Shown in pieces: positions 1 through 64,000 of a stretch of 64,000 bases of DNA. Each line of letters begins with the position of its first letter. The stretch's first letter is position 1. The position numbers were made by a program, and so were the translations under genes. The DNA lies in assembly GCF_026810505.1 (NCBI RefSeq), contig NZ_CP101750.1:7614515-7678514 (forward strand), given 5' to 3'. The notes below the pieces were generated by a model, which was not told where the DNA came from, searched no databases, and was given only the letters and a program-made list of their open reading frames with translations. Source of the stretch: Streptomyces sp. Je 1-369. GTDB taxonomy: Bacteria > Actinomycetota > Actinomycetes > Streptomycetales > Streptomycetaceae.

Positions 1-1530
1 GTGGCGGTCGGTGAGGTGCGTGACGTGGGCGCGCAGCTCCGGGGTGAGGCCGACGCGCTCGCCGCCGTCCATCATGTGGTCGCACCGGTCGAGGACCTCC
101 TCGACCGCGCCCTTGGTGATGAGCGTGTGCTCGAAGACGGGGCCGGAGAGTTCGTTGCGGCGCAGGACGACGGACATGCGGCGGCGCGCGAAGTCGAAGG
201 GGATCTCGTCGATCACCGTGAAGAGATGGTCGACGACAACCGCCTCGGCCTCGTCGACCCGGTCGATGACCGCCTGGTCCATGAGGTTGCGGAGTCCCGT
301 CTGGAAATGGGAGTTCAGGTAGGCGTACTCCAGCACCTCGCGGTCCTCCTCGCCGCGCGTGCCGAGGTAGCGGTCCAGGACGATGCGGTCCTCGGTGAGC
401 GTGCCCGTCTTGTCCGTGCACAGGACGTCCATCGCGCCGAGGTTCTGGATCGCGTTGAGCTGCTTGACGACGACCTGGTGCTTCGACATGGCGACGGCGC
501 CGCGCGCCAGGTTCGCCGAGACGACCATCGGCAGCATCTCGGGGGTGAGGCCGACCGCCACGGAGATCGAGAACAGCAGCGCCTGGTCCCAGTCGCCCTT
601 GGTGAAGCCGTTGATCGCGAAGACGACCGGAACCATCACCAGCATGAACCGGATCAGCAGGAGGCTGACCCTGCGCACGCCGACGTCGAACGCGGTCTGC
701 GGGCGGTCGCCGGTGAGCGCGCTCGCCATGGAGCCGAAGTAGGTGTGCGCGCCGGTCGCGACGACCACGCCGGTCGCCGTGCCTGACGTCACCGACGTGC
801 CCATCAGGCAGAGGTTGTCGGCCTCGACGGGGTCCGCGGTGGCCTGCTGGCCCAGGTCATGGGCGCGCGTGTCGGCCTTGGCGACGGGCAGGGACTCGCC
901 GGACAGCGCGGCCTGGCTCACCATCAGGTCCTTGGCGGTGAGCAGCCGCAGATCGGCGGGGACCAGGTCGCCGGCGGCGAGGCGCACGAGGTCGCCGGGG
1001 ACGACCTGCTCCATCGGGATCTCTTCGGTGTCCGCGGTCTCGCACCAGCGCCGCCGCACCGCGCAGGACGTGGTGACCAGCTTCTTGAGCGCCTCGGCGG
1101 ACCGGGAGGACCGGAACTCCTGCCAGAACCGGAGCAGGGCGCTGATGAGCACCATCGAGGTGAGGATGTAGACGCCGGGGTCGGCGGGGTCCTGCCAGTA
1201 CATGACGGCGGCCAGTACGACGAGCACCCCGATGAAGGGGTTCCAGAAGGACTTGGCGAGCTGCGCGGTCCAGTGCGGGGCGCGGTCGTGGGCGACGGTG
1301 TTCTCGCCGTACCGCTCGATGCGTTCCAGGACCTGGTCCTGACGCAGGCCGCGCGTCGTGGCGTTGAGCTCGTGCAGGACGTCGCGGGCGGGGAGCGCGC
1401 TGAGTTCGGCGAGCCGGGCGCCGACCTCGCGGGTGCGGGCGTCGAGTTCGGCGGCCTTGCGGGTACGGGGGGCGGGGCGGGGGTTCTCGCCTGGCGGGGC
1501 CAGGCGTACCTGGGGAATCAGCTTGTTCAT
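1..1530 (-). CDS. mgtA: Magnesium-translocating P-type ATPase, MgtA/MgtB type (3' end cut by the window edge)
   Basis: Membrane pump that uses ATP to import Mg2+ (P-type IIIB family). The visible 510 codons hold the N-terminal cation-ATPase domain, the first membrane helices (around 'FWNPFIGVLVVLAAVMYW'), the actuator domain with 'SGESLPV', the 'GLTPEMLPM' helix and the phosphorylation site 'DKTGTLTED' with its Asp near residue 373. The C-terminal half lies outside the window. The ATG at 1530 has an upstream GGAGG and fits the family N-terminus. A leader of about 280 nt containing a small ORF and a perfect hairpin precedes it, as expected for a transporter under post-transcriptional Mg2+ control. 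MgtA and MgtB cannot be told apart here. Confidence 0.93.
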   Translation of the reverse strand, partial: MNKLIPQVRLAPPGENPRPAPRTRKAAELDARTREVGARLAELSALPARDVLHELNATTRGLRQDQVLERIERYGENTVAHDRAPHWTAQLAKSFWNPFIGVLVVLAAVMYWQDPADPGVYILTSMVLISALLRFWQEFRSSRSAEALKKLVTTSCAVRRRWCETADTEEIPMEQVVPGDLVRLAAGDLVPADLRLLTAKDLMVSQAALSGESLPVAKADTRAHDLGQQATADPVEADNLCLMGTSVTSGTATGVVVATGAHTYFGSMASALTGDRPQTAFDVGVRRVSLLLIRFMLVMVPVVFAINGFTKGDWDQALLFSISVAVGLTPEMLPMVVSANLARGAVAMSKHQVVVKQLNAIQNLGAMDVLCTDKTGTLTEDRIVLDRYLGTRGEEDREVLEYAYLNSHFQTGLRNLMDQAVIDRVDEAEAVVVDHLFTVIDEIPFDFARRRMSVVLRRNELSGPVFEHTLITKGAVEEVLDRCDHMMDGGERVGLTPELRAHVTHLTDRH

Positions 1531-1633
1531 GGCAGACCTCCCTCCGTGCGGGGCATGACGAGGCAGACCCGGGCACGAGGACGTGGATGTGTGGATGCGG
1601 GGTGAAGAAATCTCCGGGGTGCCGAGGGCGTAT

Positions 1634-1660
1634 CGACGTCGACCGGGGGCGTCGACGTCG
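1634..1660 (-). promoter_or_regulatory. Perfect 10-bp stem-loop in the mgtA leader
   Basis: CGACGTCGAC at 1634-1643 is exactly complementary to GTCGACGTCG at 1651-1660, with a 7-nt loop rich in G. It lies 104 nt upstream of the mgtA start, between that gene and the small ORF at 1814-1858. No U-run follows, so a regulatory stem or ribosome-responsive hairpin is more likely than a terminator. The role is inferred. Confidence 0.5.
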
Positions 1661-1813
1661 TGGCTGCGGCACGGCGGAGCAGGGGAAACGCGGGAGAAGC
1701 GCAGGAGAAACCGCGGCGGGGAGCGCCTCGGAGGCGGCGGCGCAGAGCGGCCGGAACCTACCGAATACGACCAGCGGCCACGGAGGGGCGGCGGTCAGCT
1801 GCGGAACGCGGCC

Positions 1814-1858
1814 TCAGAGAAGATCACCGCTGACGCAAGGACTTCCTTCGGGACTCAT
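1814..1858 (-). CDS. Candidate 14-residue leader peptide upstream of mgtA
   Basis: An ATG at 1858 opens a short reading frame, MSPEGSPCVSGDLL, ending in TGA. AAGGAGGTG (1873-1865) stands 6 nt upstream and is almost a complete anti-16S match, one of the strongest ribosome binding sites in the window. The frame is too short for gene finders and lies 284 nt ahead of mgtA on the same strand. Enterobacterial mgtA is controlled by a translated leader ORF (MgtL), so this could be a translation-coupled Mg2+ or amino-acid sensor. The peptide does not resemble MgtL beyond two Ser-Pro pairs. Function inferred. Confidence 0.5.
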   Translation of the reverse strand: MSPEGSPCVSGDLL

Positions 1859-1873
1859 CCCGAACACCTCCTT

Positions 1874-2109
1874 GCGATCGCGGGACGGAGCGGAACGCAC
1901 CACCGAACGGTGCACGGCCCAGTGAGTCACGCGCGTACCCCTATGTCAAATATGGGACCTTTGCCCCTGTGTGCCCGGGACTTGTGTCCTGCCCACCAGA
2001 GGTTGGACTTCTCTTCACACGCCCGTCACAGCCCCTTCCGTATCGCTTGCTCCCCTTGGCACACTTCACCCCGCTCGCGTCCCCCACAAAACACGAGGTC
2101 GGAATAGTC
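1874..2109. other. Divergent intergenic region between the mgtA leader and the phospholipase C gene
   Basis: Gene-free stretch that must hold the promoters for mgtA (leftward) and the phospholipase C gene (rightward). It is less GC-rich than its surroundings, with an AT-rich patch near 1940-1955. TTCAC-type words near 2014 and 2064 resemble fragments of PHO boxes, but no full direct-repeat PHO box could be assigned. Confidence 0.35.
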
Positions 2110-4167
2110 ATGCCTGAACTCAATCGGCGCCGCTTCATGCAGCTGGCCGGCGGCACCGCGACGTTCGCCATGCTCAACCAGAGCATCGCCCGCGCCGCGT
2201 CCCTCCCCGCCAGGCGCGCCTCCGGCACCATCAAGGACGTCGAGCACGTCGTCGTGCTCATGCAGGAGAACCGCTCCTTCGACCACTACTTCGGCAGGCT
2301 GAAGGGCGTCCGCGGCTTCGGCGACCCGCGCCCCGTCACGCTGCCGAACGGCAAGCCCGTCTGGCACCAGCCGAACGGCGGCAAGGAAGTGCTGCCGTTC
2401 CACCCGGACGCCGACAACCTCGGCATGCAGTTCATCGCGGGCCTCGACCACGACTGGGCCGGCGGCCACAAGGCGTTCAACAGCGGTGCGTACGACCAGT
2501 GGATCCCTGCCAAGTCCGAGCGCACGATGGCGTACCTGGAGCGGAACGACATCCCGTTCCACTACGCGCTCGCCGACGCCTTCACGGTCTGCGACGACTA
2601 CCACTGTTCGTTCATGGGCGCGACCGACCCCAACCGCTACTACATGCTCACCGGGCACGTCGGCAACGACGGCAAGGGCGGCGGCCCGGTCCTCGGCAAC
2701 CAGGAGGCGGGATACGACTGGACGACGTACGCCGAACGCCTGGAGCAGGCCGGGGTGAGCTGGAAGGTCTACCAGGACATCGGTGACGGCCTGGACGCGG
2801 CCGGACACTGGGGCTGGATCAACGACGCCTACCGCGGCAACTACGGCGACAACTCGCTCCTCTACTTCAACAAGTACCGCAACGCCAAGCCCGGCGACCC
2901 GCTCTACGACAAGGCCCGCACCGGCACCAACGCCAAGGCGGGCGACGGCTACTTCGACCTCCTCAAGGCCGACGTGAAGGCCGACAAGCTCCCGCAGGTC
3001 TCCTACATCGCCGCCCCCGAGGCGTTCTGCGAGCACCCCAACTGGCCGGTGAACTACGGCGCCTGGTACATCGCGCAGGTCCTGGACGCGCTCACCTCCA
3101 ACCCCGAGGTGTGGGCGAAGACGGCCCTGTTCATCACCTACGACGAGAACGACGGCTACTTCGACCACATCGTCCCGCCGTACGTGCCCAAGGACGCCAA
3201 CCAGGGCAAGTCCACCGTCGACACGGCGCTCGACTACCACAAGGGCAGCGCGGGTTACGCGGCCGGGCACTACGGCCTCGGGCAGCGCGTCCCGATGATC
3301 GTCGTATCGCCGTGGAGCACCGGCGGCTTCGTGAACTCCGAGGTCTTCGACCACACGTCGATCATCCGGTTCATGGAGACGCGCTTCGGCGTCAAGGAGC
3401 CCAACATCTCGCCGTGGCGCCGCGCGATCTGCGGCGACCTCACGTCCGCCTTCGACTTCAGCGGCAAGGACCTCGACCCGGCGGAGCTCCCCGACACGGC
3501 CGCCTACGAGCCGCCGGACAAGGAGCGCCACGACGACTACGTGCCCAAGGCGCCCGCGAACCCGGCGCTGCCCAAGCAGGAGTCCGGCTCCCGGCCCGCC
3601 CGCGCGCTGCCGTACGCCCCGCTGGTGGACGGTGCCGCGGACCCCGTCGCCGGAAAGTTCACGCTCACGTTCAGCGGCGGCGCCAAGGCGGGCGTCTGCT
3701 TCCACGTGCGCTCCGCCAACCGCACCGACGGCCCCTGGACGTACACCACGGAGGCGGGCAAGACGCTCTCCGACACCTGGAACTCGAAGTACTCCAAGGA
3801 CACCTACGACCTCTCCGTCTTCGGCCCCAACGGTTTCCTGCGCACCTTCAAGGGCCCCGGCAAGAAGGCGGGCCCCGAGGTGACCGCCCGCCACGACGGC
3901 ACCACGGGCAACATCAGGCTGACCCTGAAGAACGCGGGCAGCGCCGATGTGAACCTCACGGTGACCAACGCCTACGGTGGCGCGGGCCAGACCTTCAAGG
4001 TCAAGGCCGGTTCCTCGGTGCAGCACACCGTCGACCTGCGGGCGACCAAGCGCTGGTACGACCTGACGGTGAAGTCCGACGGCGACGCCGGGTTCCTGCG
4101 GCGTCTCGCCGGTCACGTGGAGACGGGTGCGGCGGGCGTCAGCGACCCGGCGATCCGCACCGTCTGA
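2110..4167 (+). CDS. Phosphocholine-specific phospholipase C, Tat-exported
   Basis: Secreted enzyme that hydrolyses phosphatidylcholine-type lipids, releasing phosphorylated head groups outside the cell. The 685-residue protein starts with a twin-arginine signal ('NRRRFMQLAGG'), followed by the phosphoesterase domain with 'MQENRSFDHYFG' near residues 51-62, a conserved 'CDDYHCSFMG' segment and 'FITYDENDGYFDH'. Two beta-rich C-terminal modules of the DUF756 kind occupy roughly residues 510-680. Length and order match actinobacterial PC-PLC. The ATG at 2110 is chosen because it places the Tat motif at the N-terminus; a longer frame from 1969 has no signal-like start. Such genes are often phosphate-regulated. 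Confidence 0.93.
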   Translation: MPELNRRRFMQLAGGTATFAMLNQSIARAASLPARRASGTIKDVEHVVVLMQENRSFDHYFGRLKGVRGFGDPRPVTLPNGKPVWHQPNGGKEVLPFHPDADNLGMQFIAGLDHDWAGGHKAFNSGAYDQWIPAKSERTMAYLERNDIPFHYALADAFTVCDDYHCSFMGATDPNRYYMLTGHVGNDGKGGGPVLGNQEAGYDWTTYAERLEQAGVSWKVYQDIGDGLDAAGHWGWINDAYRGNYGDNSLLYFNKYRNAKPGDPLYDKARTGTNAKAGDGYFDLLKADVKADKLPQVSYIAAPEAFCEHPNWPVNYGAWYIAQVLDALTSNPEVWAKTALFITYDENDGYFDHIVPPYVPKDANQGKSTVDTALDYHKGSAGYAAGHYGLGQRVPMIVVSPWSTGGFVNSEVFDHTSIIRFMETRFGVKEPNISPWRRAICGDLTSAFDFSGKDLDPAELPDTAAYEPPDKERHDDYVPKAPANPALPKQESGSRPARALPYAPLVDGAADPVAGKFTLTFSGGAKAGVCFHVRSANRTDGPWTYTTEAGKTLSDTWNSKYSKDTYDLSVFGPNGFLRTFKGPGKKAGPEVTARHDGTTGNIRLTLKNAGSADVNLTVTNAYGGAGQTFKVKAGSSVQHTVDLRATKRWYDLTVKSDGDAGFLRRLAGHVETGAAGVSDPAIRTV

Positions 4168-4242
4168 CGGCCCGGCGGTAACCGGTAGCCGGAAAATAAA
4201 GGGGACGCCTGCAACTGGCGTGCACGGATAGCATCCAGAGGC

Positions 4243-6789
4243 ATGGCAGACACCCATCGCCGTGCAGGCGTCCCCGAGAAGCCCGTCCTCGACGGGCTCG
4301 AAGAGAAATGGTCTCGGCGATGGGACGAGTCGGGCGTATTCGCCTTCGACCGCTCGAAGACCCGGGACGAGATCTTCTCCATCGACACACCGCCGCCCAC
4401 CGTCAGCGGCTCGCTCCACGTCGGCCACGTCTTCTCGTACACGCACACCGACACGATCGCCCGCTACCAGCGCATGCGCGGTCGGGAAGTCTTCTATCCC
4501 ATGGGATGGGACGACAACGGGCTGCCGACGGAGCGCCGCGTCCAGAACCACTTCGGCGTCCGCTGCGACCCCGCCCTGCCCCACGACCCGGACTTCACCC
4601 CGCCCGAAAAGCCCGGTAAGCACCAACTGCCGGTCTCCCGAAAGAACTTCATTGATCTGTGCGAGCGGCTCACCGGCGAGGACGAGAAGGTCTTCGAGGA
4701 GCTGTGGCGGCACCTCGGCCTCTCCGTCGACTGGTCGCACAGCTACCGGACCATCGACGCGGACGCCCGTACAGCCTCGCAGTACGCGTTCCTGGAGAGC
4801 CTGGAGCGCGGTGACGCCTACATCGCGCAGGCGCCCACGCTCTGGGACGTCACCTTCCGTACCGCCGTCGCGCAGGCCGAACTGGAGGACAGGGAGCGGA
4901 CCGCCGCGTACCACAAGCTCCGTTTCGAGGACGCGAGCGGCCGTGCCGTCCTCATCGAGACCACCCGCCCCGAACTCCTGCCCGCCTGCGTCGCGTTGGT
5001 CGCCCACCCGGACGACGAGCGCTACCAGGACCTGTTCGGCGGGACGGTCCGCACGCCGCTCTTCGGCGTCGAGGTTCCCGTCGTCCCGCACCCCCTCGCG
5101 ATGCCCGGCAAGGGCACGGGCCTCGCGATGGTCTGTACGTTCGGCGACACGACCGATGTGACCTGGTGGCGTGAACTGCGGCTCGACACACGCCCGGTCA
5201 TCGGCTGGGACGGCCGCTTCCTCGCCGATCCGCCGGCCGGTGTCGGGTCTCCGGCCGCCGTCGCCGCGTACGCGCAGCTCGCGGGCGCCACCGCGCACAC
5301 CGCCCGGGAGCGCGTCGTCGCGATGCTGCGCGAGAGCGGTGACCTCCTGGGCGAACCGCGCCCCGTCACGCACGCGGTCAAGTTCTTCGAGAAGGGCGAC
5401 AAGCCCCTGGAGATCGTCACGACCCGCCAGTGGTACGTCCGCAACGGCGGCCGGGACGACGCCCTGCGCGACCGGCTCCTCGCCCGCGGCGCCCAACTCG
5501 CCTGGCACCCGCCGCACATGCGGGTCCGGTACGAGAACTGGGTCGGCGGGCTCAACGGCGACTGGCTGATCAGCCGCCAGCGGTTCTTCGGTGTCCCGAT
5601 CCCCGTCTGGTACCCGCTGGACGCGGCCGGGCAGCCCGACCACACCCGCCCCCTCGCCCCCGACCGGTCCGCCCTGCCCGTCGACCCGAGCACCGACACC
5701 CCGCCCGGGTACGAGGCTGCCCAGCGCGGCGTTCCGCACGGCTTCACCGGCGACCCGGACGTCATGGACACCTGGGCCACGTCGTCCCTCACGCCGCAGA
5801 TCGCCGGGAAGTGGCGCTCGGACCCCGACCTGTTCGCGCGGGTCTTCCCCATGGATCTGCGCCCCCAGTCCCACGAGATCATCCGCACCTGGCTGTTCGC
5901 CACGGTCCTACGGGCCCACACCGGGCACGACGCGCTGCCCTGGAAGCACGCGGCGATCTCCGGCTGGATCCTGGACCCCGACCGCAAGAAGATGTCCAAG
6001 ACCAAGGGCAACGTGGTCACTCCGGGCCACCTCCTGGAGCAGTACGGCTCGGACGCGGTCCGCTACTGGGCGGCGAGCGGCCGCCCCGGCACGGACACGG
6101 CGTTCGACACGGGCCAGATGAAGATCGGCCGCCGGCTCGCCATGAAGCTCCTGAACGTCGGCAAGTTCGTCCTGAGCCTCGATGCGGGCGACGGTTCCGC
6201 CGTCACGCGGCCGCTCGACCGGGCGCTCCTCGCCGCGCTCGCGTCGACCGTCGACGAGGCCACCGAGGCCTTCGAGACCTTCGACTACGCCCGCGCCCTG
6301 GACCGCACCGAGCAGCTCTTCTGGCACTTCTGCGACGACTACGTCGAACTGGTCAAGGCCCGCGCGTACGGCGACCACGGCGACGCCGCAGCCGCGGACT
6401 CCGCACGGGCCGCCCTCCGTACGGCCCTCGACGTCCTGCTCCGCCTCTTCGCGCCGGTCCTGCCGTTCGTCACGGAGGAGGTCTGGTCGTGGTGGAGGGC
6501 CGGTTCGGTCCACCGCGCGCCGTGGCCGAACGGTGCGGAGCTGCGGGAGTACGCGGGTGACGCGGCGGTCCTCGCGGTGGCGTCGGAGGCCATCGCCGGG
6601 GTCCGCAAGGCGAAGTCGCAGGCGCGGCTCTCGATGCGCACGGAGGTCGCGGGGGCGACGGTGACGGCCGCGCGCGCCGAGCTGGACCACTTCGCGGCGG
6701 CGGAGGACGACGTGCGGGCGGCGGGGAGGATCGGCGCGGTGGAGCTGCGGGAAGGGGAGGGCGCGTTGCGGGTGGAGGTCACGTGGTGA
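4243..6789 (+). CDS. valS: Valine--tRNA ligase, atypical (archaeal/alphaproteobacterial-like form)
   Basis: Class I aminoacyl-tRNA synthetase that charges tRNA-Val. The 848-residue protein has the HIGH-type motif 'HVGH' at residues 59-62, a CP1 editing domain with 'TTRPELLPACVALVAHPDD', and 'KMSKTKG' from residue 583, followed by the anticodon-binding helical domain. The segment after HVGH reads 'FYPMGWDDNGLPTERRV', the wording of archaeal and rickettsial ValRS; the standard Streptomyces enzyme has a GMDHAG-type segment there. It could be a second, acquired copy, perhaps conferring resistance to an inhibitor; the housekeeping valS is not in this window. It follows the phospholipase gene by 75 bp. 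Confidence 0.9.
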   Translation: MADTHRRAGVPEKPVLDGLEEKWSRRWDESGVFAFDRSKTRDEIFSIDTPPPTVSGSLHVGHVFSYTHTDTIARYQRMRGREVFYPMGWDDNGLPTERRVQNHFGVRCDPALPHDPDFTPPEKPGKHQLPVSRKNFIDLCERLTGEDEKVFEELWRHLGLSVDWSHSYRTIDADARTASQYAFLESLERGDAYIAQAPTLWDVTFRTAVAQAELEDRERTAAYHKLRFEDASGRAVLIETTRPELLPACVALVAHPDDERYQDLFGGTVRTPLFGVEVPVVPHPLAMPGKGTGLAMVCTFGDTTDVTWWRELRLDTRPVIGWDGRFLADPPAGVGSPAAVAAYAQLAGATAHTARERVVAMLRESGDLLGEPRPVTHAVKFFEKGDKPLEIVTTRQWYVRNGGRDDALRDRLLARGAQLAWHPPHMRVRYENWVGGLNGDWLISRQRFFGVPIPVWYPLDAAGQPDHTRPLAPDRSALPVDPSTDTPPGYEAAQRGVPHGFTGDPDVMDTWATSSLTPQIAGKWRSDPDLFARVFPMDLRPQSHEIIRTWLFATVLRAHTGHDALPWKHAAISGWILDPDRKKMSKTKGNVVTPGHLLEQYGSDAVRYWAASGRPGTDTAFDTGQMKIGRRLAMKLLNVGKFVLSLDAGDGSAVTRPLDRALLAALASTVDEATEAFETFDYARALDRTEQLFWHFCDDYVELVKARAYGDHGDAAAADSARAALRTALDVLLRLFAPVLPFVTEEVWSWWRAGSVHRAPWPNGAELREYAGDAAVLAVASEAIAGVRKAKSQARLSMRTEVAGATVTAARAELDHFAAAEDDVRAAGRIGAVELREGEGALRVEVTW

Positions 6790-6867
6790 CGTGTCCGGAT
6801 GAGCCGGACATAACAACTCGGCAAGGGGCTGGCGGGGCGCCCGTGCCTGGAGGGTAGGGTCACCCGG

Positions 6868-7836
6868 GTGACAACGCATTCGAACACTCCTGCAGGCTGG
6901 TACCCGGACCCGCACGGCGCGCCCCAGCTTCTGCGCTGGTGGGACGGCTCCCAGTGGACGGACCACACCAATCCGGCCCCGCAGGGAGGCCAGCAGCAGG
7001 CTCCGGCCCAGCAGGTCCCGCAGCAGGCGCAGCCCGCGCAGGCCCAGCCGGTCCAGCCCGCGCAGGCGCAGGCCCAGGCTCAGCAGGGCCAGTTCGGGCA
7101 GCCGCAGACCGCCGCGCTCCAGGGCCAGTTCGGGCAGCCGCAGGCGGCCCCCCAGGCTCCGCCCACGGCCGACCCGGCCAAGGTGCAGCGCCAGGTGCAG
7201 AAGCAGGCCGGCGTCGCGCCCTCCGCGCAGGGCGGCGGCACGCTGTTCACGGAGCCGGTCCTGGTCGTGAACCAGAAGGCCAAGCTCATCGAGCTGACGA
7301 ACGAGTACAGCGTGATGGACCAGTCGGGCAACACGCTCGGCTCGGTCGTCCAGGTCGGCCAGAGCGCGCTGAAGAAGGTCGCCCGCTTCGTCGCCAGCGT
7401 CGACCAGTTCATGACGCACAAGCTGGAGATCCGCGACGCGTACGGCCAGCCGCAGATGATGCTGACCCGCCCCCGAAAGTTCATGAAGTCGCGGGTCATC
7501 GTCGAGCGCGCGGACGGTCAGCCGGTCGGCGAGATCGTCCAGCAGAACATGATCGGCAAGATCAACTTCGCCATGATGGTGAACGGCCAGCAGGTCGGCG
7601 CCATCAAGGCGGAGAACTGGCGCGCCTGGAACTTCTCGATCGTCGACCACGCGGACAACGAGGTCGCCCGGATCACGAAGACCTGGGAAGGCCTCGCCAA
7701 GACGATGTTCACCACCGCGGACAACTACGTCCTGCAGATCCACTACCAGCTGCCCGAGCCGCTCCTGAGCCTCGTCGTGGCGACGGCCCTGACGGTCGAC
7801 ACGGCCCTCAAGCAGGACGCCCGCGGCTTCGGGTGA
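6868..7836 (+). CDS. DUF2510 protein with a phospholipid-scramblase/LURP-one-like domain
   Basis: 322 residues from a GTG start. The N-terminus is a DUF2510 module ('PAGWYPDPHG', 'RWWDGSQWTDH'). A linker of about 70 residues very rich in Gln, Pro and Ala follows (residues 35-110). The C-terminal 200 residues resemble the scramblase/LURP-one-related barrel ('EYSVMDQSGNTLGSV', 'KLEIRDAYGQPQMML', a hydrophobic C-terminal segment). Such proteins are usually called phospholipid scramblase-related, but transport activity in bacteria is unproven. It lies 78 bp after valS and ends at a strong terminator hairpin. Role unknown. Confidence 0.8.
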   Translation: MTTHSNTPAGWYPDPHGAPQLLRWWDGSQWTDHTNPAPQGGQQQAPAQQVPQQAQPAQAQPVQPAQAQAQAQQGQFGQPQTAALQGQFGQPQAAPQAPPTADPAKVQRQVQKQAGVAPSAQGGGTLFTEPVLVVNQKAKLIELTNEYSVMDQSGNTLGSVVQVGQSALKKVARFVASVDQFMTHKLEIRDAYGQPQMMLTRPRKFMKSRVIVERADGQPVGEIVQQNMIGKINFAMMVNGQQVGAIKAENWRAWNFSIVDHADNEVARITKTWEGLAKTMFTTADNYVLQIHYQLPEPLLSLVVATALTVDTALKQDARGFG

Positions 7837-7857
7837 CCAAGCCCGCCAGGTGTGACA

Positions 7858-7900
7858 GCGGCGCCGGTCGTCCCCTTCCGCAGGGGGCGACCGGCGCCGC
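7858..7900 (+). terminator. Rho-independent-type terminator hairpin
   Basis: A 13-bp perfect GC stem (GCGGCGCCGGTCG at 7858-7870 with its complement at 7888-7900), a 17-nt loop and a short T-containing tail, between the DUF2510 gene and the convergent transporter gene. It can act in both directions. Confidence 0.8.
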
Positions 7901-7927
7901 TTCGTGTTGCTGTCTGAGGTCGCTGTC

Positions 7928-8899
7928 TCAGGCGTTCTGCAGGCCGGACGCGGTGGGTCGCGCAGTTCCCCGCGCCGCGTCGGCTGCCACGGGCTGGACG
8001 GGGATCGCCCCGGGGAAGTTCGGGCCCGGACCCAGCTCGCCCAGTCCGACCAGCTCGCCCGGATCGACCGCCAGGTCGCGCGGCGACCGCGTCAGCACCA
8101 CGACTCCGTACGCCGCCACCGCCGCGCCCGCCACCGCGAGGAGGATGCCGCCGATGCCGCCCTGGAGCCGTTCGCCGAGCAGCGCCACGCCGATGACGGA
8201 GGCCGCCATGGGGTTGGCGAGCGTCACCACGGCGAGCGGGGCGCCGAGGCCGCCTCGGTAGGCGGTCTGCGAGAGCAGCAGGCCACCCGCGGCGAACGCC
8301 GCGACCAGCACCGCCACGATCACCACCTGCGGGCTGAACAGCGGTCCCGACCGGTCCGTGACGGCGACCGTCACGGTCTGCGTGAGCGCCGACGCGACAC
8401 CGGAGGCGAAGCCGGACGCGGTCGCGTGCCGCAGCCCGGGGCGCGTGCCGGGCCGCGACAGCACCCCGATGACCGCCATCGTCGCGGCGGCCACGACCAG
8501 GGCCTCCGGCACCGTCAGCGTGTCGTCGGGCGCCGGTCCCGACGCGGTCAGGAGGAGCGCGCCGAGGCCGATGAGAGTGAGCCCCGTGCCGCGCCACTCC
8601 AGACGCGTGACCCGGCGGCCCGCGAGCCGCGCGCCGAGCGGCACCGCGGCGACCAGGGTGAGGGCGCCGAGCGGCTGGACCAGGGTGAGCGGGCCGTACT
8701 TGAGCGCCGCCACGTGCAGCAGCGCCGCGGAGGCGTTGAGTCCCACGGAGGACCACCAGACGCCGCTGCCGAGCATCCGCAGGGCCCCGCTCTCCCCGTC
8801 GTGGACGCGCGAGGCCAGCCGCTCCTGGGCGACCGCCGCGGCGGCGTAGGCGGCCGCGGAGACGAGCGAGAGGGCGACGGCGAGCAGTGTGGCGCTCAT
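7928..8899 (-). CDS. DMT-superfamily (EamA-like) multidrug/metabolite transporter
   Basis: 323-residue integral membrane protein. About ten hydrophobic helices follow from the N-terminal 'LLAVALSLVSAAAYAAAA', in two similar halves as in the drug/metabolite transporter superfamily, ending in a short Pro-rich cytoplasmic tail. The substrate cannot be deduced. The start codon overlaps the stop of the upstream PAP2-family gene by 4 nt (ATGA), so the two are translationally coupled and are likely controlled by the TetR-type operator upstream of the PAP2 gene. Confidence 0.8.
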   Translation of the reverse strand: MSATLLAVALSLVSAAAYAAAAVAQERLASRVHDGESGALRMLGSGVWWSSVGLNASAALLHVAALKYGPLTLVQPLGALTLVAAVPLGARLAGRRVTRLEWRGTGLTLIGLGALLLTASGPAPDDTLTVPEALVVAAATMAVIGVLSRPGTRPGLRHATASGFASGVASALTQTVTVAVTDRSGPLFSPQVVIVAVLVAAFAAGGLLLSQTAYRGGLGAPLAVVTLANPMAASVIGVALLGERLQGGIGGILLAVAGAAVAAYGVVVLTRSPRDLAVDPGELVGLGELGPGPNFPGAIPVQPVAADAARGTARPTASGLQNA

Positions 8900-9693
8900 C
8901 GGCCGGCCCCCGAGGAGATCAGTGTGTGCGACGGCGCGGGCGCCGACCGGCGCACGACCAGCGAGCGGCCGGGGCGCGGCAGCCGGATCACCGCGAGGGC
9001 GATCCCGAGGAGCGCGGTCGCCGCGAGCGCGTCGAGCCAGTAGTGGTTGGCGGTGCCCACCACCACGAGCAGGGTGAGCAGGGGGTGCAGCAGCCACAGC
9101 CAGCGCCACCGCGACGACGTGGCGACGATCAGGCCGACGGCGAGCATCAGCGCCCAGCCGAAGTGCAGGGAGGGCATCGCGGCGAACTGGTTCGCCATGG
9201 TGTCGGTCGCGGGCTTCGCGGCGTATACCGAGGGCCCGTACACCTGCGCCGTGTCCACGAGGTGCGCCGCGCCCAGCATGCGCGGAGGAGCGAGCGGGAA
9301 GCCGAGGTGGAGGACGAGCGCGGCCGCGGTGAGCGCGGCGAGCACCCGGCGCGTCCATACGTAGTGCCGCGGCCGACGCAGGTACAGCCAGACCAGGAAC
9401 AGCAGGGTCGCGGGGAAGTGCACGGTCGCGTAGTACGTGTTCGCGACGTGGATCAGCGTGTCGCTGCTGAGCAGCGCGTCCTGGACGGCGCCCTCGCCGG
9501 GCAGGCGCAGCGTGCGCTCGGCGTCCCACACGCGGTGTGCGTTGTGGAAGGCCTCGCCGGTGTGCCCGTTGGCGAGCTGCCTGCCGAATTTGTAGACGAG
9601 GAAAAGTCCTACGACGAGGAGGAGCTCGCGGACGAGGGGCGGTCGGACGCTTATGTCCGGCTCCCGTTCGGCAGGCTCGGTTCGGGATTCCAT
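8896..9693 (-). CDS. PAP2-superfamily membrane phosphatase/phosphotransferase
   Basis: 265-residue membrane protein. Several hydrophobic helices surround the PAP2 signatures: 'RPRHYVWTRR' near residue 108, 'MPSLHFGWAL' (the SxxH-like block) and 'VVGTANHYWLDALAA', where the histidine of N-H-Y-W-x-D serves in catalysis. This arrangement is typical of the actinobacterial PAP2 subgroup related to inositol-phosphoceramide synthase and lipid phosphatases. It is first in a two-gene unit with the transporter and is divergent from a TetR regulator, with a 50-bp near-palindrome between them. Confidence 0.82.
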   Translation of the reverse strand: MESRTEPAEREPDISVRPPLVRELLLVVGLFLVYKFGRQLANGHTGEAFHNAHRVWDAERTLRLPGEGAVQDALLSSDTLIHVANTYYATVHFPATLLFLVWLYLRRPRHYVWTRRVLAALTAAALVLHLGFPLAPPRMLGAAHLVDTAQVYGPSVYAAKPATDTMANQFAAMPSLHFGWALMLAVGLIVATSSRWRWLWLLHPLLTLLVVVGTANHYWLDALAATALLGIALAVIRLPRPGRSLVVRRSAPAPSHTLISSGAGR

Positions 9694-9756
9694 CCCCCGG
9701 CCCCTTTACGTGACGACTGGGTAGTGCGGTGCTGAGTGAGGGATCGCCGCACTCAT

Positions 9757-9806
9757 CGATACGCCAGTGTACCGATACGGAGGCGTACCGGTACACTGGC
9801 GTATCG
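9757..9806. promoter_or_regulatory. 50-bp near-palindromic TetR operator in a divergent promoter region
   Basis: CGATACGCCAGTGTACC (9757-9773) is perfectly complementary to 9790-9806. The 16-nt centre is itself almost palindromic, so symmetry runs through nearly all 50 bp. It lies between the PAP2 gene (start 9693) and the TetR gene (start 9854). Placement and size fit a double TetR-dimer site controlling both units. Confidence 0.8.
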
Positions 9807-9853
9807 AAAGGTGCTGACCGCGCAGGTCGGCCGCCGTACCCAGGAGAAGAGTC

Positions 9854-10438
9854 ATGACGTCGACGTCGAACCGCTCGAAGATCACGCCTGAGCGTGAGCA
9901 GGAGTTCTACGACGCCGTCCTCGACCAGCTCCGCCGGTGCGGGTACGAGGCGCTGACCATGGAAGGCGTCGCCGCCCGGACCCGGTGCAGCAAATCCACG
10001 CTCTACCGGCAGTGGAAGACCAAGCCCCAGTTCGTGGCCGCCGCGCTGCGCGCCAACCGGTGTGTACGGTTCGCGGGCATCGACACCGGCAGCCTCGCCG
10101 GGGACCTGCGGGAGGCGGCACGCGCGGCGGGCGAGCAGTCGGGCCGCGACACGATGCTGGTCCAGGCGCTCAGTCACGCGGTCCTCCAGGACGAGGACCT
10201 GCAGCGCGTGCTGCGCGAGACGCTGGTCGAGCCGGAGCTGCAGGCCATGGCCGCGATCATCCGGCGCGGGGTCGAGCGCGGCGAGATCGCCGAGGGACAC
10301 CCGGCGGTGGAGTTCCTCTCGGTGCAGCTGTTCGGCGTGCTGCGGGCCCGTCCCATCCTGGAGGGGGCGTACGCCGACGAGGAGTACGTGACCCGTTTCG
10401 TGGAGGCGTGTGTGCTGCCCGCACTCGGCCTCACCTGA
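9854..10438 (+). CDS. TetR/AcrR-family transcriptional regulator
   Basis: 194-residue repressor. The helix-turn-helix spans roughly residues 30-55 ('LTMEGVAARTRCSKSTLYRQW'-type sequence). The C-terminal two thirds are the variable ligand-binding, dimerising helices, including a 'QALSHAVLQDEDLQR' segment typical of the TetR_C_16-like group. ATG at 9854 follows AGGAG. It faces the PAP2/transporter pair across a very strong inverted repeat, so it most likely represses both itself and that pair. Ligand unknown. Confidence 0.9.
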   Translation: MTSTSNRSKITPEREQEFYDAVLDQLRRCGYEALTMEGVAARTRCSKSTLYRQWKTKPQFVAAALRANRCVRFAGIDTGSLAGDLREAARAAGEQSGRDTMLVQALSHAVLQDEDLQRVLRETLVEPELQAMAAIIRRGVERGEIAEGHPAVEFLSVQLFGVLRARPILEGAYADEEYVTRFVEACVLPALGLT

Positions 10439-10518
10439 TCGTGGGCCCGGATCCGTTGGATGACGGGAACCGGGCCCGCCCGCGCCGCACCGTGGGGACG
10501 GGGGCGGCGCGCACCCCC

Positions 10519-10564
10519 GGGCCGGGCGGTGTTCCTCCTGAGCGGCGAGGAACCCGCCCGGCCC
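10519..10564. terminator. Bidirectional terminator-like hairpin
   Basis: GGGCCGGGCGG (10519-10529) pairs with CCGCCCGGCCC (10554-10564), and an inner GTTCCTC/GAGGAAC stem extends it to about 18 bp. It sits between the convergent TetR and DUF2510 genes. Confidence 0.65.
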
Positions 10565-10568
10565 TGCT

Positions 10569-10632
10569 GTTCTCTTCAGGGACGGTTCTCTTGAGGGACG
10601 GTTCTCTTCAGAGGCGGTTCTCTTCAGGGGGG
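10569..10632. repeat. Four tandem copies of a 16-bp repeat
   Basis: GTTCTCTTCAGGGACG (10569-10584) is followed without gaps by three variants at 10585, 10601 and 10617, differing by one to three bases. The array fills the gap between the terminator hairpin and the stop codon of the DUF2510 gene at 10635. No function is evident. Confidence 0.9.
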
Positions 10633-10634
10633 CG

Positions 10635-11654
10635 CTATACGTCCTGACCGTTGCCGCCGCTGCCCTCGCCGACCGGTCCTGCCTTGATGCCCTTCGCGAT
10701 CTCGTCCATCGAGGACTGCGACGGGGCCTTGTCGTTGACGTCGATGCCCATGCGGACGATGACGATCTTCGACTTGTCGGCGGGGGAGGGGAAGGCGAGC
10801 GACTCGACGTAGCCGTCGTCGCTCTTCTCCGTGACGGCCTTCCAGCGGACGTAGTAGCCCTTCTGCCCCGCCACGGTGATGGACTCGGAGGCCAGCACCT
10901 TGTGCGAGGTGATCTTGCCGTAGGTCTTGCCGCCGTAGCCCTGCGTGGCGTTCTTCTTGACGTCCGCCTTGGCCGCCGCCTCCGGTGTCTCGGCGTCGAT
11001 CTTCAGCTGCTCGGCCGACTGTGAGAAGGCGCTGCCGCGGGTGCACCGCTCGCTGGTGTTGCCGGGGCAGGGGATCGGGTCCGTCTGCACCCCGGCGCCG
11101 TACGGGGTGCTTCCGCCCTTCCAGCCGTCCGGCACGGGGATCTTGATGCCGTTCACCACGTCACTGGCGAAGCCCGGGTCCTGCTCCGGGGCCTGCGGGT
11201 CGGGTGCGCCCGGGGAACGGGGCGCCTCCGGGGAGTCCGGGTCCTGTGGGTTCCGCGGGTCTCGCGGAGCGCCGGCCGACGGCTCCTTCACCGCGGAGCC
11301 ACCGCCGTCACTGTCGTCGTCGGAGGTGAGGGCGTACACGCCCCCGGCTATGCCGCCGAGGACGACGAGCACCACGCCCGCGGCTATCGCCACGCGCAGC
11401 TTGCGGCGCGGTGCGGGGGCCGGGGGCTGGCCGGGGTATGCCGGGATCTGGCCGGGATACGTCGGGTCCTGGCCGGGGTATGCCGGGTCCTGGCCGGGAT
11501 ATGCCGCGGAGGTCGACTGCGTCGGATCGGGCGCGGTGCCGGCGGCGCGCACCTGGTCCGTCCACACGGTCCCGTCCCACCAGCGCTCGGTGGGAGGACC
11601 GCCGGCGGTCCGGCCGGGGTCGGGGTACCAGCCCGGGGGAGTCATCTGGGTCAT
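10635..11654 (-). CDS. DUF2510 membrane-anchored lipoprotein-like protein of unknown function
   Basis: 339 residues. The DUF2510 module is at the N-terminus ('PPGWYPDPG', 'RWWDGTVWTDQV'), then repeats of YPGQDPA/T, then one transmembrane helix ('VAIAAGVVLVVLGGIAGGVYAL') followed by a Ser/Pro/Asp-rich extracellular linker and a globular C-terminal domain of about 180 residues with two Cys. This topology puts DUF2510 inside and the C-terminal domain outside the cell. ATG at 11654 is chosen because it starts directly before the DUF2510 motif; an upstream frame to 11750 is unlikely. No function is assigned. Confidence 0.78.
   Translation of the reverse strand: MTQMTPPGWYPDPGRTAGGPPTERWWDGTVWTDQVRAAGTAPDPTQSTSAAYPGQDPAYPGQDPTYPGQIPAYPGQPPAPAPRRKLRVAIAAGVVLVVLGGIAGGVYALTSDDDSDGGGSAVKEPSAGAPRDPRNPQDPDSPEAPRSPGAPDPQAPEQDPGFASDVVNGIKIPVPDGWKGGSTPYGAGVQTDPIPCPGNTSERCTRGSAFSQSAEQLKIDAETPEAAAKADVKKNATQGYGGKTYGKITSHKVLASESITVAGQKGYYVRWKAVTEKSDDGYVESLAFPSPADKSKIVIVRMGIDVNDKAPSQSSMDEIAKGIKAGPVGEGSGGNGQDV
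11427..11505 (-). repeat. In-frame 21-bp tandem repeats coding for YPGQDPA-type units
   Basis: Three full 21-nt units (11427-11447, 11448-11468, 11469-11489) and a partial fourth encode the YPGQxPx repeats ahead of the membrane helix of the DUF2510 protein. Unit length keeps the reading frame, so copy number can vary without breaking the gene. Confidence 0.85.
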
Positions 11655-11730
11655 GCCGGTCAGCGTATGAGCCCCGCGTGAAAGCCGGATGAGAGGGGCC
11701 ACCACAATTCGGCCCGCTCCGCCGCGTTCT

Positions 11731-12915
11731 CTACCGGCCCGCGTCCTCATGCCCGTTGACGACGAGCCGCACGGGCCCCTGGGCCCCCTCCGTCACCCGC
11801 GGCCACTGCGTACCGCGCCGCCCCGGGGTGATCGAACCCAGCACGCTCGCGTGCCGGGCGCCCGTGCTCGCCGGGACGGTGCCCGGCAGGCCGTGCAGGG
11901 TCAGGAAACCGAGCACCGCGAAGGCGTATGCCTCCTTCGCGGCGGACGGCAGACCGAGCTCGCCCGACGTGCGCAGCGGCAGTCCCTCGCCCAACTCCGC
12001 CCGCAGGAACCCCATCAGCACCGGGTTCAGGGTGCCGCCCCCGGAGGCGATGACTTCGGATGCCCCCACCGAGCGGACGGCGTCGGCGACCGTGCGGGCC
12101 GTGAGGCGGGTGAGCGTGGCGACGACGTCCTCGGTGGGCAGCGCCTCGTACCCCTTCAACGCCGTACGCAGATACGGCAGGTGGAAGAGTTCCTTGCCCG
12201 TCGTCTTCGGCGCGCGCAGGGCGTAGTAGGGCTCGTTCAGGAGGCGGGCGAGGAGGCCCTCGTCGACCGTGCCCTGCGCGGCGAGCTCGCCGTCCAGGTC
12301 GTACGCGAGGCGGCCGGCCGTCGCCTCGTGCACGGCCGCGTCCACCAGGGCGTTGGCGGGGCCGGTGTCGAAGGCGGTGCCGTCCGCGGCGGTGATGTTG
12401 GCGATGCCGCCGAGGTTCAGCGCGGCGGGGGTGCCGGGCCTGCCGCGCAGCCACATGCGGTCCACGAGGCTGACCAGGGGCGCGCCCTGGCCGCCCGCCG
12501 CGATGTCGCGGGGGCGGAAGTCGGAGACCACCGGCAGGCCGGTCGCCTCGGCGATCCACGCGGGCTGCCCGATCTGCAGCGTGCCGTGCACCTGTCCGCC
12601 CTCCACCCAGTGGTAGACGGTCTGCCCGTGCGAGGCGACGAGCTCGGCCCGCCCGTCGCACAGTTCACGGTCAGCCTCGACCGCGGCGGCGGCGAACGCG
12701 CGCCCGATGTCCGTGTCCAGGCGGCAGACCTCGGCGAGGGTGGTCGTGGCGGGCGGCAGCGCCGCCCCGAGCGCGGCGCGCAGCCCTTCGTCGTAGCCCC
12801 GGGTGATCAGCCCGAGGGGGGTAAGCACCAGACGGTCGCCGTCGAGCGTCAGATCGGCGGCTGCCGCGTCGATCGCGTCGTACGAGGTCCCTGACATGAG
12901 CCCGATCACGCGCAC
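11731..12915 (-). CDS. anmK: Anhydro-N-acetylmuramic acid kinase
   Basis: Cytoplasmic enzyme of peptidoglycan recycling that phosphorylates and opens 1,6-anhydro-MurNAc to MurNAc-6-phosphate. The N-terminus 'RVIGLMSGTSYDAIDAA' is the family signature; 'HGQTVYHW', 'DFRPRDIAAGGQGAPL' and 'NLGGIANIT' follow in order, and 'VIASGGGTLNPVLMGFL' near the C-terminus is the second nucleotide-binding block. Length (394 aa) is normal. The GTG at 12915 follows AAGGAGG at ideal spacing; a longer frame to 12945 lacks a binding site. No other recycling genes are adjacent. Confidence 0.93.
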   Translation of the reverse strand: MRVIGLMSGTSYDAIDAAAADLTLDGDRLVLTPLGLITRGYDEGLRAALGAALPPATTTLAEVCRLDTDIGRAFAAAAVEADRELCDGRAELVASHGQTVYHWVEGGQVHGTLQIGQPAWIAEATGLPVVSDFRPRDIAAGGQGAPLVSLVDRMWLRGRPGTPAALNLGGIANITAADGTAFDTGPANALVDAAVHEATAGRLAYDLDGELAAQGTVDEGLLARLLNEPYYALRAPKTTGKELFHLPYLRTALKGYEALPTEDVVATLTRLTARTVADAVRSVGASEVIASGGGTLNPVLMGFLRAELGEGLPLRTSGELGLPSAAKEAYAFAVLGFLTLHGLPGTVPASTGARHASVLGSITPGRRGTQWPRVTEGAQGPVRLVVNGHEDAGR

Positions 12916-13030
12916 GTGGGGCCTCCTTCTCGGTCGGCTCACCATTGCGCTTGATCATCGCATCCCGCGGGCCACGGACGGCCCGGGTTCCCGGAAACGG
13001 GGCACGGCGTGCGGGGGTGCGCGGCACCAC

Positions 13031-13052
13031 GTTCTCGGCGCGCGCCGAGAAC
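13031..13052. repeat. Perfect 22-bp palindrome upstream of anmK
   Basis: GTTCTCGGCGC at 13031-13041 is followed directly by its exact reverse complement, so the dyad has no spacer. It lies 115 bp upstream of the anmK start and overlaps the partial copy of the acyl-CoA dehydrogenase 3' end. It may be an operator or a cruciform-forming remnant. Confidence 0.6.
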
Positions 13053-13079
13053 CCGCCCCTTCCGCACCTCCGGATCCCC
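13035..13079 (-). repeat. Decayed duplicate of the 3' end of the adjacent acyl-CoA dehydrogenase gene
   Basis: Read on the minus strand this segment encodes 'GDPEVRKGRVLGARRE', closely matching the true C-terminus 'GDPGVWRRRVLAARE' encoded at 13151-13198. The nucleotide match is strong, including gaps-free runs GGGGATCCGG and CGGGTTCTC. It lies about 70 bp downstream of the gene's stop codon and has no ORF context of its own. Confidence 0.6.
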
Positions 13080-13150
13080 TTTGGGCGCCCCTCCTCTGTG
13101 TGTGGGTCATGGATATGCCATGGATGCACCCTGGGTGTGCCCTGTATGCG

Positions 13151-14137
13151 TCACTCGCGCGCCGCGAGAACCCGTCTCCTCCATACCCCCGGATCCCCCC
13201 AGGCACCCCGGAGCGCCCTCGCCTTCGTGAGCCACAGGGACAGGTCGAACTCCGCCGTGTAGCCGATCGCGCCGTGCAGCTGGAGCGCGGCGCGGGCCGC
13301 CCCGTACGCCGACTCGGACGCCGTCACCTTGGCCGCGGCGACGTCGCCCGGCGCCATCGTCGTCGCGGCGCCGAACACCAGTGGCCGCGCGAACTCCAGG
13401 CGCACCAGCACGTCCGCGAGCCGGTGCTTGACGGCCTGGAACGCTCCGATCGGCGAGCCGAACTGGGCCCGCTGCTTCGCGTACGCGACGGTCCTGTCGA
13501 GCAGGGCGAGGCCGACGCCCAGCGACTGGGCGGCCGTGGCGAGCGCCGCCCAGTCCGTCGCGTGCCGCGCCGCCGCGGTGACGGCGGGCCCGGAGGCGAG
13601 CAGTTCGCCGCCCGGCAGCGGCGCGGCGAGGCGCCGCGCGGGGTCCAGGGAGCGGCGCACGCGCGCGTGCCCGGGTGCGAGCCGCAGCTCGCCGTCGGCG
13701 ACGGTCAGGATCAGGTCGGCCGCGTCCGCGTCCAGGGCGAGCGGCCCGCTCTGCGGCAGCGTCAGCGTCGCGGTCGCCGCGCCCGAGGCGAGCGAGGGCA
13801 GGAAGCGCTTGGCCGGTTCCCGCTCGCCCTCCTCGGCGAGGCGGGCGAGGAGCGCGGCCGCCGCCACCGTCTCGACGACCGGCCCCGGCACGGCGTGCCG
13901 CCCCACCTCCACGAAGGCGACGGCCGTCTCCACGGAGAGCGGCCCCACCCCCTCGTACTCCCCGGGGACCGGCAGCGCGAAGACACCCGCGTCCGCGAGC
14001 CGCCCCCACACGGCCCGCCCCGGCGCGTGCTCACCTACGCCCCACGCGCGCGTGGCCGCCACCGTGTCGGCCGCCGTCAGCATCGCGTCCAGGGAGCGCG
14101 CGAACTCCCGCTGCTCGGCATCGAGGAGGAACCTCAT
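13151..14137 (-). CDS. Acyl-CoA dehydrogenase, short form (FadE31/32/33-like subunit)
   Basis: FAD-dependent acyl-CoA dehydrogenase-fold protein of 328 residues, shorter than usual ACADs (about 380). Recognisable blocks are 'LADAGVFALPVPGEYEGVG' near the N-terminus and 'KQRAQFGSPIGAFQAVKHRLAD' and 'LHGAIGYTAEFDLSLWL' in the C-terminal helical domain. Its start overlaps the stop of the preceding 393-aa ACAD by 1 nt. Sterol-degrading actinobacteria use alpha2beta2 ACADs made from such adjacent long and short chains, so it probably forms a heterotetramer with its partner on a ring-derived CoA ester. A decayed copy of its 3' end lies just downstream. Confidence 0.88.
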   Translation of the reverse strand: MRFLLDAEQREFARSLDAMLTAADTVAATRAWGVGEHAPGRAVWGRLADAGVFALPVPGEYEGVGPLSVETAVAFVEVGRHAVPGPVVETVAAAALLARLAEEGEREPAKRFLPSLASGAATATLTLPQSGPLALDADAADLILTVADGELRLAPGHARVRRSLDPARRLAAPLPGGELLASGPAVTAAARHATDWAALATAAQSLGVGLALLDRTVAYAKQRAQFGSPIGAFQAVKHRLADVLVRLEFARPLVFGAATTMAPGDVAAAKVTASESAYGAARAALQLHGAIGYTAEFDLSLWLTKARALRGAWGDPGVWRRRVLAARE

Positions 14138-15318
14138 CAGCGGCGTCCCTTCGGCAGGCCGAGCAGCCGCTCGGCGATGATGTCCCGCTGGATCTCGTTC
14201 GTACCGGCGTAGATGGGACCGGCGAGCGAGAACACGTACCCCTCCGCCCAGTCGGGGCCCTCCGTGGGCGACCCGTCGAGCAACTCGCCGTCGGGGCCGA
14301 GCAGATCGAGCGCCGTCTCGTGCAGCGCGATGTCGTACTCCGACCAGAAGACCTTGTTGAGGCTGGACTCGGCGCCGATCGTCTCGCCCGCCGCGAACCG
14401 CGAGGCGTTCGCCCAGGTGAACAGCTCGTATGCCCGCGCCCCTATGACGGCGTCGGCGACCCGGTCGCGCAGCGCCGTGCCGTCCGGGTCGGCCGGATCG
14501 GTCCGCGCGTGCCACTGCCGGGCCAGCCGGTCCGCGGCGGTGAGGAAGCGGCCGGGGGAGCGCAGCGTCAGGCCCCGCTCGTTGCCCGTGGTCGACATGG
14601 CGATCCGCCAGCCCTGCCCCGGCTCGCCGATCACGTCCTCGTCCGGCACGAAGACGTCGTCCAGGAAGAGCTCGGCGAACGCGGGCTTGCCGTCCAAGCG
14701 GCCGACGGGACGGACCGTCACCCCGTCCGCGTCGAGCGGGAACATCAGGTAGATCAGGCCACGGTGCGGCTTGCCGGGGTGCGTTCCGGGCGGCTCGCTG
14801 CGGAACAGGCCGAACGCGCGGTCGGCGAACGCGGCCCGCGACGACCACGCCTTCTGGCCGCTGATCAGCCACCCTCCGTCCGTACGGCGGGCGGTGGAGC
14901 GCAGAGACGCGAGGTCGGAGCCAGACTCGGGCTCCGACCAGGCCTGCGCCCAGATCACCTCCCCCGTCGCCATCGCGGGCAGCACCCGCGCACGCTGCTC
15001 CTCGGTGCCGAAGTCGAAGAGGGTGGGCGCGAGGAGGCTGATGCCGTTCTGGGAGACCCTGCCGGGTGCACCCGCCGCGTAGTACTCCTCCTCGAACACC
15101 AGCCACTTGACGATGTCGACGCCCTGCCCGCCGTACTCCTCCGGCCACGACACCACCGACCAGCGGTCGGCCGCGAGCGTGCGCTCCCACTCCCGGTGCG
15201 CCGCGAAGCCCTCCCCGGTCTCCAGCGAGGGCAGCGGCGCGGCCGGCACATGCGCGGCGAGCCACGCGCGCGCCCGCTGCCTGAACTCCTGCTCCCCGGC
15301 GGTGAAGTCCAGGTCCAT
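14137..15318 (-). CDS. Acyl-CoA dehydrogenase, long form (FadE30-like)
   Basis: 393-residue flavoenzyme that introduces an alpha,beta double bond into an acyl-CoA. Visible blocks: 'SWPEEYGGQGVDIVKWLVF' in the N-terminal helical domain, 'WAQAWSEPESGSDLASL' (flavin/substrate loop), 'WLISGQKAWSS', and the C-terminal 'GPIYAGTNEIQRDIIAERLL' that completes the FAD site. By synteny with the mycobacterial KstR2 regulon it matches FadE30, which acts on the hydroindane (HIP) CoA ester. It is transcribed leftward from a promoter carrying a KstR2-like box and is coupled to the short ACAD. Confidence 0.9.
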   Translation of the reverse strand: MDLDFTAGEQEFRQRARAWLAAHVPAAPLPSLETGEGFAAHREWERTLAADRWSVVSWPEEYGGQGVDIVKWLVFEEEYYAAGAPGRVSQNGISLLAPTLFDFGTEEQRARVLPAMATGEVIWAQAWSEPESGSDLASLRSTARRTDGGWLISGQKAWSSRAAFADRAFGLFRSEPPGTHPGKPHRGLIYLMFPLDADGVTVRPVGRLDGKPAFAELFLDDVFVPDEDVIGEPGQGWRIAMSTTGNERGLTLRSPGRFLTAADRLARQWHARTDPADPDGTALRDRVADAVIGARAYELFTWANASRFAAGETIGAESSLNKVFWSEYDIALHETALDLLGPDGELLDGSPTEGPDWAEGYVFSLAGPIYAGTNEIQRDIIAERLLGLPKGRR

Positions 15319-15351
15319 CGGCGCCCACCCCTTCGACTCCTCGACTCTTCC

Positions 15352-15369
15352 CTAACAAGTGTTTGGTAG
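15352..15369. promoter_or_regulatory. KstR2-like operator, site 1
   Basis: CTAACAAGTGTTTGGTAG, an imperfect palindrome of the form CTAnCAA-n4-TTGnTAG, lies between the divergent acyl-CoA dehydrogenase pair and ipdF. A site matching at 16 of 18 bases occurs at 24566-24583. Both recall the mycobacterial KstR2 box (A.CAAG..CTTG.T). Confidence 0.8.
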
Positions 15370-15417
15370 ATTACCTTGAAGGGTGTCGAGGAGTCGAGAG
15401 CCGGAATCGGAGAGCCC

Positions 15418-16236
15418 ATGGACGCGCCCGCCCACGCACCCGCCTACGTTCCGGCGCACGACCTCCTCGCGGACCGCACCGCCGTGATCACCGCGGCCGC
15501 CGGAGCGGGTATCGGCGGCGCCACCGCACGCCGCTTCCTGGAGGAGGGCGCGCGCGTCGTCATCGGCGACGCCCACGCGGTCCGTACGAAACAGTCGGTG
15601 GCCGTGCTCGCCGAGGAGTTCGGCGCCGACCGGATCGACGGCGTCCCGTGCGACGTCACCGACACGGCACAGATCATGGCTCTGTTCGACCTCGCCGAGC
15701 GGCGCCACGGAGGCCTGGACATCGTGGTGAACAACGCGGGCCTCGGAGGAACCGCCGAGCTCACCGAGATGACCGACGAGCAGTGGGACAAGGTCATCGA
15801 CGTCACGCTGAACGGCACCTTCCGCTCCACCCGCGACGCCCTGCGCCGCATGCGTGACGCCGCCCGGAGCGGTGAGCAGGGCGGCGAGCGGCGCGGTGTC
15901 ATCGTGAACAACGCCTCCGTGCTCGGCTGGCGAGCCCAGGCGGGCCAGGCGCACTACGCCGCGGCGAAGGCCGGGGTCATGGCCCTCACCCGGTGCGCCG
16001 CCCTCGAAGCGGCCCCTCACGGCATCCGGGTCAACGCCGTCGCACCGAGCCTCGCCATGCACCCCCACCTCGCGAAGGTCACCTCGCCCGAACTCCTCGA
16101 AGAGCTCACCGCGCGGGAGGCGTTCGGGCGGTACGCGGAGCCCTGGGAGATAGCCAACGTCATCGTCTTCCTGGCCAGCGGCTACTCCTCGTACATGACG
16201 GGGGAGACGGTCTCGGTCAGCAGTCAGCACGCCTAG
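15418..16236 (+). CDS. ipdF: Short-chain dehydrogenase, IpdF-like (sterol C/D-ring catabolism)
   Basis: 272-residue NAD(P)-dependent oxidoreductase of the classical SDR fold. It has a glycine-rich loop 'TAAAGAGIGGATARR', 'NNAG' near residue 103, a catalytic Ser in 'NNASVLGW' and 'YAAAK' as the catalytic Tyr/Lys. In mycobacteria IpdF oxidises the ring hydroxyl of the 5-hydroxy-hydroindane propionyl-CoA intermediate; the assignment rests on position next to kstR2, fadA6 and the FadE pair. The ATG at 15418 follows GGAGAG; the frame could extend upstream only through a TTG with no binding site. It is transcribed from the KstR2-box promoter and followed 15 bp later by the regulator. Confidence 0.85.
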   Translation: MDAPAHAPAYVPAHDLLADRTAVITAAAGAGIGGATARRFLEEGARVVIGDAHAVRTKQSVAVLAEEFGADRIDGVPCDVTDTAQIMALFDLAERRHGGLDIVVNNAGLGGTAELTEMTDEQWDKVIDVTLNGTFRSTRDALRRMRDAARSGEQGGERRGVIVNNASVLGWRAQAGQAHYAAAKAGVMALTRCAALEAAPHGIRVNAVAPSLAMHPHLAKVTSPELLEELTAREAFGRYAEPWEIANVIVFLASGYSSYMTGETVSVSSQHA

Positions 16237-16251
16237 GCGGAGAATGACCGT

Positions 16252-16896
16252 GTGCCGAACCCGAAACAGAGCGCCGGTGAAAAACCCGCCGCCAAGAAGA
16301 AGCCCCAGGTGAGCCCCTCGCCCGAGCGGCGCCGCGAACTGCTCGCCATCGCCGCCGACGTCTTCGCCGAGCAGGGCTACAACGCGACCACGGTCCGCAA
16401 GATCGCCGACGCCGCCGGCATGCTCGCCGGCAGCCTCTATTACCACTTCGACTCCAAGGAGTCGATGCTCGAAGAGATCCTCCGCACCTTCCTCGCCGAG
16501 CTGTGGGACGGGTACGACACCGTGCTCCAGGCCCAGCTCGACCCCCGCGCCACGCTCGAAGCCCTCGTCACCGAGTCCTTCCGGGAGATCGACCGGCACC
16601 GCGCCGCCGTCGCGATCTACCAGAAGGAGTCCAGGCACCTCGTCGCCCAGCAGCGCTTCCAGTACCTGTCGGACTCGCAGCAGCGCTTCGAGAAGGCCTG
16701 GCTGACGACGCTGGAACGCGGCGTCGCCGAGGGCGTCTTCCGCGGCGACCTGGACGTCCGCCTCGCCTACCGCTTCGTGCGCGACACCGTCTGGGTCGCC
16801 GCGTCCTGGTACCGCCCCGGCGGCGGCCACAGCCCCGAGGAGATCGCCCGCCAGTACCTGTCGATGGTCCTGGACGGCATCTCCGTACGTACGTAG
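16252..16896 (+). CDS. kstR2: TetR-family repressor KstR2 homologue
   Basis: 214-residue repressor of the second sterol regulon, whose known inducer in mycobacteria is HIP-CoA. A basic Lys-rich N-terminal extension precedes the HTH ('NATTVRKIADAAGMLAG' near residues 43-59, then 'SLYYHFDSKE'). The C-terminal domain contains 'VAIYQKESRHL', 'DLDVRLAYRFVRDTVWVA' and 'SWYRPGGG', which I recognise as close to the M. tuberculosis KstR2 segments VIYQDEAQRL, DLDVDLVYRFIRDTTWVS and RWYRPGG. GTG start at 16252. It lies between ipdF and fadA6, the mycobacterial order, and should bind the two boxes at 15352 and 24566. Confidence 0.9.
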   Translation: MPNPKQSAGEKPAAKKKPQVSPSPERRRELLAIAADVFAEQGYNATTVRKIADAAGMLAGSLYYHFDSKESMLEEILRTFLAELWDGYDTVLQAQLDPRATLEALVTESFREIDRHRAAVAIYQKESRHLVAQQRFQYLSDSQQRFEKAWLTTLERGVAEGVFRGDLDVRLAYRFVRDTVWVAASWYRPGGGHSPEEIARQYLSMVLDGISVRT

Positions 16897-16945
16897 CAGG
16901 CGCGTCGTCGCTCGTACGGCGCCCACGACCGAGGAGTACGCACTC

Positions 16946-18103
<1,158 letters not shown>

Positions 18104-18252
18104 AGACCCGGAAAGCGCCCACAGACCGCCCCCGGAGCGGCTTCTTCCTCACTCCTTGCGGGAGTACCTGCCCGGACCGCTCTCCATCACGGCCCGGACC
18201 CGGCTAGTCTCGACTTCTGTACGTCGATTGAGCGACCCCGGGAGGTAGCGCG

Positions 18253-21009
18253 ATGACGCAGGGACGGCCCGGAGGAGCCGCCTGGGCCCCACTGTGGGAG
18301 CGCGACGTCGAACTCGCCGCGGTGGCCCGGGCCGTGGACGAACTCTGCGCGGAGTCCACGACCGCGGGCGGCCTGCTCGCCTTCAGCGGCGAAGCCGGCA
18401 TCGGCAAGACGGCGCTCCTCGGCGAAGTGCGCCGCATGGCCGGGGACCGTGCCACGGTCTGGTCGGCACGCGGCGGCGAGACCGTCACCTCCGTCCCCTT
18501 CAACGTCGTACGGCAACTGCTGCAGCCCGCACTCGTCCAGCTCGGCCCCGAAGAGGCCCGCGAATACTTCGGCGACTGCTACGACATCGCGGGGCCCGCA
18601 CTCGGCATAGCCGAGCCCGGCGGGCGCCAGGCCGACCCGCAGGGCGTCTGCGACGGCCTCGTCGAAGCGGTCTCCCGGCTCTCACGGCTGCACTGGCCCC
18701 TCGTCCTGCTCATCGACGACGCGCACTGGGCCGACCAGGAAACGCTGCACTGGCTGGCGGCGTTCGCCCAGCGCCTGCACGAACTGCCCGTGCTCGTCGT
18801 GGTCGCCCGCAGGCCCGGCGAGGCCGACGGCGACAGCGCACGCCACCTCGCGACGGTCGCCGCCGAGGCCCGCTCGTTCACCACGCTGCGCGCCCTCACC
18901 CCGGAGGCCGCGGCGGGCCTGACCCGCGCGACGCTCGGCGAGCACGCCGACGCGCCCTTCTGCCGCGAGGTCTGGGCCGTCACCGGCGGCAATCCGTACG
19001 AATCCGTCGAGCTCCTCGCCAAGGTGCAGGACAGCGAACTCGAACCCGTCGAAGGCTCCGCCGACGAACTGCGCGCCCTCAACCGCACGGCCCGCGGCCG
19101 CGGCCTCGTCGCCCGCCTCGAAGGACTCGGCACCGACGCCACCCGCTTCGCCTGGGCCGCCGCCATCCTCGGCAGCGCCATCTCCCTCGACCTGGCCGCC
19201 TCACTCGCCGGGATGACGCACGACAGCGCCGCACGTTGCGCGGAGCGCCTCTGCACGGCGCGCATCCTGCTCAGCGGCGACGAAGGCCTGGAGTTCGTCC
19301 ACCCGCTGATCGCAGGCACCGTCTACCGCTCCATCCCGGCGGCCATCCGCACCGCGATGCACGGCGTGGCCGCCGCCGTCATCACCCACGACGGCAGGGG
19401 CGCCGCGGCCGCCTCCCCGCACCTCCTCGAAGTCCACCCGGACGACGACCCCGACCTCGTCGAGCAGCTGCGCGAGGCCGCCGCCGAACACCTGGCCGTC
19501 GGCGCACCCGACGCGGCACGCCGCTGCCTGGAGCGCGCCCTGCGCGAGCCGCCGCTGCCCGCCATTCACGCGCGCGTGCTCTACGAACTGGGCTGCGCCA
19601 CCATGCTGACCTCGCCCGCCACCACCATCAGACACCTGCGCGAGGCCCTCTCCATGCCCGGCCTCGACCAGGAACTGCGCGTCGACGCGGTCTGTCGCCT
19701 GTCCCAGGCGTTCGTCCACAACGACCAGCTGGAAGCGGGCCTGCGGGCCATCGCGGACGAGGCGCGCAGGCTCGAACAGGGGCCCGCGCGGCTGCGCCTG
19801 CAAGCCGTGCACTACATGTGGGAGGGCATCCACGCGGGCGAGGAGGACTCACCCGCGCGCTCGAAGCGGCTCGCCACGCTCGCGGGGCCTCTCGCGGGCC
19901 GCGACAACTCCGAGCGCGCCCTGCTGATCCTGCGCGCGTTCGACGCCATGACCCGCGGCGAGAGCGCGGAACTGGTCGTCGAGCTCTGCGACCGCGCACT
20001 CGTCAACGGCCGCCTCGCGCCCGGGCTCGGCTGGACCGACCCGGAGTGGAGCTTCGAGCTCCGTCTGATGCTCGGTGGGTCGTACGCCTTCTCGGACCGC
20101 CTCGACCGCGCCGAGAGCCTGTTCACCGAGGCCGTCCGGGCGTACGAGACCGCCGGGTGGAGCGGCGGGCACCTCGCCCTCTCGCACGCCTTCCTCGGCT
20201 ACGTGTACCGCAGGCGCGGCCGCCTCACCGACGCCGAACGGTCGCTGCGCGACAGCCTGCGCCTGGCCGACCGCGTCGGCCAGGGCCTGCCCATGCACTG
20301 GGAGGCGGCCAGCATGCTCATCGACACGCTGCTGGCGCGCGGCCACGTCGCGGAGGCGGGCGCCGTCGCCGATCAGTACGGGTTCGCGCCGCCCTCCGCC
20401 TCCACGATCTACGTACCCGACGCGCCGTCCGTTCGCGGCCGCCTCCTGCTCGCCCTCGGCCGTACGAAGGACGGCCTCAACGAACTCGAGGCCACGGCAA
20501 AGGCGCTGACCGCACGCGGCCAGTACAACACCGTCCTCGCTCCATGGGCGTACGACCTCGCCCGCGCGCTGGCCCACGCGGATCCGAAGCGCGCGGCACA
20601 CCTCGTCGCGGACGCCCGCAGGCAGGCCGAACGGTTCGGCACGGACACCGCGATCGGGGAGGCGCTGCGGTGCGCGGCGGCCCTGGAGACCGGGCCGCGT
20701 GCGATCGCCCTGTACCGCAAGGCCGCCTCCTACCTGGAAGCGTCCCCCTGTGCGTACGAACTGTGCGTACGAACACGCGGTCGCCCGCGTCGAGTACGGC
20801 ATCGCGGCGGATTCCGTGCCGGAGCTGGAGCGCGGCCTGACCCTCGCACGGACATGCGGGGCGGATGGCCTCGCGGAGCGGGCGCTGGATCATCTGGGGC
20901 TGGTGCGGGCGGCCTCCGGCCGTTGAGCGGACTTTTCGGCGCCCGGCGCCGGGGTTGCCGTCGCGGGGCTCTGCCCCGGACCCCGGTCCTCAATCGCCGG
21001 ACGGGCTGA
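18253..21009 (+). CDS. LAL-type AAA ATPase/TPR regulator, frameshifted at the 3' end and lacking an HTH
   Basis: Large protein of the LuxR/MalT (LAL) kind: P-loop 'GEAGIGKT' at residues 46-53, Walker B 'LVLLIDDAHWADQ' near 155, an ATPase lid and long TPR-like helices to the end. A 13-bp tandem duplication (20748-20760 and 20761-20773) shifts the frame, so the last about 80 residues become Arg/Gly-rich and run into an intergenic repeat, stopping at 21009. With one copy removed the frame continues as 'CAYEHAVARVEYGIAADSV' and stops at 20926. Neither version carries the C-terminal LuxR HTH expected of a LAL regulator. It may be non-functional or act as a signalling ATPase. It is not part of the mycobacterial cluster. 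Confidence 0.8.
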   Translation: MTQGRPGGAAWAPLWERDVELAAVARAVDELCAESTTAGGLLAFSGEAGIGKTALLGEVRRMAGDRATVWSARGGETVTSVPFNVVRQLLQPALVQLGPEEAREYFGDCYDIAGPALGIAEPGGRQADPQGVCDGLVEAVSRLSRLHWPLVLLIDDAHWADQETLHWLAAFAQRLHELPVLVVVARRPGEADGDSARHLATVAAEARSFTTLRALTPEAAAGLTRATLGEHADAPFCREVWAVTGGNPYESVELLAKVQDSELEPVEGSADELRALNRTARGRGLVARLEGLGTDATRFAWAAAILGSAISLDLAASLAGMTHDSAARCAERLCTARILLSGDEGLEFVHPLIAGTVYRSIPAAIRTAMHGVAAAVITHDGRGAAAASPHLLEVHPDDDPDLVEQLREAAAEHLAVGAPDAARRCLERALREPPLPAIHARVLYELGCATMLTSPATTIRHLREALSMPGLDQELRVDAVCRLSQAFVHNDQLEAGLRAIADEARRLEQGPARLRLQAVHYMWEGIHAGEEDSPARSKRLATLAGPLAGRDNSERALLILRAFDAMTRGESAELVVELCDRALVNGRLAPGLGWTDPEWSFELRLMLGGSYAFSDRLDRAESLFTEAVRAYETAGWSGGHLALSHAFLGYVYRRRGRLTDAERSLRDSLRLADRVGQGLPMHWEAASMLIDTLLARGHVAEAGAVADQYGFAPPSASTIYVPDAPSVRGRLLLALGRTKDGLNELEATAKALTARGQYNTVLAPWAYDLARALAHADPKRAAHLVADARRQAERFGTDTAIGEALRCAAALETGPRAIALYRKAASYLEASPCAYELCVRTRGRPRRVRHRGGFRAGAGARPDPRTDMRGGWPRGAGAGSSGAGAGGLRPLSGLFGARRRGCRRGALPRTPVLNRRTG
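20748..20773 (+). repeat. 13-bp tandem duplication causing a +1 frameshift
   Basis: CTGTGCGTACGAA occurs twice in direct succession inside the LAL-type gene. Thirteen is not a multiple of three, so the duplication breaks the frame; deleting one unit restores a coherent C-terminus ending at 20926. Confidence 0.92.
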
Positions 21010-21046
21010 ATTTGGCCCCGGGCCCTCAGTCGTCGGGCGGGCTGAA
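20935..21046. repeat. Streptomyces-type intergenic repeat, with a second half-copy forming the ipdC 3' end
   Basis: The GC-rich block with 'GGGGCTCTGCCCCGGACCCC' resembles the dispersed repeats found between many Streptomyces genes. Its right part at 20988-21010 is repeated at 21024-21046 with a few differences, and that second copy encodes the last residues (FSPPDD) and stop codon of ipdC. Confidence 0.65.
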
Positions 21047-22117
21047 GCCGGGCGTCACGCTGTCTGCGGCCAGTCGGTCCAAGGTTTTCGCCGCCTCCTC
21101 CATCACGCGTTCCACCAGCTCCGCGCACGACGGCAGGTCGTCAATCAGGCCCGTCACCTGGCCGGAGGCCATGACGCCCGCCTCCGGGCGACCGTCCACC
21201 ATCGCCGACCTGAGCATCATCGGCGTGTTCGCCGCCAGGAGCACCTGGCTCCACGACAGTTCCTTGCCGTGCCGCATCGCGAGGCCGTCGCGCGCCATCC
21301 GGCGCCAGCCCATGCCGGAGAGCTTCCGGAACGCCGCCGCGTGCCGTACCGCGCGCGTCAGCGAGGCGACCCTGCCCGACTTCTCCAGGCCCGCCACCAG
21401 CTCCGTGCGCAGCATCCGGTGCGGGAGACCGTCCACGCGCGTGGTGACCGTGACGTCCTTGACGGAGGCCGCGAGGTAGCGGGCCTTGACCGCGTCCGGC
21501 ACCGTCGAGTCCGAGGTGAGCAGGAAGCGGGTGCCCATGGCCACGCCCGCCGCGCCGTAGGCCAGGGCGGCGACCAGGCCACGGCCGTCGTAGAAACCGC
21601 CCGCCGCGATCACGGGGATGTCCACCGCGTCGACGACCTGCGGGAGCAGCACCGTCGTGGCGACCTCGCCCGTGTGGCCGCCGCCCTCGCCGCCCTGCAC
21701 GATCACCGCGTCCGCGCCCCACGCGGCGACCTTCTCGGCGTGCCGTCGCGCGCCGATCGACGGGACGACCACCACGCCCGCGTCCTTGAGCTCGGCGATC
21801 AGCTCCTGGGAGGGCGCGAGGGCGAACGACGCGACCCGCACCCCTTCGTCGACGATGACCCGGACACGGTCCCGCGCATCACCCGCGTCGGCCCGCAGAT
21901 TGACCCCGAAGGGCGCTGTCGTACGGGACTTGACCTCGCGGACGGCCGCCCGCAGCTCGTCGACCGACATCGTCGCGGAGGCCAGGATGCCGAGTGCCCC
22001 GGCGTTCGCCGTCGCGGAGACCAGGCGGGGGCCCGCCACCCAGCCCATGCCGGTCTGGACGATCGGGTGCCGTACGCCGGCCAGTTCCGTCAGTGGCGTC
22101 TTCAGAGTGGGTGTCAC
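21026..22117 (-). CDS. ipdC: IpdC-like FMN-dependent oxidoreductase (nitronate monooxygenase fold)
   Basis: 363-residue TIM-barrel flavoprotein. The N-terminal 'PIVQTGMGWVAGPRLVSA' and the phosphate-binding blocks 'VQGGEGGGHTG' and 'IAAGGFYDGRGLVAALAYGAAGVAMGT' are those of the 2-nitropropane dioxygenase/NMO family. In mycobacterial HIP catabolism IpdC acts as an oxidoreductase beside IpdAB. GTG start at 22117 overlaps the ipdB stop by 4 nt. It is the last gene of the leftward echA20-ipdA-ipdB-ipdC operon, and its 3' end is built from a repeat. Confidence 0.88.
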   Translation of the reverse strand: MTPTLKTPLTELAGVRHPIVQTGMGWVAGPRLVSATANAGALGILASATMSVDELRAAVREVKSRTTAPFGVNLRADAGDARDRVRVIVDEGVRVASFALAPSQELIAELKDAGVVVVPSIGARRHAEKVAAWGADAVIVQGGEGGGHTGEVATTVLLPQVVDAVDIPVIAAGGFYDGRGLVAALAYGAAGVAMGTRFLLTSDSTVPDAVKARYLAASVKDVTVTTRVDGLPHRMLRTELVAGLEKSGRVASLTRAVRHAAAFRKLSGMGWRRMARDGLAMRHGKELSWSQVLLAANTPMMLRSAMVDGRPEAGVMASGQVTGLIDDLPSCAELVERVMEEAAKTLDRLAADSVTPGFSPPDD

Positions 22118-22896
22118 GGGTGGCGCACCTCGCGGTCGCGCAGGCCCCGCGGATCCACGACGTCACGGATCAGCCGCAGCTCCTCGGCGGTCGGCTCACG
22201 GGTGTACGGGACGCCGACGTCCGGCACGGACAGGGCGAAGCCGGTGGCCTCACGAATCTGGTCGAGGGTCACGCCCGGGTGCAGGGACACCAGGCGCATC
22301 GCGTGGCCGGGCGCCCCGAAGTCGAGGACGCCGAGGTCGGAGACGACGCGGCGCAGGTCGTGGAAGCGGGTCGCGGAAGGACCGGCGGCGGCCGCGCTGT
22401 CGTACCCGACACCGCTGATCATGTCGACCTTCTCGACGAACACGCGCGTGGAGTGTCTGGGGATCCAGTAACTCACCGGGTTGTTGAGCGTGTTGACGGG
22501 GGCGCCGCGCACGCCGAGCAGCTGGCGCGTGGGGCGGGTCCAGTCGCCGATGCAGGAGATGTTCTGGTTGCCGAAGCGGTCGAGCTGGCTGGCGCCCATC
22601 ATCACGTGCCGCTTGCCGCCCATGACCATCGTCAGGTGCTTGCGGTACGGCAGCCATCCCTCGGTGACCGCCGACGCCGCGCCGACCGCGGGGACGTCGC
22701 CGATGAGCAGGGCCTCGCCGTCCGTGAGCAGCAGGTCGGGGGAGAAGGTCAGCTTGGCGACGCGGGCCGCGATCGACGGGACCGTGCCCATGGGGGAGGC
22801 GACGATCTCGCCGTCGCCCCGCCAGGTCTCGGCGCAGGCGATCACGCAGTACTCGGCGCGGGTGGCGGTGGCGGTGCCGGTGGAGGGCCGTGTCAT
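22114..22896 (-). CDS. ipdB: COCHEA-CoA hydrolase subunit IpdB
   Basis: 260 residues. Beta-type subunit of a heteromeric enzyme with the class I CoA-transferase fold that, in M. tuberculosis and Rhodococcus, hydrolytically opens the last steroid ring (COCHEA-CoA) rather than transferring CoA. The segment 'VMGGKRHVMMGASQLDRFGNQN' and 'LGVLDFGAPGHAMRL' are typical of the beta chain. Start and stop overlap ipdA and ipdC by 4 nt each, so subunits are made together. Assignment is from fold plus synteny. Confidence 0.88.
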   Translation of the reverse strand: MTRPSTGTATATRAEYCVIACAETWRGDGEIVASPMGTVPSIAARVAKLTFSPDLLLTDGEALLIGDVPAVGAASAVTEGWLPYRKHLTMVMGGKRHVMMGASQLDRFGNQNISCIGDWTRPTRQLLGVRGAPVNTLNNPVSYWIPRHSTRVFVEKVDMISGVGYDSAAAAGPSATRFHDLRRVVSDLGVLDFGAPGHAMRLVSLHPGVTLDQIREATGFALSVPDVGVPYTREPTAEELRLIRDVVDPRGLRDREVRHP

Positions 22897-23762
22897 CGCT
22901 GCTCCTTGTGCCAGGCCCGGACGGCCAGTCGGTAGTCCTGCTCGGTGCCTGGCTCGGTGAGGAAGCGGGTCCGGAAGGCGTCCCAGGCGTCCGGGTCGGC
23001 CGCCGCCGTCGCGTACGCCTTCTGAAACGGCTCGTCGCGGCCGTAGTCCGGCACGCAGGACGTGAAGTGCGCGCCGCCCGGCGTCTCGGTCACGCCCGTC
23101 ACCGTGTGCCGGGACACCAGCATCGTCTGGGGCGCCGCGTGGGCGGTGAGCTCGGCGGAGTCGACGATGCGTTCACAGGAGACGTAGGCGGTCTCGGAGG
23201 CCTCGCAGAACAGGTCGTCGAAGTACGGGTCGGGGCCCAGGTACTGCCCGTTGCCGAAGCGGTCCGCGCGGTTCAGGTGGACCAGAGCCGCGTCCATGCG
23301 CAGGGCGGGCACGGCGACGAGCTCCTCCCCGTCCTCGTACGGCGAAGTGACCGTGCGCAGGTTCGGGTTGACGCGCAGGACATCGGAGCCGAGCCCCGCG
23401 CGGATCGGCAGGAACGGCAGCCGCTGGGCGCCCGCGGTGAGGCCCTGCATGAACATCGCCTCGTCCAGTTCGACGAGTTCGAAGGAGCCACGCTCGCGTG
23501 CCGCCCTGAAATGGGGCTCCAGAGGGATCGAGTCGAGGGTCGTGAAGGCGGCGACCAGCTTGCGGATCCGGCCGGCCGCGGCGAGCAGGCCGATGTCCGG
23601 GCCGCCGTACGAGACGACGGTCAGGTCCGTGACGTCGGACCGCAGCAGCGCGCGCACCAGCGCCATCGGCTTGCGGCGCGAGCCCCAGCCTCCGATGCCG
23701 AGCGTCATGCCGCTGTGCAGGCGCCCCACGATTTCGTCGGGAGTCATCCTCTTGTCGGTCAC
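22893..23762 (-). CDS. ipdA: COCHEA-CoA hydrolase subunit IpdA
   Basis: 289 residues, alpha subunit partner of IpdB. It starts 'TDKRMTPDEIVGRLHSGMTLGIGGWG', the CoA-transferase alpha-chain glycine loop, and contains 'VSYGGPDIGLLAAAGRI' and 'VHLNRADRFGNGQYLG'. GTG start at 23762 follows GGAGG with 7-nt spacing and overlaps the echA20 stop by 4 nt; an internal ATG five codons later is the alternative. The ring-opening role rests on family knowledge and gene order. Confidence 0.88.
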   Translation of the reverse strand: MTDKRMTPDEIVGRLHSGMTLGIGGWGSRRKPMALVRALLRSDVTDLTVVSYGGPDIGLLAAAGRIRKLVAAFTTLDSIPLEPHFRAARERGSFELVELDEAMFMQGLTAGAQRLPFLPIRAGLGSDVLRVNPNLRTVTSPYEDGEELVAVPALRMDAALVHLNRADRFGNGQYLGPDPYFDDLFCEASETAYVSCERIVDSAELTAHAAPQTMLVSRHTVTGVTETPGGAHFTSCVPDYGRDEPFQKAYATAAADPDAWDAFRTRFLTEPGTEQDYRLAVRAWHKEQR

Positions 23763-24532
23763 GCCCCGCCCTCCTCTTGCTGCTCCCGTTGCCCTTGCTG
23801 CCCGAAGTCGTCGCGGATGCGGTCGGCGAGGCCGCTGAGGTTGGCCTCGAAGGTGAAGCCCTGCTCGAACCGGTAGCTGCGGTGCACGTCGACGGGGTCG
23901 ATGCCGTTGATCGCGGCCTTCGCGTGGCGCAGCAGCGTGCCGTCCTTGCGGGCGATCTCGCGCGCCAGTTCCAGTGCGGCGTCGCGCAGTTGCGCGCGGG
24001 GGACGACCTGCCAGACGGAGCCGTGCGCGTGCAGGTCGGCGGCGGTGGCGGTCCGCGAGGTGTAGTACAGGGCGCGCATCAGGTGCTGCGGGACGAGGCG
24101 GGACAGGTGTGTGGCCGCGCCGAGCGCGCCCCGGTCCAGCTCGGGCAGGCCGAACGTGGCGTCCTCGCTCGCCACGATCGCGTCCGCGTTCCCCACCAGG
24201 CCGATCCCGCCGCCCAGGCAGAAGCCGTGCACGGCCGCCACGACGGGCACCTCGCACTCGTACACCGCCGAAAACGCTTCGTAGCACCCCCGGTTGGCGC
24301 CGATCAGCGCCGTGTGACCGGTGTCGCGCTGCATCTCCTTGATGTCCACGCCCGCGTTGAACCCCCGGCCCTCGGCGGCGAGCACGACGCAGCGTGTCCC
24401 GGGGTCGCGGCCCGCGGCACGGACCGCGTCCGCCAGGTCGAACCACCCCTGCACCGGCAGGGCGTTCACGGGCGGGTAGTCGACGGTGACGACGGCGATG
24501 CCCTTGTCCGGGGCGGAGGTGGAGACAGACAT
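23759..24532 (-). CDS. echA20: Enoyl-CoA hydratase/isomerase-family hydrolase EchA20
   Basis: 257-residue crotonase-fold enzyme. The oxyanion-hole segments are 'GFNAGVDIKEM' (about residues 56-66) and 'HGFCLGGGIGLVGNAD' (about 105). In the KstR2 pathway EchA20 hydrolyses the bicyclic keto-CoA, opening ring D before IpdAB acts. It is first in the leftward four-gene operon and reads from a promoter with KstR2-like box 2, which is 34 bp upstream of its start. A generic hydratase is possible, but adjacency to ipdAB makes EchA20 the best reading. Confidence 0.87.
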   Translation of the reverse strand: MSVSTSAPDKGIAVVTVDYPPVNALPVQGWFDLADAVRAAGRDPGTRCVVLAAEGRGFNAGVDIKEMQRDTGHTALIGANRGCYEAFSAVYECEVPVVAAVHGFCLGGGIGLVGNADAIVASEDATFGLPELDRGALGAATHLSRLVPQHLMRALYYTSRTATAADLHAHGSVWQVVPRAQLRDAALELAREIARKDGTLLRHAKAAINGIDPVDVHRSYRFEQGFTFEANLSGLADRIRDDFGQQGQREQQEEGGA

Positions 24533-24565
24533 CAGACGATCCGCTACCTTTCAATCGCACGCCTT

Positions 24566-24583
24566 CAACCAAACATTTGTTAG
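24566..24583. promoter_or_regulatory. KstR2-like operator, site 2
   Basis: On the minus strand the site reads CTAACAAATGTTTGGTTG, matching site 1 at 15352 in 16 of 18 positions. It occupies the 71-bp gap between the echA20 operon and the divergent SDR gene, so one bound repressor could shut both. Confidence 0.8.
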
Positions 24584-24603
24584 TTGTGGGAAAGGTAGCA
24601 GCG

Positions 24604-25368
24604 ATGACTGACACACGACAGGTGGTCGTCGTGACCGGCGGCACCCGCGGCGTCGGTGCCGGAATCGCCCGAAGCTTCCTGGTCGCCGGGGCGCGCGTCG
24701 TCATCTGCGCCCGCAGACCACCGGACGCGCCCGTCGAAGCGGCGGGCGGGACCGCCGAGTTCAGACCGCTCGATCTGCGCGACGCGGCGGCGGCCGGTGT
24801 CTTCTTCGCCGAAGTGGCTGCGGAGTACGGGAGGGTGGACTGTCTGGTGAACAACGCGGGCGGCACGCCGTTCGGGCTGCTCGCCGCATCCTCGCCGGCC
24901 CGCCACGCGAAGATCATCGAGCTGAACCTGCTCGCCCCGCTCCACGCTTCGCTGAACGCTTACGAACTGATGCGACATCAGGAGACCGGCGGCAGCATCA
25001 CCATGATCGGCAGCGTCAGCGGGACCCGCCCCTCGCCCGGCAGTGCGGCGTACGGCGCGGCCAAGGCGGGCCTGGAGAACCTCGCGGGGACCATGGCGGT
25101 CGAGTGGGCGCCCGCCGTACGCGTCAACACGGTGGTCCTCGGCCTCGCCCGCACGGAGAGCGCGGCGCTCCACTACGGCGACGAGGAGGGCGTCGCCGAG
25201 GTCGCCCGGACCGTCCCGCTGGGCCGCCTGGCCGACCCGTCCGACGTCGGCGACGCCTGCGTCTTCCTCGCCTCCGACCGGGCCCGGTACATCAGCGGTG
25301 CCGCGCTCCACCTGCACGGCGGCGGCGAACGTCCCGCGTTCCTGGCGGCGGCGTCCGTCAACCACTGA
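24604..25368 (+). CDS. Short-chain dehydrogenase of the KstR2 cluster (Rv3549c-like)
   Basis: 254-residue classical SDR with 'VVTGGTRGVGAGIARSF' as the cofactor loop, 'VNNAGG', the catalytic Ser in 'IGSVSGTRP' and 'YGAAKAG' as Tyr/Lys. In mycobacteria two SDR genes follow echA20 divergently, as here. The substrate is not established; an oxidation or reduction of a ring-cleavage intermediate is expected. Transcription starts close to KstR2 box 2. A 43-bp gap separates it from the second SDR. Confidence 0.87.
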   Translation: MTDTRQVVVVTGGTRGVGAGIARSFLVAGARVVICARRPPDAPVEAAGGTAEFRPLDLRDAAAAGVFFAEVAAEYGRVDCLVNNAGGTPFGLLAASSPARHAKIIELNLLAPLHASLNAYELMRHQETGGSITMIGSVSGTRPSPGSAAYGAAKAGLENLAGTMAVEWAPAVRVNTVVLGLARTESAALHYGDEEGVAEVARTVPLGRLADPSDVGDACVFLASDRARYISGAALHLHGGGERPAFLAAASVNH

Positions 25369-25411
25369 GCGCACATGTCCCGCGCAACCACGCACCCTAG
25401 GGAGTCATGTC

Positions 25412-26362
25412 ATGGCATCAGCCGCTGAATCCGGCCTTTGCGAAGGCCGCGTCGTGGTCGTCACGGGTGCCGGTCGCGGGCTGGGGCGGGCGCACGCGCG
25501 CGCGTACGCGGCCGAGGGCGCCCGCGTCGTCGTCAACGACCTCGGCGTGGCGGCGGACGGGTCGGCGGCGGGCGCCGGGGACGGGGACGGCCCCGTCAGC
25601 CCCGCCCACGATGTCGTCGAGGAGATCCGGGCGGCGGGCGGCGACGCCGTCGCGCACGGCGGTGACATCGCGACCTCCGAGGGCGCCGCGTCACTGGTAC
25701 GGACCGCACTCGACACGTACGGCCGCCTCGACACCCTCGTCAACAACGCGGGGTTCCTCCGCGACCGGATGCTGGTCAACCTCGACGAGGACGCCTGGGA
25801 CGCCGTCATACGCGTCCACCTCAAGGGACACTTCCTCCCCCTCAAGTACGCGGGGGCGCACTGGCGCGCCGAGGCGAAGGCGGGACGCACCCCTCGCGCG
25901 TGCGTGGTCAACACCAGCTCGGGCGCGGGCCTGTTGGGCAGCGTGGGGCAGGGCAACTACAGCGCGGCGAAGGCCGGAATCCTGGGCCTGACCCTGGTGG
26001 CCGCCGCCGAACTCGGTGCCTACGGAGTACGCGTCAACGCCATCGCGCCCGCCGCCCGCACCCGTATGACGGAGCAGACCTTCGCCGACACGATGGCCGC
26101 CCCGGAGGAGCACGGCGCCTTCGACGCGATGGCTCCGGAGAACGTGTCCCCCCTCGTGGTCTGGCTCGGCTCCACCGCCTCCGCCGGGGTCACCGGCCGC
26201 GTCTTCGAGGCCGAGGCCGGCCGCATCACCGTCATGGAGGGCTGGCGCCCGGGCCCCACCGCGGACAAGGGGGCCCGCTGGACCCCGGCGCGGGCGGGCG
26301 AGGCGGCACTGGAGCTGCTGGCCGAGGCGGAGGTGCCGGGGGCGGTGTACGGGGCACGGTGA
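25412..26362 (+). CDS. SDR-family dehydrogenase resembling the MFE-2/17-beta-HSD4 dehydrogenase domain (Rv3548c-like)
   Basis: 316-residue SDR of the longer type related to the dehydrogenase part of peroxisomal multifunctional enzyme 2. It has 'VVTGAGRGLGRAHARAYA', 'VVVNDLGV', a Gly/Ala/Asp-rich insert, 'VNNAGFLRDRML', Ser in 'NTSSGAGLLG' and 'YSAAKAG'. The extended C-terminus ('EAEAGRITVMEGWRPG') is typical. Such enzymes oxidise 3-hydroxyacyl-CoA esters, consistent with side-product beta-oxidation of the opened rings. It ends in one copy of a 20-bp direct repeat. Confidence 0.87.
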   Translation: MASAAESGLCEGRVVVVTGAGRGLGRAHARAYAAEGARVVVNDLGVAADGSAAGAGDGDGPVSPAHDVVEEIRAAGGDAVAHGGDIATSEGAASLVRTALDTYGRLDTLVNNAGFLRDRMLVNLDEDAWDAVIRVHLKGHFLPLKYAGAHWRAEAKAGRTPRACVVNTSSGAGLLGSVGQGNYSAAKAGILGLTLVAAAELGAYGVRVNAIAPAARTRMTEQTFADTMAAPEEHGAFDAMAPENVSPLVVWLGSTASAGVTGRVFEAEAGRITVMEGWRPGPTADKGARWTPARAGEAALELLAEAEVPGAVYGAR

Positions 26363-26398
26363 AAGGGGCGCGGGGAAAGGGGCACGGTGAAAGGGGCG
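26351..26398 (+). repeat. 20-bp direct repeat overlapping the SDR stop codon
   Basis: GGGGCACGGTGAAAGGGGCG occurs at 26351-26370 and again at 26379-26398, separated by 8 bp. The TGA stop of the SDR gene lies inside the first copy. Confidence 0.85.
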
Positions 26399-26488
26399 CT
26401 CAACTCGACCTCGCCTCAAGCGAGTCGGCCTAGGGTGCGGGAGCCGGGCCTCGCCCGCTGATCGACGACAACGCGGACGGGAGCGGCA

Positions 26489-27187
26489 GTGAACGAGGCG
26501 GCAAAGCTGATCGACGCCCTGTCCGGGCTCGCCTGGCCGTTCTTCGCGGCGGTGATCGCCTGGCGGCTGCTCCCGCTGATCGAGAAGATCGTGCAGCGAG
26601 GGGCCTTCACGGTCAAGTACGGGGAGTACGAGCTGACGGTCCAGGAGGTCTCCGACAAGCTCGTCGAGACCACCGCCGACATCCAGGAGCGCCTCGCCGA
26701 AGTGCACGCTCCGTCCGGGGACCCACGGCCTCTCCACGAGCCGGGCGGGCCGGACGAACCTCCGTCCCGCGTGCTGCGGCGGGTTCTCTGGGTGGACGAC
26801 AGGCCCGCGAACAACGCCTACGAAGTGGCCCAGTTGAACGCCCTGGGTGTGCACGTCGTGCAGGCCGCCTCCACGCGCGAGGGCGCCGCGACCCTGTTCC
26901 GCGCGGCACAGCCCTTCGACGCCGTCATCTCGGACATGGGCCGCGACGAGCCCACCGGATACAACCCGGACGCGGGCATGGACCTCCTGCACGAGCTCCG
27001 CACCGCAGGCGAGACGACTCCGTTCTTCGTCTACGCCACCCGCAGGGGGCTGACGCGCAAGGCCGAGATCCTCGCGGCGGGCGGCAACGGCGTCACCACG
27101 TCGCCCGGCGGGCTCTTCGATCTGCTGCGCGGCGTCGGACCGTTCCCCGGCGCGGGCGGCGGCGCAGGCGCGGAACGAACGAGCTGA
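26489..27187 (+). CDS. Membrane-anchored protein with a response-regulator receiver-like domain
   Basis: 232 residues from a GTG start. One N-terminal hydrophobic segment ('LAWPFFAAVIAWRLLPLIEKIV') is followed by a short helical linker ('VQEVSDKLVETTADIQERL') and then, from about residue 95, a receiver-like fold: 'RRVLWVDDRPANNAY' (acidic pocket), 'FDAVISDMGRDEPTGY' (candidate phospho-Asp) and 'TTPFFVYATRRG'. The Lys that normally follows the fifth strand is replaced by Arg. There is no output or HTH domain and no kinase next door. A tethered receiver without output suggests a phosphate sink or docking sensor; similar stand-alone proteins are found beside conflict systems, but no such neighbour is here. 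Confidence 0.7.
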   Translation: MNEAAKLIDALSGLAWPFFAAVIAWRLLPLIEKIVQRGAFTVKYGEYELTVQEVSDKLVETTADIQERLAEVHAPSGDPRPLHEPGGPDEPPSRVLRRVLWVDDRPANNAYEVAQLNALGVHVVQAASTREGAATLFRAAQPFDAVISDMGRDEPTGYNPDAGMDLLHELRTAGETTPFFVYATRRGLTRKAEILAAGGNGVTTSPGGLFDLLRGVGPFPGAGGGAGAERTS

Positions 27188-27331
27188 AGGGGCCGTAGGC
27201 AACCCCTGGAAGGCTGGCTGACCAGGCGCGTTAAGCTGTCACGGGCCTTGATCGAGCTGATCCCGAGGCCCACCCCCCCCATCGCGCACAGCGCCTCCCA
27301 CGTCTACGCGCCCGCCTCAGGAGATCGCCCC

Positions 27332-28084
27332 ATGCCCGCCCGCACCGTCCTCATCCTCCAGCACGTCGAGGTCGAGAAGCCCGGCCTCATCCTGGACGCG
27401 CTGGACGGCAGCGGTCTCGACGTCGACGTACGGATGCTCCTCGACGTTCCCGGGGCGTCGGCGGACGATCTGCCGGACGTCGACGACCTTGCGGGCCTGG
27501 TCGTCATGGGCGGCCCCATGAACGCCGACGATCTGTCGGGCCACCCGGCGCTGAAGCTGGAACGGGACCTGCTGGTCGACGCGGTACGCGCCGGGGTTCC
27601 GACGCTGGGCGTGTGCCTCGGGGCCCAGCTCCTCGCCCGCGCCCTCGGCCTGTCCGTCAGGACCGGCGCCGAGCTCGGCCACGACAGTGAGATCGGCTGG
27701 TCCCCGCTGCGCGACGTCGACCGCGACGACCCCGTCCTCGGCCCGCTGGCCGACGCGCCCGCCGTGCTCCACTGGCACGGGGACCGTATCGTGCCAGGCC
27801 CCGGGGGCCAGGTGCTCGCCCGCACCGACACCACCGACTGCCAGGCGTTCCGGGCCGGACCCGCGGCATGGGGGCTCCAGTTCCACCTGGAGGTCACGCC
27901 CGGCCTCCTGGACGACTGGCTCGCCGAGCCGTCCTTCGCCACCGAGGCGACGGAGGCGCTCGGCCCCCACGCCGTCGACCGCCTGCGTTCCGCCGCCCGC
28001 GCCGCCGCCCCGGCCCTGCGTCCCCTGGCGGACCGCAGCCTGGCCCACCTGCGGAGCCTCTTCCTGGCCCGCGCGGGCCTCTAG
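27332..28084 (+). CDS. Class I glutamine amidotransferase-like protein
   Basis: 250 residues. The glutaminase triad is complete: nucleophile Cys in 'GVCLGAQLLARALG', His and Glu in 'LQFHLEVTP'. This is the stand-alone GuaA-N-like group whose partners are often unknown. The ATG at 27332 follows AGGAGA; a longer frame from 27248 lacks a binding site. The TAG stop lies inside the CTAG at 28081-28084, the left target duplication of a MITE-like element, so the natural C-terminus may have been altered by the insertion. Confidence 0.85.
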   Translation: MPARTVLILQHVEVEKPGLILDALDGSGLDVDVRMLLDVPGASADDLPDVDDLAGLVVMGGPMNADDLSGHPALKLERDLLVDAVRAGVPTLGVCLGAQLLARALGLSVRTGAELGHDSEIGWSPLRDVDRDDPVLGPLADAPAVLHWHGDRIVPGPGGQVLARTDTTDCQAFRAGPAAWGLQFHLEVTPGLLDDWLAEPSFATEATEALGPHAVDRLRSAARAAAPALRPLADRSLAHLRSLFLARAGL

Positions 28085-28300
28085 GGCCTGTGTCGGCAGT
28101 CCCGCCTGCCGCGCGACGCCCGGCACGCGCCCTCGCGGCGTTGTCGGGACACCCCGATACAACCAGTATCGGGGCGACCCTCCGCCTTGCGATCGCACGC
28201 TCCCCCAAGCTCTCGGCTCCGCTCGAGCAGGGAGGTGCCCCCATGACGCCGCGGGGCCCGCCCTCCGGGCGGACGACGGGGCTCCCGACACAGGCCCTAG
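28081..28300. mobile_element. MITE-like element 1, with CTAG target duplications
   Basis: A 212-bp segment (28085-28296) bounded by perfect 12-bp inverted repeats GGCCTGTGTCGG/CCGACACAGGCC, each flanked by CTAG (28081-28084, 28297-28300). It contains a 9-bp hairpin (28152-28160/28166-28174) and CGCCTTGCGATCGCACGC, shared with the element at 62340-62530. There is no coding capacity. The two CTAG copies supply the stop codons of the amidotransferase and pcaD. The YTAR-type duplication recalls the IS5 group; the parent element is not known. Confidence 0.75.
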
Positions 28301-29148
28301 GCGGCTCCGGACGCCCCCGGGCCGGGGCCACCCGCGAAGTGCGCGAGCAGCGCTTCCGTGACCGCCTCGGGGCGTTCCGCGGGCGCCAGGTGTGACGCGC
28401 CCGCGAGCTCCACCAGGGTGGCGCCCGGCACCCCCTCGGAGATCTCCCGCGCATGGGCAGGAGGCGTCGCGGGGTCCTCGCACCCGGCGACGACCAGCGT
28501 GGGCGCGCGGACGGCCGCCAGCGACCCGCGCATGTCGTACGCGGCCAGGGCGTCGCAGCACGCGGCGTACGCGCCGGGGTCGGCCGCCCGGAGGTCCGCC
28601 ACGAGGCGGGGCACGGCGAACCCGGGCGTGAACCAGCGCCGGGGCGCGGAATCCGCGAGCCCGGCAAGCCCTTCGCGGCGCGCCAGCGCGGCCCGTTCCC
28701 GCCACGGCGTGTCCCCGCCGAAGTGGGCCGAGGAACAGACCACCGCGAGCCGCACCACGCGCTCCGGGTGCCGCGCCGCGAGGTGCAGCCCCACGGCGCC
28801 GCCGAGCGAGACACCGGCGTACGCGAAGCGGTCGACGCCGAGCGAGTCGGCGAGCGCGAGCACGAGCCCCGCGAGGTCACCGACCGTCGCGCCGGGGCCG
28901 ATCAGATCGGCGGGGGAGCGTCCGTGCCCCGGCAGGTCCCAGCGCACGACCCGGTGGCGGGCGGAGAGCCCGGGGGCGACGCCGTCCCACAGGGCGGTGG
29001 AGGTCCCGAGGGCGGGCCCGAGGAGGACCGGGACGGCGGCACCGACGCCTACAACGTCTTCTGCGTCTCCTCTGCCTTCTCCGCCCTCTCCACGCTCTCC
29101 GCCTTCGACGGTGTGATGCGGCAGCTTGCCGTTGAGTCCGGTGGTCAA
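28297..29148 (-). CDS. pcaD: 3-oxoadipate enol-lactonase (PcaD part; lacks the PcaC domain of Streptomyces PcaL)
   Basis: 283-residue alpha/beta hydrolase that converts beta-ketoadipate enol-lactone to beta-ketoadipate. Nucleophile Ser in 'AYAGVSLGGAVGLH', oxyanion region 'LLGPALGTSTALW', catalytic His in 'LAGASHLAPAERP'. The likely start is TTG at 29148, whose TTGA overlaps the pcaB stop. Described Streptomyces pca operons end in pcaL, a PcaD-PcaC fusion; here the protein stops just after the hydrolase domain and a Gly/Pro/Ala linker, with its TAG inside the CTAG border of MITE-like element 1. The carboxymuconolactone decarboxylase part is absent from the window. Confidence 0.85.
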   Translation of the reverse strand: MTTGLNGKLPHHTVEGGERGEGGEGRGDAEDVVGVGAAVPVLLGPALGTSTALWDGVAPGLSARHRVVRWDLPGHGRSPADLIGPGATVGDLAGLVLALADSLGVDRFAYAGVSLGGAVGLHLAARHPERVVRLAVVCSSAHFGGDTPWRERAALARREGLAGLADSAPRRWFTPGFAVPRLVADLRAADPGAYAACCDALAAYDMRGSLAAVRAPTLVVAGCEDPATPPAHAREISEGVPGATLVELAGASHLAPAERPEAVTEALLAHFAGGPGPGASGAA

Positions 29149-30470
29149 CGTCGCTCCAATGCCCGGTCCGTGAGTTCGCCCGCGTAGCCCGTGTACTGCG
29201 CCGGGTCCATGAGCGCCGTCACGTCGAAGTCCCGCAAGGCCGGTTCCTCGGCGAGGACGGCGGCCAACGGGCGGCCCTCGGCGCGGGCGCGTCTCGCGGA
29301 GCCGGTCAGCAGTTCCTTCGCTGCGGCGGCGCTGCCGAGTACGGACGTGAGTACCGTCGTCGCCCGCTCCGAGGCGGGCAACCCGCCCGTGAGGGCGAGG
29401 TTCTCGCGCATCGCCTCCGTGTGCACGCGCAGGCCTTCGACCAGTTCCGCGCCGTCCCTCGCCGCGCCGCCCGTCAGCCGCAGCAGGTCCCGCAGCGGTT
29501 CCCACTCGGCGTGCCAGGCGCCCGCGGGGCGCTCGTCCTCGGCGACGAGGGAGGCGTGCAGCGTGGCCGCGAGGCCGGGTGCCCGGCGGGCGGCGGCCGC
29601 GATGAGCGTGGCGCGTACGGGGTTGGCCTTGTGCGGCATCGAGGAGGAGCCGCCGCCCTCGCGTTCGGAGAGTTCGGCGATCTCCGTGCGGGAGAGGGTG
29701 AGCACGTCGGCAGCCATCTTGCCGTGCGCACCCGCGGTGAGCGCGAGGGCGGAGGCGAGATCGGCGACAGGCGTGCGGAGGGTGTGCCACGGGAGTGCGG
29801 GCGCGCACAGCGCCAGTTCACCCGCGAAGGCCGACGTGAGCGCCTCGCCCGCGCGTCCGCACCCGCCCTCCGTCCGGAACGACGCCAATGTGCCTGCCGC
29901 ACCGCCCAACTGGACCGGCAGACCCGCGCGCACGTCGATCAGACGGTCCCGCGCGTCGAGGACAAGGGAGCGCCACCCCGCCGCCTTCAGGCCGAACGTC
30001 GTCGGGACCGCGTGCTGCGTGAGCGTGCGGCCCGGCATGACCGTGTCCCGGTGCGCCGAGGCAAGGCGGGCCAGCGCACGCTCCGTGCGGGCCAGATCCG
30101 TCAGGATCAGGTCCAGCGTCCGCGCGGACAGCAGCATCAACGCCGAGTCCAGGATGTCCTGGCTGGTCGCCCCCCGGTGCACGTGGGCGGCCGCCTCGGC
30201 GGGCACCGCCGACCTCAGCGCCGAAACCAGCGGGATCACCGGATTCCCGCCCTCCCGCGCGCGCGACGCGATGTCCTGCACGTCGAACCGGCCGACGTCC
30301 GCCGCGACTTCCGTCACGGCCGCCGCCGCGTCCGCGGGGGTCAGCCCCACCACGGCTCGCGCGCGCACCAACGCGGACTCGGCGGCCAGGAGCGCTTCGA
30401 GGAAGGCCCGGTCGGACGTCGCGTCGGCCGTCGGTGAACCGACGGAGCCCGGAGAGAACAGGTCACTCAT
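29145..30470 (-). CDS. pcaB: 3-carboxy-cis,cis-muconate cycloisomerase
   Basis: 441-residue member of the fumarase/aspartase superfamily that lactonises 3-carboxymuconate in the protocatechuate branch of the beta-ketoadipate pathway. The superfamily signature 'GGGSSSMPHKANPV' is near residue 275, with 'HVHRGATSQDILDSA' near 97 and 'LTQHAVPTTFGLKAAGW' near 150. It is coupled to pcaG by an ATGA overlap and to pcaD by TTGA. Length and motifs are normal. Confidence 0.94.
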   Translation of the reverse strand: MSDLFSPGSVGSPTADATSDRAFLEALLAAESALVRARAVVGLTPADAAAAVTEVAADVGRFDVQDIASRAREGGNPVIPLVSALRSAVPAEAAAHVHRGATSQDILDSALMLLSARTLDLILTDLARTERALARLASAHRDTVMPGRTLTQHAVPTTFGLKAAGWRSLVLDARDRLIDVRAGLPVQLGGAAGTLASFRTEGGCGRAGEALTSAFAGELALCAPALPWHTLRTPVADLASALALTAGAHGKMAADVLTLSRTEIAELSEREGGGSSSMPHKANPVRATLIAAAARRAPGLAATLHASLVAEDERPAGAWHAEWEPLRDLLRLTGGAARDGAELVEGLRVHTEAMRENLALTGGLPASERATTVLTSVLGSAAAAKELLTGSARRARAEGRPLAAVLAEEPALRDFDVTALMDPAQYTGYAGELTDRALERR

Positions 30471-31051
30471 GCGGGCACCGTCGGGAACTCCAGGAAGACG
30501 GTTTCGCCGTCTCCTTGGAGGCGGATGTCGAACCGGTACGTCCGCGGCGCCTCGCTCCGGGCGACCAACGTGGCGCGCCGCTCCGCGTCGAGCGAGCCGA
30601 GCAGCGCGTCGCCGGGCTCGTCCACCACGTAGGCCCGCGTGTACAGGTGGTGCAGTAGTCCGCGTGCGAAGACGGCGAGCGAGATGTACGAGACGCCGCC
30701 CGGCGGCAGCGTCCGCACGGCCCAGTGCCCGTCCGCGTCGGTCGGGACCCGCCCGAACCCGGTGAACGCGACCCCGTCGCGCCCGACGGCCCGTCCCGTC
30801 ACCGGGTCGTGCCGCAGCGAGCCGGGAACACCGGCGCGTGAGCCGTCGGGTCCGGGCTGCCAGGTCTCGATCAGGGCGTCGGGCACGGGCTGCCCCTCGC
30901 CGTCGAGCACGTAACCGTGCAGCGTGATCGTCTCCGGGTCCCCGGCGGGAGCCACGTCGCCGCCGCGCGGGAAGGGCAGCGCGTGGCCGTAGTAGGGGCC
31001 GACCGTCTGGGAGGGCGTGGGGGCGTACGACGGATCGGGAGCGGGCACCAC
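30467..31051 (-). CDS. pcaG: Protocatechuate 3,4-dioxygenase alpha subunit
   Basis: 194-residue non-catalytic alpha chain of the intradiol ring-cleaving dioxygenase; the iron ligands are in PcaH. Typical features are the N-terminal 'TPSQTVGPYYGHALPF', the beta-sandwich segment 'VLDGEGQPVPDALIETWQ' and 'GFGRVPTDADGHWAVRTL'. The GTG at 31051 overlaps the pcaH stop by one base (TAGTG) with GGAGG 7 nt upstream; a second GTG one codon later is possible. Confidence 0.92.
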   Translation of the reverse strand: MVPAPDPSYAPTPSQTVGPYYGHALPFPRGGDVAPAGDPETITLHGYVLDGEGQPVPDALIETWQPGPDGSRAGVPGSLRHDPVTGRAVGRDGVAFTGFGRVPTDADGHWAVRTLPPGGVSYISLAVFARGLLHHLYTRAYVVDEPGDALLGSLDAERRATLVARSEAPRTYRFDIRLQGDGETVFLEFPTVPA

Positions 31052-31761
31052 TAGTCGTCCTCCTCGAAGAACGTCGCGGACGGGCCGTCCAGGACGATGT
31101 CCCAGCGATGGCCGAGCGACCACTCGGGGACGGACAGCTCGTGGTCGTACGCGCAGACGAGCCGCTGCCGCGCCGACTCGTCGCTCACCGAGCGCAGTAT
31201 CGGGTCGTACGGGAGGAGCGGGTCGCCGGGGAAGTACATCTGCGTGACCAGACGCTGGGCGAACGCCGTGCCGAAGAGCGAGAAGTGGAGATGGGCCGGA
31301 CGCCACGCGTTGGTGTGGTTGCGCCAGGGGTAGGCGCCCGGCTTGACGGTCGTGAAGGAGTACGCGCCGTCGTCATCGGTCAGACAGCGGCCGAAGCCCG
31401 TGAAGTTCGGGTCGAGCGGCGCCGGATGCCGGTCCAGCTGGTGCGCGTACCGGCCCGAGGCGTTGGCCTGCCACAGTTCGACGAGCTGGCCGCGTACGGG
31501 CCGCCCCCGGCGGTCGAGGACCCGGCCGCTCACGGTGACGCGCTCACCCAGCGGCTCGCCCGCGTGCTGCCGCGTCAGGTCGCTGTCCAGGGCGGCGACG
31601 TCGGTGGCTCCGAAGGCGGGACCACTCAGCTCCACGGCCTCCGGGTCGCGCAGCGGGATCAACGGCTGCTTCGGGTGGCGGAGTCGGGTGCTGCGGTACG
31701 GCGGGTAGTCGCGGGGCGGGTGGTGTCCGAACTCCGCCCCGGTGTCGGTGAGGGTGGTCAT
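31051..31761 (-). CDS. pcaH: Protocatechuate 3,4-dioxygenase beta subunit
   Basis: 236-residue catalytic subunit that binds non-haem Fe(III) and cleaves protocatechuate to 3-carboxymuconate. The expected ligands are visible: one Tyr in '[13 protein letters not shown]', one in '[10 protein letters not shown]' and two His in '[11 protein letters not shown]'. Its ATG overlaps the pcaJ stop by 4 nt. With pcaG it forms the (alpha-beta)n enzyme. Confidence 0.94.
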
Positions 31762-32441
31762 CTCTTGTGGCTCCGTACGACGAAGTGACGTTCTCCGGCC
31801 TGTCGGCGCGGCGCCGCGTGGACCTCCGCCCCGGTCCTCGACACGATCTCCCCGACGGTCACCCCGGGCGCCGTCTCCACCAGCTCCAGGCCACGCCCCG
31901 TCACTTCGAGGACGCCGAGGTCGGTGACGATCCGGTCGACGCAGGCCTTGCCGGTGAGCGGCAGCGTGCACGCGTCGAGGATCTTCGGGGAGCCGTCCTT
32001 GGCCGTGTGCGTCATGACGACGATGACCGTACGCGCGCCGTGCACGAGGTCCATCGCCCCGCCGATCCCGGTGATCATCCTGCCGGGTACCGCCCAGTTG
32101 GCGAGGTCCCCGCGCGCGGAGACCTGCATCGCGCCCAGGACGGCGACGTCGATGTGCCCGCCGCGGATCATCCCGAAGGAGAGCGCCGAGTCGAAGAAGG
32201 AGGCGCCGGGCAGCGCCGTCACGGTCTCCTTGCCCGCGTTGATCAGGTCGGCGTCGACCTCTTCCTCGGCGGGGTAGGGCCCCACACCGAGGATGCCGTT
32301 CTCCGACTCCAGGATGACTTCGACGCCCGGTGGCAGATGGTTGGGGATCAGCGTGGGCAGGCCGATGCCGAGGTTCACGTACTGCCCGTCGTGGAGTTCG
32401 CGCGCGGCGCGGGCGGCCATCTCCTCCCGGGTCCACGCCAT
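31758..32441 (-). CDS. pcaJ: 3-oxoadipate CoA-transferase subunit B
   Basis: 227 residues. Class I CoA-transferase beta chain with the catalytic Glu in '[12 protein letters not shown]' and the family blocks '[14 protein letters not shown]' and '[19 protein letters not shown]'. It activates beta-ketoadipate with succinyl-CoA together with PcaI. The start overlaps the pcaI stop by one base. The thiolase gene pcaF, which follows in described Streptomyces pca operons, is missing here. Confidence 0.92.
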
Positions 32442-33196
32442 CAGCCGCGTACCGTCCGCTTCTCGATCCGCTTCTCCGCCGCCTGCTCGGGAGTGAGCGG
32501 CACCACCCGGTGTACGAAGATCCCCGGCAGGTGCACGGCGTCCGGGTCGATGCCGCCCGGCTCCACCAGCTCCTCGACCTCCGCGACCGTCACGCGTCCG
32601 GCCATCGCCGCCAGTGGGTTGAAATTGCGGGCGGACCTGCGGAAGACGAGGTTGCCGTGCCGGTCGCCCTTCGCCGCGCGGACCAGCGCGAAGTCGGTGC
32701 GGATCGCGTGCTCCAGGACGTAAGGCGTGCCGTCGAACTCCCGCACCTCCTTGGCCGGTGACGCGAGCGCCACCCCGCCGTGCGCGTCGTGGCGCAGCGG
32801 TAGCCCGCCGTCGGCGACCTGGGTGCCCACCCCGGCCGGCGTGTAGAACGCCGGGATGCCCGCGCCGCCCGCGCGCAGCCGCTCGGCGAGCGTGCCCTGC
32901 GGAATCATCTCGACCTCCAGCTCACCGCCGAGGTACTGCCGTGCGAACTCCTTGTTGGCGCCGATGTAGGAGCCGGTCACGCGGGCGATGCGGCCCGCCG
33001 CGAGGAGCACCGTGAGGCCCGAGTCGAGCGCGCCGCAGTTGTTGGACACGATGTGCAGGTCGGAGACGCCCGACGCGTGCAGCGCGCGGATCAGCTCGTT
33101 CGGCACGCCGCTGAGCCCGAAGCCGCCGACCGCGACCGACACCCCGTCCCGGACGTCGGCCACCGCCTCGGCAGCCGTGGCCACGACCTTGTCCAT
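32441..33196 (-). CDS. pcaI: 3-oxoadipate CoA-transferase subunit A
   Basis: 251-residue alpha chain: '[16 protein letters not shown]' near the N-terminus, '[14 protein letters not shown]', and '[17 protein letters not shown]'. It is the promoter-proximal gene of the six-gene pca operon, divergent from the MarR-type regulator. The 147-bp gap between them should hold the pca promoter and PcaV operator; CAACT and AGTTG arms near 33260-33290 are a weak candidate. Confidence 0.92.
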
Positions 33197-33343
33197 CCGC
33201 GAGGCCTCCGTATCCCACGATGCTCAGGGCACTGACCATTCCGGCGAGGATAGGCCGGGTGCAACTGTGCTGCAAGAGGGCTGAGTTGAGGTAGGTGGAC
33301 GAGGCGGTATCGTTCCGTGCACCGACGGATGGAAGGGTTGCCC

Positions 33344-33862
33344 ATGAAGGCCGTGGACCTCGCCACCCACCCCGGGCATCTGGCCCGGCGGCTCCAGCAG
33401 GCGCACCACCTCATGTGGAACGCGATGGTGTCCGAGGAGATCACGTCGCCGCAGTACGCCGTCCTCAACGCCCTCGTCGCCGAACCCGGCCTCGATCAGC
33501 GCACGGTGGGGGAGCGGGTGGGCCTCGACCGGTCCACCATCGCCGAGGTCGTCGCCCGGCTGATCCGGCGGGAGCTGCTGGCCAAGGTGCGTGATCCGCG
33601 GGACGGCCGGCGCTGCCTGCCGCGCGTCACCGACGAAGGGCGGCGCACACACCGCGCGCTGACCGTGCGGACCGCCCGCATGAACCAGGTCCTGCTCGCC
33701 CCGCTCTCCACCGAGGAGCAGTCCGTCTTCCTCGACCTGATCCAGCGGGTCGCGGACGCGGCGGAGAGCCTGCGCGACCCCGCCGCCGCGCTCACGCCTT
33801 CGCGTACACGACCCACACCTGCCCCTTCGCGAACGGCAGTCGCTTCCCGTCGGCCGTCGTGA
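33344..33862 (+). CDS. pcaV: MarR-family repressor of protocatechuate catabolism (PcaV)
   Basis: 172-residue winged-helix regulator. With the start at 33344 (GGAAGGG upstream) Arg15 and His21 fall in 'ARRLQQAHHLMWN', matching the ligand-contacting Arg15 region reported for S. coelicolor PcaV. The HTH is 'LDQRTVGERVGLDRSTIAEVVARL' and the wing 'RDPRDGRRCLPRVT'. The divergent position relative to pcaI is conserved in Streptomyces. The reading frame runs 71 bp into the convergent DUF3048 gene, giving a Thr/Pro/Arg-rich tail that is probably not structured. Confidence 0.9.
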   Translation: MKAVDLATHPGHLARRLQQAHHLMWNAMVSEEITSPQYAVLNALVAEPGLDQRTVGERVGLDRSTIAEVVARLIRRELLAKVRDPRDGRRCLPRVTDEGRRTHRALTVRTARMNQVLLAPLSTEEQSVFLDLIQRVADAAESLRDPAAALTPSRTRPTPAPSRTAVASRRPS

Positions 33863-34727
33863 ACTCCGTGCCGTCCCCGGCCGTCGCACGCTTCCACCGC
33901 GCCTTGTAGGCACGCCCGTCCCGCAGCACGCTCGCCGTACCCTCGCCGACCGTCTCGGTGAACGGCGAGACGCTGCCCGCGCGGTCGTGGAAGCGCGACG
34001 GCCGCACCTTCACGTACTGCACGACGACCGTCGACGGGCCCAGCTCTTTGCCGCCGGACGTCCGCGCCCGCGTGCCGTCCATCGCGACGCGCCAGCGCCC
34101 CTCGTACTCCACCCAGTCGAAGGTGAAGCGCGCCGCGGGGAAGCGGACCGTCCGCCGCGTCTGGGGTGTGCCGCCGTTCGGGCGCGGCCCGAACCGGAAC
34201 CCCGCGTCGGCCAGGGCACCCTCCCGAGGGTCCACCTTGAGGGCGTCCGGGCGTACGAAGAGGTTGTGCGGCGCGGGCTTTCCGCCGCCCCGGTAGTACG
34301 CGCTGCCGGGAGCCCTGCCCGGCGGCAGGGCTCGTACGGGCGCGGCGGCGATCAGGGGCAGGAGCTTGGACTGTGCCCCGGAGAACGCGAGGGCGGGGCG
34401 GTCGAACTGGCGCAGGAGTTCGAGGTCCGTCTCGCGTGCGCTGCGCACGGGGCCGATGGCGGGCGGCAGATGGGAGGCGTAGACCGCCATGAGGCGGCTG
34501 AGGCCCGCCTCCACCTGCTCCACGTAGACGACGTCCGCGGCGTCCAGGCCGGTCTGCGGGCGTGCCGGGGCGACGTTGTCGATCTTCACGGCGAGCACGT
34601 CGCCGCCCTTCCCCGACGCATGCTTTCCGTCTGCGGGCTCGATCGTGCAGCCCGACACCAGGGCGGCGACGACGACCGCCACCGCCCCGGTTCCGGTCCA
34701 GGCCCTTGTACGCGTCCGCCGTCTCAT
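33792..34727 (-). CDS. DUF3048 (YerB-like) lipoprotein
   Basis: 311 residues. The lipobox 'LVSGC' at about residues 23-27 follows a basic and hydrophobic signal. The DUF3048 core is visible as 'AVKIDNVAPARPQTGLDAADVVYVEQVEAGLSR' in part, 'GPVRSARETDLELL', and 'WVEYEGRWRVAMDG' in the C-terminal half. The family is secreted, widespread in Gram-positives, and of unknown function. Its 3' end overlaps pcaV antisense by 71 bp. Confidence 0.85.
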   Translation of the reverse strand: MRRRTRTRAWTGTGAVAVVVAALVSGCTIEPADGKHASGKGGDVLAVKIDNVAPARPQTGLDAADVVYVEQVEAGLSRLMAVYASHLPPAIGPVRSARETDLELLRQFDRPALAFSGAQSKLLPLIAAAPVRALPPGRAPGSAYYRGGGKPAPHNLFVRPDALKVDPREGALADAGFRFGPRPNGGTPQTRRTVRFPAARFTFDWVEYEGRWRVAMDGTRARTSGGKELGPSTVVVQYVKVRPSRFHDRAGSVSPFTETVGEGTASVLRDGRAYKARWKRATAGDGTEFTTADGKRLPFAKGQVWVVYAKA

Positions 34728-34781
34728 GGGGAAGTCCTACCCCGAACGCGGCCATAACCGCAGCCCCTCGAAGACAGCCTC

Positions 34782-36620
34782 TCAGCCCAGATCGAGGGCG
34801 TTGCGCAGACCGAGCCGGTAACGGGTGCGGTCGACGCGCTTGAGGGCCTCGATCGCCGGGACGCGGTACAACGGCGTCACCGTGCACGGTTCGTGCCCCG
34901 AACCCGCCTGTTCGAGCAGGGCGTTGACGGCCTGGCGGGCCGACGCGTTGGCGCCCTCCATCGTCGCGAGGTCGATGTCCACGGAGACGTAGTCGCCGGA
35001 GAGGAAGAGGTTCGGGATCTTCGTCGCGGCCGACGGTCGGTTGTGGAAGGTGCCCACGGGGTGGATGAGGAGCTGGTCCTCGTTGGTGGGGTTCGGCGTG
35101 CCGAGGCCGTCGACGCCCGGGTCGAGGAACCACGAGTGCAGCTTGCTGTCGCTGAGGACCGTCTTGCCGGTGTCGTTGAGGGCGGCCTTGAGCTGCGCCC
35201 ACACCTCCTTCGCCACCTCGTCGCGGGTGCACTGCTTGGCGGTCTTGCCGTACAGGATCCCCGGCTTGTCCCATTCGGAGATGTCGACCGACAGGCACTC
35301 GACCGCGACGCCGTCGCCGTAGTCGGCGGGGAAGTCCCGATCGGGCCAGTGCCCCGCCTGGGCGATGCCGGTCAGGGACCACGGCGAGTCGATGAGGTTG
35401 AAGTGGCCCTTCACGACGGCCGGGCGCTCCGTCAGATAGAACTGGATGCCCGTCATCCAGTCCGTCTCCAGCTTGTCGCAGCGAGCCAGCTGCGGGTCGG
35501 CCGCCTTGAGCGCCGCGCTCCACGTGCGGCGCGCGTGCTCCACCGGCATGGCCTGCACGTAGTGGTCGGCGGTGATGTCACGTCGTACGCCGTCGGGGTC
35601 CTCGACGACGGTCTTCGTGATGCGGCCGCCGCCGAAGCCCAGCTCACGCACGGTCCAGCCGATGCGGAACGCCACGCCCAGCGACTTCAGGTGGGTGACC
35701 CAGGGGTCGATCCACGCCTCGTTGGTCGGCGCGTTCAGGATGCGGTCGGGCGGGCCGTCCGCGCCCTGCCCGAGCGCGTTGAGGACGAAGGCCTCGCCGA
35801 GCGTGCCGACGGTGCGGGTGCTGGCCTCCTCGGCCTTGGTCGCCACGATGTTGCGGGTCACGCCGATCACCAGGATGCGCTGGTAGTCCTTGGACATCCG
35901 CGCGGCGCGGGTGAACTCCCACCAGGGCGTCGACTCCCAGTCGTCGTCCCGGCGTTCGTCGCAGCTCGTGAAGAAGACGAGGGCGCGGTTCACGAAGTAC
36001 GCGGCCTCGTGGGCCGGCAGGTTGAACGCGGTGTCGAGCAGCGCGGTGAGCGCCCGCCGGATGTCGTCCAGGGTGAGCTTCTCCGGCTCGTGGCCGGGCC
36101 ACGGGATCGGCATCCTGATGTCCTCGCGGCCGGTGCGCGCGAACGACATCTCGCGGGGCGCGATCAGGTTGTCCCACACGCCGTTCGCGTTACCGGGGAA
36201 CGGGATGCGGCGCATCGTGTCCGGCAGGTTGTGGTAGATGCCCGGGATGAAACGGAAGCCGTGCTCGCCGGGCAGCGGCTTGCGGTTGCCCTTCGCGCTG
36301 TCCGGTACGTCCATGCTGCGGGCCTTGCCGCCGAGCGCCCTGCGTTCGTAGACGGTGACCGCGAAGCCGCGCTCCGCCAGCTCGTGGGCCGCGGTGAGTC
36401 CGGCGACGCCGCCGCCGAGGACCGCCACGGTCGGCTTCGCCCGCGGTGCGTCCGCGGCGCCCGGCGCGGCCGCCGCGGCGGGCGGTGCCCCCGCTCCCAC
36501 TCCCAGCGCGGCCGCCCCGCCGACCGCCGCGGCCCCCGCGACGAACCCCCGCCGCGTACTTCCCGCCGTGTTTCCGTCCGTGTTTCCATCCGCGCTTGCT
36601 CCGGCACGACTGTGCCCCAT
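34782..36620 (-). CDS. Tat-exported FAD-dependent oxidoreductase (amine oxidase/phytoene desaturase-like)
   Basis: 612 residues. An N-terminal twin-arginine signal ('STRRGFVAGAAAVGG') and an Ala/Pro-rich linker precede the dinucleotide-binding motif 'VAVLGGGVAGLTAAHELAERG' at about residue 65. 'GEHGFRFIPGIYHNLPDTM' and the C-terminal 'NLFLSGDYVSVDIDLATMEGANASAR' complete a flavin amine-oxidase fold of the hydroxysqualene dehydroxylase/carotenoid desaturase group. Export of such an enzyme is unusual and its substrate is unknown. It stands alone between the DUF3048 and ligase genes on the same strand. Confidence 0.82.
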   Translation of the reverse strand: MGHSRAGASADGNTDGNTAGSTRRGFVAGAAAVGGAAALGVGAGAPPAAAAAPGAADAPRAKPTVAVLGGGVAGLTAAHELAERGFAVTVYERRALGGKARSMDVPDSAKGNRKPLPGEHGFRFIPGIYHNLPDTMRRIPFPGNANGVWDNLIAPREMSFARTGREDIRMPIPWPGHEPEKLTLDDIRRALTALLDTAFNLPAHEAAYFVNRALVFFTSCDERRDDDWESTPWWEFTRAARMSKDYQRILVIGVTRNIVATKAEEASTRTVGTLGEAFVLNALGQGADGPPDRILNAPTNEAWIDPWVTHLKSLGVAFRIGWTVRELGFGGGRITKTVVEDPDGVRRDITADHYVQAMPVEHARRTWSAALKAADPQLARCDKLETDWMTGIQFYLTERPAVVKGHFNLIDSPWSLTGIAQAGHWPDRDFPADYGDGVAVECLSVDISEWDKPGILYGKTAKQCTRDEVAKEVWAQLKAALNDTGKTVLSDSKLHSWFLDPGVDGLGTPNPTNEDQLLIHPVGTFHNRPSAATKIPNLFLSGDYVSVDIDLATMEGANASARQAVNALLEQAGSGHEPCTVTPLYRVPAIEALKRVDRTRYRLGLRNALDLG

Positions 36621-36764
36621 GCCCCGCCCCCATTACCGTCGGTAACTGACGTGTCAGGCGCAGGAGCCTACGGTCACGGCCCAAGGGGCGGAAGAGACGG
36701 GGGAGCCGAAGAGAACATTGGCGTGATCGGAGTGGTGTGTGGCGTGGCGATGAGGCCCGGTCCG

Positions 36765-37835
36765 TCAGTCGGTCGAGCCCAGCACGTCGTCGAGCGCGTG
36801 CCGCACCGGCTGCTCCAGCTGGGCGTACGTGCAGCTCTCCGGGGTGCGGTCCGCCCGCCACCTGCGGAAGGCCGCCGTGTGGCGGAAGCGCTGCCCGTTC
36901 TCCATGTGGTCGTACGCCACCTCGCAGACCCGCTCCGGCCGCAACGGCACCCAGGACAGGTCCTTCTTGCCCGACCAGCGGCTCGGGGCGCCAGGCATAC
37001 GGGCCGTCTCGTGGGCCGTCTCGTCCGTCCAGGACGCCCACGGGTGACCGGCCGCCGACTCCATCCGCAGCGGCTCCAGTTCCTCGATGAGCTCGGCGCG
37101 ACGCTGCATCGAGAACGCCGCGCACACGCCCACGTGCTGCAGGGCGCCCCCGTCGTCGTACAGCCCGAGCAGCAGCGAGCCGACGACGGGCCCGCTCTTG
37201 TGGAAGCGGTAGCCCGCGACCACGCAGTCCGCCGTGCGCTCGTGCTTGATCTTGAACATGAGGCGCTCGTTCTGGCGGTAGCGCAGGTCCAGGGGTTTGG
37301 CGATGACGCCGTCGAGGCCCGCGCCCTCGAACTGCTCGAACCAGACGTGTGCCACATCGGGGTCGGTGGTCGCCGGGGCCAGGTGTACCGGCGCCGTGAC
37401 GCCGGAGAGGGCCTTCGCCAGCAGGGCGCGCCGGTCGGACAGGGGTACGTCGAGCAGCGCCTCGTCCGCCAGCGCGAGCAGGTCGAACGCCACGAAGGAG
37501 GCGGGGGTGCGCTCGGCGAGCGTGGCGACGCGGGACGCGGCGGGGTGGATGCGCTCCGAGAGTGCGTCGAAGTCGAGGCGCCCGTCCTTGGCGATCACGA
37601 TCTCGCCGTCCATGACGCACCGCTCCGGCAGCCGTTCGCGCAGCGCGGCCACCAGCTCGGGGAAGTAGCGCGTCAGGGGCTTGCCGGTGCGGCTGCCGAG
37701 TTCGAGCTCGTCCCCGTCACGGAACACGATCGCGCGGAACCCGTCCCACTTGGCCTCGTACTGCATGCCCGGCGGGATCTTCTTCACGGGCTTGGCGAGC
37801 ATGGGCTTCACGGGCGGCATGACCGGCAGATCCAT
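36765..37835 (-). CDS. ligC: ATP-dependent DNA ligase, LigC type
   Basis: 356 residues. The adenylation Lys is in motif I 'YEAKWDGFRAIVF' near residue 29; 'MDGEIVI' (motif III), 'DGVIAKPLDLRY' (motif IV) and 'MFKIKHERTADCVV' (motif V) follow, then an OB-fold. Actinobacterial LigC enzymes act in end joining or base-excision repair as backups to LigD. A stand-alone LigD-type polymerase is 3 kb away, so the two may work together. Confidence 0.92.
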   Translation of the reverse strand: MDLPVMPPVKPMLAKPVKKIPPGMQYEAKWDGFRAIVFRDGDELELGSRTGKPLTRYFPELVAALRERLPERCVMDGEIVIAKDGRLDFDALSERIHPAASRVATLAERTPASFVAFDLLALADEALLDVPLSDRRALLAKALSGVTAPVHLAPATTDPDVAHVWFEQFEGAGLDGVIAKPLDLRYRQNERLMFKIKHERTADCVVAGYRFHKSGPVVGSLLLGLYDDGGALQHVGVCAAFSMQRRAELIEELEPLRMESAAGHPWASWTDETAHETARMPGAPSRWSGKKDLSWVPLRPERVCEVAYDHMENGQRFRHTAAFRRWRADRTPESCTYAQLEQPVRHALDDVLGSTD

Positions 37836-38024
37836 GAGGCAAATCTAGGCGGCACCCCGGCGGACCGCCTGTTCGGCAGGGGTGCCCGACTCACTCACTC
37901 GCGTTGACCCCTGCCCCAAAGAGTCATTCGTCCAGGTGATGGCGAGCGTCACGGGCAGGGTGCGGGCCACCGGGCGGGCATAGGCCGGGCGACCATGCCG
38001 CTCCGCACACCGGAGGCCTCACCC

Positions 38025-38414
38025 ATGACCCGAAAGCGTGTCTTCGCCTGGACGGCGATCACCGTCCTCCTCGCCGGCTTCGGCACCGTCGCACCGGCCG
38101 CCCAGGCTGCCGCCCCCACCCCGACGACGGCGGCCGCGGCCCCGCGGGACTGCGCGCCCGACCTCGTCTGTTTCTACACAGAGCCGAACTACCGGGGCCG
38201 CCGGTTCGACTACCACGACCCGCAGTGGCACACCTGCCACCTCGTGGAGACCATCCAGCCGGGCCACATCAAGGCCACCCGCTCGGTATGGAACAACGAC
38301 GACCAGGGCTGGACGTTCTACAACTCCTCAGGGGGATGCTGGGGCAACAACGAGAACTGGACCGTCCGGCCGGGCCGGGGTCAGGCCAATATGGAGGCCT
38401 ACTTCTGGAACTGA
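38025..38414 (+). CDS. Secreted peptidase inhibitor I36-type small protein
   Basis: 129 residues. A Sec signal ('AWTAITVLLAGFGTVAPAAQA') precedes an Ala/Thr/Pro linker and a beta/gamma-crystallin-like domain with 'CFYTEPNYRGRRFDY' and four Cys. This matches the I36 metalloproteinase-inhibitor family (SMPI-like) of Streptomyces. The ATG at 38025 follows GGAGG with 7-nt spacing; an upstream ATG at 37995 lacks one. Inhibitory activity is not provable from sequence. Confidence 0.85.
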   Translation: MTRKRVFAWTAITVLLAGFGTVAPAAQAAAPTPTTAAAAPRDCAPDLVCFYTEPNYRGRRFDYHDPQWHTCHLVETIQPGHIKATRSVWNNDDQGWTFYNSSGGCWGNNENWTVRPGRGQANMEAYFWN

Positions 38415-38438
38415 CCCCTGGGCCCACCGTGCTCCCCG

Positions 38439-38972
38439 TCAGGCCTCGTACTCGGTGAGGTCGATGGAGTGGACGTGCAGGGCGTGGCCGGACACCGGGT
38501 GGGTGGTCTCGCGGTCCGGGACCATGCCGAGCTTCCGGATGACGTTGGCGGAGGTCTCGTTGCCGATCCGGTCGATGCTGATGACGCGGTCGAGGCCGCG
38601 GTCCTGGAGGGCGAACTCCAGGGTGGCCTGCGCGGCCTCGGACGCGTAGCCCTGGCCCCAGAACTGGGAGCCGAGCCGCCAGCTGATCGCGACGGCCGGC
38701 AGGACCTCGGGCAGGAACTCGGGGACGGAGAGGCCGGTGAAGCCGATGAGCTCGCCGGAGGCGAGGAGTTCGACGGCGAAGAGCCCGAAGCCCTCGTCGT
38801 CCCACTCCTCCTCCCAGCGCTCGATGTCCTCGGCGGTCCGGTCCAGGTCGTGCACGGGGCCGCCCTCGACCCAGTGCATGACCCGCGGGTCCGCATTGAT
38901 GTCCGCCATGGGTGCGAGGTCGTCGTCGTGCCAGCGGCGCAGGAGGAGGCGGGGGGTGCGGATCTCGGTCAT
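38439..38972 (-). CDS. GNAT-family N-acetyltransferase (RimJ/RimL-like)
   Basis: 177 residues. The start 'MTEIRTPRLLLRRWHDDDL' is typical of the RimJ-like group. The acetyl-CoA pyrophosphate loop is 'WGQGYASEAAQATLEFAL' near residue 105, followed by 'NETSANVIRKLGM'. The substrate could be a protein N-terminus, an antibiotic or a metabolite. It converges on the I36-type gene. Confidence 0.88.
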   Translation of the reverse strand: MTEIRTPRLLLRRWHDDDLAPMADINADPRVMHWVEGGPVHDLDRTAEDIERWEEEWDDEGFGLFAVELLASGELIGFTGLSVPEFLPEVLPAVAISWRLGSQFWGQGYASEAAQATLEFALQDRGLDRVISIDRIGNETSANVIRKLGMVPDRETTHPVSGHALHVHSIDLTEYEA

Positions 38973-39027
38973 GGCCCCCATCCTGCCGAAGGCGGGACCA
39001 CCTGCGAAATCGGCCCCCATTCGGACC

Positions 39028-40635
39028 TCATTCGGGCGGGCGGGTGCCGCGTCGCCACGGAGCCGGTGTCGGCGCCCGGTCCGCGTGCCTCCCCGTCAGC
39101 CACTCCACCACCTCGACCGCCCGGTAGGGACCGCCCTCCGGGCTCAGGTCCGCCACGAAGTCCAGGTCCTGGCCCAGGGTGACGACCGGTGGCTCGTCGC
39201 GTCCGGCGGGGTGGCGCTGGCCGAGTCCGACGGCGGCCAGCAGCCCGTTGCACAGGCACAGGCGGCCCTCCGCGTCGTCGACGCCGCCCTTGCGGCGGTA
39301 GGCGGCCTCCGGCTCGGCGGGGCAGCGGTAGCCGACGGCGCCCTTGGCGGTGCGGTGGGGGACGCGCAGGTAGCCGAGGTCGCACACGCGGCGCCGGGCC
39401 GCACGGACCGCGGGGTCGGACAGCGTGCCCGGCACCCCGGCGACCTTGAAGGGGAAACCCGTGGGGGACGCCATCGGGTCGTTGCGCACCCGCAGCGTCC
39501 CGGCGCGTGCCCGCGTCCGCAGCGCCTCGCGAAGCCCGGGCTCCAGGCCCGACTCCTCGCACAGCGCGAACGCGCTGCCGACCTGCACTCCGGCCGCGCC
39601 CATGGCCCGCGCCGCCGCGAGCCGTGCGGGGTGGGCGGCGCCACCGGCGAGCCAGAAGGGGACGCCGATCCCCGCCATCTTCGCGAGGTCGGGGTGATCG
39701 CGCGGGCCGTAGACGGGTTCTCCGTGCGCGTCGAGCCGCAGGGCGCCCCGGGGCGGAGCGCTGTGGCCGCCCGCGCCATGCGTCTCGATGACGAATCCGT
39801 CGGGCGCCGTCGCCGCGTCGCGGGCCAGGTACGAGGCCAGGAGCGGCAGCGACACGATGGCGAGCACGTCCGGGCGGGGCAGGGGCCGGGCAGGACAGCC
39901 GCGCCCCGCCCCCTTGTATGCATCCACCCCCGCACCCTTGTATGCATCCGCACCCGCACCCGCACCCACATTCGCCCCTGCCCCCACATTCGCCCCCGCA
40001 CCCACCCCGAACCCCGTCCGCCCCAGCAGAGCCCCCGGGTCGAAGTGATGCTCGTAGTCCTCCTCGGTGCCGTCGAACCGGACCCGCACGGTCACCTGCT
40101 CCCTCCGCGCGAGCCGCCGCGCCAGCTCGGGCACGTGTCCCGGCACGCCCGCGCCCACCAGGACGTAGTCCACGCCTGCGAGCATCGCGCCGAACATGCC
40201 GGGCGCGAGGCCCAGTTGGACCTTCTCCAGGTAGTTGATCCCGACCGGGCCCTCGTGTCCCTCCTTGGCGAGCCACACCTCCACGAAGTTTCCGAGCACC
40301 GTGAGCAGTTCGGCCTGCTCCCCGTGCTCGACCCGGAGCATCGGCTGCGCGCGGAAACGCTCTCCCGCCGCGACACCGCCCTCTACGTAGAAACGGTCCA
40401 GGACGGCGGACGCCAACTCCGGTACGGGGAAGGCCGCGAGGGCGCGGCGCACGTCGCCGTCCGGGTCGCCGAGCTGGAGGCGGCGGGTCAGGAGTGCGTC
40501 GAGTGCCGTGCCCGACACGACGCCGAGCTGTCCGACGGAGCTGACGGCGCGGGCCAGCCGCCAGCCGGAGACGCCGACGCCCATTCCGCCCTGGATGACC
40601 TCCGGCAGTTCTCCGCCCACCATGACCTTCGGCAT
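39028..40635 (-). CDS. PfaD/nitronate-monooxygenase-like FMN oxidoreductase with a repeat insertion
   Basis: 535 residues, much longer than an ordinary NMO (about 350). 'EVIQGGMGVGVSGWRLARAV' starts the TIM barrel, 'INYLEKVQLGLAP' follows, and the phosphate-binding half has 'FVIETHGAGGHSAPP' and 'GAAGVQVGSAFALCEESGL'. The length and order recall PfaD, the trans-acting enoyl reductase of polyunsaturated fatty acid and polyketide synthases, but assignment within the family is uncertain. Codons from 39905 to 40010 encode an AGANVG/DAYKGAG repeat inserted in the barrel. A near-perfect TetR-type operator lies 30 bp upstream. Confidence 0.72.
   Translation of the reverse strand: MPKVMVGGELPEVIQGGMGVGVSGWRLARAVSSVGQLGVVSGTALDALLTRRLQLGDPDGDVRRALAAFPVPELASAVLDRFYVEGGVAAGERFRAQPMLRVEHGEQAELLTVLGNFVEVWLAKEGHEGPVGINYLEKVQLGLAPGMFGAMLAGVDYVLVGAGVPGHVPELARRLARREQVTVRVRFDGTEEDYEHHFDPGALLGRTGFGVGAGANVGAGANVGAGAGADAYKGAGVDAYKGAGRGCPARPLPRPDVLAIVSLPLLASYLARDAATAPDGFVIETHGAGGHSAPPRGALRLDAHGEPVYGPRDHPDLAKMAGIGVPFWLAGGAAHPARLAAARAMGAAGVQVGSAFALCEESGLEPGLREALRTRARAGTLRVRNDPMASPTGFPFKVAGVPGTLSDPAVRAARRRVCDLGYLRVPHRTAKGAVGYRCPAEPEAAYRRKGGVDDAEGRLCLCNGLLAAVGLGQRHPAGRDEPPVVTLGQDLDFVADLSPEGGPYRAVEVVEWLTGRHADRAPTPAPWRRGTRPPE
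39905..40010 (-). repeat. In-frame low-complexity repeat inside the PfaD/NMO-like gene
   Basis: Two copies of CCCTTGTATGCATCC and several copies of CGCACC/ACATTCGCCCC-type units encode Gly-Ala-Asn-Val and Asp-Ala-Tyr-Lys-Gly repeats in the middle of a conserved barrel. All unit lengths keep the frame. Confidence 0.8.
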
Positions 40636-40664
40636 ACCGCGCCACCTCGCTGCTCGAACTCCAC

Positions 40665-40684
40665 AACCTACGGTTCCGTAGGTT
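40665..40684. promoter_or_regulatory. TetR-type operator upstream of the PfaD-like gene (shared with the desaturase)
   Basis: AACCTACGGTTCCGTAGGTT is a 20-bp dyad, perfect apart from the two central bases. The acyl-ACP desaturase promoter at 63561 carries the same site with 17 of 20 bases identical. The cognate regulator is not in this window. Confidence 0.8.
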
Positions 40685-40846
40685 CGGTCGGAGGTTCAGT
40701 CTTTGCCACCCGGCTCCGTGGACTCCCCGCCGGAAGGCCCGAGTGGTGGTGACGAAAGACCTCCGGGCGGTGGCCCCAGGGCCCGCGTCGCGGCGGGCGC
40801 GGCGCCCGATGTGCGGCGAATGTCCCTGCCGCTTAGCGTGGCTCGC

Positions 40847-41878
40847 ATGGGTGCAGCCAAGGGTAAGAGCGCGGCCGTGGACATCGACACGGGGGAGCGG
40901 ACGGTGCGTCTCTCCAGCCCGGACCGGGTGGTCTTCCCGGAGCGCGGCTTCACCAAGCTCGACGTCGCCGAGTACTTCGTGGCCGTCGGCCCCGGCATCC
41001 TGCGCGCCCTGCGCGACCGCCCCACCACCCTGCAGCGCTACCCGGAAGGGGCGGCCGGCGAGTTCTTCTACCAGAAGCGTGCCCCGAAGAACCACCCCGA
41101 CTGGATCCCCACCGCCACCATCGCCTTCCCCAGCGGCCGCACCGCCGACGAGATGTGCCCCACGGAGGTGGCCGCCGTCATCTGGGCGGCCCAGTACAAC
41201 ACCCTCACCTTCCACCCCTGGCCCGTGCGCGGCGACGACCTCGACCACCCCGACGAACTCCGCATCGACCTCGACCCGCAGCCCGGCACCGACTACGCGG
41301 ACGCGGTCCGCGCCGCCCATGAACTGCGGGCGTTGCTCGACGAGTTCGGGGGCCTCGAAGGCTGGCCCAAGACGTCCGGCGGGCGCGGGCTGCACGTCTT
41401 CGTGCCCATCGAGCCGCGCTGGACCTTCACGCAGGTGCGGAGGTCGGCCATCGCCGTCGGACGGGAACTGGAGCGGCGGATGCCGGACGCCGTCACGACG
41501 GCGTGGTGGAAGGAGGAGCGGGGGGAGCGGATCTTCGTGGACTACAACCAGACGGCCAGGGACCGCACCATCGCCTCCGCCTACTCGCTCCGCGCCCGCC
41601 CGCACGCCCCCGTGTCGGCGCCCCTGCGCTGGGACGAGGTCGAGGACGCGCGCCCCGAGGACTTCGACCTCGCCACCATGCCGCGGCGCTTCGCCGAGGT
41701 CGGCGACGTCCACGCGGGCATGGACGAGCACCGGCACTCGCTGGAGGCGCTCCTCGCCCTCGCCGACCAGGACGAGCGGGACCACGGCCTCGGAGACCTG
41801 CCGTATCCGCCGGAGTACCCGAAGATGCCGGGGGAGCCGAAGCGGGTGCAGCCGAGCCGCGCGAAGCACGAGGAGTAG
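40847..41878 (+). CDS. Non-homologous end-joining polymerase, stand-alone LigD polymerase (primase) domain
   Basis: 343 residues. The AEP-type polymerase/primase fold of LigD: 'VFPERGFTKLDVAEYF', 'YQKRAPKNHPDW', the metal-binding Asp pair in 'RIDLDPQPG' and 'PKTSGGRGLHVFVPI'. There is no ligase or nuclease domain attached. Such single-domain polymerases (PolD-like) work with Ku and separate ligases in actinobacteria. The ATG at 40847 is chosen; an ATG at 40820 is possible. A strong terminator follows the stop. Confidence 0.9.
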   Translation: MGAAKGKSAAVDIDTGERTVRLSSPDRVVFPERGFTKLDVAEYFVAVGPGILRALRDRPTTLQRYPEGAAGEFFYQKRAPKNHPDWIPTATIAFPSGRTADEMCPTEVAAVIWAAQYNTLTFHPWPVRGDDLDHPDELRIDLDPQPGTDYADAVRAAHELRALLDEFGGLEGWPKTSGGRGLHVFVPIEPRWTFTQVRRSAIAVGRELERRMPDAVTTAWWKEERGERIFVDYNQTARDRTIASAYSLRARPHAPVSAPLRWDEVEDARPEDFDLATMPRRFAEVGDVHAGMDEHRHSLEALLALADQDERDHGLGDLPYPPEYPKMPGEPKRVQPSRAKHEE

Positions 41879-41879
41879 C

Positions 41880-41911
41880 GGCGCCCCCGTCCCGGGCGGG
41901 ACGGGGGCGCC
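41880..41911 (+). terminator. Strong hairpin terminator
   Basis: A 14-bp perfect stem (GGCGCCCCCGTCCC and its complement at 41898-41911) with a 4-nt loop starts one base after the polymerase stop codon and lies 24 bp from the convergent DUF1080 gene. Confidence 0.85.
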
Positions 41912-41935
41912 GACACGACGGGGCGGGAACCGGGG

Positions 41936-44167
41936 CTACAGCTCCTTGATCCTGATGTCGCGGTACGACACCACGTCCGTCACACCGTGGACCTGTAGCC
42001 CGACGTAGCCGGACGCGTACCTGCGGCCGTCCGTGCCCGGGTCGTCACCGCGCGGCGGCGTGAACTCCTGGCCGCCGGTGTTGTCGAACTCGTTGATCAG
42101 GGCACCGTTGCGGTAGATCGAGTAGTGCTGGTCCACCACCTTGATCTCGTAGTCGTTCCACGTGCCCTTCGGGGTGACACCGGCGCCGGCCAGGCCCACC
42201 CGGTCGAAGCCGTAGATCGACCCGGTCTTGTACATGTCGCCGTCGGGGCGGTCGTGGATCTGCACCTCATGCCCGTACTTGATGGCGACCCACTCCGGAC
42301 GCGACTCCTCCGGGTGGTCGTGGACCTGCGGGAAGCGCGTGAAGACACCGCCGTTGGTGTTCCCGTTTCCCGGCGCGTCGTCCCGCCACTGCAGCTTCAG
42401 CGAGAAGTCGCCGTACTTGCGCTCGGGAAACCACAGCATGCCCATGCCCTGGACCGACGTGGAGCTGGTGATCGAGCCGTCGACGTTGAGGCCGAACCTG
42501 CCGCCGCCCACCTGCTCCCACTGGTCGAGGGACTTCTGCGTGCCGTCGAAGAGCTTGCGGTAGCCCTCCGTCCGGCCGGGCTTGCCGATGCCGGACTGCT
42601 TGGCCGCGCGGTTGATCTTGTTGTACTCGCGCTGGTCGATCTCACCCGCCCTGAGGAGCTTGTCCGTCACGGCTTTCACGTGCTTCAGGAAGAGCGCGTG
42701 TGAGGTCCACTCCTTCTCGTCCTCGATCAGCTCGCCCACCCGGCAGCGGTTGTTCGTGACCCGGTTCGGGATGCCCGTGTCGACCGTGCCCACGAACACC
42801 GTCAACCGCTCGTCGTACTCGGGGCAGTCGGGGGCCGGTACGCCGCCGCCCTCGGCCACCGTGAAGGAGGCGGTCCTCGCCTCCGACGCGTTGCCCGCCT
42901 TGTCGTTCGCCCGGTACGCCACGGTGTGGCGCCCCACGCGGTCGACGACGACCGGCGCCTCGTACGCGAGGTAAGGGCCGCCGTCCAGGGAGTACTCGAC
43001 CCTGTCGACCCCCGAACCGGTGTCCGTGGCGGTGACCGTCACCTTCGCCTTGCCGAGGTAGGCGCCGTCCGAGTCCTTGCTGCCCTCGACCTTCGCCGAC
43101 GTCTCCGGCGGTGTCCTGTCCTCGACGGGCGGCGCGACGACGGTGAAGTCGACGGCCTTCTCGGCGGCCTGGTTGCCCGCTTTGTCGGAGGCGCGGAAGC
43201 GGACCTTGTGGGCGCCCACCTCGTGGACCATCACCGGCGCGGTGTACGCGGTCCAGGCGCCGTCACCGAGCGCGTACTCGATCTTGTTGACGCCGGAGCC
43301 GGTGTCGGACGCGGTCACCGTGACCGTCGCCATCCCGACGTACTGCCCCTGGTCGTTCTTCTCGCCGGTCACCGTGCCCGATGTCTCCGGAGGCGTCTTG
43401 TCGTCCGTCGGCGGCGCGACGACCTTGAAGTCGGCCGCCTTCTCCGCGGACACGTTGCCCGCCTTGTCGGTGGCCCGGTAGCGGATCGTGTGGGTGCCGA
43501 CCTTGTCGACGACCACGGGCGCGGTGTACGGCTGCCACGCGCCGTCCGCCCCCACCGCGTACTCGACCTTGTCGACGCCCGAACCCTCGTCCGTCGCCGT
43601 CACGGCCACCGTCGCCGAACCGACGTACGCGCCGTCGGCGTTGGTGGTCCCGTCCACCTTCGCCGCGGCCTCCGGCGCCTTGGTGTCCTCGCCGCCGCCC
43701 TCGGTAACGACCAGGATGCCCTGCATCGAACCGTGGCCAGGGATGGTGCAGTGGTAGCGGTAGCGGCCCGGGGTGAGCGTCACCTCGGCGGTGTGCTTGC
43801 CGCCCTTGTCGTCATTGGGGTTGGCGAGGATGTTGAGCGTGACGTCGTTGTTGTACTCCGGGTCGGAGGCGTCGAACGTCAGCGTGTGCGGCATGCCGGT
43901 CGTGTTGCCGGTCGCCTCGCTGTTCTCGAACACGATCGTCGTCGGGCCCGCCACCGCCGTCGTCGGCGCCGACTTGTACTTGGAGATGTCGTTGTCGGCG
44001 GTCCAGGTGAGCGTCTGCGCCTGCGCGGCGGTTCCGGTGTCGTCGGGGCGGGCCACCGCCGCCGTCGACGTCAGGCCGAGCACCATCAGGAGCGCGGCGA
44101 ACAGTGCCGTATACAGTCTTCGTTTCTGGGCGGACCGTGAGAACCGCTGCGTAGGAGATCGCATCAT
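41936..44167 (-). CDS. Exported multidomain protein: cupredoxin + three Ig-like repeats + DUF1080 (3-keto-glycoside hydrolase-like)
   Basis: 743 residues. After a signal/anchor helix ('LYTALFAALLMVLGLTSTAAVA') comes a plastocyanin-like domain whose type 1 copper ligands are visible as His in 'GMPHTLTF' and Cys-His-Met in 'YHCTIPGHGSMQG'. Three tandem beta-sandwich repeats of about 90 residues follow (each with 'VTxTDxGSGVDKVEYxL'-type wording and 'YRATDKAGN'), then a C-terminal DUF1080 lectin-like domain ('FDGTQKSLDQWEQVG', 'GNTNGGVFTRFP', 'YEIKVVDQHYSIYRNG'). DUF1080 members hydrolyse 3-keto-disaccharides. ATG at 44167 overlaps the upstream gene's stop (ATGA). Confidence 0.85.
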   Translation of the reverse strand: MMRSPTQRFSRSAQKRRLYTALFAALLMVLGLTSTAAVARPDDTGTAAQAQTLTWTADNDISKYKSAPTTAVAGPTTIVFENSEATGNTTGMPHTLTFDASDPEYNNDVTLNILANPNDDKGGKHTAEVTLTPGRYRYHCTIPGHGSMQGILVVTEGGGEDTKAPEAAAKVDGTTNADGAYVGSATVAVTATDEGSGVDKVEYAVGADGAWQPYTAPVVVDKVGTHTIRYRATDKAGNVSAEKAADFKVVAPPTDDKTPPETSGTVTGEKNDQGQYVGMATVTVTASDTGSGVNKIEYALGDGAWTAYTAPVMVHEVGAHKVRFRASDKAGNQAAEKAVDFTVVAPPVEDRTPPETSAKVEGSKDSDGAYLGKAKVTVTATDTGSGVDRVEYSLDGGPYLAYEAPVVVDRVGRHTVAYRANDKAGNASEARTASFTVAEGGGVPAPDCPEYDERLTVFVGTVDTGIPNRVTNNRCRVGELIEDEKEWTSHALFLKHVKAVTDKLLRAGEIDQREYNKINRAAKQSGIGKPGRTEGYRKLFDGTQKSLDQWEQVGGGRFGLNVDGSITSSTSVQGMGMLWFPERKYGDFSLKLQWRDDAPGNGNTNGGVFTRFPQVHDHPEESRPEWVAIKYGHEVQIHDRPDGDMYKTGSIYGFDRVGLAGAGVTPKGTWNDYEIKVVDQHYSIYRNGALINEFDNTGGQEFTPPRGDDPGTDGRRYASGYVGLQVHGVTDVVSYRDIRIKEL

Positions 44168-46689
44168 CCCGCCTTCCTGGCCAGGTCGTCGGCGGCCGGT
44201 GTCGCCGCCCCGCCCTTGTACGTCACGCGCCACAGCGCCGACTTGGAGTCCGAGGTGAAGAAGCCGCGGCCGTAGTCGAGGACGTACAGCGAGCCGTCCG
44301 GCGCGAACTTCCAGTCCATGAGGTTCTTGATGCCGTCGTTGCCGATCGGAATGATCTTCTTCAGCGACTCGGCGTGGACGGGCAGACCGCCCTTGCCGAC
44401 CGTCTTCGGATCCGTCACCACCGCGTGCCGCGGCTGGTCGGAGTCGTAGAAGTCACCGACGAACCACTTGCCGTCCCAGTAGGCGGGCCACTTGTCGGCG
44501 CCGGCGTTCGCCGCGTCGAAGCGGTAGACCGGGCCGTTCATCGTGGCCTGGCCGCCGCCCTTGAGCCACGGCAGGAGAATCTTCTGCTCCGCCGCCTTGT
44601 AGCTCGGCACGCCCTTCGCGTCGCGCGGGTAGTCGACGCCGCCGCCCTGCGGCGAGTACCAGATGTTGTTCGGCTCGGCCGGCGGGATGTTCACCAGGCC
44701 GTCGTTGTTCGGCGACTCGTTCTTGAGGTTCTCGCAGTCGTACCAGCCGAGCGGCTTCGTCGGGTCCGGCAGATTGCGGTCGCGGTAGGGCTGGTTGTTG
44801 CCCATGCAGTACGGCCAGCCGCGGTTGGAGGCATGGGTGATCGCCGCGAACGTGTCGTACTTCGCGGGGCCCCACGTCGTCGACGGCGCGCCCGCGTCCG
44901 GTCCTACCCAGCCCGCGTACAGCGTGTCCGTCTTCTTGTCGATCGAGATGCGCGCCGGATTCCTGACGCCCATCACATAGATCTCACCGCGTGTCTTGCC
45001 GCCGCCCTCGTCCGGCTCCTTGCCGGTGAAGAGGTTGCCATCGGGGAGCGTGTACGTCCCGTCGGCCTCCGGATGGATGCGCAGGATCTTGCCGTTGAGG
45101 TTGTTGGTGTTGCCGGCCGTGCGGCGCGCGTCGGCGAACGAGACGCCCTTGAAGTTCGGCTGCGGGTTGTTGCCCGAGTAACCGTCCGAGAACTGCGAGG
45201 AGTTGTTGTCACCCGTCGCGATGTAGAGGTTGTTCTTGGAGTCCCAGGCCATGCCGCCGCCCGCGTGGCAGCAGCTGTGGATCTGCACCGGCCACTTCAG
45301 GAGCACCTTCTCGCTGCCCATGTCGAGCTTGCCCGTGCCCTGGTCGTAGGTGAACCGGGAGACGTACCGCTCCGCCATGTGCGTCTCGCGGTTGATCTTC
45401 GAGTGGGGCGTGTAGTGCAGGTACACCCACCCGTTCTGCTCGAACTTCGGGTCGAGCTCGATGCCGAGGAGGCCCTCCTCGACCTTGATCAGCTCGTCGC
45501 CACCGCCCTTGTTGCCGAAGACGGTCAGCGCGCCCGCGAGCGTCGACTTCTTGGTCTTCGGGTCGTAGACGTGGATCTCGCCCGTGCCCTTGCCGATGTC
45601 CGGGTTGTTCCAGTCGGTGATGACGGGCTGCGAGGAGTCGGCGCCGCCGCGGCCGATGTGGAAGACCTTGCCGTCGGGCGCGGTGACCAGGCCGTGCGGC
45701 TCGCCGATCTGGTCGTTCCTGCCCGGCTGGTTGGCCTGGGTGAGCCGCTCCGCCTTGTAGTTGGCGTTGATCGTCGCCCGGCAGTCGGCACGCGCGATGC
45801 GGGTGGTCCACAGCAGGGCGCCGCGCAGATGGCTGCGGAAGTCCGCTTCGTCGTACGACGCCGCCGTGCCGCCCATGCCCGTGTAGAAGGAGCGTCCGCC
45901 GTCGTAGTCACGGCACCAGGACACCGGGTGGTCCCAGCCGTTCTTGCCCGCGCCCGGCTGGTAGGTCGACTCGCGGACGCGGGCGACCGTGTGGACGTCG
46001 CCCGAAGGGTTCTTCGTCCAGTTCAGCCACCGGTCGGGGCGCTTCCACTGGAGCGGCAGGCCCTTGGTCGCGGGGTGCTCGCGGTCGCCGACCTCGACGG
46101 TGGCGCGCTGGACGCCGTCCGGGCTCGCGTCGGCGGGGCGGGCGCCGATCAGGCCGGTGAACCAGCTCGAGTACGGCTCGGCGCGGGCCGCGTCGTGGAT
46201 GCCGAGGAAGCCGCCGCCGGCCTCCATGTAGGCCTCGAGGCCCGCTTCCTGCTCGGCGTCGAGGACATCGCCGCCGCCGGTGAGGAAGGCGACGGCGTTG
46301 AACTTGCCGAGCCTCCTCTCGTCGGTGAAGACGGACGCGTCGTCCGTCGCCACGATCTTGAACCGTTCGGCCGCGGGGCCCGACTGCCCGATCTTCTCGA
46401 TGGCCTCGATGCCCGCGTTGACGACGGGCGACTCGTCGCCGCCCGCCGCCGAACCGTGGAAGACCAGGACCTTGACGTTGGCCCCGCCGGGCGGCGAGGG
46501 CAGGGACATCGTTGTCAACGACGGCTCCGGGTACGGCCGCGCGGACGCGGCCTGCGCGGAGAGCGCCCCGGTGACCATGACGCCGGACAGCAGCGCGGCC
46601 GCCCAGGCCCGGCGCCCGCGGTCCGGTCTGCGTCGATTTCTGCTCAACCCTCGTACGGTCAAGGGCTCTTGATGCGGTGTGCGCCGCAT
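44164..46689 (-). CDS. Exported ThuA-domain / PQQ-type sugar dehydrogenase fusion
   Basis: 841 residues. A basic, Tat- or Sec-like signal ends near 'GALSAQAASARP'. Residues of about 60-290 form a ThuA domain ('KVLVFHGSAAGG', 'GGGFLGIHDAA', 'HPVSWCRDYDGGRSFYTGMG'). The remainder is a beta-propeller of the soluble glucose/sorbosone dehydrogenase class ('GLLGIELDPKFEQNGWVYLHY', 'HSCCHAGGGMAWD', 'GEIYVMGVRNPARI', 'YVLDYGRGFF'). Family members oxidise sugars with PQQ. ThuA relatives belong to disaccharide oxidation pathways. Coupled translationally to the cupredoxin-DUF1080 gene and divergent from a laccase. ATG 46689 is favoured over GTG 46701. Confidence 0.85.
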   Translation of the reverse strand: MRRTPHQEPLTVRGLSRNRRRPDRGRRAWAAALLSGVMVTGALSAQAASARPYPEPSLTTMSLPSPPGGANVKVLVFHGSAAGGDESPVVNAGIEAIEKIGQSGPAAERFKIVATDDASVFTDERRLGKFNAVAFLTGGGDVLDAEQEAGLEAYMEAGGGFLGIHDAARAEPYSSWFTGLIGARPADASPDGVQRATVEVGDREHPATKGLPLQWKRPDRWLNWTKNPSGDVHTVARVRESTYQPGAGKNGWDHPVSWCRDYDGGRSFYTGMGGTAASYDEADFRSHLRGALLWTTRIARADCRATINANYKAERLTQANQPGRNDQIGEPHGLVTAPDGKVFHIGRGGADSSQPVITDWNNPDIGKGTGEIHVYDPKTKKSTLAGALTVFGNKGGGDELIKVEEGLLGIELDPKFEQNGWVYLHYTPHSKINRETHMAERYVSRFTYDQGTGKLDMGSEKVLLKWPVQIHSCCHAGGGMAWDSKNNLYIATGDNNSSQFSDGYSGNNPQPNFKGVSFADARRTAGNTNNLNGKILRIHPEADGTYTLPDGNLFTGKEPDEGGGKTRGEIYVMGVRNPARISIDKKTDTLYAGWVGPDAGAPSTTWGPAKYDTFAAITHASNRGWPYCMGNNQPYRDRNLPDPTKPLGWYDCENLKNESPNNDGLVNIPPAEPNNIWYSPQGGGVDYPRDAKGVPSYKAAEQKILLPWLKGGGQATMNGPVYRFDAANAGADKWPAYWDGKWFVGDFYDSDQPRHAVVTDPKTVGKGGLPVHAESLKKIIPIGNDGIKNLMDWKFAPDGSLYVLDYGRGFFTSDSKSALWRVTYKGGAATPAADDLARKAG

Positions 46690-46888
46690 GAGTACACCCA
46701 CCCCTCGTCGGTCACAGCAACAGCGCCGACGAAGCTAGACCTCTTTTCGCGCCCCGCCAATAGGTATCACCGCGATAGCACCAACTTTGTCCTGCGTGTG
46801 GATAAACAAAGATCCGGCCGATACCGTGTGGCCGTCCCCGGGGCCTCCTGCGCCCCGTCAGTCTCCGTACCGCAGTGGGGAGTTCGTC

Positions 46889-48025
46889 ATGGACCGATCG
46901 AACCGACGGGATCCGAACGGGCGGGAGCCGGGCAGGCGGGGGCTGGACCGGCGCAGCTTCAACCGTCGGATGCTCGTGGGCGGCGCGGCAGCGGCGGCGG
47001 GGGTGACATCGTTGTCGGTGGCGGGTGCGCCGGATGCGAGGACGGCGGAGGCGCCGCCGAGGACGGCGCCCGCGGGCGGCGAGGTCAAGCGCATCAAGAT
47101 GTACGCGGAGAAGCTCCCCGACGGGCAGATGGGGTACGGCCTGGAGAAGGGCAAGGCGTCCATACCCGGTCCGCTCATCGAGCTGAACGAGGGCGACACG
47201 CTGCACATCGAGTTCGAGAACACGATGGACGTCGACGCCAGCCTGCATGTGCACGGCATGGACTACGAGATCTCCAGCGACGGCACGCGACACACCAAGA
47301 GCCATGTGGAGCCGGGCGGCAAGCGCACGTACACCTGGCGCACGCACGCGCCGGGCCGCCGCAAGGACGGCACGTGGCGCCCCGGCACGGCGGGCTACTG
47401 GCACTACCACGACCACGTCGTCGGCACGGATCACGGCACCACGGGCGTGCGCAAGGGGCTCTACGGCGCGCTGATCGTGCGGCGCAAGGGCGATCCGCTG
47501 CCGGACAAGACGTTCACCATCGTGTTCAACGACATGACGATCAACAACAAGACCGGCCACGACGCCCCCGCGTTCGAGGCGACGGTGGGCGACCGCGTCG
47601 AGTTCGTCTCGATCACCCACGGCGAGTACTACCACACGTTCCACGTGCACGGTCATCGCTGGGCGGACAACCGCACGGGCCTGCTGACCGGCCCCGACGA
47701 CCCGAGCCAGATCCTCGACGACAAGATCACCGGCCCGGGCGACTCCTTCGGCTTCCAGGTCGTCGCGGGGGAGGGGGTGGGGGCCGGGGCGTGGATGTAC
47801 CACTGCCATGTCCAGAGCCACTCGGACATGGGGATGGCGGGGCTGTTCCTGGTGAAGAAGGCGGACGGGACGATTCCGGACTATGAGCCGCATCATCGTG
47901 CCGGGGCGTCGAAGTCGTCACCGAAGTCGTCCGGCGAGTCCTCGTCGAAGTCGTCGTCCGAGCCGTCGGCGAATCCCTCAGCGGAGGCCCCGGCCGAGGC
48001 CTCCGGGGGACACCACCACGGCTAG
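46889..48025 (+). CDS. Two-domain small laccase (multicopper oxidase), Tat-exported
   Basis: 378 residues. The twin-arginine region '[18 protein letters not shown]' exports a folded, copper-loaded enzyme. The copper motifs of small laccases (SLAC/EpoA) are complete: 'HVHG', 'WHYHDH', '[10 protein letters not shown]' and '[13 protein letters not shown]', which supply the trinuclear and type 1 sites. The two-domain form functions as a trimer. The C-terminal tail is Ser/Lys/Ala-rich and ends in 'GGHHHG', a possible extra metal-binding tail. It is divergent (199 bp) from the sugar-dehydrogenase operon. Its TAG stop shares the palindrome CTAG with the convergent gene. Confidence 0.93.
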
Positions 48026-49506
48026 TCGTCGGCGTCGGCGCGCAGCCGCTCCATCAGCTGGGTGGTCATCTCGGCGAGGTCGTCCGGGTCCGGGTAGCCG
48101 GACGGTTCCGCGCAGCGGTCCGTCCAGCCGGAGGCCTTCAGCCGCTCCAGGCGTTCCAGGAGGCGGGGGCGGATGTCTTCGGGCAGCCGGAACCCGTCGT
48201 CCAGCGCGGCGAACAGGCAGGCGGACACGAACCCCCAGTGGGCTTCGGGGGATTCGAGCTCGTGCAGCAGCCGGTCGTACGCGTCCGGGATGTTCCGTGC
48301 GAGTGCGTCGCCGAAGCTGACCGCGCGGAGGGCGGGGACCGGCGAGTCGGCGTGCCGCTGCAGCGCGTCGGTGACGGCCCCGACGTTCCGTTCCTCGGCA
48401 CAGTCGAGACCGGCCAGCGCCCGCGCGGCGGCGACGCGGACGGCGGTCTCCCCGTCGTCGTCAAGGAGCGCGACGAGCCCCTCCACGGCCTCCCGCTCCA
48501 CGGGGGAACCCTCGGCCATCGGGTCGAGGCCGTTGGCGGCGGCCTGGCGCACGTCGGCGTCGGCGTGCCGCAGGGCTTCGAGGAAGAGCGAGTACGGCGG
48601 CTCGGCCAACGGCTCGTGCATCTGGAGCTCGTCGTAACAGCGCAGTACCTCGGCCAGGACGCGCGGGCCGGGCTTCCCGGCGGCCAGCCGGTCCAGGGTC
48701 CGGCGGACCGGTTCGTACCGAAGCGTGTCGTTGAACAGCAGCAGGTCCGACAGCAGCTCGACGCCGAGGGCGGATCGGTCCGGATCCTGGTCGGCGCAGA
48801 GGTCGAGGGCCTCGTCGATCAGCAGGCCGACCTGGGCACGTTCGGTCCAGGAGTCCTCGTCGGCGGCCTGCGCGACGTCGACGACGATGTCGGCGCGCTC
48901 CTTGGAGCCCGGCGCGAGGGGCAGCGCTTCCGCGAGCAGCTCCCGCGCCCGCCCCCGCAGCCGCTCAGCGTCCTCCCCGCTCAGCGGCTCGTTCCTGCGC
49001 ACGACGAGCGACGCCAGGATGACGGCGAAGTCGAACGCCAGGTCACGCTGGAAGTCACCGGGCCGCCCGACCCCGTCGAGCCCCTGCGGGGTCCAGCCCT
49101 GCGCGCGCAGATACGTGAGGCGTTCCCGCATGTCGTCCTGGATGTCCCCGCCGACCTCCCGCAGCGCCGGAGGCCCGCCGAGCTCCGCCACGAAGCGGGT
49201 CCACGCCCGCAGGAAGCCCTCGGGGTCGTCCACGTGCCCGGCGACGATCCCCTCCACGCGCTGCCGCACCCCGGCGTCGCGGCGCAGCACGGCGCAGAAG
49301 CCGTCGACCACGGTCTCGTGGAAGTCGTCCGTCCACGGCTCGCGCGCCACGGCAGCGGCCAGTTCCCGAAGCGCCCACTCCAGATCGGCGGCCTCGGCGG
49401 CATCAACCGCCGCCTTGGCACGAACCGCCACATCCGGATCCCGCAGAGCGGCCCCCAGCTCCTCGTGCAACTCGGCCAGCTTGCGCTCTCTCCGCTTCTT
49501 GAACAT
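48022..49506 (-). CDS. HEAT-repeat protein
   Basis: 494 residues, entirely helical and acidic. HEAT-type helical hairpins are clear near residues 330-440 ('[19 protein letters not shown]', '[18 protein letters not shown]', '[17 protein letters not shown]'). There is no signal or membrane segment. HEAT solenoids are protein-interaction scaffolds; nothing indicates the partner. Start ATG 49506. Its stop overlaps the laccase stop on the opposite strand within CTAG at 48022-48025. Confidence 0.8.
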
Positions 49507-49524
49507 GGGGGCAGGGTACGCAGG

Positions 49525-50376
49525 TCAGGCGCCCCCCGACAGCGCGGTCCGCGGTCGCCGCGGGGCGGAGGGCGTGACGATGGCGCGGAGGTCGATGACG
49601 CGGTAGCCGCGCTCGGTGATCGCGTCGAGGATCCGCGGCAGGGCTCGGGCGTCGAGCACATCGGTACGTCCCTCGGAGGCGCCCACGTGCATCTGCAGGA
49701 TCGCGCCGGGGCGCAGGGCGTCCACGGCTCTGCGCACCGCGCGGTCCACCGTCATGCCGCCGTGGGTCCCCTGCCACCCGTTGGTGTCGGCGGTGAACTC
49801 GATGTCCGCGAAACCCAGCTTGTTGACCTCCCTGATCAGGGCGGGGGCGGTCTCGCTGTAGGGGAAGCGGAAGAACGGGGTCAGCGCGGTCCCGGCACCG
49901 GCCCTCCGCAGGGCGCGGTCCGCGGCCCGCACTTCGCGCCGTTGCCCGGCGGCGGTCAGGTCCTTGAAGTAGGGGTGGCTGTAGGAGTGGTTTCCCAGGC
50001 CGTGTCCCGCGGCCGCGATCCGCTTCACCGCCTTGGGGTGCCGGTCGGCGAAGTCGCCGGTCGGGAAGAACGTGGCAGGCGCGCGCCGACGGCCGAGCTC
50101 AGCGAGGATCCGGCCGAGACCTGCCTCGTTCCAGGCGGCGTTGAACGTCACCGCGACCACCCGCTCGCGCGTGGCGATGACCCGGTTCTCCGATCCGAAC
50201 AGGGCCCGCAGCCGCCGCTCGTCCACAGGTGTCACCGAGCGCGGCGGGACGGCGTGAGCCGGGGCGGCGCTCGCCCGCCGGGAGGCCGGCCACCCGACAG
50301 CGAGCAGCCCGGCGGCGACGCCGAGCATGCGGCGGGACACGGCATGGTTCATGGGGACGGCAGAAGAATTTTCCAT
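49525..50376 (-). CDS. Polysaccharide deacetylase-fold protein with an altered catalytic motif, exported
   Basis: 283 residues. A Tat-like signal ('SRRMLGVAAGLLAVGWPASRRASA') precedes a NodB-type domain: motif 1 reads 'VVAVTFNAAWNEAG' where active enzymes have TFDDGP, the metal-binding His pair is present in 'GNHSYSHP', and 'PFFRFPYSE' and 'ILQMHVG' correspond to the later motifs. The Asp-to-Asn change may lower or alter deacetylase activity. Start at 50376 or ATG 50352; neither has a strong binding site. Confidence 0.8.
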   Translation of the reverse strand: MENSSAVPMNHAVSRRMLGVAAGLLAVGWPASRRASAAPAHAVPPRSVTPVDERRLRALFGSENRVIATRERVVAVTFNAAWNEAGLGRILAELGRRRAPATFFPTGDFADRHPKAVKRIAAAGHGLGNHSYSHPYFKDLTAAGQRREVRAADRALRRAGAGTALTPFFRFPYSETAPALIREVNKLGFADIEFTADTNGWQGTHGGMTVDRAVRRAVDALRPGAILQMHVGASEGRTDVLDARALPRILDAITERGYRVIDLRAIVTPSAPRRPRTALSGGA

Positions 50377-50526
50377 GCCCTGGTGATCGGTTGTCCGCTG
50401 CGGGGCCTTGAGGGCGGCGGTCGACGCGTCCCTCGCCCTCGCATCCTCCCCGAACCCTTCACGCACACCTCCCGCCAGCCATACGGAAAGATGCCTCCCG
50501 ACATCGTCAGGGAGGAGTGACCGAAG

Positions 50527-51579
50527 GTGACCGAGGAACCGCGTCCCACTCTGGAGGCCGTGGCCGCGCGTGCCGGGGTTTCCAGGGCCACCGTCTCGCG
50601 CGTCGTCAACGGGGACCCGGGGGTGCGGGAGGTGCTCGCCGAGAAGGTGCGGCGGGCCGTCGACGAGCTCGGATACGTGCCCAACCGTGCCGCCCGCAGC
50701 CTGGTCACGCGGCGCCACGACGCGGTCGCCGTGGTGATCGCCGAGCCCGAGACGCGGGTCTTCGCCGACCCGTTCTTCGCGCTGCAACTGCGCGGCATCA
50801 GCAAGGAGTTGACGGCGCACGACATTCAGCTCGTGCTGCTGCTCACCGAGGGGCGGGACGATCACGAGCGGGTCGGACGGTACCTCGCGGGCGGGCACGT
50901 CGACGGCGCGCTCGTCTTCTCGCTGCACCTGGACGACCCGCTGCCCGGCATCATCCGCCGCGCCGGTGTCCCGACCGTGTTCGGCGGGCGCCCCGGCTGG
51001 CCCCGGGCGGAGGGTGGCGGACCGGACGTGCCCTACGTCGACTGCGACAACCGGGGCGGCGCGCGGGAGGCGGTGCGGTATCTCGTCGGTCTCGGGCGGC
51101 GCCGCATCGCCCACATCACGGGGGCTCTCGACCAGACCTCCGCGGTCGACCGGCTCGACGGGTACCGCGACGTGCTCGCCGACGTCGACCCCGGGCTGAT
51201 CGCCGAGGGGGACTTCACCCCCGCGGGCGGGGAGCGCGCGATGCGGGAACTCCTCGACCGTGCACCTGAGTTGGACGCCGTCTTCGCGGCCAACGACCTC
51301 ACCGCGTCCGGTGCCCTCCGGGTGCTGCGGGAGCGGGGCCGCAGGGTGCCGGACGACGTGGCGGTGGTCGGCTTCGACGACATGCTCCCGGTCGCCGAGC
51401 AGACCGAACCGCCCCTCACCACGGTGCGTCAGGACATCGAGGAGATGGGGCGGTTGATGGCCGGGATCCTTCTCCGGGGAAGGGGCGGGGCGGCCGGTCC
51501 TGACGGGGAGGCGGAGGGCGGCGGCGGGCCCGCCGGTGTGGTGCTGCCGACAGCCCTCGTGCGCCGCGCCTCGGCGTAA
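50527..51579 (+). CDS. LacI-family transcriptional regulator
   Basis: 350 residues. The N-terminal HTH and hinge are 'TLEAVAARAGVSRATVSRVVNG' and 'ELGYVPNRAARSL' (to about residue 60), followed by a periplasmic-binding-protein-like sugar domain with 'DGALVFSLHLDDPLPG', 'VDCDNRGGAREAVRYL' and 'AVFAANDLTASGALRVL'. GTG start at 50527. The likely target is the perfect TGAGAGCGCTCTCA site upstream of the GH64 glucanase gene, 1.4 kb away, so the inducer may be a beta-1,3-glucan oligosaccharide. Confidence 0.9.
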   Translation: MTEEPRPTLEAVAARAGVSRATVSRVVNGDPGVREVLAEKVRRAVDELGYVPNRAARSLVTRRHDAVAVVIAEPETRVFADPFFALQLRGISKELTAHDIQLVLLLTEGRDDHERVGRYLAGGHVDGALVFSLHLDDPLPGIIRRAGVPTVFGGRPGWPRAEGGGPDVPYVDCDNRGGAREAVRYLVGLGRRRIAHITGALDQTSAVDRLDGYRDVLADVDPGLIAEGDFTPAGGERAMRELLDRAPELDAVFAANDLTASGALRVLRERGRRVPDDVAVVGFDDMLPVAEQTEPPLTTVRQDIEEMGRLMAGILLRGRGGAAGPDGEAEGGGGPAGVVLPTALVRRASA

Positions 51580-51580
51580 C

Positions 51581-51606
51581 GGGCCCGGACCCTCGGGTCC
51601 GGGCCC
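51581..51606. terminator. Hairpin terminator between the LacI and GH64 genes
   Basis: GGGCCCGGACC (51581-51591) pairs with GGTCCGGGCCC (51596-51606) around a 4-nt loop. The right arm is repeated at 51607-51620, allowing alternative pairings. The genes converge here. Confidence 0.75.
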
Positions 51607-51636
51607 TCGGGTCCGGGCCCGAAGGGTGAGTCGGCG

Positions 51637-52875
51637 CTACGAACCGACGCTCACCGTGAACCGCCGCGGATTGCCGTCGTGCGCCGCACCCGACACGTCC
51701 GGCTGCCCGTCGGGGCGTACGTCGTCGTACGGGAACGCGTACCCGATGGGCGAGTTGGCGTGCACCACGCGTGACCAGTGGTTGGTCACCGGGTCCCGGT
51801 AGTAGTCCGCGGTGCTCGTGCCGTTCGGCTGCTGCGGGTGGGTGAGCATGATGCTGCGGTTGAAGCCCGCCGCGAGCCGGGCCAGCAGGCCCTTCTTGTC
51901 GTCGGGGTCGTTCGGGTTGTTGGCGAACGGGCCGTGGTTGCAGGTGAAGATGTCCTTCGAGGTGGGCTTGGGGAAGGAGTGGCCGCCGTTGAACGTCAGC
52001 ACGTCGCCGTCGACCCGCCCGGTGAACACACCGCGGCCGCCCTGCAGATCGATCTTGAGGTCCGTGCCGCGGTACTTGTCCCAGACCTTGTCGATGTAGC
52101 TGTTCCAGACGTCGCGGAACGGCATCTGGTCCGGCCGGTCGAAGTACGGCGCCATGAGGTTCTGCGGCGAGATGACGCGCAGCACGCCACCGTCGTCACC
52201 GCGGATGACCAGCTTGTCCCACGGCTGTCCGTCCTTCCTGGCCTGCGTCACCAGATCGGCCGCGATCTTGTCGACGGCGCCGTCGGGCAGCGGGGCGACG
52301 GTGTGCGTGCCGTCGCCCTTCAGGGTCAGGCCGATGGGCAGCGCGGTCACCAGGTCCACGTAGCTGATGTTGGCGTACAGCTGTTGCGGGTTGAAGGTGA
52401 ACTCGCAGAACGACCACGTGCGGCCGTAGTTGGGGTCCGCGCGCGTAGCGAAGGCGGGCTCGACCAGGGCGGGGCCCGGGTTGAGGAAGAAGTCCAGCTT
52501 GTCGTCGCGCACGAAGTAGACGCGGGCGCCGAACATCTGTGGCAGGGTCAGGACCTTGGGTGCGGAGCCCGCGGCGCCGAGCGGGATGGCGCAGTCGACC
52601 GGCAGCGGGGTCTGCGGGGCCGAGGGCGACTCGGGGCGGTAGACCCCGCCGTCCGGCTTGAGCAGCACCCAGCGGCCGGTGCCCTGCTCGTGTCCTGTGA
52701 CGTAGGCGCGCACCTGGCCGGGGAGTGACTTGTTCGCGAGGGCCAGCTCGCAGGTGGCGGGCGCCGCCTTGCCGCCCGCCTGGGCGCCGGGGCTCAGGGC
52801 GCTGCCCCAGACCGGGTAGGTGAGGGCGCCCGCGGCGCCGGCTGCGGTGGTCAGGAACGTTCGACGCGATATCAC
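51637..52875 (-). CDS. Glycoside hydrolase family 64 beta-1,3-glucanase, Tat-exported
   Basis: 412 residues. The twin-arginine signal 'SRRTFLTTAAGAAGALTYP' is followed directly by a GH64 domain covering the rest: 'CELALANKSLPGQVRAYVTG', 'GGVYRPESPS', 'SFCEFTFNPQQLYANISYVDLV' in part, 'NHGPFANNPND' and 'AAGFNRSIML'. GH64 enzymes release laminaripentaose from beta-1,3-glucan. GTG start at 52875 follows AGGAG; no carbohydrate-binding module is attached. A LacI-type operator lies about 90 bp upstream. Confidence 0.9.
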   Translation of the reverse strand: MISRRTFLTTAAGAAGALTYPVWGSALSPGAQAGGKAAPATCELALANKSLPGQVRAYVTGHEQGTGRWVLLKPDGGVYRPESPSAPQTPLPVDCAIPLGAAGSAPKVLTLPQMFGARVYFVRDDKLDFFLNPGPALVEPAFATRADPNYGRTWSFCEFTFNPQQLYANISYVDLVTALPIGLTLKGDGTHTVAPLPDGAVDKIAADLVTQARKDGQPWDKLVIRGDDGGVLRVISPQNLMAPYFDRPDQMPFRDVWNSYIDKVWDKYRGTDLKIDLQGGRGVFTGRVDGDVLTFNGGHSFPKPTSKDIFTCNHGPFANNPNDPDDKKGLLARLAAGFNRSIMLTHPQQPNGTSTADYYRDPVTNHWSRVVHANSPIGYAFPYDDVRPDGQPDVSGAAHDGNPRRFTVSVGS

Positions 52876-52963
52876 GGAAGGTCTCCTGCGCGGTTGCGTG
52901 GGGGGTTGTCGTGTGGGGGGCACCACTGTCTCGGCGGGCGATTGCGGCGTCAAGAGTTGTGAC

Positions 52964-52977
52964 TGAGAGCGCTCTCA
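52964..52977. promoter_or_regulatory. Perfect LacI-family operator upstream of the GH64 gene
   Basis: TGAGAGCGCTCTCA is a 14-bp perfect palindrome with the central GCGC/AGCGCT core of LacI-family sites; it is close to the CebR box TGGGAGCGCTCCCA of Streptomyces. It lies between the GH64 gene and the divergent VOC gene. Confidence 0.85.
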
Positions 52978-53087
52978 AAAATGTTTTCCCTTCATCAAAT
53001 GACGTGGTGAGGGCTGTGCGGACCGATTGTCAGTGGGAGGTGCCAGACTTCTTTGTGCGGAAGAGAGATCCGACAAAGGAGTCGATC

Positions 53088-53882
53088 ATGCTCAATAACC
53101 GTTTCGTGACAGGTGCACCCGTCTGGGTGGACATGTGCGCCCCGGACCTCGGCAGCGTCAGCGGGTTCTACCGCGAGCTGTTCGGCTGGGAGCTCCAGCA
53201 GGGCGCCGCGGACGTCGGCGGCTACAGCCAGTACCAGCTCTCGGGCCGCACCGCCGCGGGAGCGATGGCCATAGCGGGCGACGAGGCCGCACCGGCCTGG
53301 ACGCTCTACTTCCGTACGCCGGAGGTCGACGCCACGGCGAAAGCGGTCGAACAGGCGGGTGGCAGCACGCTCTTCGAGGCCGTGGACATCCTCGGCCTCG
53401 GCCGCATGGCCGGTCTCGTCGACCCCGGGGGTGTCGCGTTCTCCGTGTGGCAGCAGGGCGAGCTCAAGGGTCTCGATGTCCTGAACGAACCAGGTGGTCT
53501 CATCTGGACCGAGCTGTACACACCGGACGTCTCCGCGGCCACCGCGTTCTACGGCTCCGTGTTCGGCTGGCGGACCACCGAGATGACCTTCCCCGGCGGG
53601 ACGTACACGATGGTGCATCCGGCGGACGGCTCCGAGGACGACATGTTCGGCGGCATCGTGCCGCTGGCGAGCGACCCCTCCGAGACCGGGGCGTATTGGC
53701 TGCCGTACTTCCAGGTGGACGACTGTGACGCCACGGTCGCCCAGGCCCGGCGGAGCGGCGGCACGGTGCGCATGGAGCCCATGTCGATGGAAGGCGTGGG
53801 CCGTTTCGCGAAGCTCGCGGACCCGGCGGGGGCGAAGTTCGCGGTGCTGCAGCCTTCGCCTTCCGGGGAGGAGGGTCAGTAG
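53088..53882 (+). CDS. VOC-family (glyoxalase-fold) protein
   Basis: 264 residues with two glyoxalase/bleomycin-resistance/dioxygenase half-barrels. Each half begins similarly ('VDMCAPDLGSVSGFYRELFGWEL' in part and 'ELYTPDVSAATAFYGSVFGW') and ends in 'DPGGVAFSVWQ' or 'DPAGAKFAVLQ'. Such hydroxylase-like tandem VOC proteins are common in Streptomyces, but their substrates are mostly unknown. ATG 53088 follows AAAGGAG; the longer frame from 52911 would run through the operator. Confidence 0.87.
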   Translation: MLNNRFVTGAPVWVDMCAPDLGSVSGFYRELFGWELQQGAADVGGYSQYQLSGRTAAGAMAIAGDEAAPAWTLYFRTPEVDATAKAVEQAGGSTLFEAVDILGLGRMAGLVDPGGVAFSVWQQGELKGLDVLNEPGGLIWTELYTPDVSAATAFYGSVFGWRTTEMTFPGGTYTMVHPADGSEDDMFGGIVPLASDPSETGAYWLPYFQVDDCDATVAQARRSGGTVRMEPMSMEGVGRFAKLADPAGAKFAVLQPSPSGEEGQ

Positions 53883-53976
53883 GGTCGGCCGGGGCGGGCG
53901 GTTTCGAGGCGCGCGCGGCTGGGCAGTCCTCAGCGGGACAACCGGCGAGCACAGCCGCCCGGAAGCCGGGTCGGAC

Positions 53977-53998
53977 GTTCGTTGATCGTTCGTTGATC
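53977..53998 (+). repeat. Two tandem copies of an 11-bp repeat upstream of the WhiB-like gene
   Basis: GTTCGTTGATC occurs at 53977-53987 and 53988-53998, 34 bp before the start codon of the WhiB-like gene. Placement fits an activator or repressor site with one-turn spacing. Confidence 0.7.
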
Positions 53999-54031
53999 GG
54001 TTGTTTCGCGCGGTGGGACAGCATCGGTGCC

Positions 54032-54280
54032 ATGCAGATCGAGATGACAGCCGAGCCCGAACTCGCCTGGCAGGAGCAGGCTCTGTGCGCCCAGACCGGA
54101 GCCGAGTTCTTCTTCCCCGAGCCCGGTAGCTCGGTGCGTGAGGCGAAGGACATCTGCCGGATGTGTGAGATGCGCACGGCCTGCCTGGAGTACGCACTGG
54201 ACAACGACGAGCGGTTCGGCGTCTGGGGCGGACTCTCCGAGAAGGAGCGGTACGCCCTCAGACGCGAAACCCGCGCCTGA
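54032..54280 (+). CDS. WhiB-family iron-sulfur transcriptional regulator
   Basis: 82 residues. The four iron-sulfur Cys are present: one in 'QALCAQTG', two in 'DICRMCEM' and one in 'RTACLEYAL'. They are followed by the invariant turn 'GVWGGLSEKER' and a basic C-terminus ('RRETRA') for DNA contact. WhiB-like proteins work with sigma-A in development and stress responses. The length places it among the small Wbl proteins; which one cannot be stated. ATG 54032 puts the first Cys at about residue 19; the frame from 53993 runs into the repeats. Confidence 0.92.
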   Translation: MQIEMTAEPELAWQEQALCAQTGAEFFFPEPGSSVREAKDICRMCEMRTACLEYALDNDERFGVWGGLSEKERYALRRETRA

Positions 54281-54390
54281 TCCGCCGACACCGCAGACAT
54301 CGCCGAACCGCCAACAGCATCGACAGCGCCGACTGACTCCGAACCCGCGAGCCCCTGAGCGATCACGGGACCCGCGGGTTCTCGGCAGCA

Positions 54391-56871
54391 TCAGGCGTAC
54401 GTCACCACGAACCGCCGCGTCCCCGCCGGGATCCGCACGTCGTCACCGGAGACGGGCAGCTGCCGCCCGTCCGCCGACACCGACCGCACCTGCCCGAACC
54501 GGCACGGATAGACGTACCGCACCCGCTCCGGGGCCTCGGTCACCTCCACCGTCACCGTCCGGCGGCCCGCGTCGTGCGTGAGCCGGTAGCCGAAGGGCTT
54601 GCCGAACAGCGTCGGAGCGGATTCGACGGCCACCGTCTCGCCGTCCGGCACCCAGTGCGGACGTACGCCCGGCGCGATGTACACATGCGGATCGCGGTCC
54701 TCGTCCGCCTCGAACAACAGGATGTCGCGGATCAGGAGCAGATACTCGGCTGCCGCCCAGCCGTGCGGGATGTCTCCCATGTACCAGGGCCGGGACGGTA
54801 CTTCGTCGAAGTCCGAAGCGATGGTGAAGGCGTGCTGCTCGTTCCACGCGCCGAGCGCCACCGCCCGCTCCTCGGTCCGCGGGAAGGCGGCCCCGACGAT
54901 CCAGCCGAGCAGCGTGTCCGCCCGCGCCGGGTCGCCCGCGAGCAGGTAGGCGTGCGCCAACTGCGTGGTGAGGTAGGGGCCGTAGGCGTTCCACGCCGCC
55001 TCGTGCCGGTAGCCGCCCCGCACGAAGTGGGCGTACATGGTGTCGAGCGTGAAGCGTGCCGCCGCGTCGATGTCCGTGCCCAGCTTGCTGCCCATGTGCA
55101 GCCGCAGCGGGTGGAAGAACGCCGCGGTGCCGATCATCGTCGAGTCGAGCCGCCCGACATCGCCGGGGCCGGTCGGGATGTACGTCTCCCAGGCGCCGCG
55201 CCTGCGCTGCTCCGCCAGGACCCAGCGCACCGAGGCCGCCGTGGCCCGTTTCACGTCGTCGAAGGCCGCCCAGAGTTCGGGCACGTCCGGCGAACCGATG
55301 CGCTCCGCGAGCCGCGCCGCCTCGTACAGACCGGCCAGCGCCCACAGGTCGTCCCAGTAGTGCGGTTTGTCGCGCTCACCCAAGTGCTCGGCGCTCCAGC
55401 CGCTGTGCAGCAGCCCGTACTGGTCGCGGTTGTCCCGCAGCCACCGGGCGCCGTCGATCACGTACGGCGTGTACAGCTTCGCGCCGAACGCGGCGGCGCG
55501 GCCCTTCGTGCGGTCGAAGCGGCCGATCGCCCAGAGCGCCTGCCCGTTGCTGTCCCACTCGCGGTCGTCCCGCTCGTGCGGGCCGCCGTAGAAGCCGTAC
55601 TCGGCACACGGCCCGATCCGGCCCGTGCCGCGGTTGAACTTCAACGGGTAGTGCGTGCCCAGCTGGTGCTCGGCGAGCGCGCCGTCACCCACCAGCGAGC
55701 AGGCCGTGGCCTCGACGGACGAGTCGCGGATCCAGAACGAGTCGTACACCGTGGGGCCGGGGTGGATCTCCCCGTGGTCGGAGAGGATGAGCAGCTGCGA
55801 CCGCGACTCGCGGAACAGGTCCGTCAAGTGCGCGACGGGGCGCGGCAGGTCGGGCTGCAGGCCCTGCCCGAGGAGCTTCGACGTCCAGAACGCCCGGTTG
55901 GCCTCCTCCAGCTCACCGGCCGGCACGGACCTGATCTCCGCCAGGTCACCGGCCCCGCTGTACAGATCGACGGGCAGCCGTACGTCCAGCTCAAACATCT
56001 CGTCGTCGACGACCCGGAACGGCCACGCGAACGCCGCACTGCACAACCCCGCGACCTGGTCCTGCGCCTGCCCGGCGCCGTTCAGCTTGCCGCCGTTGAC
56101 CAGGTCGTGGAACGGGCTGTGCGCCAGGTAGGCGGCCGGGTCGTGACTGAAGTCCGGGTTGCCGTACACGCCGTACTGCTCGGGCACGGTGTCGAACACC
56201 GGACCCCAGCCGCTGTTCGTCTCCACCCGGTTCTCCGCGGGCAGGTGCCGCAGGAACGTCAGCCGCCGGTCGGTGATCTGCCGTCCGTTGCGGTCGTGCC
56301 GCTGGAAGCCGCTCGGGCCCGCCGGCATCACCGCCGCGCACAGCCAGCCCTCGCGCGGCTGCCCGGTCGCGGTGCCCACCGTCACCCGGGTCACCACGAG
56401 ATCGCGCTGCCGTACGCCGACGGTCGTGGCGAAGGTGCGCTGCACGAACTCGACGCCGTCCGGGGCGCGGAAGTCCGTGAGGACGACCGGCAGGTGCGGC
56501 GCCTCCATGCGCTGCGACACCGTGCCGCCACCGGGCAGCTGCGGCAGGTGCAGGGCGCCCGTCGCCGGATCGTAGAGGAAGAAGAAGAGGCAGTACTTGT
56601 CGTAGACCGGCTCGATCTCACCGGCCTGGCCGATCAGTGACTCCTGACGGTGGTCCTTCACGCCCACCATGTGCCAGTAGCGGTACAGGGCATTGGAGGC
56701 CAGTGCGGCCTCCTTCGTCTCGTACGTTCCCGAGTCGAAGTCGTCGCTCCAGCGCCGGAAGGCCTGCTGCGCCCACCACGGCACGGGATAGGGCACCTGC
56801 GCCCGGCCCGCCCAGCTGCGCCACATGACCTCGTAGAACATCCACTCGTGGGTCTGCGCCATCTGCGCCAT
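54391..56871 (-). CDS. Six-hairpin (alpha/alpha)6 glycosidase-like protein
   Basis: 826 residues, no signal peptide, so probably cytoplasmic. The N-terminal half is beta-rich ('GVEFVQRTFATTVGVRQRDLVV'-like region), and the C-terminal half reads as an (alpha/alpha)6 barrel ('YDSFWIRDSSVEATACSLVG', 'DSNGQALWAIGRFDRTKG', 'HYWDDLWALAGLYEAARLAE', 'AWNEQHAFTIASDFD'). Acidic residues in WIRDS and HYWDD are candidate catalytic residues as in GH15/63/65-type enzymes. No family could be fixed. Third gene of a metallo-beta-lactamase/esterase/glycosidase operon. Confidence 0.72.
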   Translation of the reverse strand: MAQMAQTHEWMFYEVMWRSWAGRAQVPYPVPWWAQQAFRRWSDDFDSGTYETKEAALASNALYRYWHMVGVKDHRQESLIGQAGEIEPVYDKYCLFFFLYDPATGALHLPQLPGGGTVSQRMEAPHLPVVLTDFRAPDGVEFVQRTFATTVGVRQRDLVVTRVTVGTATGQPREGWLCAAVMPAGPSGFQRHDRNGRQITDRRLTFLRHLPAENRVETNSGWGPVFDTVPEQYGVYGNPDFSHDPAAYLAHSPFHDLVNGGKLNGAGQAQDQVAGLCSAAFAWPFRVVDDEMFELDVRLPVDLYSGAGDLAEIRSVPAGELEEANRAFWTSKLLGQGLQPDLPRPVAHLTDLFRESRSQLLILSDHGEIHPGPTVYDSFWIRDSSVEATACSLVGDGALAEHQLGTHYPLKFNRGTGRIGPCAEYGFYGGPHERDDREWDSNGQALWAIGRFDRTKGRAAAFGAKLYTPYVIDGARWLRDNRDQYGLLHSGWSAEHLGERDKPHYWDDLWALAGLYEAARLAERIGSPDVPELWAAFDDVKRATAASVRWVLAEQRRRGAWETYIPTGPGDVGRLDSTMIGTAAFFHPLRLHMGSKLGTDIDAAARFTLDTMYAHFVRGGYRHEAAWNAYGPYLTTQLAHAYLLAGDPARADTLLGWIVGAAFPRTEERAVALGAWNEQHAFTIASDFDEVPSRPWYMGDIPHGWAAAEYLLLIRDILLFEADEDRDPHVYIAPGVRPHWVPDGETVAVESAPTLFGKPFGYRLTHDAGRRTVTVEVTEAPERVRYVYPCRFGQVRSVSADGRQLPVSGDDVRIPAGTRRFVVTYA

Positions 56872-56966
56872 GGGTTCACCCCCTCGCCCACAGTTGCACC
56901 GCGGAGGGCGGTCGTAAATCGATGCGGCAGGGTCCTGCCGCATCCCGGTAGTCCTCTTGCCGGTCG

Positions 56967-58454
56967 TCAGGCCCAGGCCGCCAGCTCCTCGCCGCGCGGG
57001 TCGTACACCTGCGTCCACTCGGCGTCGATACGCATCGTCGTCCGCCGCGTGAGGTCGTAGGGGGCCCAGCCGGGATCACCGGTCCTGGCGAAACGGACCC
57101 AGGCCGCGTGCGTACGGCCGGCGAGATCCGCGGGCGGCGCGTCGGGGCCGAGGAGACCCTCCGGCCCGCGCAGCCGGGGGAGATGCGCGAGGTCGAAGAC
57201 GAAGGGCAGCTCCACGGCGTGGGCGGCGCCGAGCTCGCCGCCCAGCGCGTGCGAGCGCCACGCGAACTCGTACCGGTGGGTCGTGGACGCGGAGTGCGCG
57301 GCGTGTGCGTCCGCGAGGGCCCGGCTGCCCGCGCCGAACAGCGCGTCGCCCATGACCGCGGACCGCAACTCGCCGGAGGACGCGTCGGGCCGCGCCGTGC
57401 GGTACGTCTCGACCAGCCGCGCCGGATCCGGATGTGCGCTCGCCGCGACGGCCCGTACGTCTTCGGGGGTCGAGGTGGAGTACCGGTCCACGGGGACCAG
57501 ATAGAGGTTCCCCTCCTCGGCGTTGGTGCCGACGAGCAGGTCGACGTCCGCGCCCGGCCCGGTGGCGACGGACGCGGCCGGCTGGGTGTCGAGGACCAGG
57601 CTGAAAGGGCTGAGCCCGATCAGTGGATCGTGGTGTGCCTCTGTTCGCAGGTCGATGCCCGTGAGCCGGGAGGCGGCCTCGACGAGGCGGTCGTCGGAGA
57701 GCTCAGCGAAGGCATCGGCACGGGACTCGACGCCCAGCGCGTCGGCCGCCGCGGCCGTGACCCGAGCGGCCTGTTCGGGGGAGAACGCCCCCAGACCGCT
57801 GCCGCTCTGCACGATCGCTCTGCGGACGAGACCGGCGGCCCCGGGCTCGGCGAGGACACCGCCGACGACGGTCGCCCCGGCGGACTGGCCGAAGAGCGTG
57901 ACGTTCCGCGGATCACCGCCGAAAGCCGCGATGTTCTCCCGCACCCAGCGCAGCGCGGCCACGACGTCGAGCAGACCGCGGTTGGCGGGCGCTCCGGGGA
58001 GGTCGAGGAAACCGGCGATGCCGAGCCGGTAGTTGAGGGAGACGAGGACGACGCCGTCGCGGGCGAAGGCGGATCCGTCGTACAGCGCGGACCGCGTCGA
58101 TCCGGCGACGAACGCGCCACCGTGGACGAAGACCATGACGGGCAGACCGCCGCTGTCGGCGGCCGCGGGCGCCCGGACGTCGACGGTGAGGTAGTCCGCG
58201 CCGCGGCTCCAGCCGGTGCCGAAGTACGGGGACATGTCGATGCCGCCGAGCCCGCGCTCGGACTGGGGCGCGGTGGGCCCGGGGGCGGTGGCGTCCCGTA
58301 CGCCGTCCCAGGGCGCGTGCGGCTCGGGCGGCGCGAAGCGCCCGGCTCCGCGTGGAGGGGCGGCGTAGGGGATGCCGAGGAACGCGTCGATGCCGTGGCG
58401 GCGCAGGCCGCGGACGGCGCCCTGCGCGGTGCGCACGACGGGGTGGTGGTTCAT
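56967..58454 (-). CDS. Type B carboxylesterase/lipase
   Basis: 495 residues. The nucleophile elbow '[12 protein letters not shown]' carries the catalytic Ser, the oxyanion hole is '[12 protein letters not shown]', and '[20 protein letters not shown]' is the family signature. The acid is in the '[11 protein letters not shown]' region and the His in '[13 protein letters not shown]'. No signal peptide is present. It follows the metallo-beta-lactamase gene by 53 bp and precedes the glycosidase by 95 bp on the same strand. The substrate is unknown; p-nitrobenzyl-esterase-like activity is plausible. Confidence 0.9.
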
Positions 58455-58507
58455 GGTGGTGCCTCTGCCTCTCGGCCGGTGTGTCGGTGTGCCGCGGGTC
58501 CGTGTTC

Positions 58508-59422
58508 TCAGTCCTGCTCTTCGTACGGGGCGAAGGGCGCCCAGCCCTTGATGGCGAACTTGGTCCCGTCGCGCACGACTTCCGCGGCGCCGTGGCCGCC
58601 CAGGTGCGCGGGGATCACGAGCGCGTTGGTGTCGGCCGCCCGGCCGAGGATCCTGCGGCGGGTCGCGCGGGCTCCCGCGGGGTCCTCGCAGAAGCAGCTG
58701 TTGACGTCCGGTTCGAGGATCTGCACGGGGCTGTGCAGCATGTCGCCGACGAAGACGGCGCGGTCCGTGCCCGAGACGAGGGTCAGCACGCTGGAACCGG
58801 GCGTGTGCCCGGGGGCGGCCTCCAGGCGGAGGTTGGCGTCGATGCGGTGTCCGGCCTCCCACAGCTCAGTGAGGCCCGCCTCGTGCACCGGTGCCACGCT
58901 GTCCTCGAAGACGTTCTGGTTACCCCGGCCGAGCCGCGGTGCGTGACCGGCGGCGGGGTTCCAGAAGTCGAAGTCGTCCTTCGGCATCAGATACGTGGCG
59001 TTGGGAAAAGTGGGCACCCAGTCCCGCCCGTCCAAATACGTGTTCCAGCCGACGTGATCGACGTGGAGATGCGTATTGATGACGATGTCCACGTCCTCCG
59101 GCGCGACACCGGCCCGGGCGAGACCGGCGAGGAAATCGGTTTCCAGATGCCGCCAGACCGGTGCGTACGGGCGCTCCTTGTGATTGCCGACACCGGTGTC
59201 GACCAGTATGTTCCGGCCCTCGCTCCGCAGCAGCCAGGTCTGGATGGCGGAATGCACCGCATGGGTGCCGGAGTTGAGGAAATGCGGGCTCAGCCAGGAA
59301 GCGGCGTCCTCCCACACGTCCTTGGGGCTTTCCGGAAAGAAGGTCTCAGGGGTCATCTCGACGGAGCCGTAGTATTCCCGGATCCGTGTGACGGTGACGC
59401 TGCCGAGTTGTATCTGGTCCAC
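58508..59422 (-). CDS. Metallo-beta-lactamase-fold hydrolase (lactonase-like)
   Basis: 304 residues. The zinc signature '[11 protein letters not shown]' lies near residue 110, with further ligands in '[14 protein letters not shown]', 'FVGDMLHSP' and '[13 protein letters not shown]'. This is the MBL group that includes N-acyl-homoserine lactonases and quinolone-signal hydrolases; the substrate is not given by sequence. GTG start at 59422 follows AAGGA. It is the first gene of the operon and is divergent from a LAL regulator, with a 12-bp perfect palindrome between them. Confidence 0.87.
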
Positions 59423-59454
59423 GGGGCTGTCCTTGATTGCGGCGGCTTTTCCGA

Positions 59455-59466
59455 GACCGTACGGTC
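59455..59466. promoter_or_regulatory. Perfect 12-bp palindrome in the MBL/LAL divergent promoter
   Basis: GACCGTACGGTC lies in the 114-bp gap between the metallo-beta-lactamase gene and the LAL regulator gene. It is a candidate operator for the LuxR-type regulator. Confidence 0.5.
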
Positions 59467-59536
59467 GGCCGCGCCGGGCCCGGTATCCGTCATGTGACTG
59501 CACCCGCGCACACGCCGTACGACTCCTGGAGAATCC

Positions 59537-62275
59537 GTGGACCAGCACGCAGACGACCTCCTCGTCGGCCGGGACGAGGAGCTGGCGCACCTTCTCCGCG
59601 CGGTCGACCCGAAGTCGGCCGACCGCGCTCTGCTGCTGGTGGGCGAGGCGGGCCTGGGAAAGAGTGCGCTGCTCGACCGGCTGGCGTGCCGGGTCACGGC
59701 CGATGGCGTCCGGGTCCTGCGCGCCGAGGGAAGCGCCTCGGAGGCGTGGCTGCCCTTCGCCGCCCTGCACCGGCTGCTGCGGCCGGTGTCGGCGGAGGTG
59801 AACGCACTGCCGGAGCGGCAGCGTGCGGCGCTGCGGGAGGCGTTCGGCGCCGGTGCGGGGCCGCCGGACCTCATGCTGGTCGGGCTCGCCGTCCTGACCC
59901 TGCTGTCGACGCTCGGCGAACGGAACTCGGTCGTCGTGATTCTCGACGACGCCCACTGGTTCGACCGGTCGTCGCTCGACGCGCTCGCCTTCGCCGCCGC
60001 GCGGCTGGCGGGCGAACCGGTGACGATGCTGCTCGGCACGCGCGACGGCGGCCACCTCCCGGGCTTCGGCCGCCGTACGCCCACCGCCACCCTCACCCTG
60101 GCCCCGCTCGACGCCACCGCCGCCGACCGGCTCCTGGAACTGCAGCCGATGACGCCCACCGGCCGGACCCGGGCGCGCATCCTCGACGAGGCAGGCGGCA
60201 ACCCGCTCGCGCTGACCGAACTGACACGGGCAGCCACCACCGTGCCCGACTCCCTCCCTCCCGCCGGGCCCCTGCCGCTCCCGCCCGACGATCGCCTGGA
60301 GCAGGTCTTCGCGGCTCGGCTGCACGCACTTCCCGCGGCCACCGGAGAGGTGCTGCTCCTCCTGGCCGCCATGGACGGCGTCGACGCCGCGATCACCGCG
60401 CCCGGCGCGCTGCCGGACGCAGAGGACGACGTCTGGTCGTCCGCCGAGCGGGCCGGGCTGATACGAAGGGTGGGGCGGCAGATCCGGTTCCGTCACCCGA
60501 TGGCCCGGTCCGCCGTGTACCACGCCGCTCCCCCCGACGCCCGGCGAGCCGCGCACCGCACGCTGGCCGACGCGCTGCGGCACGAACCGGACCGAAGGAG
60601 CTGGCACCTGGCCGCCGCATGCACGGGGCCGGACGCCGCCGTGTCGGCGGAGCTGGAGCTGACCGCCGACCGGGCGCGGCGACGTGGCGGCCATGCCGCG
60701 GCCGCCATGGCCCTGGAGCGTGCCGCCCACCTGGCACCGGAGCGAGAAGACGAAGCCCGGCTGCTGGTCGAGGCCGCCGCCACGGCCGTGCTCACCGGTG
60801 ACCTCCCCTGGGTCGAGGAGCTGACGGCCCGGGTCCACGCACGCACGGACGACGCGTCGCTGCTGGCCGCCGCGGCCGTGAGTGCCGGACGCCTCGCGGT
60901 CCTGACCGCGCGCCACTCCGTGGTCCTTCCCCGACTTGCGGACCGTGCCGACGAGTTGACTGGCCGTCACCCGGAAGCCGCGCTCGACCTCCTCGGCAGC
61001 GCGGCCGTCGTCCGTTTCTACTCGGGAGAGGACGCCCACCGCATCCGCGTCCAGCAGATCCTGCGCCGCATCCCAACCCGCGACGTCGACCTCTGGTCCC
61101 GCGTCTGGGTGCGGACGGTGACGGACCCCTTCGAAGGGCGGGCCGAGCTCGTCGACGCACTGGCCGGGTTGGCGGCGGAGGCGCAAGGGCGCCCGGAACG
61201 GCTCGCCGTGCTCGGGATCATGTCGTGGCTCCTCGACGAGACACCGCGGGCCGTCCGCGCCTTCGATGAGGCCGCCGACCGCTGGGCGGCGCAGGGAACG
61301 CTCCCGGAGGGGCTCGGTGGCGCCGTCGCCTGGGCGTATGTGGAGCGCGGCCGATGGGGCCGGGCGCGTGAGGCCTGCGCCCGGAGCACCGCGGTCGCCT
61401 CGGCGGCGGGACTCGACCACGCCGTGGCCTGTGCGGCGGCGGTGGACGCCACCGTGCTGGCCCTCCGGGGGGATACCGCGGCGGCCCGCGGGCGGGCCCG
61501 CGACGCTCTCGACCTGATAGATCCGCTGGAGAGCCGTTCCGTCGCCGTGTACGCCCGGCGCGCGCTCGGTGCCGCCGCTGCCGCGGACGGCGCGTACGAA
61601 GCGGCGTACGACCAGCTGCGCGCCGTCTTCGCCCCGGACGGCGCGCCTGTGCATTACCACGCCTCCTATCCGGCTCTCGCGGATCTCGCCGCCGTCGCCG
61701 TGCGCAGTGGCCGGAGTGCGGAGGCCTGCGCGATCGTCGAGCGTGCCGCACGGGCGCTGGGTGAGAACGCCTCACCCCGCCTGCGTGCGCTGCTGAGCCG
61801 GGCGCGGGGCCTGCTGGCCGCCGCCGAGGACGCCGAGCCGCACTACCGGGCGGCCCTGGCGGACCCGGACCGTGCGTACTGGCCCTTCGAACACGCCCAG
61901 GCCCAGCTGGACTTCGCCGAGTGGCTGCGCCGCCGTCGGCGGATCGCCGAGGCGCGACCGCTGCTCACCGAGGCCCTGGAGACGTTCCGGCGGCTCGGGG
62001 CACGTCCGTGGACCGAGCGCGCCCGCAGTGAATCGCGCGCCGCGGGCGTCGGTGTCCCGCACGCGACCCCCGACGCGCTCGCCGAACTCTCCCCGCAGCA
62101 GCGGCAGATCGTCGGGCTCGCGGCGCGGGGGCTGACCAACAGGGCAATCGGGGAGAGGCTCTTCCTCTCCCCGCGCACGGTCGGCTCACACCTCTACCGC
62201 AGCTTTCCCAAGCTGGGGATCACGGCACGTGCCCAGCTCCGCGACCTCGTCGAAGGCACTGGTGAGGGCGGGTAG
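59537..62275 (+). CDS. LuxR-family LAL transcriptional regulator
   Basis: 912 residues with the full LAL layout: P-loop 'GEAGLGKS' near residue 37, Walker B 'VVVILDDAHWFDRSS' near 135, a long TPR-like region and a C-terminal LuxR HTH (about residues 850-905: 'ELSPQQRQIVGLAARGLTNR', 'LSPRTVGSHLYRSFPKLG'). GTG start at 59537 follows GGAG. LAL proteins activate catabolic or secondary-metabolism genes on ligand binding with ATP; the divergent MBL/esterase/glycosidase operon is the likely target. It provides an intact comparison for the HTH-less, frameshifted relative at 18253. Confidence 0.92.
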   Translation: MDQHADDLLVGRDEELAHLLRAVDPKSADRALLLVGEAGLGKSALLDRLACRVTADGVRVLRAEGSASEAWLPFAALHRLLRPVSAEVNALPERQRAALREAFGAGAGPPDLMLVGLAVLTLLSTLGERNSVVVILDDAHWFDRSSLDALAFAAARLAGEPVTMLLGTRDGGHLPGFGRRTPTATLTLAPLDATAADRLLELQPMTPTGRTRARILDEAGGNPLALTELTRAATTVPDSLPPAGPLPLPPDDRLEQVFAARLHALPAATGEVLLLLAAMDGVDAAITAPGALPDAEDDVWSSAERAGLIRRVGRQIRFRHPMARSAVYHAAPPDARRAAHRTLADALRHEPDRRSWHLAAACTGPDAAVSAELELTADRARRRGGHAAAAMALERAAHLAPEREDEARLLVEAAATAVLTGDLPWVEELTARVHARTDDASLLAAAAVSAGRLAVLTARHSVVLPRLADRADELTGRHPEAALDLLGSAAVVRFYSGEDAHRIRVQQILRRIPTRDVDLWSRVWVRTVTDPFEGRAELVDALAGLAAEAQGRPERLAVLGIMSWLLDETPRAVRAFDEAADRWAAQGTLPEGLGGAVAWAYVERGRWGRAREACARSTAVASAAGLDHAVACAAAVDATVLALRGDTAAARGRARDALDLIDPLESRSVAVYARRALGAAAAADGAYEAAYDQLRAVFAPDGAPVHYHASYPALADLAAVAVRSGRSAEACAIVERAARALGENASPRLRALLSRARGLLAAAEDAEPHYRAALADPDRAYWPFEHAQAQLDFAEWLRRRRRIAEARPLLTEALETFRRLGARPWTERARSESRAAGVGVPHATPDALAELSPQQRQIVGLAARGLTNRAIGERLFLSPRTVGSHLYRSFPKLGITARAQLRDLVEGTGEGG

Positions 62276-62334
62276 GCAGGCCGTACGAGCATTCCAAGGG
62301 CGGGGTCGTGGCGCAGAGGCGGTCGCATCGCCTC

Positions 62335-62535
62335 CTCAGAGCCTGTGTCATAACCCCGGTCGGATCAGTGGGCGTCGTCTGGTGCGTGCGATCGCAAGGC
62401 GCCGGAGCGTCCTCGATGGGGGTCCCCCCGGGCCCTTCAGGCCTGGGGGAGGAGCTACTAGGGCGTTTCGGCAACGCCGCGAGCGTGCGTGCCAGGCGGC
62501 GACCACCCGGCCGGGGTTATGACACAGGCTCTCAG
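62335..62535. mobile_element. MITE-like element 2, with CTCAG target duplications
   Basis: A 191-bp non-coding segment (62340-62530) with perfect 20-bp terminal inverted repeats AGCCTGTGTCATAACCCCGG, flanked by CTCAG at 62335-62339 and 62531-62535. It shares GCCTGTGTC termini and the internal CGCCTTGCGATCGCACGC (opposite strand) with the element at 28085-28296. The right CTCAG contains the stop codon of the acyl-ACP desaturase gene. No transposase is present, so it would need one in trans. Confidence 0.82.
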
Positions 62536-63503
62536 GCGCCCCGCGCCGCCATCCGCGCCTTGCGGGCGGCCAGCCGCTCGTCGAACTTCGATGCCTCCGC
62601 GTCGAGCCCGCTCATGAAGAAGCCCAGCTCCTCCTGCGCCTTCAGGCCGTCGGGGCCGAGCCCGTCGATCTCCAGGACCTTCAGGAAGCGCAGCACGGGC
62701 TGCAGCACGTCGTCGTGGTGGATGCGCATGTTGTAGACCTCGCCGATGGCCATCTGCGCGGCGGCCCGCTCGAAGCCGGGCATGCCGTGGCCCGGCATGC
62801 GGAAGTCGACGACCACGTCGCGCACGGCCTGCATGGTGAGGTCGGGGGCGAGCTCGAAGGCGGCCTTCAGGAGGTTGCGGTAGAAGACCATGTGGAGGTT
62901 CTCGTCGGTGGCGATGCGCGCCAGCATGCGGTCGCAGACCGGGTCGCCCGACTGGTGGCCGGTGTTGCGGTGCGAGATGCGGGTCGCGAGCTCCTGGAAG
63001 GCGACGTACGCGACCGAGTGCAGCATCGAGTGCCGGTTGTCCGACTCGAAGCCCTCGCTCATGTGCGCCATCCGGAACCGCTCCAGCTGGTCCGGGTCGA
63101 CGGCGCGCGAGGCGAGGAGGTAGTCGCGCATCACGATGCCGTGCCGGCCCTCCTCGGCGGTCCAGCGGTGCACCCAGGTGCCCCAGGCGCCGTCGCGGCC
63201 GAAGAGGGAGGCGATCTCGTGGTGGTAGCTGGGCAGGTTGTCCTCGGTGAGCAGGTTGACCACCAGGGCGATGCGGCCGATGTCGGTGACCGGGGACTGG
63301 CCCTTCTCCCACGCCTCGCCGTCCTCGAAGATGCCGGGGAAGTTCCGGGCGTCCGAGAACGGGACGTACTCGTGGGGCATCCAGTCCTTGGCCACCTTGA
63401 GGTGGCGATTGAGTTCCTGCTCGACCACTTCCTCCAGCGCGTAGAGCAGACGGGCGTCGGTCCAGCTGTCCGCGCTGCCGAGGTGGGGAGAGGTGATCGT
63501 CAC
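62532..63503 (-). CDS. Acyl-ACP desaturase (diiron, soluble)
   Basis: 323 residues. The ferritin-like diiron motifs are visible: 'TAEEGRHGIV' (E-E-x-R-H) near residue 135 and 'ATDENLHMVF' (D-E-N-L-H) near 220, with 'ELNRHLKVAKDW' at the N-terminal helix. These are the ligands of stearoyl-ACP-type desaturases, which insert a cis double bond using O2 and ferredoxin. GTG at 63503 follows GGAG. The TGA stop lies in the CTCAG duplication of MITE-like element 2. The promoter holds an operator shared with the PfaD-like gene. Confidence 0.93.
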   Translation of the reverse strand: MTITSPHLGSADSWTDARLLYALEEVVEQELNRHLKVAKDWMPHEYVPFSDARNFPGIFEDGEAWEKGQSPVTDIGRIALVVNLLTEDNLPSYHHEIASLFGRDGAWGTWVHRWTAEEGRHGIVMRDYLLASRAVDPDQLERFRMAHMSEGFESDNRHSMLHSVAYVAFQELATRISHRNTGHQSGDPVCDRMLARIATDENLHMVFYRNLLKAAFELAPDLTMQAVRDVVVDFRMPGHGMPGFERAAAQMAIGEVYNMRIHHDDVLQPVLRFLKVLEIDGLGPDGLKAQEELGFFMSGLDAEASKFDERLAARKARMAARGA

Positions 63504-63560
63504 GGGGGCTCCAGGGGGACGGGAGTACAGAGAGTTACATGGGCGGTGCGAGCGGTGCAC

Positions 63561-63595
63561 TACCTACGGTGTCGTAGGTTACGTTGCCGTAGGTT
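63561..63595. promoter_or_regulatory. TetR-type operator of the desaturase gene, with an extra half-site
   Basis: TACCTACGGTGTCGTAGGTT (63561-63580) is 17 of 20 identical to the site upstream of the PfaD-like gene. A third half-site CCGTAGGTT follows at 63587-63595, suggesting cooperative binding. Confidence 0.8.
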
Positions 63596-63665
63596 AAACC
63601 CTCCGTAAAGAGGCTGTGAGCCCGGGGCCCACCCGTCCCTCTCATCACTGAGGCCCCACTGCTGG

Positions 63666-64000
63666 TCAGGCGTACAGCTCACGGAGCCGGACCGAGAGGC
63701 ACGTCACACACCCTTCGAGCTTCTCGAACTCACTGATGTCCACCGGCACCGGGTCGAAGCCGAGATCGGCGAACAGCTCCGCGCTGCGGGGCGCGCTCGC
63801 CGCCATGAGCAGTCCCGAGCCGCCGAGCAGCACCACGTGCGCGCCCGCCTCCTCCGGTACGGGCAGGAAGCGGGGGAAGAGCGAGGGGCTGTCGACGAGC
63901 GGCTCGTACCCGATGACCGTCCCGTCGGGCAGTGCCGTCACGGCGGACTTCAGATGCAGGACCTTGGCCACGGGTACGGAGACGACCCGGGCCCCCAGCG
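63666..64000 (-). CDS. ddaH: Dimethylargininase (N-dimethylarginine dimethylaminohydrolase), 5' part beyond the window
   Basis: C-terminal 110 residues of an amidinotransferase-fold enzyme that hydrolyses dimethylarginine to citrulline and dimethylamine. 'KVLHLKSAVTALPDGTVIGY' supplies the catalytic His region, and the nucleophilic Cys is in 'EGCVTCLSVRL' near the C-terminus. The gene runs out of the window at the right edge, so the start is not visible; a GTG at 63971 is internal. Human DDAH and Streptomyces homologues share these blocks. Confidence 0.85.
   Translation of the reverse strand, partial: LGARVVSVPVAKVLHLKSAVTALPDGTVIGYEPLVDSPSLFPRFLPVPEEAGAHVVLLGGSGLLMAASAPRSAELFADLGFDPVPVDISEFEKLEGCVTCLSVRLRELYA

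Follow-up and report, generated by a model that had tools for sequence, protein, structure and literature searches.

A conserved gene set joining a small laccase to cupredoxin, DUF1080 and GSDH-fold dehydrogenase proteins in Streptomyces and other actinobacteria

Gene and domain layout of the laccase locus

The window, meaning the whole 64-kb stretch of DNA that was analysed (G000:C1:7614515-7678514, within an 8.8 Mb genome), contains two overlapping genes (A and B) and a divergent third (C), whose coordinates had been given correctly in the original prediction. The genes, their domains and the sites between them are as follows.

44164..46701, minus strand: gene A, a secreted ThuA plus GSDH-fold dehydrogenase of 845 aa
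45805..46473, minus strand: ThuA domain of A, residues 77-299 (from Pfam; coordinates by arithmetic)
44206..45786, minus strand: GSDH-type six-bladed propeller of A, about residues 306-832
41936..44167, minus strand: gene B, cupredoxin, three OmpL47-type repeats, linker and DUF1080, 743 aa, overlapping the end of A
43697..44020, minus strand: cupredoxin domain of B, about residues 50-157, with ligands H94, C140, H145 and M148
42848..43690, minus strand: three OmpL47-type Ig-like repeats of B, about residues 160-440
41939..42568, minus strand: DUF1080 / 3-keto-disaccharide hydrolase domain of B, residues 534-743
46889..48025, plus strand: gene C, a SLAC-type two-domain laccase with a Tat-type signal
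46786..46806, no strand: conserved inverted repeat TTTGTCC-N7-GGATAAA between the divergent A and C starts, a probable operator
46732..46761, minus strand: candidate -10/-35 of A, TAGCTT / TTGGCG, lying in conserved blocks and read tentatively as a promoter by eye

The start of B is best placed at 44167 (the mechanical open reading frame starts at 44233), and the stop codon TGA of A sits within the ATGATG found there, so that A and B overlap as expected of the coupled gene pair that had been claimed. As judged by eye only, A and B carry Sec-type signal peptides and C carries the Tat motif RRSFNRRML. By protein identity the source is a Streptomyces close to S. atriruber, whose A protein is 95% identical. 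Pfam assigns the A protein a ThuA domain (2.7e-59) and a GSDH domain (5.6e-23), and profile and fold comparison both place its propeller in the GSDH six-bladed fold.

In protein B the 3keto-disac_hyd profile is matched at 7.6e-34, while the Copper-bind match is weak (1.9e-4, 22.2 bits against a cut-off of 21.2); the cupredoxin also has profile matches to auracyanin and plastocyanin. Its four type-1 copper ligands are invariant in 14 of 14 and 29 of 29 aligned sequences, and the His/Cys/His/Met set had thus been rightly described as intact. The DUF1080 part (PF06439) has both the family profile and, in the predicted structure, the fold of solved 3-keto-glycoside eliminase/hydratases, which is consistent with the 3-keto-glycoside identity originally given to it. 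The predicted structure of B as a whole has a pTM of 0.41, at which the arrangement of the domains is unreliable.

Protein C has two multicopper-oxidase domains and its closest solved chain is the laccase 3cg8 (1.3e-176), which we take to be the S. coelicolor SLAC; the laccase of S. coelicoflavus (L174) is near-identical to 3cg8 over 326 aligned residues. Mapped onto C with a shift of 18, the eleven copper ligands that PMC3918160 lists for SLAC are H120, H122, H174, H176, H249, H252, H254, H305, C306, H307 and H311, all of which are invariant in 13 of 13 aligned sequences. By its sequence and copper ligands, C is a SLAC-type two-domain laccase.

Conservation and rearrangement of the set

A first survey covered 81 genomes, comprising the source genome and 80 relatives, of which 49 belong to one genus. 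Orthologues of A, B and C occur in an identical 28 same-genus genomes, and all that one further member of the genus (G048) keeps is the ends of B and C. No orthologue of A or C turned up in the remaining 20 same-genus genomes, one of which (G036) has a 45-residue match to the end of B. The G048 remnant (L083:5291-6067) lacks A and has hardly any sequence between the 3' ends of C and B, a layout that a single deletion could have produced.

Gene order and strands are unchanged in 27 of 27 other carrier regions. The polymerase-domain gene that flanks the set here (window about 40859-41878) recurs in 22 of these 27, and the LacI-family regulator gene found near the laccase at window 50527-51579 stands beside C in 12. 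Plain local synteny was rejected as the whole story, since two regions (L084 and L085) keep the three genes without the polymerase-domain or LacI gene, and distant families retain the set though fusions and strands vary. The B homologue in the first of these regions (L084:6884-8008, from G037) stops after the Ig repeats, and no DUF1080 match was found there at 1e-10 across a 14 kb stretch.

A class-wide sample of 296 genomes, with thresholds of E<=1e-30 for C and E<=1e-150 for A, yielded C in 42 genomes and A in 41, all within the 42. A and C lie on one contig within about 2 kb in all 41 (distances by eye), and in the 42nd genome (G079) a B fragment runs off the contig end beside two laccases. 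Fisher's test on the co-occurrence of A and C gives 1e-49, a value that ignores relatedness. A scan of named genomes took the best 80 of 566 relatives, all Streptomyces or Actinacidiphila; ThuA, GSDH, cupredoxin and DUF1080 were all present in 78 of these 80 laccase loci, the other two hitting a contig end, and A was divergent from C in every one of the 80. Carriage by 28 genomes, co-occurrence in 41 of 42 genomes of the class and completeness in 78 of 80 named loci rule out a strain-specific quirk. Three-gene co-occurrence had been set as a check in the original prediction, and over the samples of 81, 296 and best 80 of 566 the three genes proved to be one unit far beyond the source strain. 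A, B and C are a conserved unit.

Outside the genus, the class sample held 33 laccase matches, and the 20 regions examined hold 25 of them. A adjoins the laccase in 17 of the 20 regions, 16 of which also have DUF1080 and cupredoxin, while the 17th (L227) meets the contig start; the laccase is on the same strand as A in 12 and divergent in 5. In 18 of the 20 regions the laccase has an intact cupredoxin alongside, and two of these 18 are dehydrogenase-free. In those two (L221 and L224) tandem laccases lie beside a cupredoxin-Ig protein with no DUF1080, and the cupredoxin thus accompanies the laccase even where the dehydrogenase is absent; a further region without A (L236) has a lone laccase.

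Six outgroup A proteins are ~1350-1430 residues long and combine ThuA with an inserted F5/8-type domain, GSDH, PKD and DUF1080, the cupredoxin-Ig protein being encoded by a separate gene in their regions. Set against the domain orders of Streptomyces, this indicates that the fusion partner of DUF1080 varies by lineage, being either the dehydrogenase or the cupredoxin. The claimed cupredoxin-DUF1080 fusion is therefore present here, but as one of several arrangements. It is not confined to Streptomyces, because cupredoxin ligands, Ig repeats and PF06439 occur together in P0048, P0105 and P0073 of Micromonospora and Plantactinospora. A-type proteins are found in Micromonospora, Amycolatopsis, Georgenia and Promicromonospora.

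In tandem arrangements of the laccase, one of the copies is missing a type-1 copper ligand, with Cys changed to Thr (YHTHV) in L238 (L238:10205-11794) and His changed to Tyr in L221 and L223 (QSYSD, QGYSD). Such copies possibly form mixed trimers or have an altered function. In one of these regions (L223:10694-20000) a common C-terminal segment, PLTVTAS..VGTSVYVAVTAVNDG, ends three proteins, namely one laccase copy, the cupredoxin-Ig protein and a TIM-barrel protein (PF01261) that is secreted, as if all were targeted to one place.

An inverted repeat at laccase and ROK-linked genes

The inverted repeat, with consensus TTTnTCC-N7-GGAnAAA, is found once per locus, always between A and C and with no more than one mismatch, in all 80 of the loci drawn as the best 80 of 566 relatives. 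It is exact in 70 of them, and a reversed-pattern control gave no site within the 1.43 Mb of the same loci. The whole source genome has four exact sites against 0.02 expected; allowing one mismatch raises the number of places to seven, where the reversed control gives one and theory predicts 1.3. All four exact sites are at DUF1080 or GSDH genes, with a ROK-sugar importer cluster included. The first is in the A-C intergenic region, the second is before a ROK gene heading ABC-importer, Gfo/Idh and TIM-barrel (PF01261) genes, the third is inside this ROK cluster before GSDH-PKD-CBM6 and ThuA-DUF1080 genes, and the fourth is just before a PA14-CBM35-DUF1080 gene of up to 1021 aa (G000:C1:943307-946372; L246:5307-8372).

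Of 20 homologous ROK clusters in other genomes, 18 carry the repeat, exactly or with a single mismatch, before the ROK or GSDH gene. The site precedes ROK in 10 of the 10 clusters with that stretch included and precedes GSDH in 11 of the 20; 11 of the cluster sites are exact, with 0 for the control. Four of the genomes with these ROK clusters (G004, G015, G016 and G020) are without A, B and C, which points to the ROK cluster as core and the laccase set as accessory.

The repeat is probably an operator and, as it is common to DUF1080, GSDH and ROK-importer genes, the laccase probably belongs to a 3-keto-glycoside regulon. The ROK gene and its putative target genes have the site in common, and we infer that the regulator at the repeat is probably the ROK protein itself. 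In the outgroup laccase regions the repeat is absent, save for a single one-mismatch site in L226, so that among the regions examined this control appears confined to Streptomyces.

Proposed function, alternatives and related systems

With a probability of roughly 45%, the locus is an extracellular unit for the oxidative breakdown of glycosides, in which electrons would travel via the cupredoxin to the laccase and O2, with ROK-linked co-regulation. The propeller of A, probably with scavenged PQQ, would oxidise a sugar or glycoside, and DUF1080, together with ThuA, would then cleave the keto-glycoside by elimination followed by hydration. The cupredoxin would accept the electrons singly and deliver them to laccase C at its type-1 copper, and the laccase would reduce O2 to water. 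In Streptomyces a single control, probably the ROK regulator, would cover the unit together with a sugar importer, a Gfo/Idh dehydrogenase and a TIM-barrel isomerase, as well as additional secreted proteins of the GSDH, ThuA and DUF1080 kinds. What the sequences show is the linkage of genes and domains, the common repeat, the folds and the conserved copper and propeller residues; we infer the cofactor, the substrate and the position at which it is oxidised, and the path and direction of the electrons. A broader and tentative proposal, at somewhat worse than even odds, is that actinobacterial small laccases are chiefly terminal oxidases of an extracellular copper chain, running from a GSDH-fold dehydrogenase through cupredoxin and laccase to O2, and not primarily phenol oxidases. 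This chain would drive oxidative 3-keto-type glycoside cleavage and, in Streptomyces, be switched by ROK along with the importer of the products. It would lie outside the Gram-positive cell, a place from which the membrane respiratory chain is beyond the reach of secreted enzymes.

The main rival, which is unlikely, is quinone cycling, in which the laccase turns plant phenols or hydroquinones into quinones, the dehydrogenase uses these as acceptors when it oxidises sugars and the cupredoxin serves as a side carrier or copper store. Fungal sugar dehydrogenases can use quinones as acceptors beside laccases. The gene linkage is explained equally well in this way, and SLAC is active on 12 of 23 tested compounds, phenolic acids and flavonoids among them (PMC3918160), but the intact cupredoxin beside the laccase in 18 of 20 outgroup regions, two without a dehydrogenase, is left unexplained.

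A second alternative, rather improbable, is that the A propeller does not use PQQ and is a sugar-binding scaffold or performs other catalysis, while the laccase acts on its own substrate and one sugar signal co-switches the genes. Against this, the catalytic His and Arg-Asn pair of PQQ GSDH align in sequence with H479, R580 and N581 of A, which are invariant, as is C477-C478, in 52 of 52 aligned sequences, and the best fold matches of the propeller are PQQ enzymes. A close fold match is also found in the non-enzymatic HHIP propeller, and the two PQQ-clamping arginines of known enzymes, part of a C-terminal Arg/Arg and Lys set that binds the PQQ carboxylates, appear to be replaced in A, their positions aligning with N793 and M795 in a stretch of -1.2 bits; in AA12, however, the clamp is reported to vary, with other residues used (PMC6881789). 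PQQ synthesis genes had been named as a check on the original prediction, and here the result went against it, with no PqqC found and no PqqE over the cut-off in this genome. PqqC exceeds the cut-off in 6 of the 296 class genomes and occurs in just 4 of the 42 that bear the laccase, which means that the cofactor either is scavenged PQQ or is not PQQ. PQQ can be taken up from outside. The idea that PQQ genes travel with the locus gained no support: among the 28 same-genus genomes of the class survey, PqqC is present in 4 of the 19 that bear the laccase and in 1 of the 9 that do not, which shows no sign of association.

That the cupredoxin and laccase protect against or store copper, with the sugar genes as passengers, is very improbable: SCO6710, a glycosyl hydrolase listed as putatively CsoR-repressed in PMC6414726 and probably the B orthologue by gene order (SCO6712 being SLAC), fits a copper protein and also copper handling, but copper-dependent expression would equally fit a copper electron chain, the repeat joins C to sugar import and DUF1080 genes, and a loose home-made CsoR-like pattern, a weak test, gave no site in 41001-48100.

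The proposed oxidative unit is assembled from known families, and the open-access literature searched yielded neither a description of the combination nor a paper that connects a small laccase with ThuA, DUF1080 or a sugar dehydrogenase. Small laccases have many solved structures, yet the physiological functions of most characterised bacterial laccases are reported to be unknown (PMC3527528). The linkage offers a specific and testable answer: it supplies partner proteins, predicts an electron donor and outlines a regulon that has a putative operator. It suggests that the laccase passes electrons from sugar breakdown to extracellular oxygen; if true, sugar breakdown by the 3-keto-glycoside mode would gain an extracellular copper route linked to oxygen.

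As an enzyme, C shows no difference from SLAC, Ssl1 and other two-domain laccases (3cg8; PMC3527528 and PMC3918160), and no description of the gene partners and operator of these laccases was found in the papers searched. The repeat is similar in layout to the RokB site at novH, TTTGTTC-11-GAACAAA (PMC4856308). The 3-keto-glycoside eliminase/hydratases of Bacteroides and Alistipes (8rr2, 8v31, 8tda and BT2157 3osd) have 22-25% aligned identity to the DUF1080 of B and are single-domain, whereas in the present set DUF1080 shares a protein with the cupredoxin or, in other families, with ThuA-GSDH. In the lactose route of Caulobacter, too, a dehydrogenase that is secreted or periplasmic is paired with a neighbouring DUF1080 protein, for which cleavage of 3-keto-disaccharides outside the cytoplasm has been proposed, but the dehydrogenase there is the membrane-bound LacABC, in place of the GSDH-fold enzyme with ThuA, cupredoxin and laccase found here (PMC9007349). 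The PQQ aldose sugar dehydrogenases (3a9g, 2ism, 3das) and the fungal AA12 pyranose dehydrogenase (PMC6881789) have the six-bladed fold, catalytic His and Arg-Asn pair in common with A, which differs from both in the apparent loss of the PQQ-clamping arginines, in the Cys-Cys pair before the His and in the attached ThuA domain. AA12 also joins a PQQ propeller to an electron-carrier domain, in that case a cytochrome b, so that the carrier is heme there and copper at the present locus (PMC6881789).
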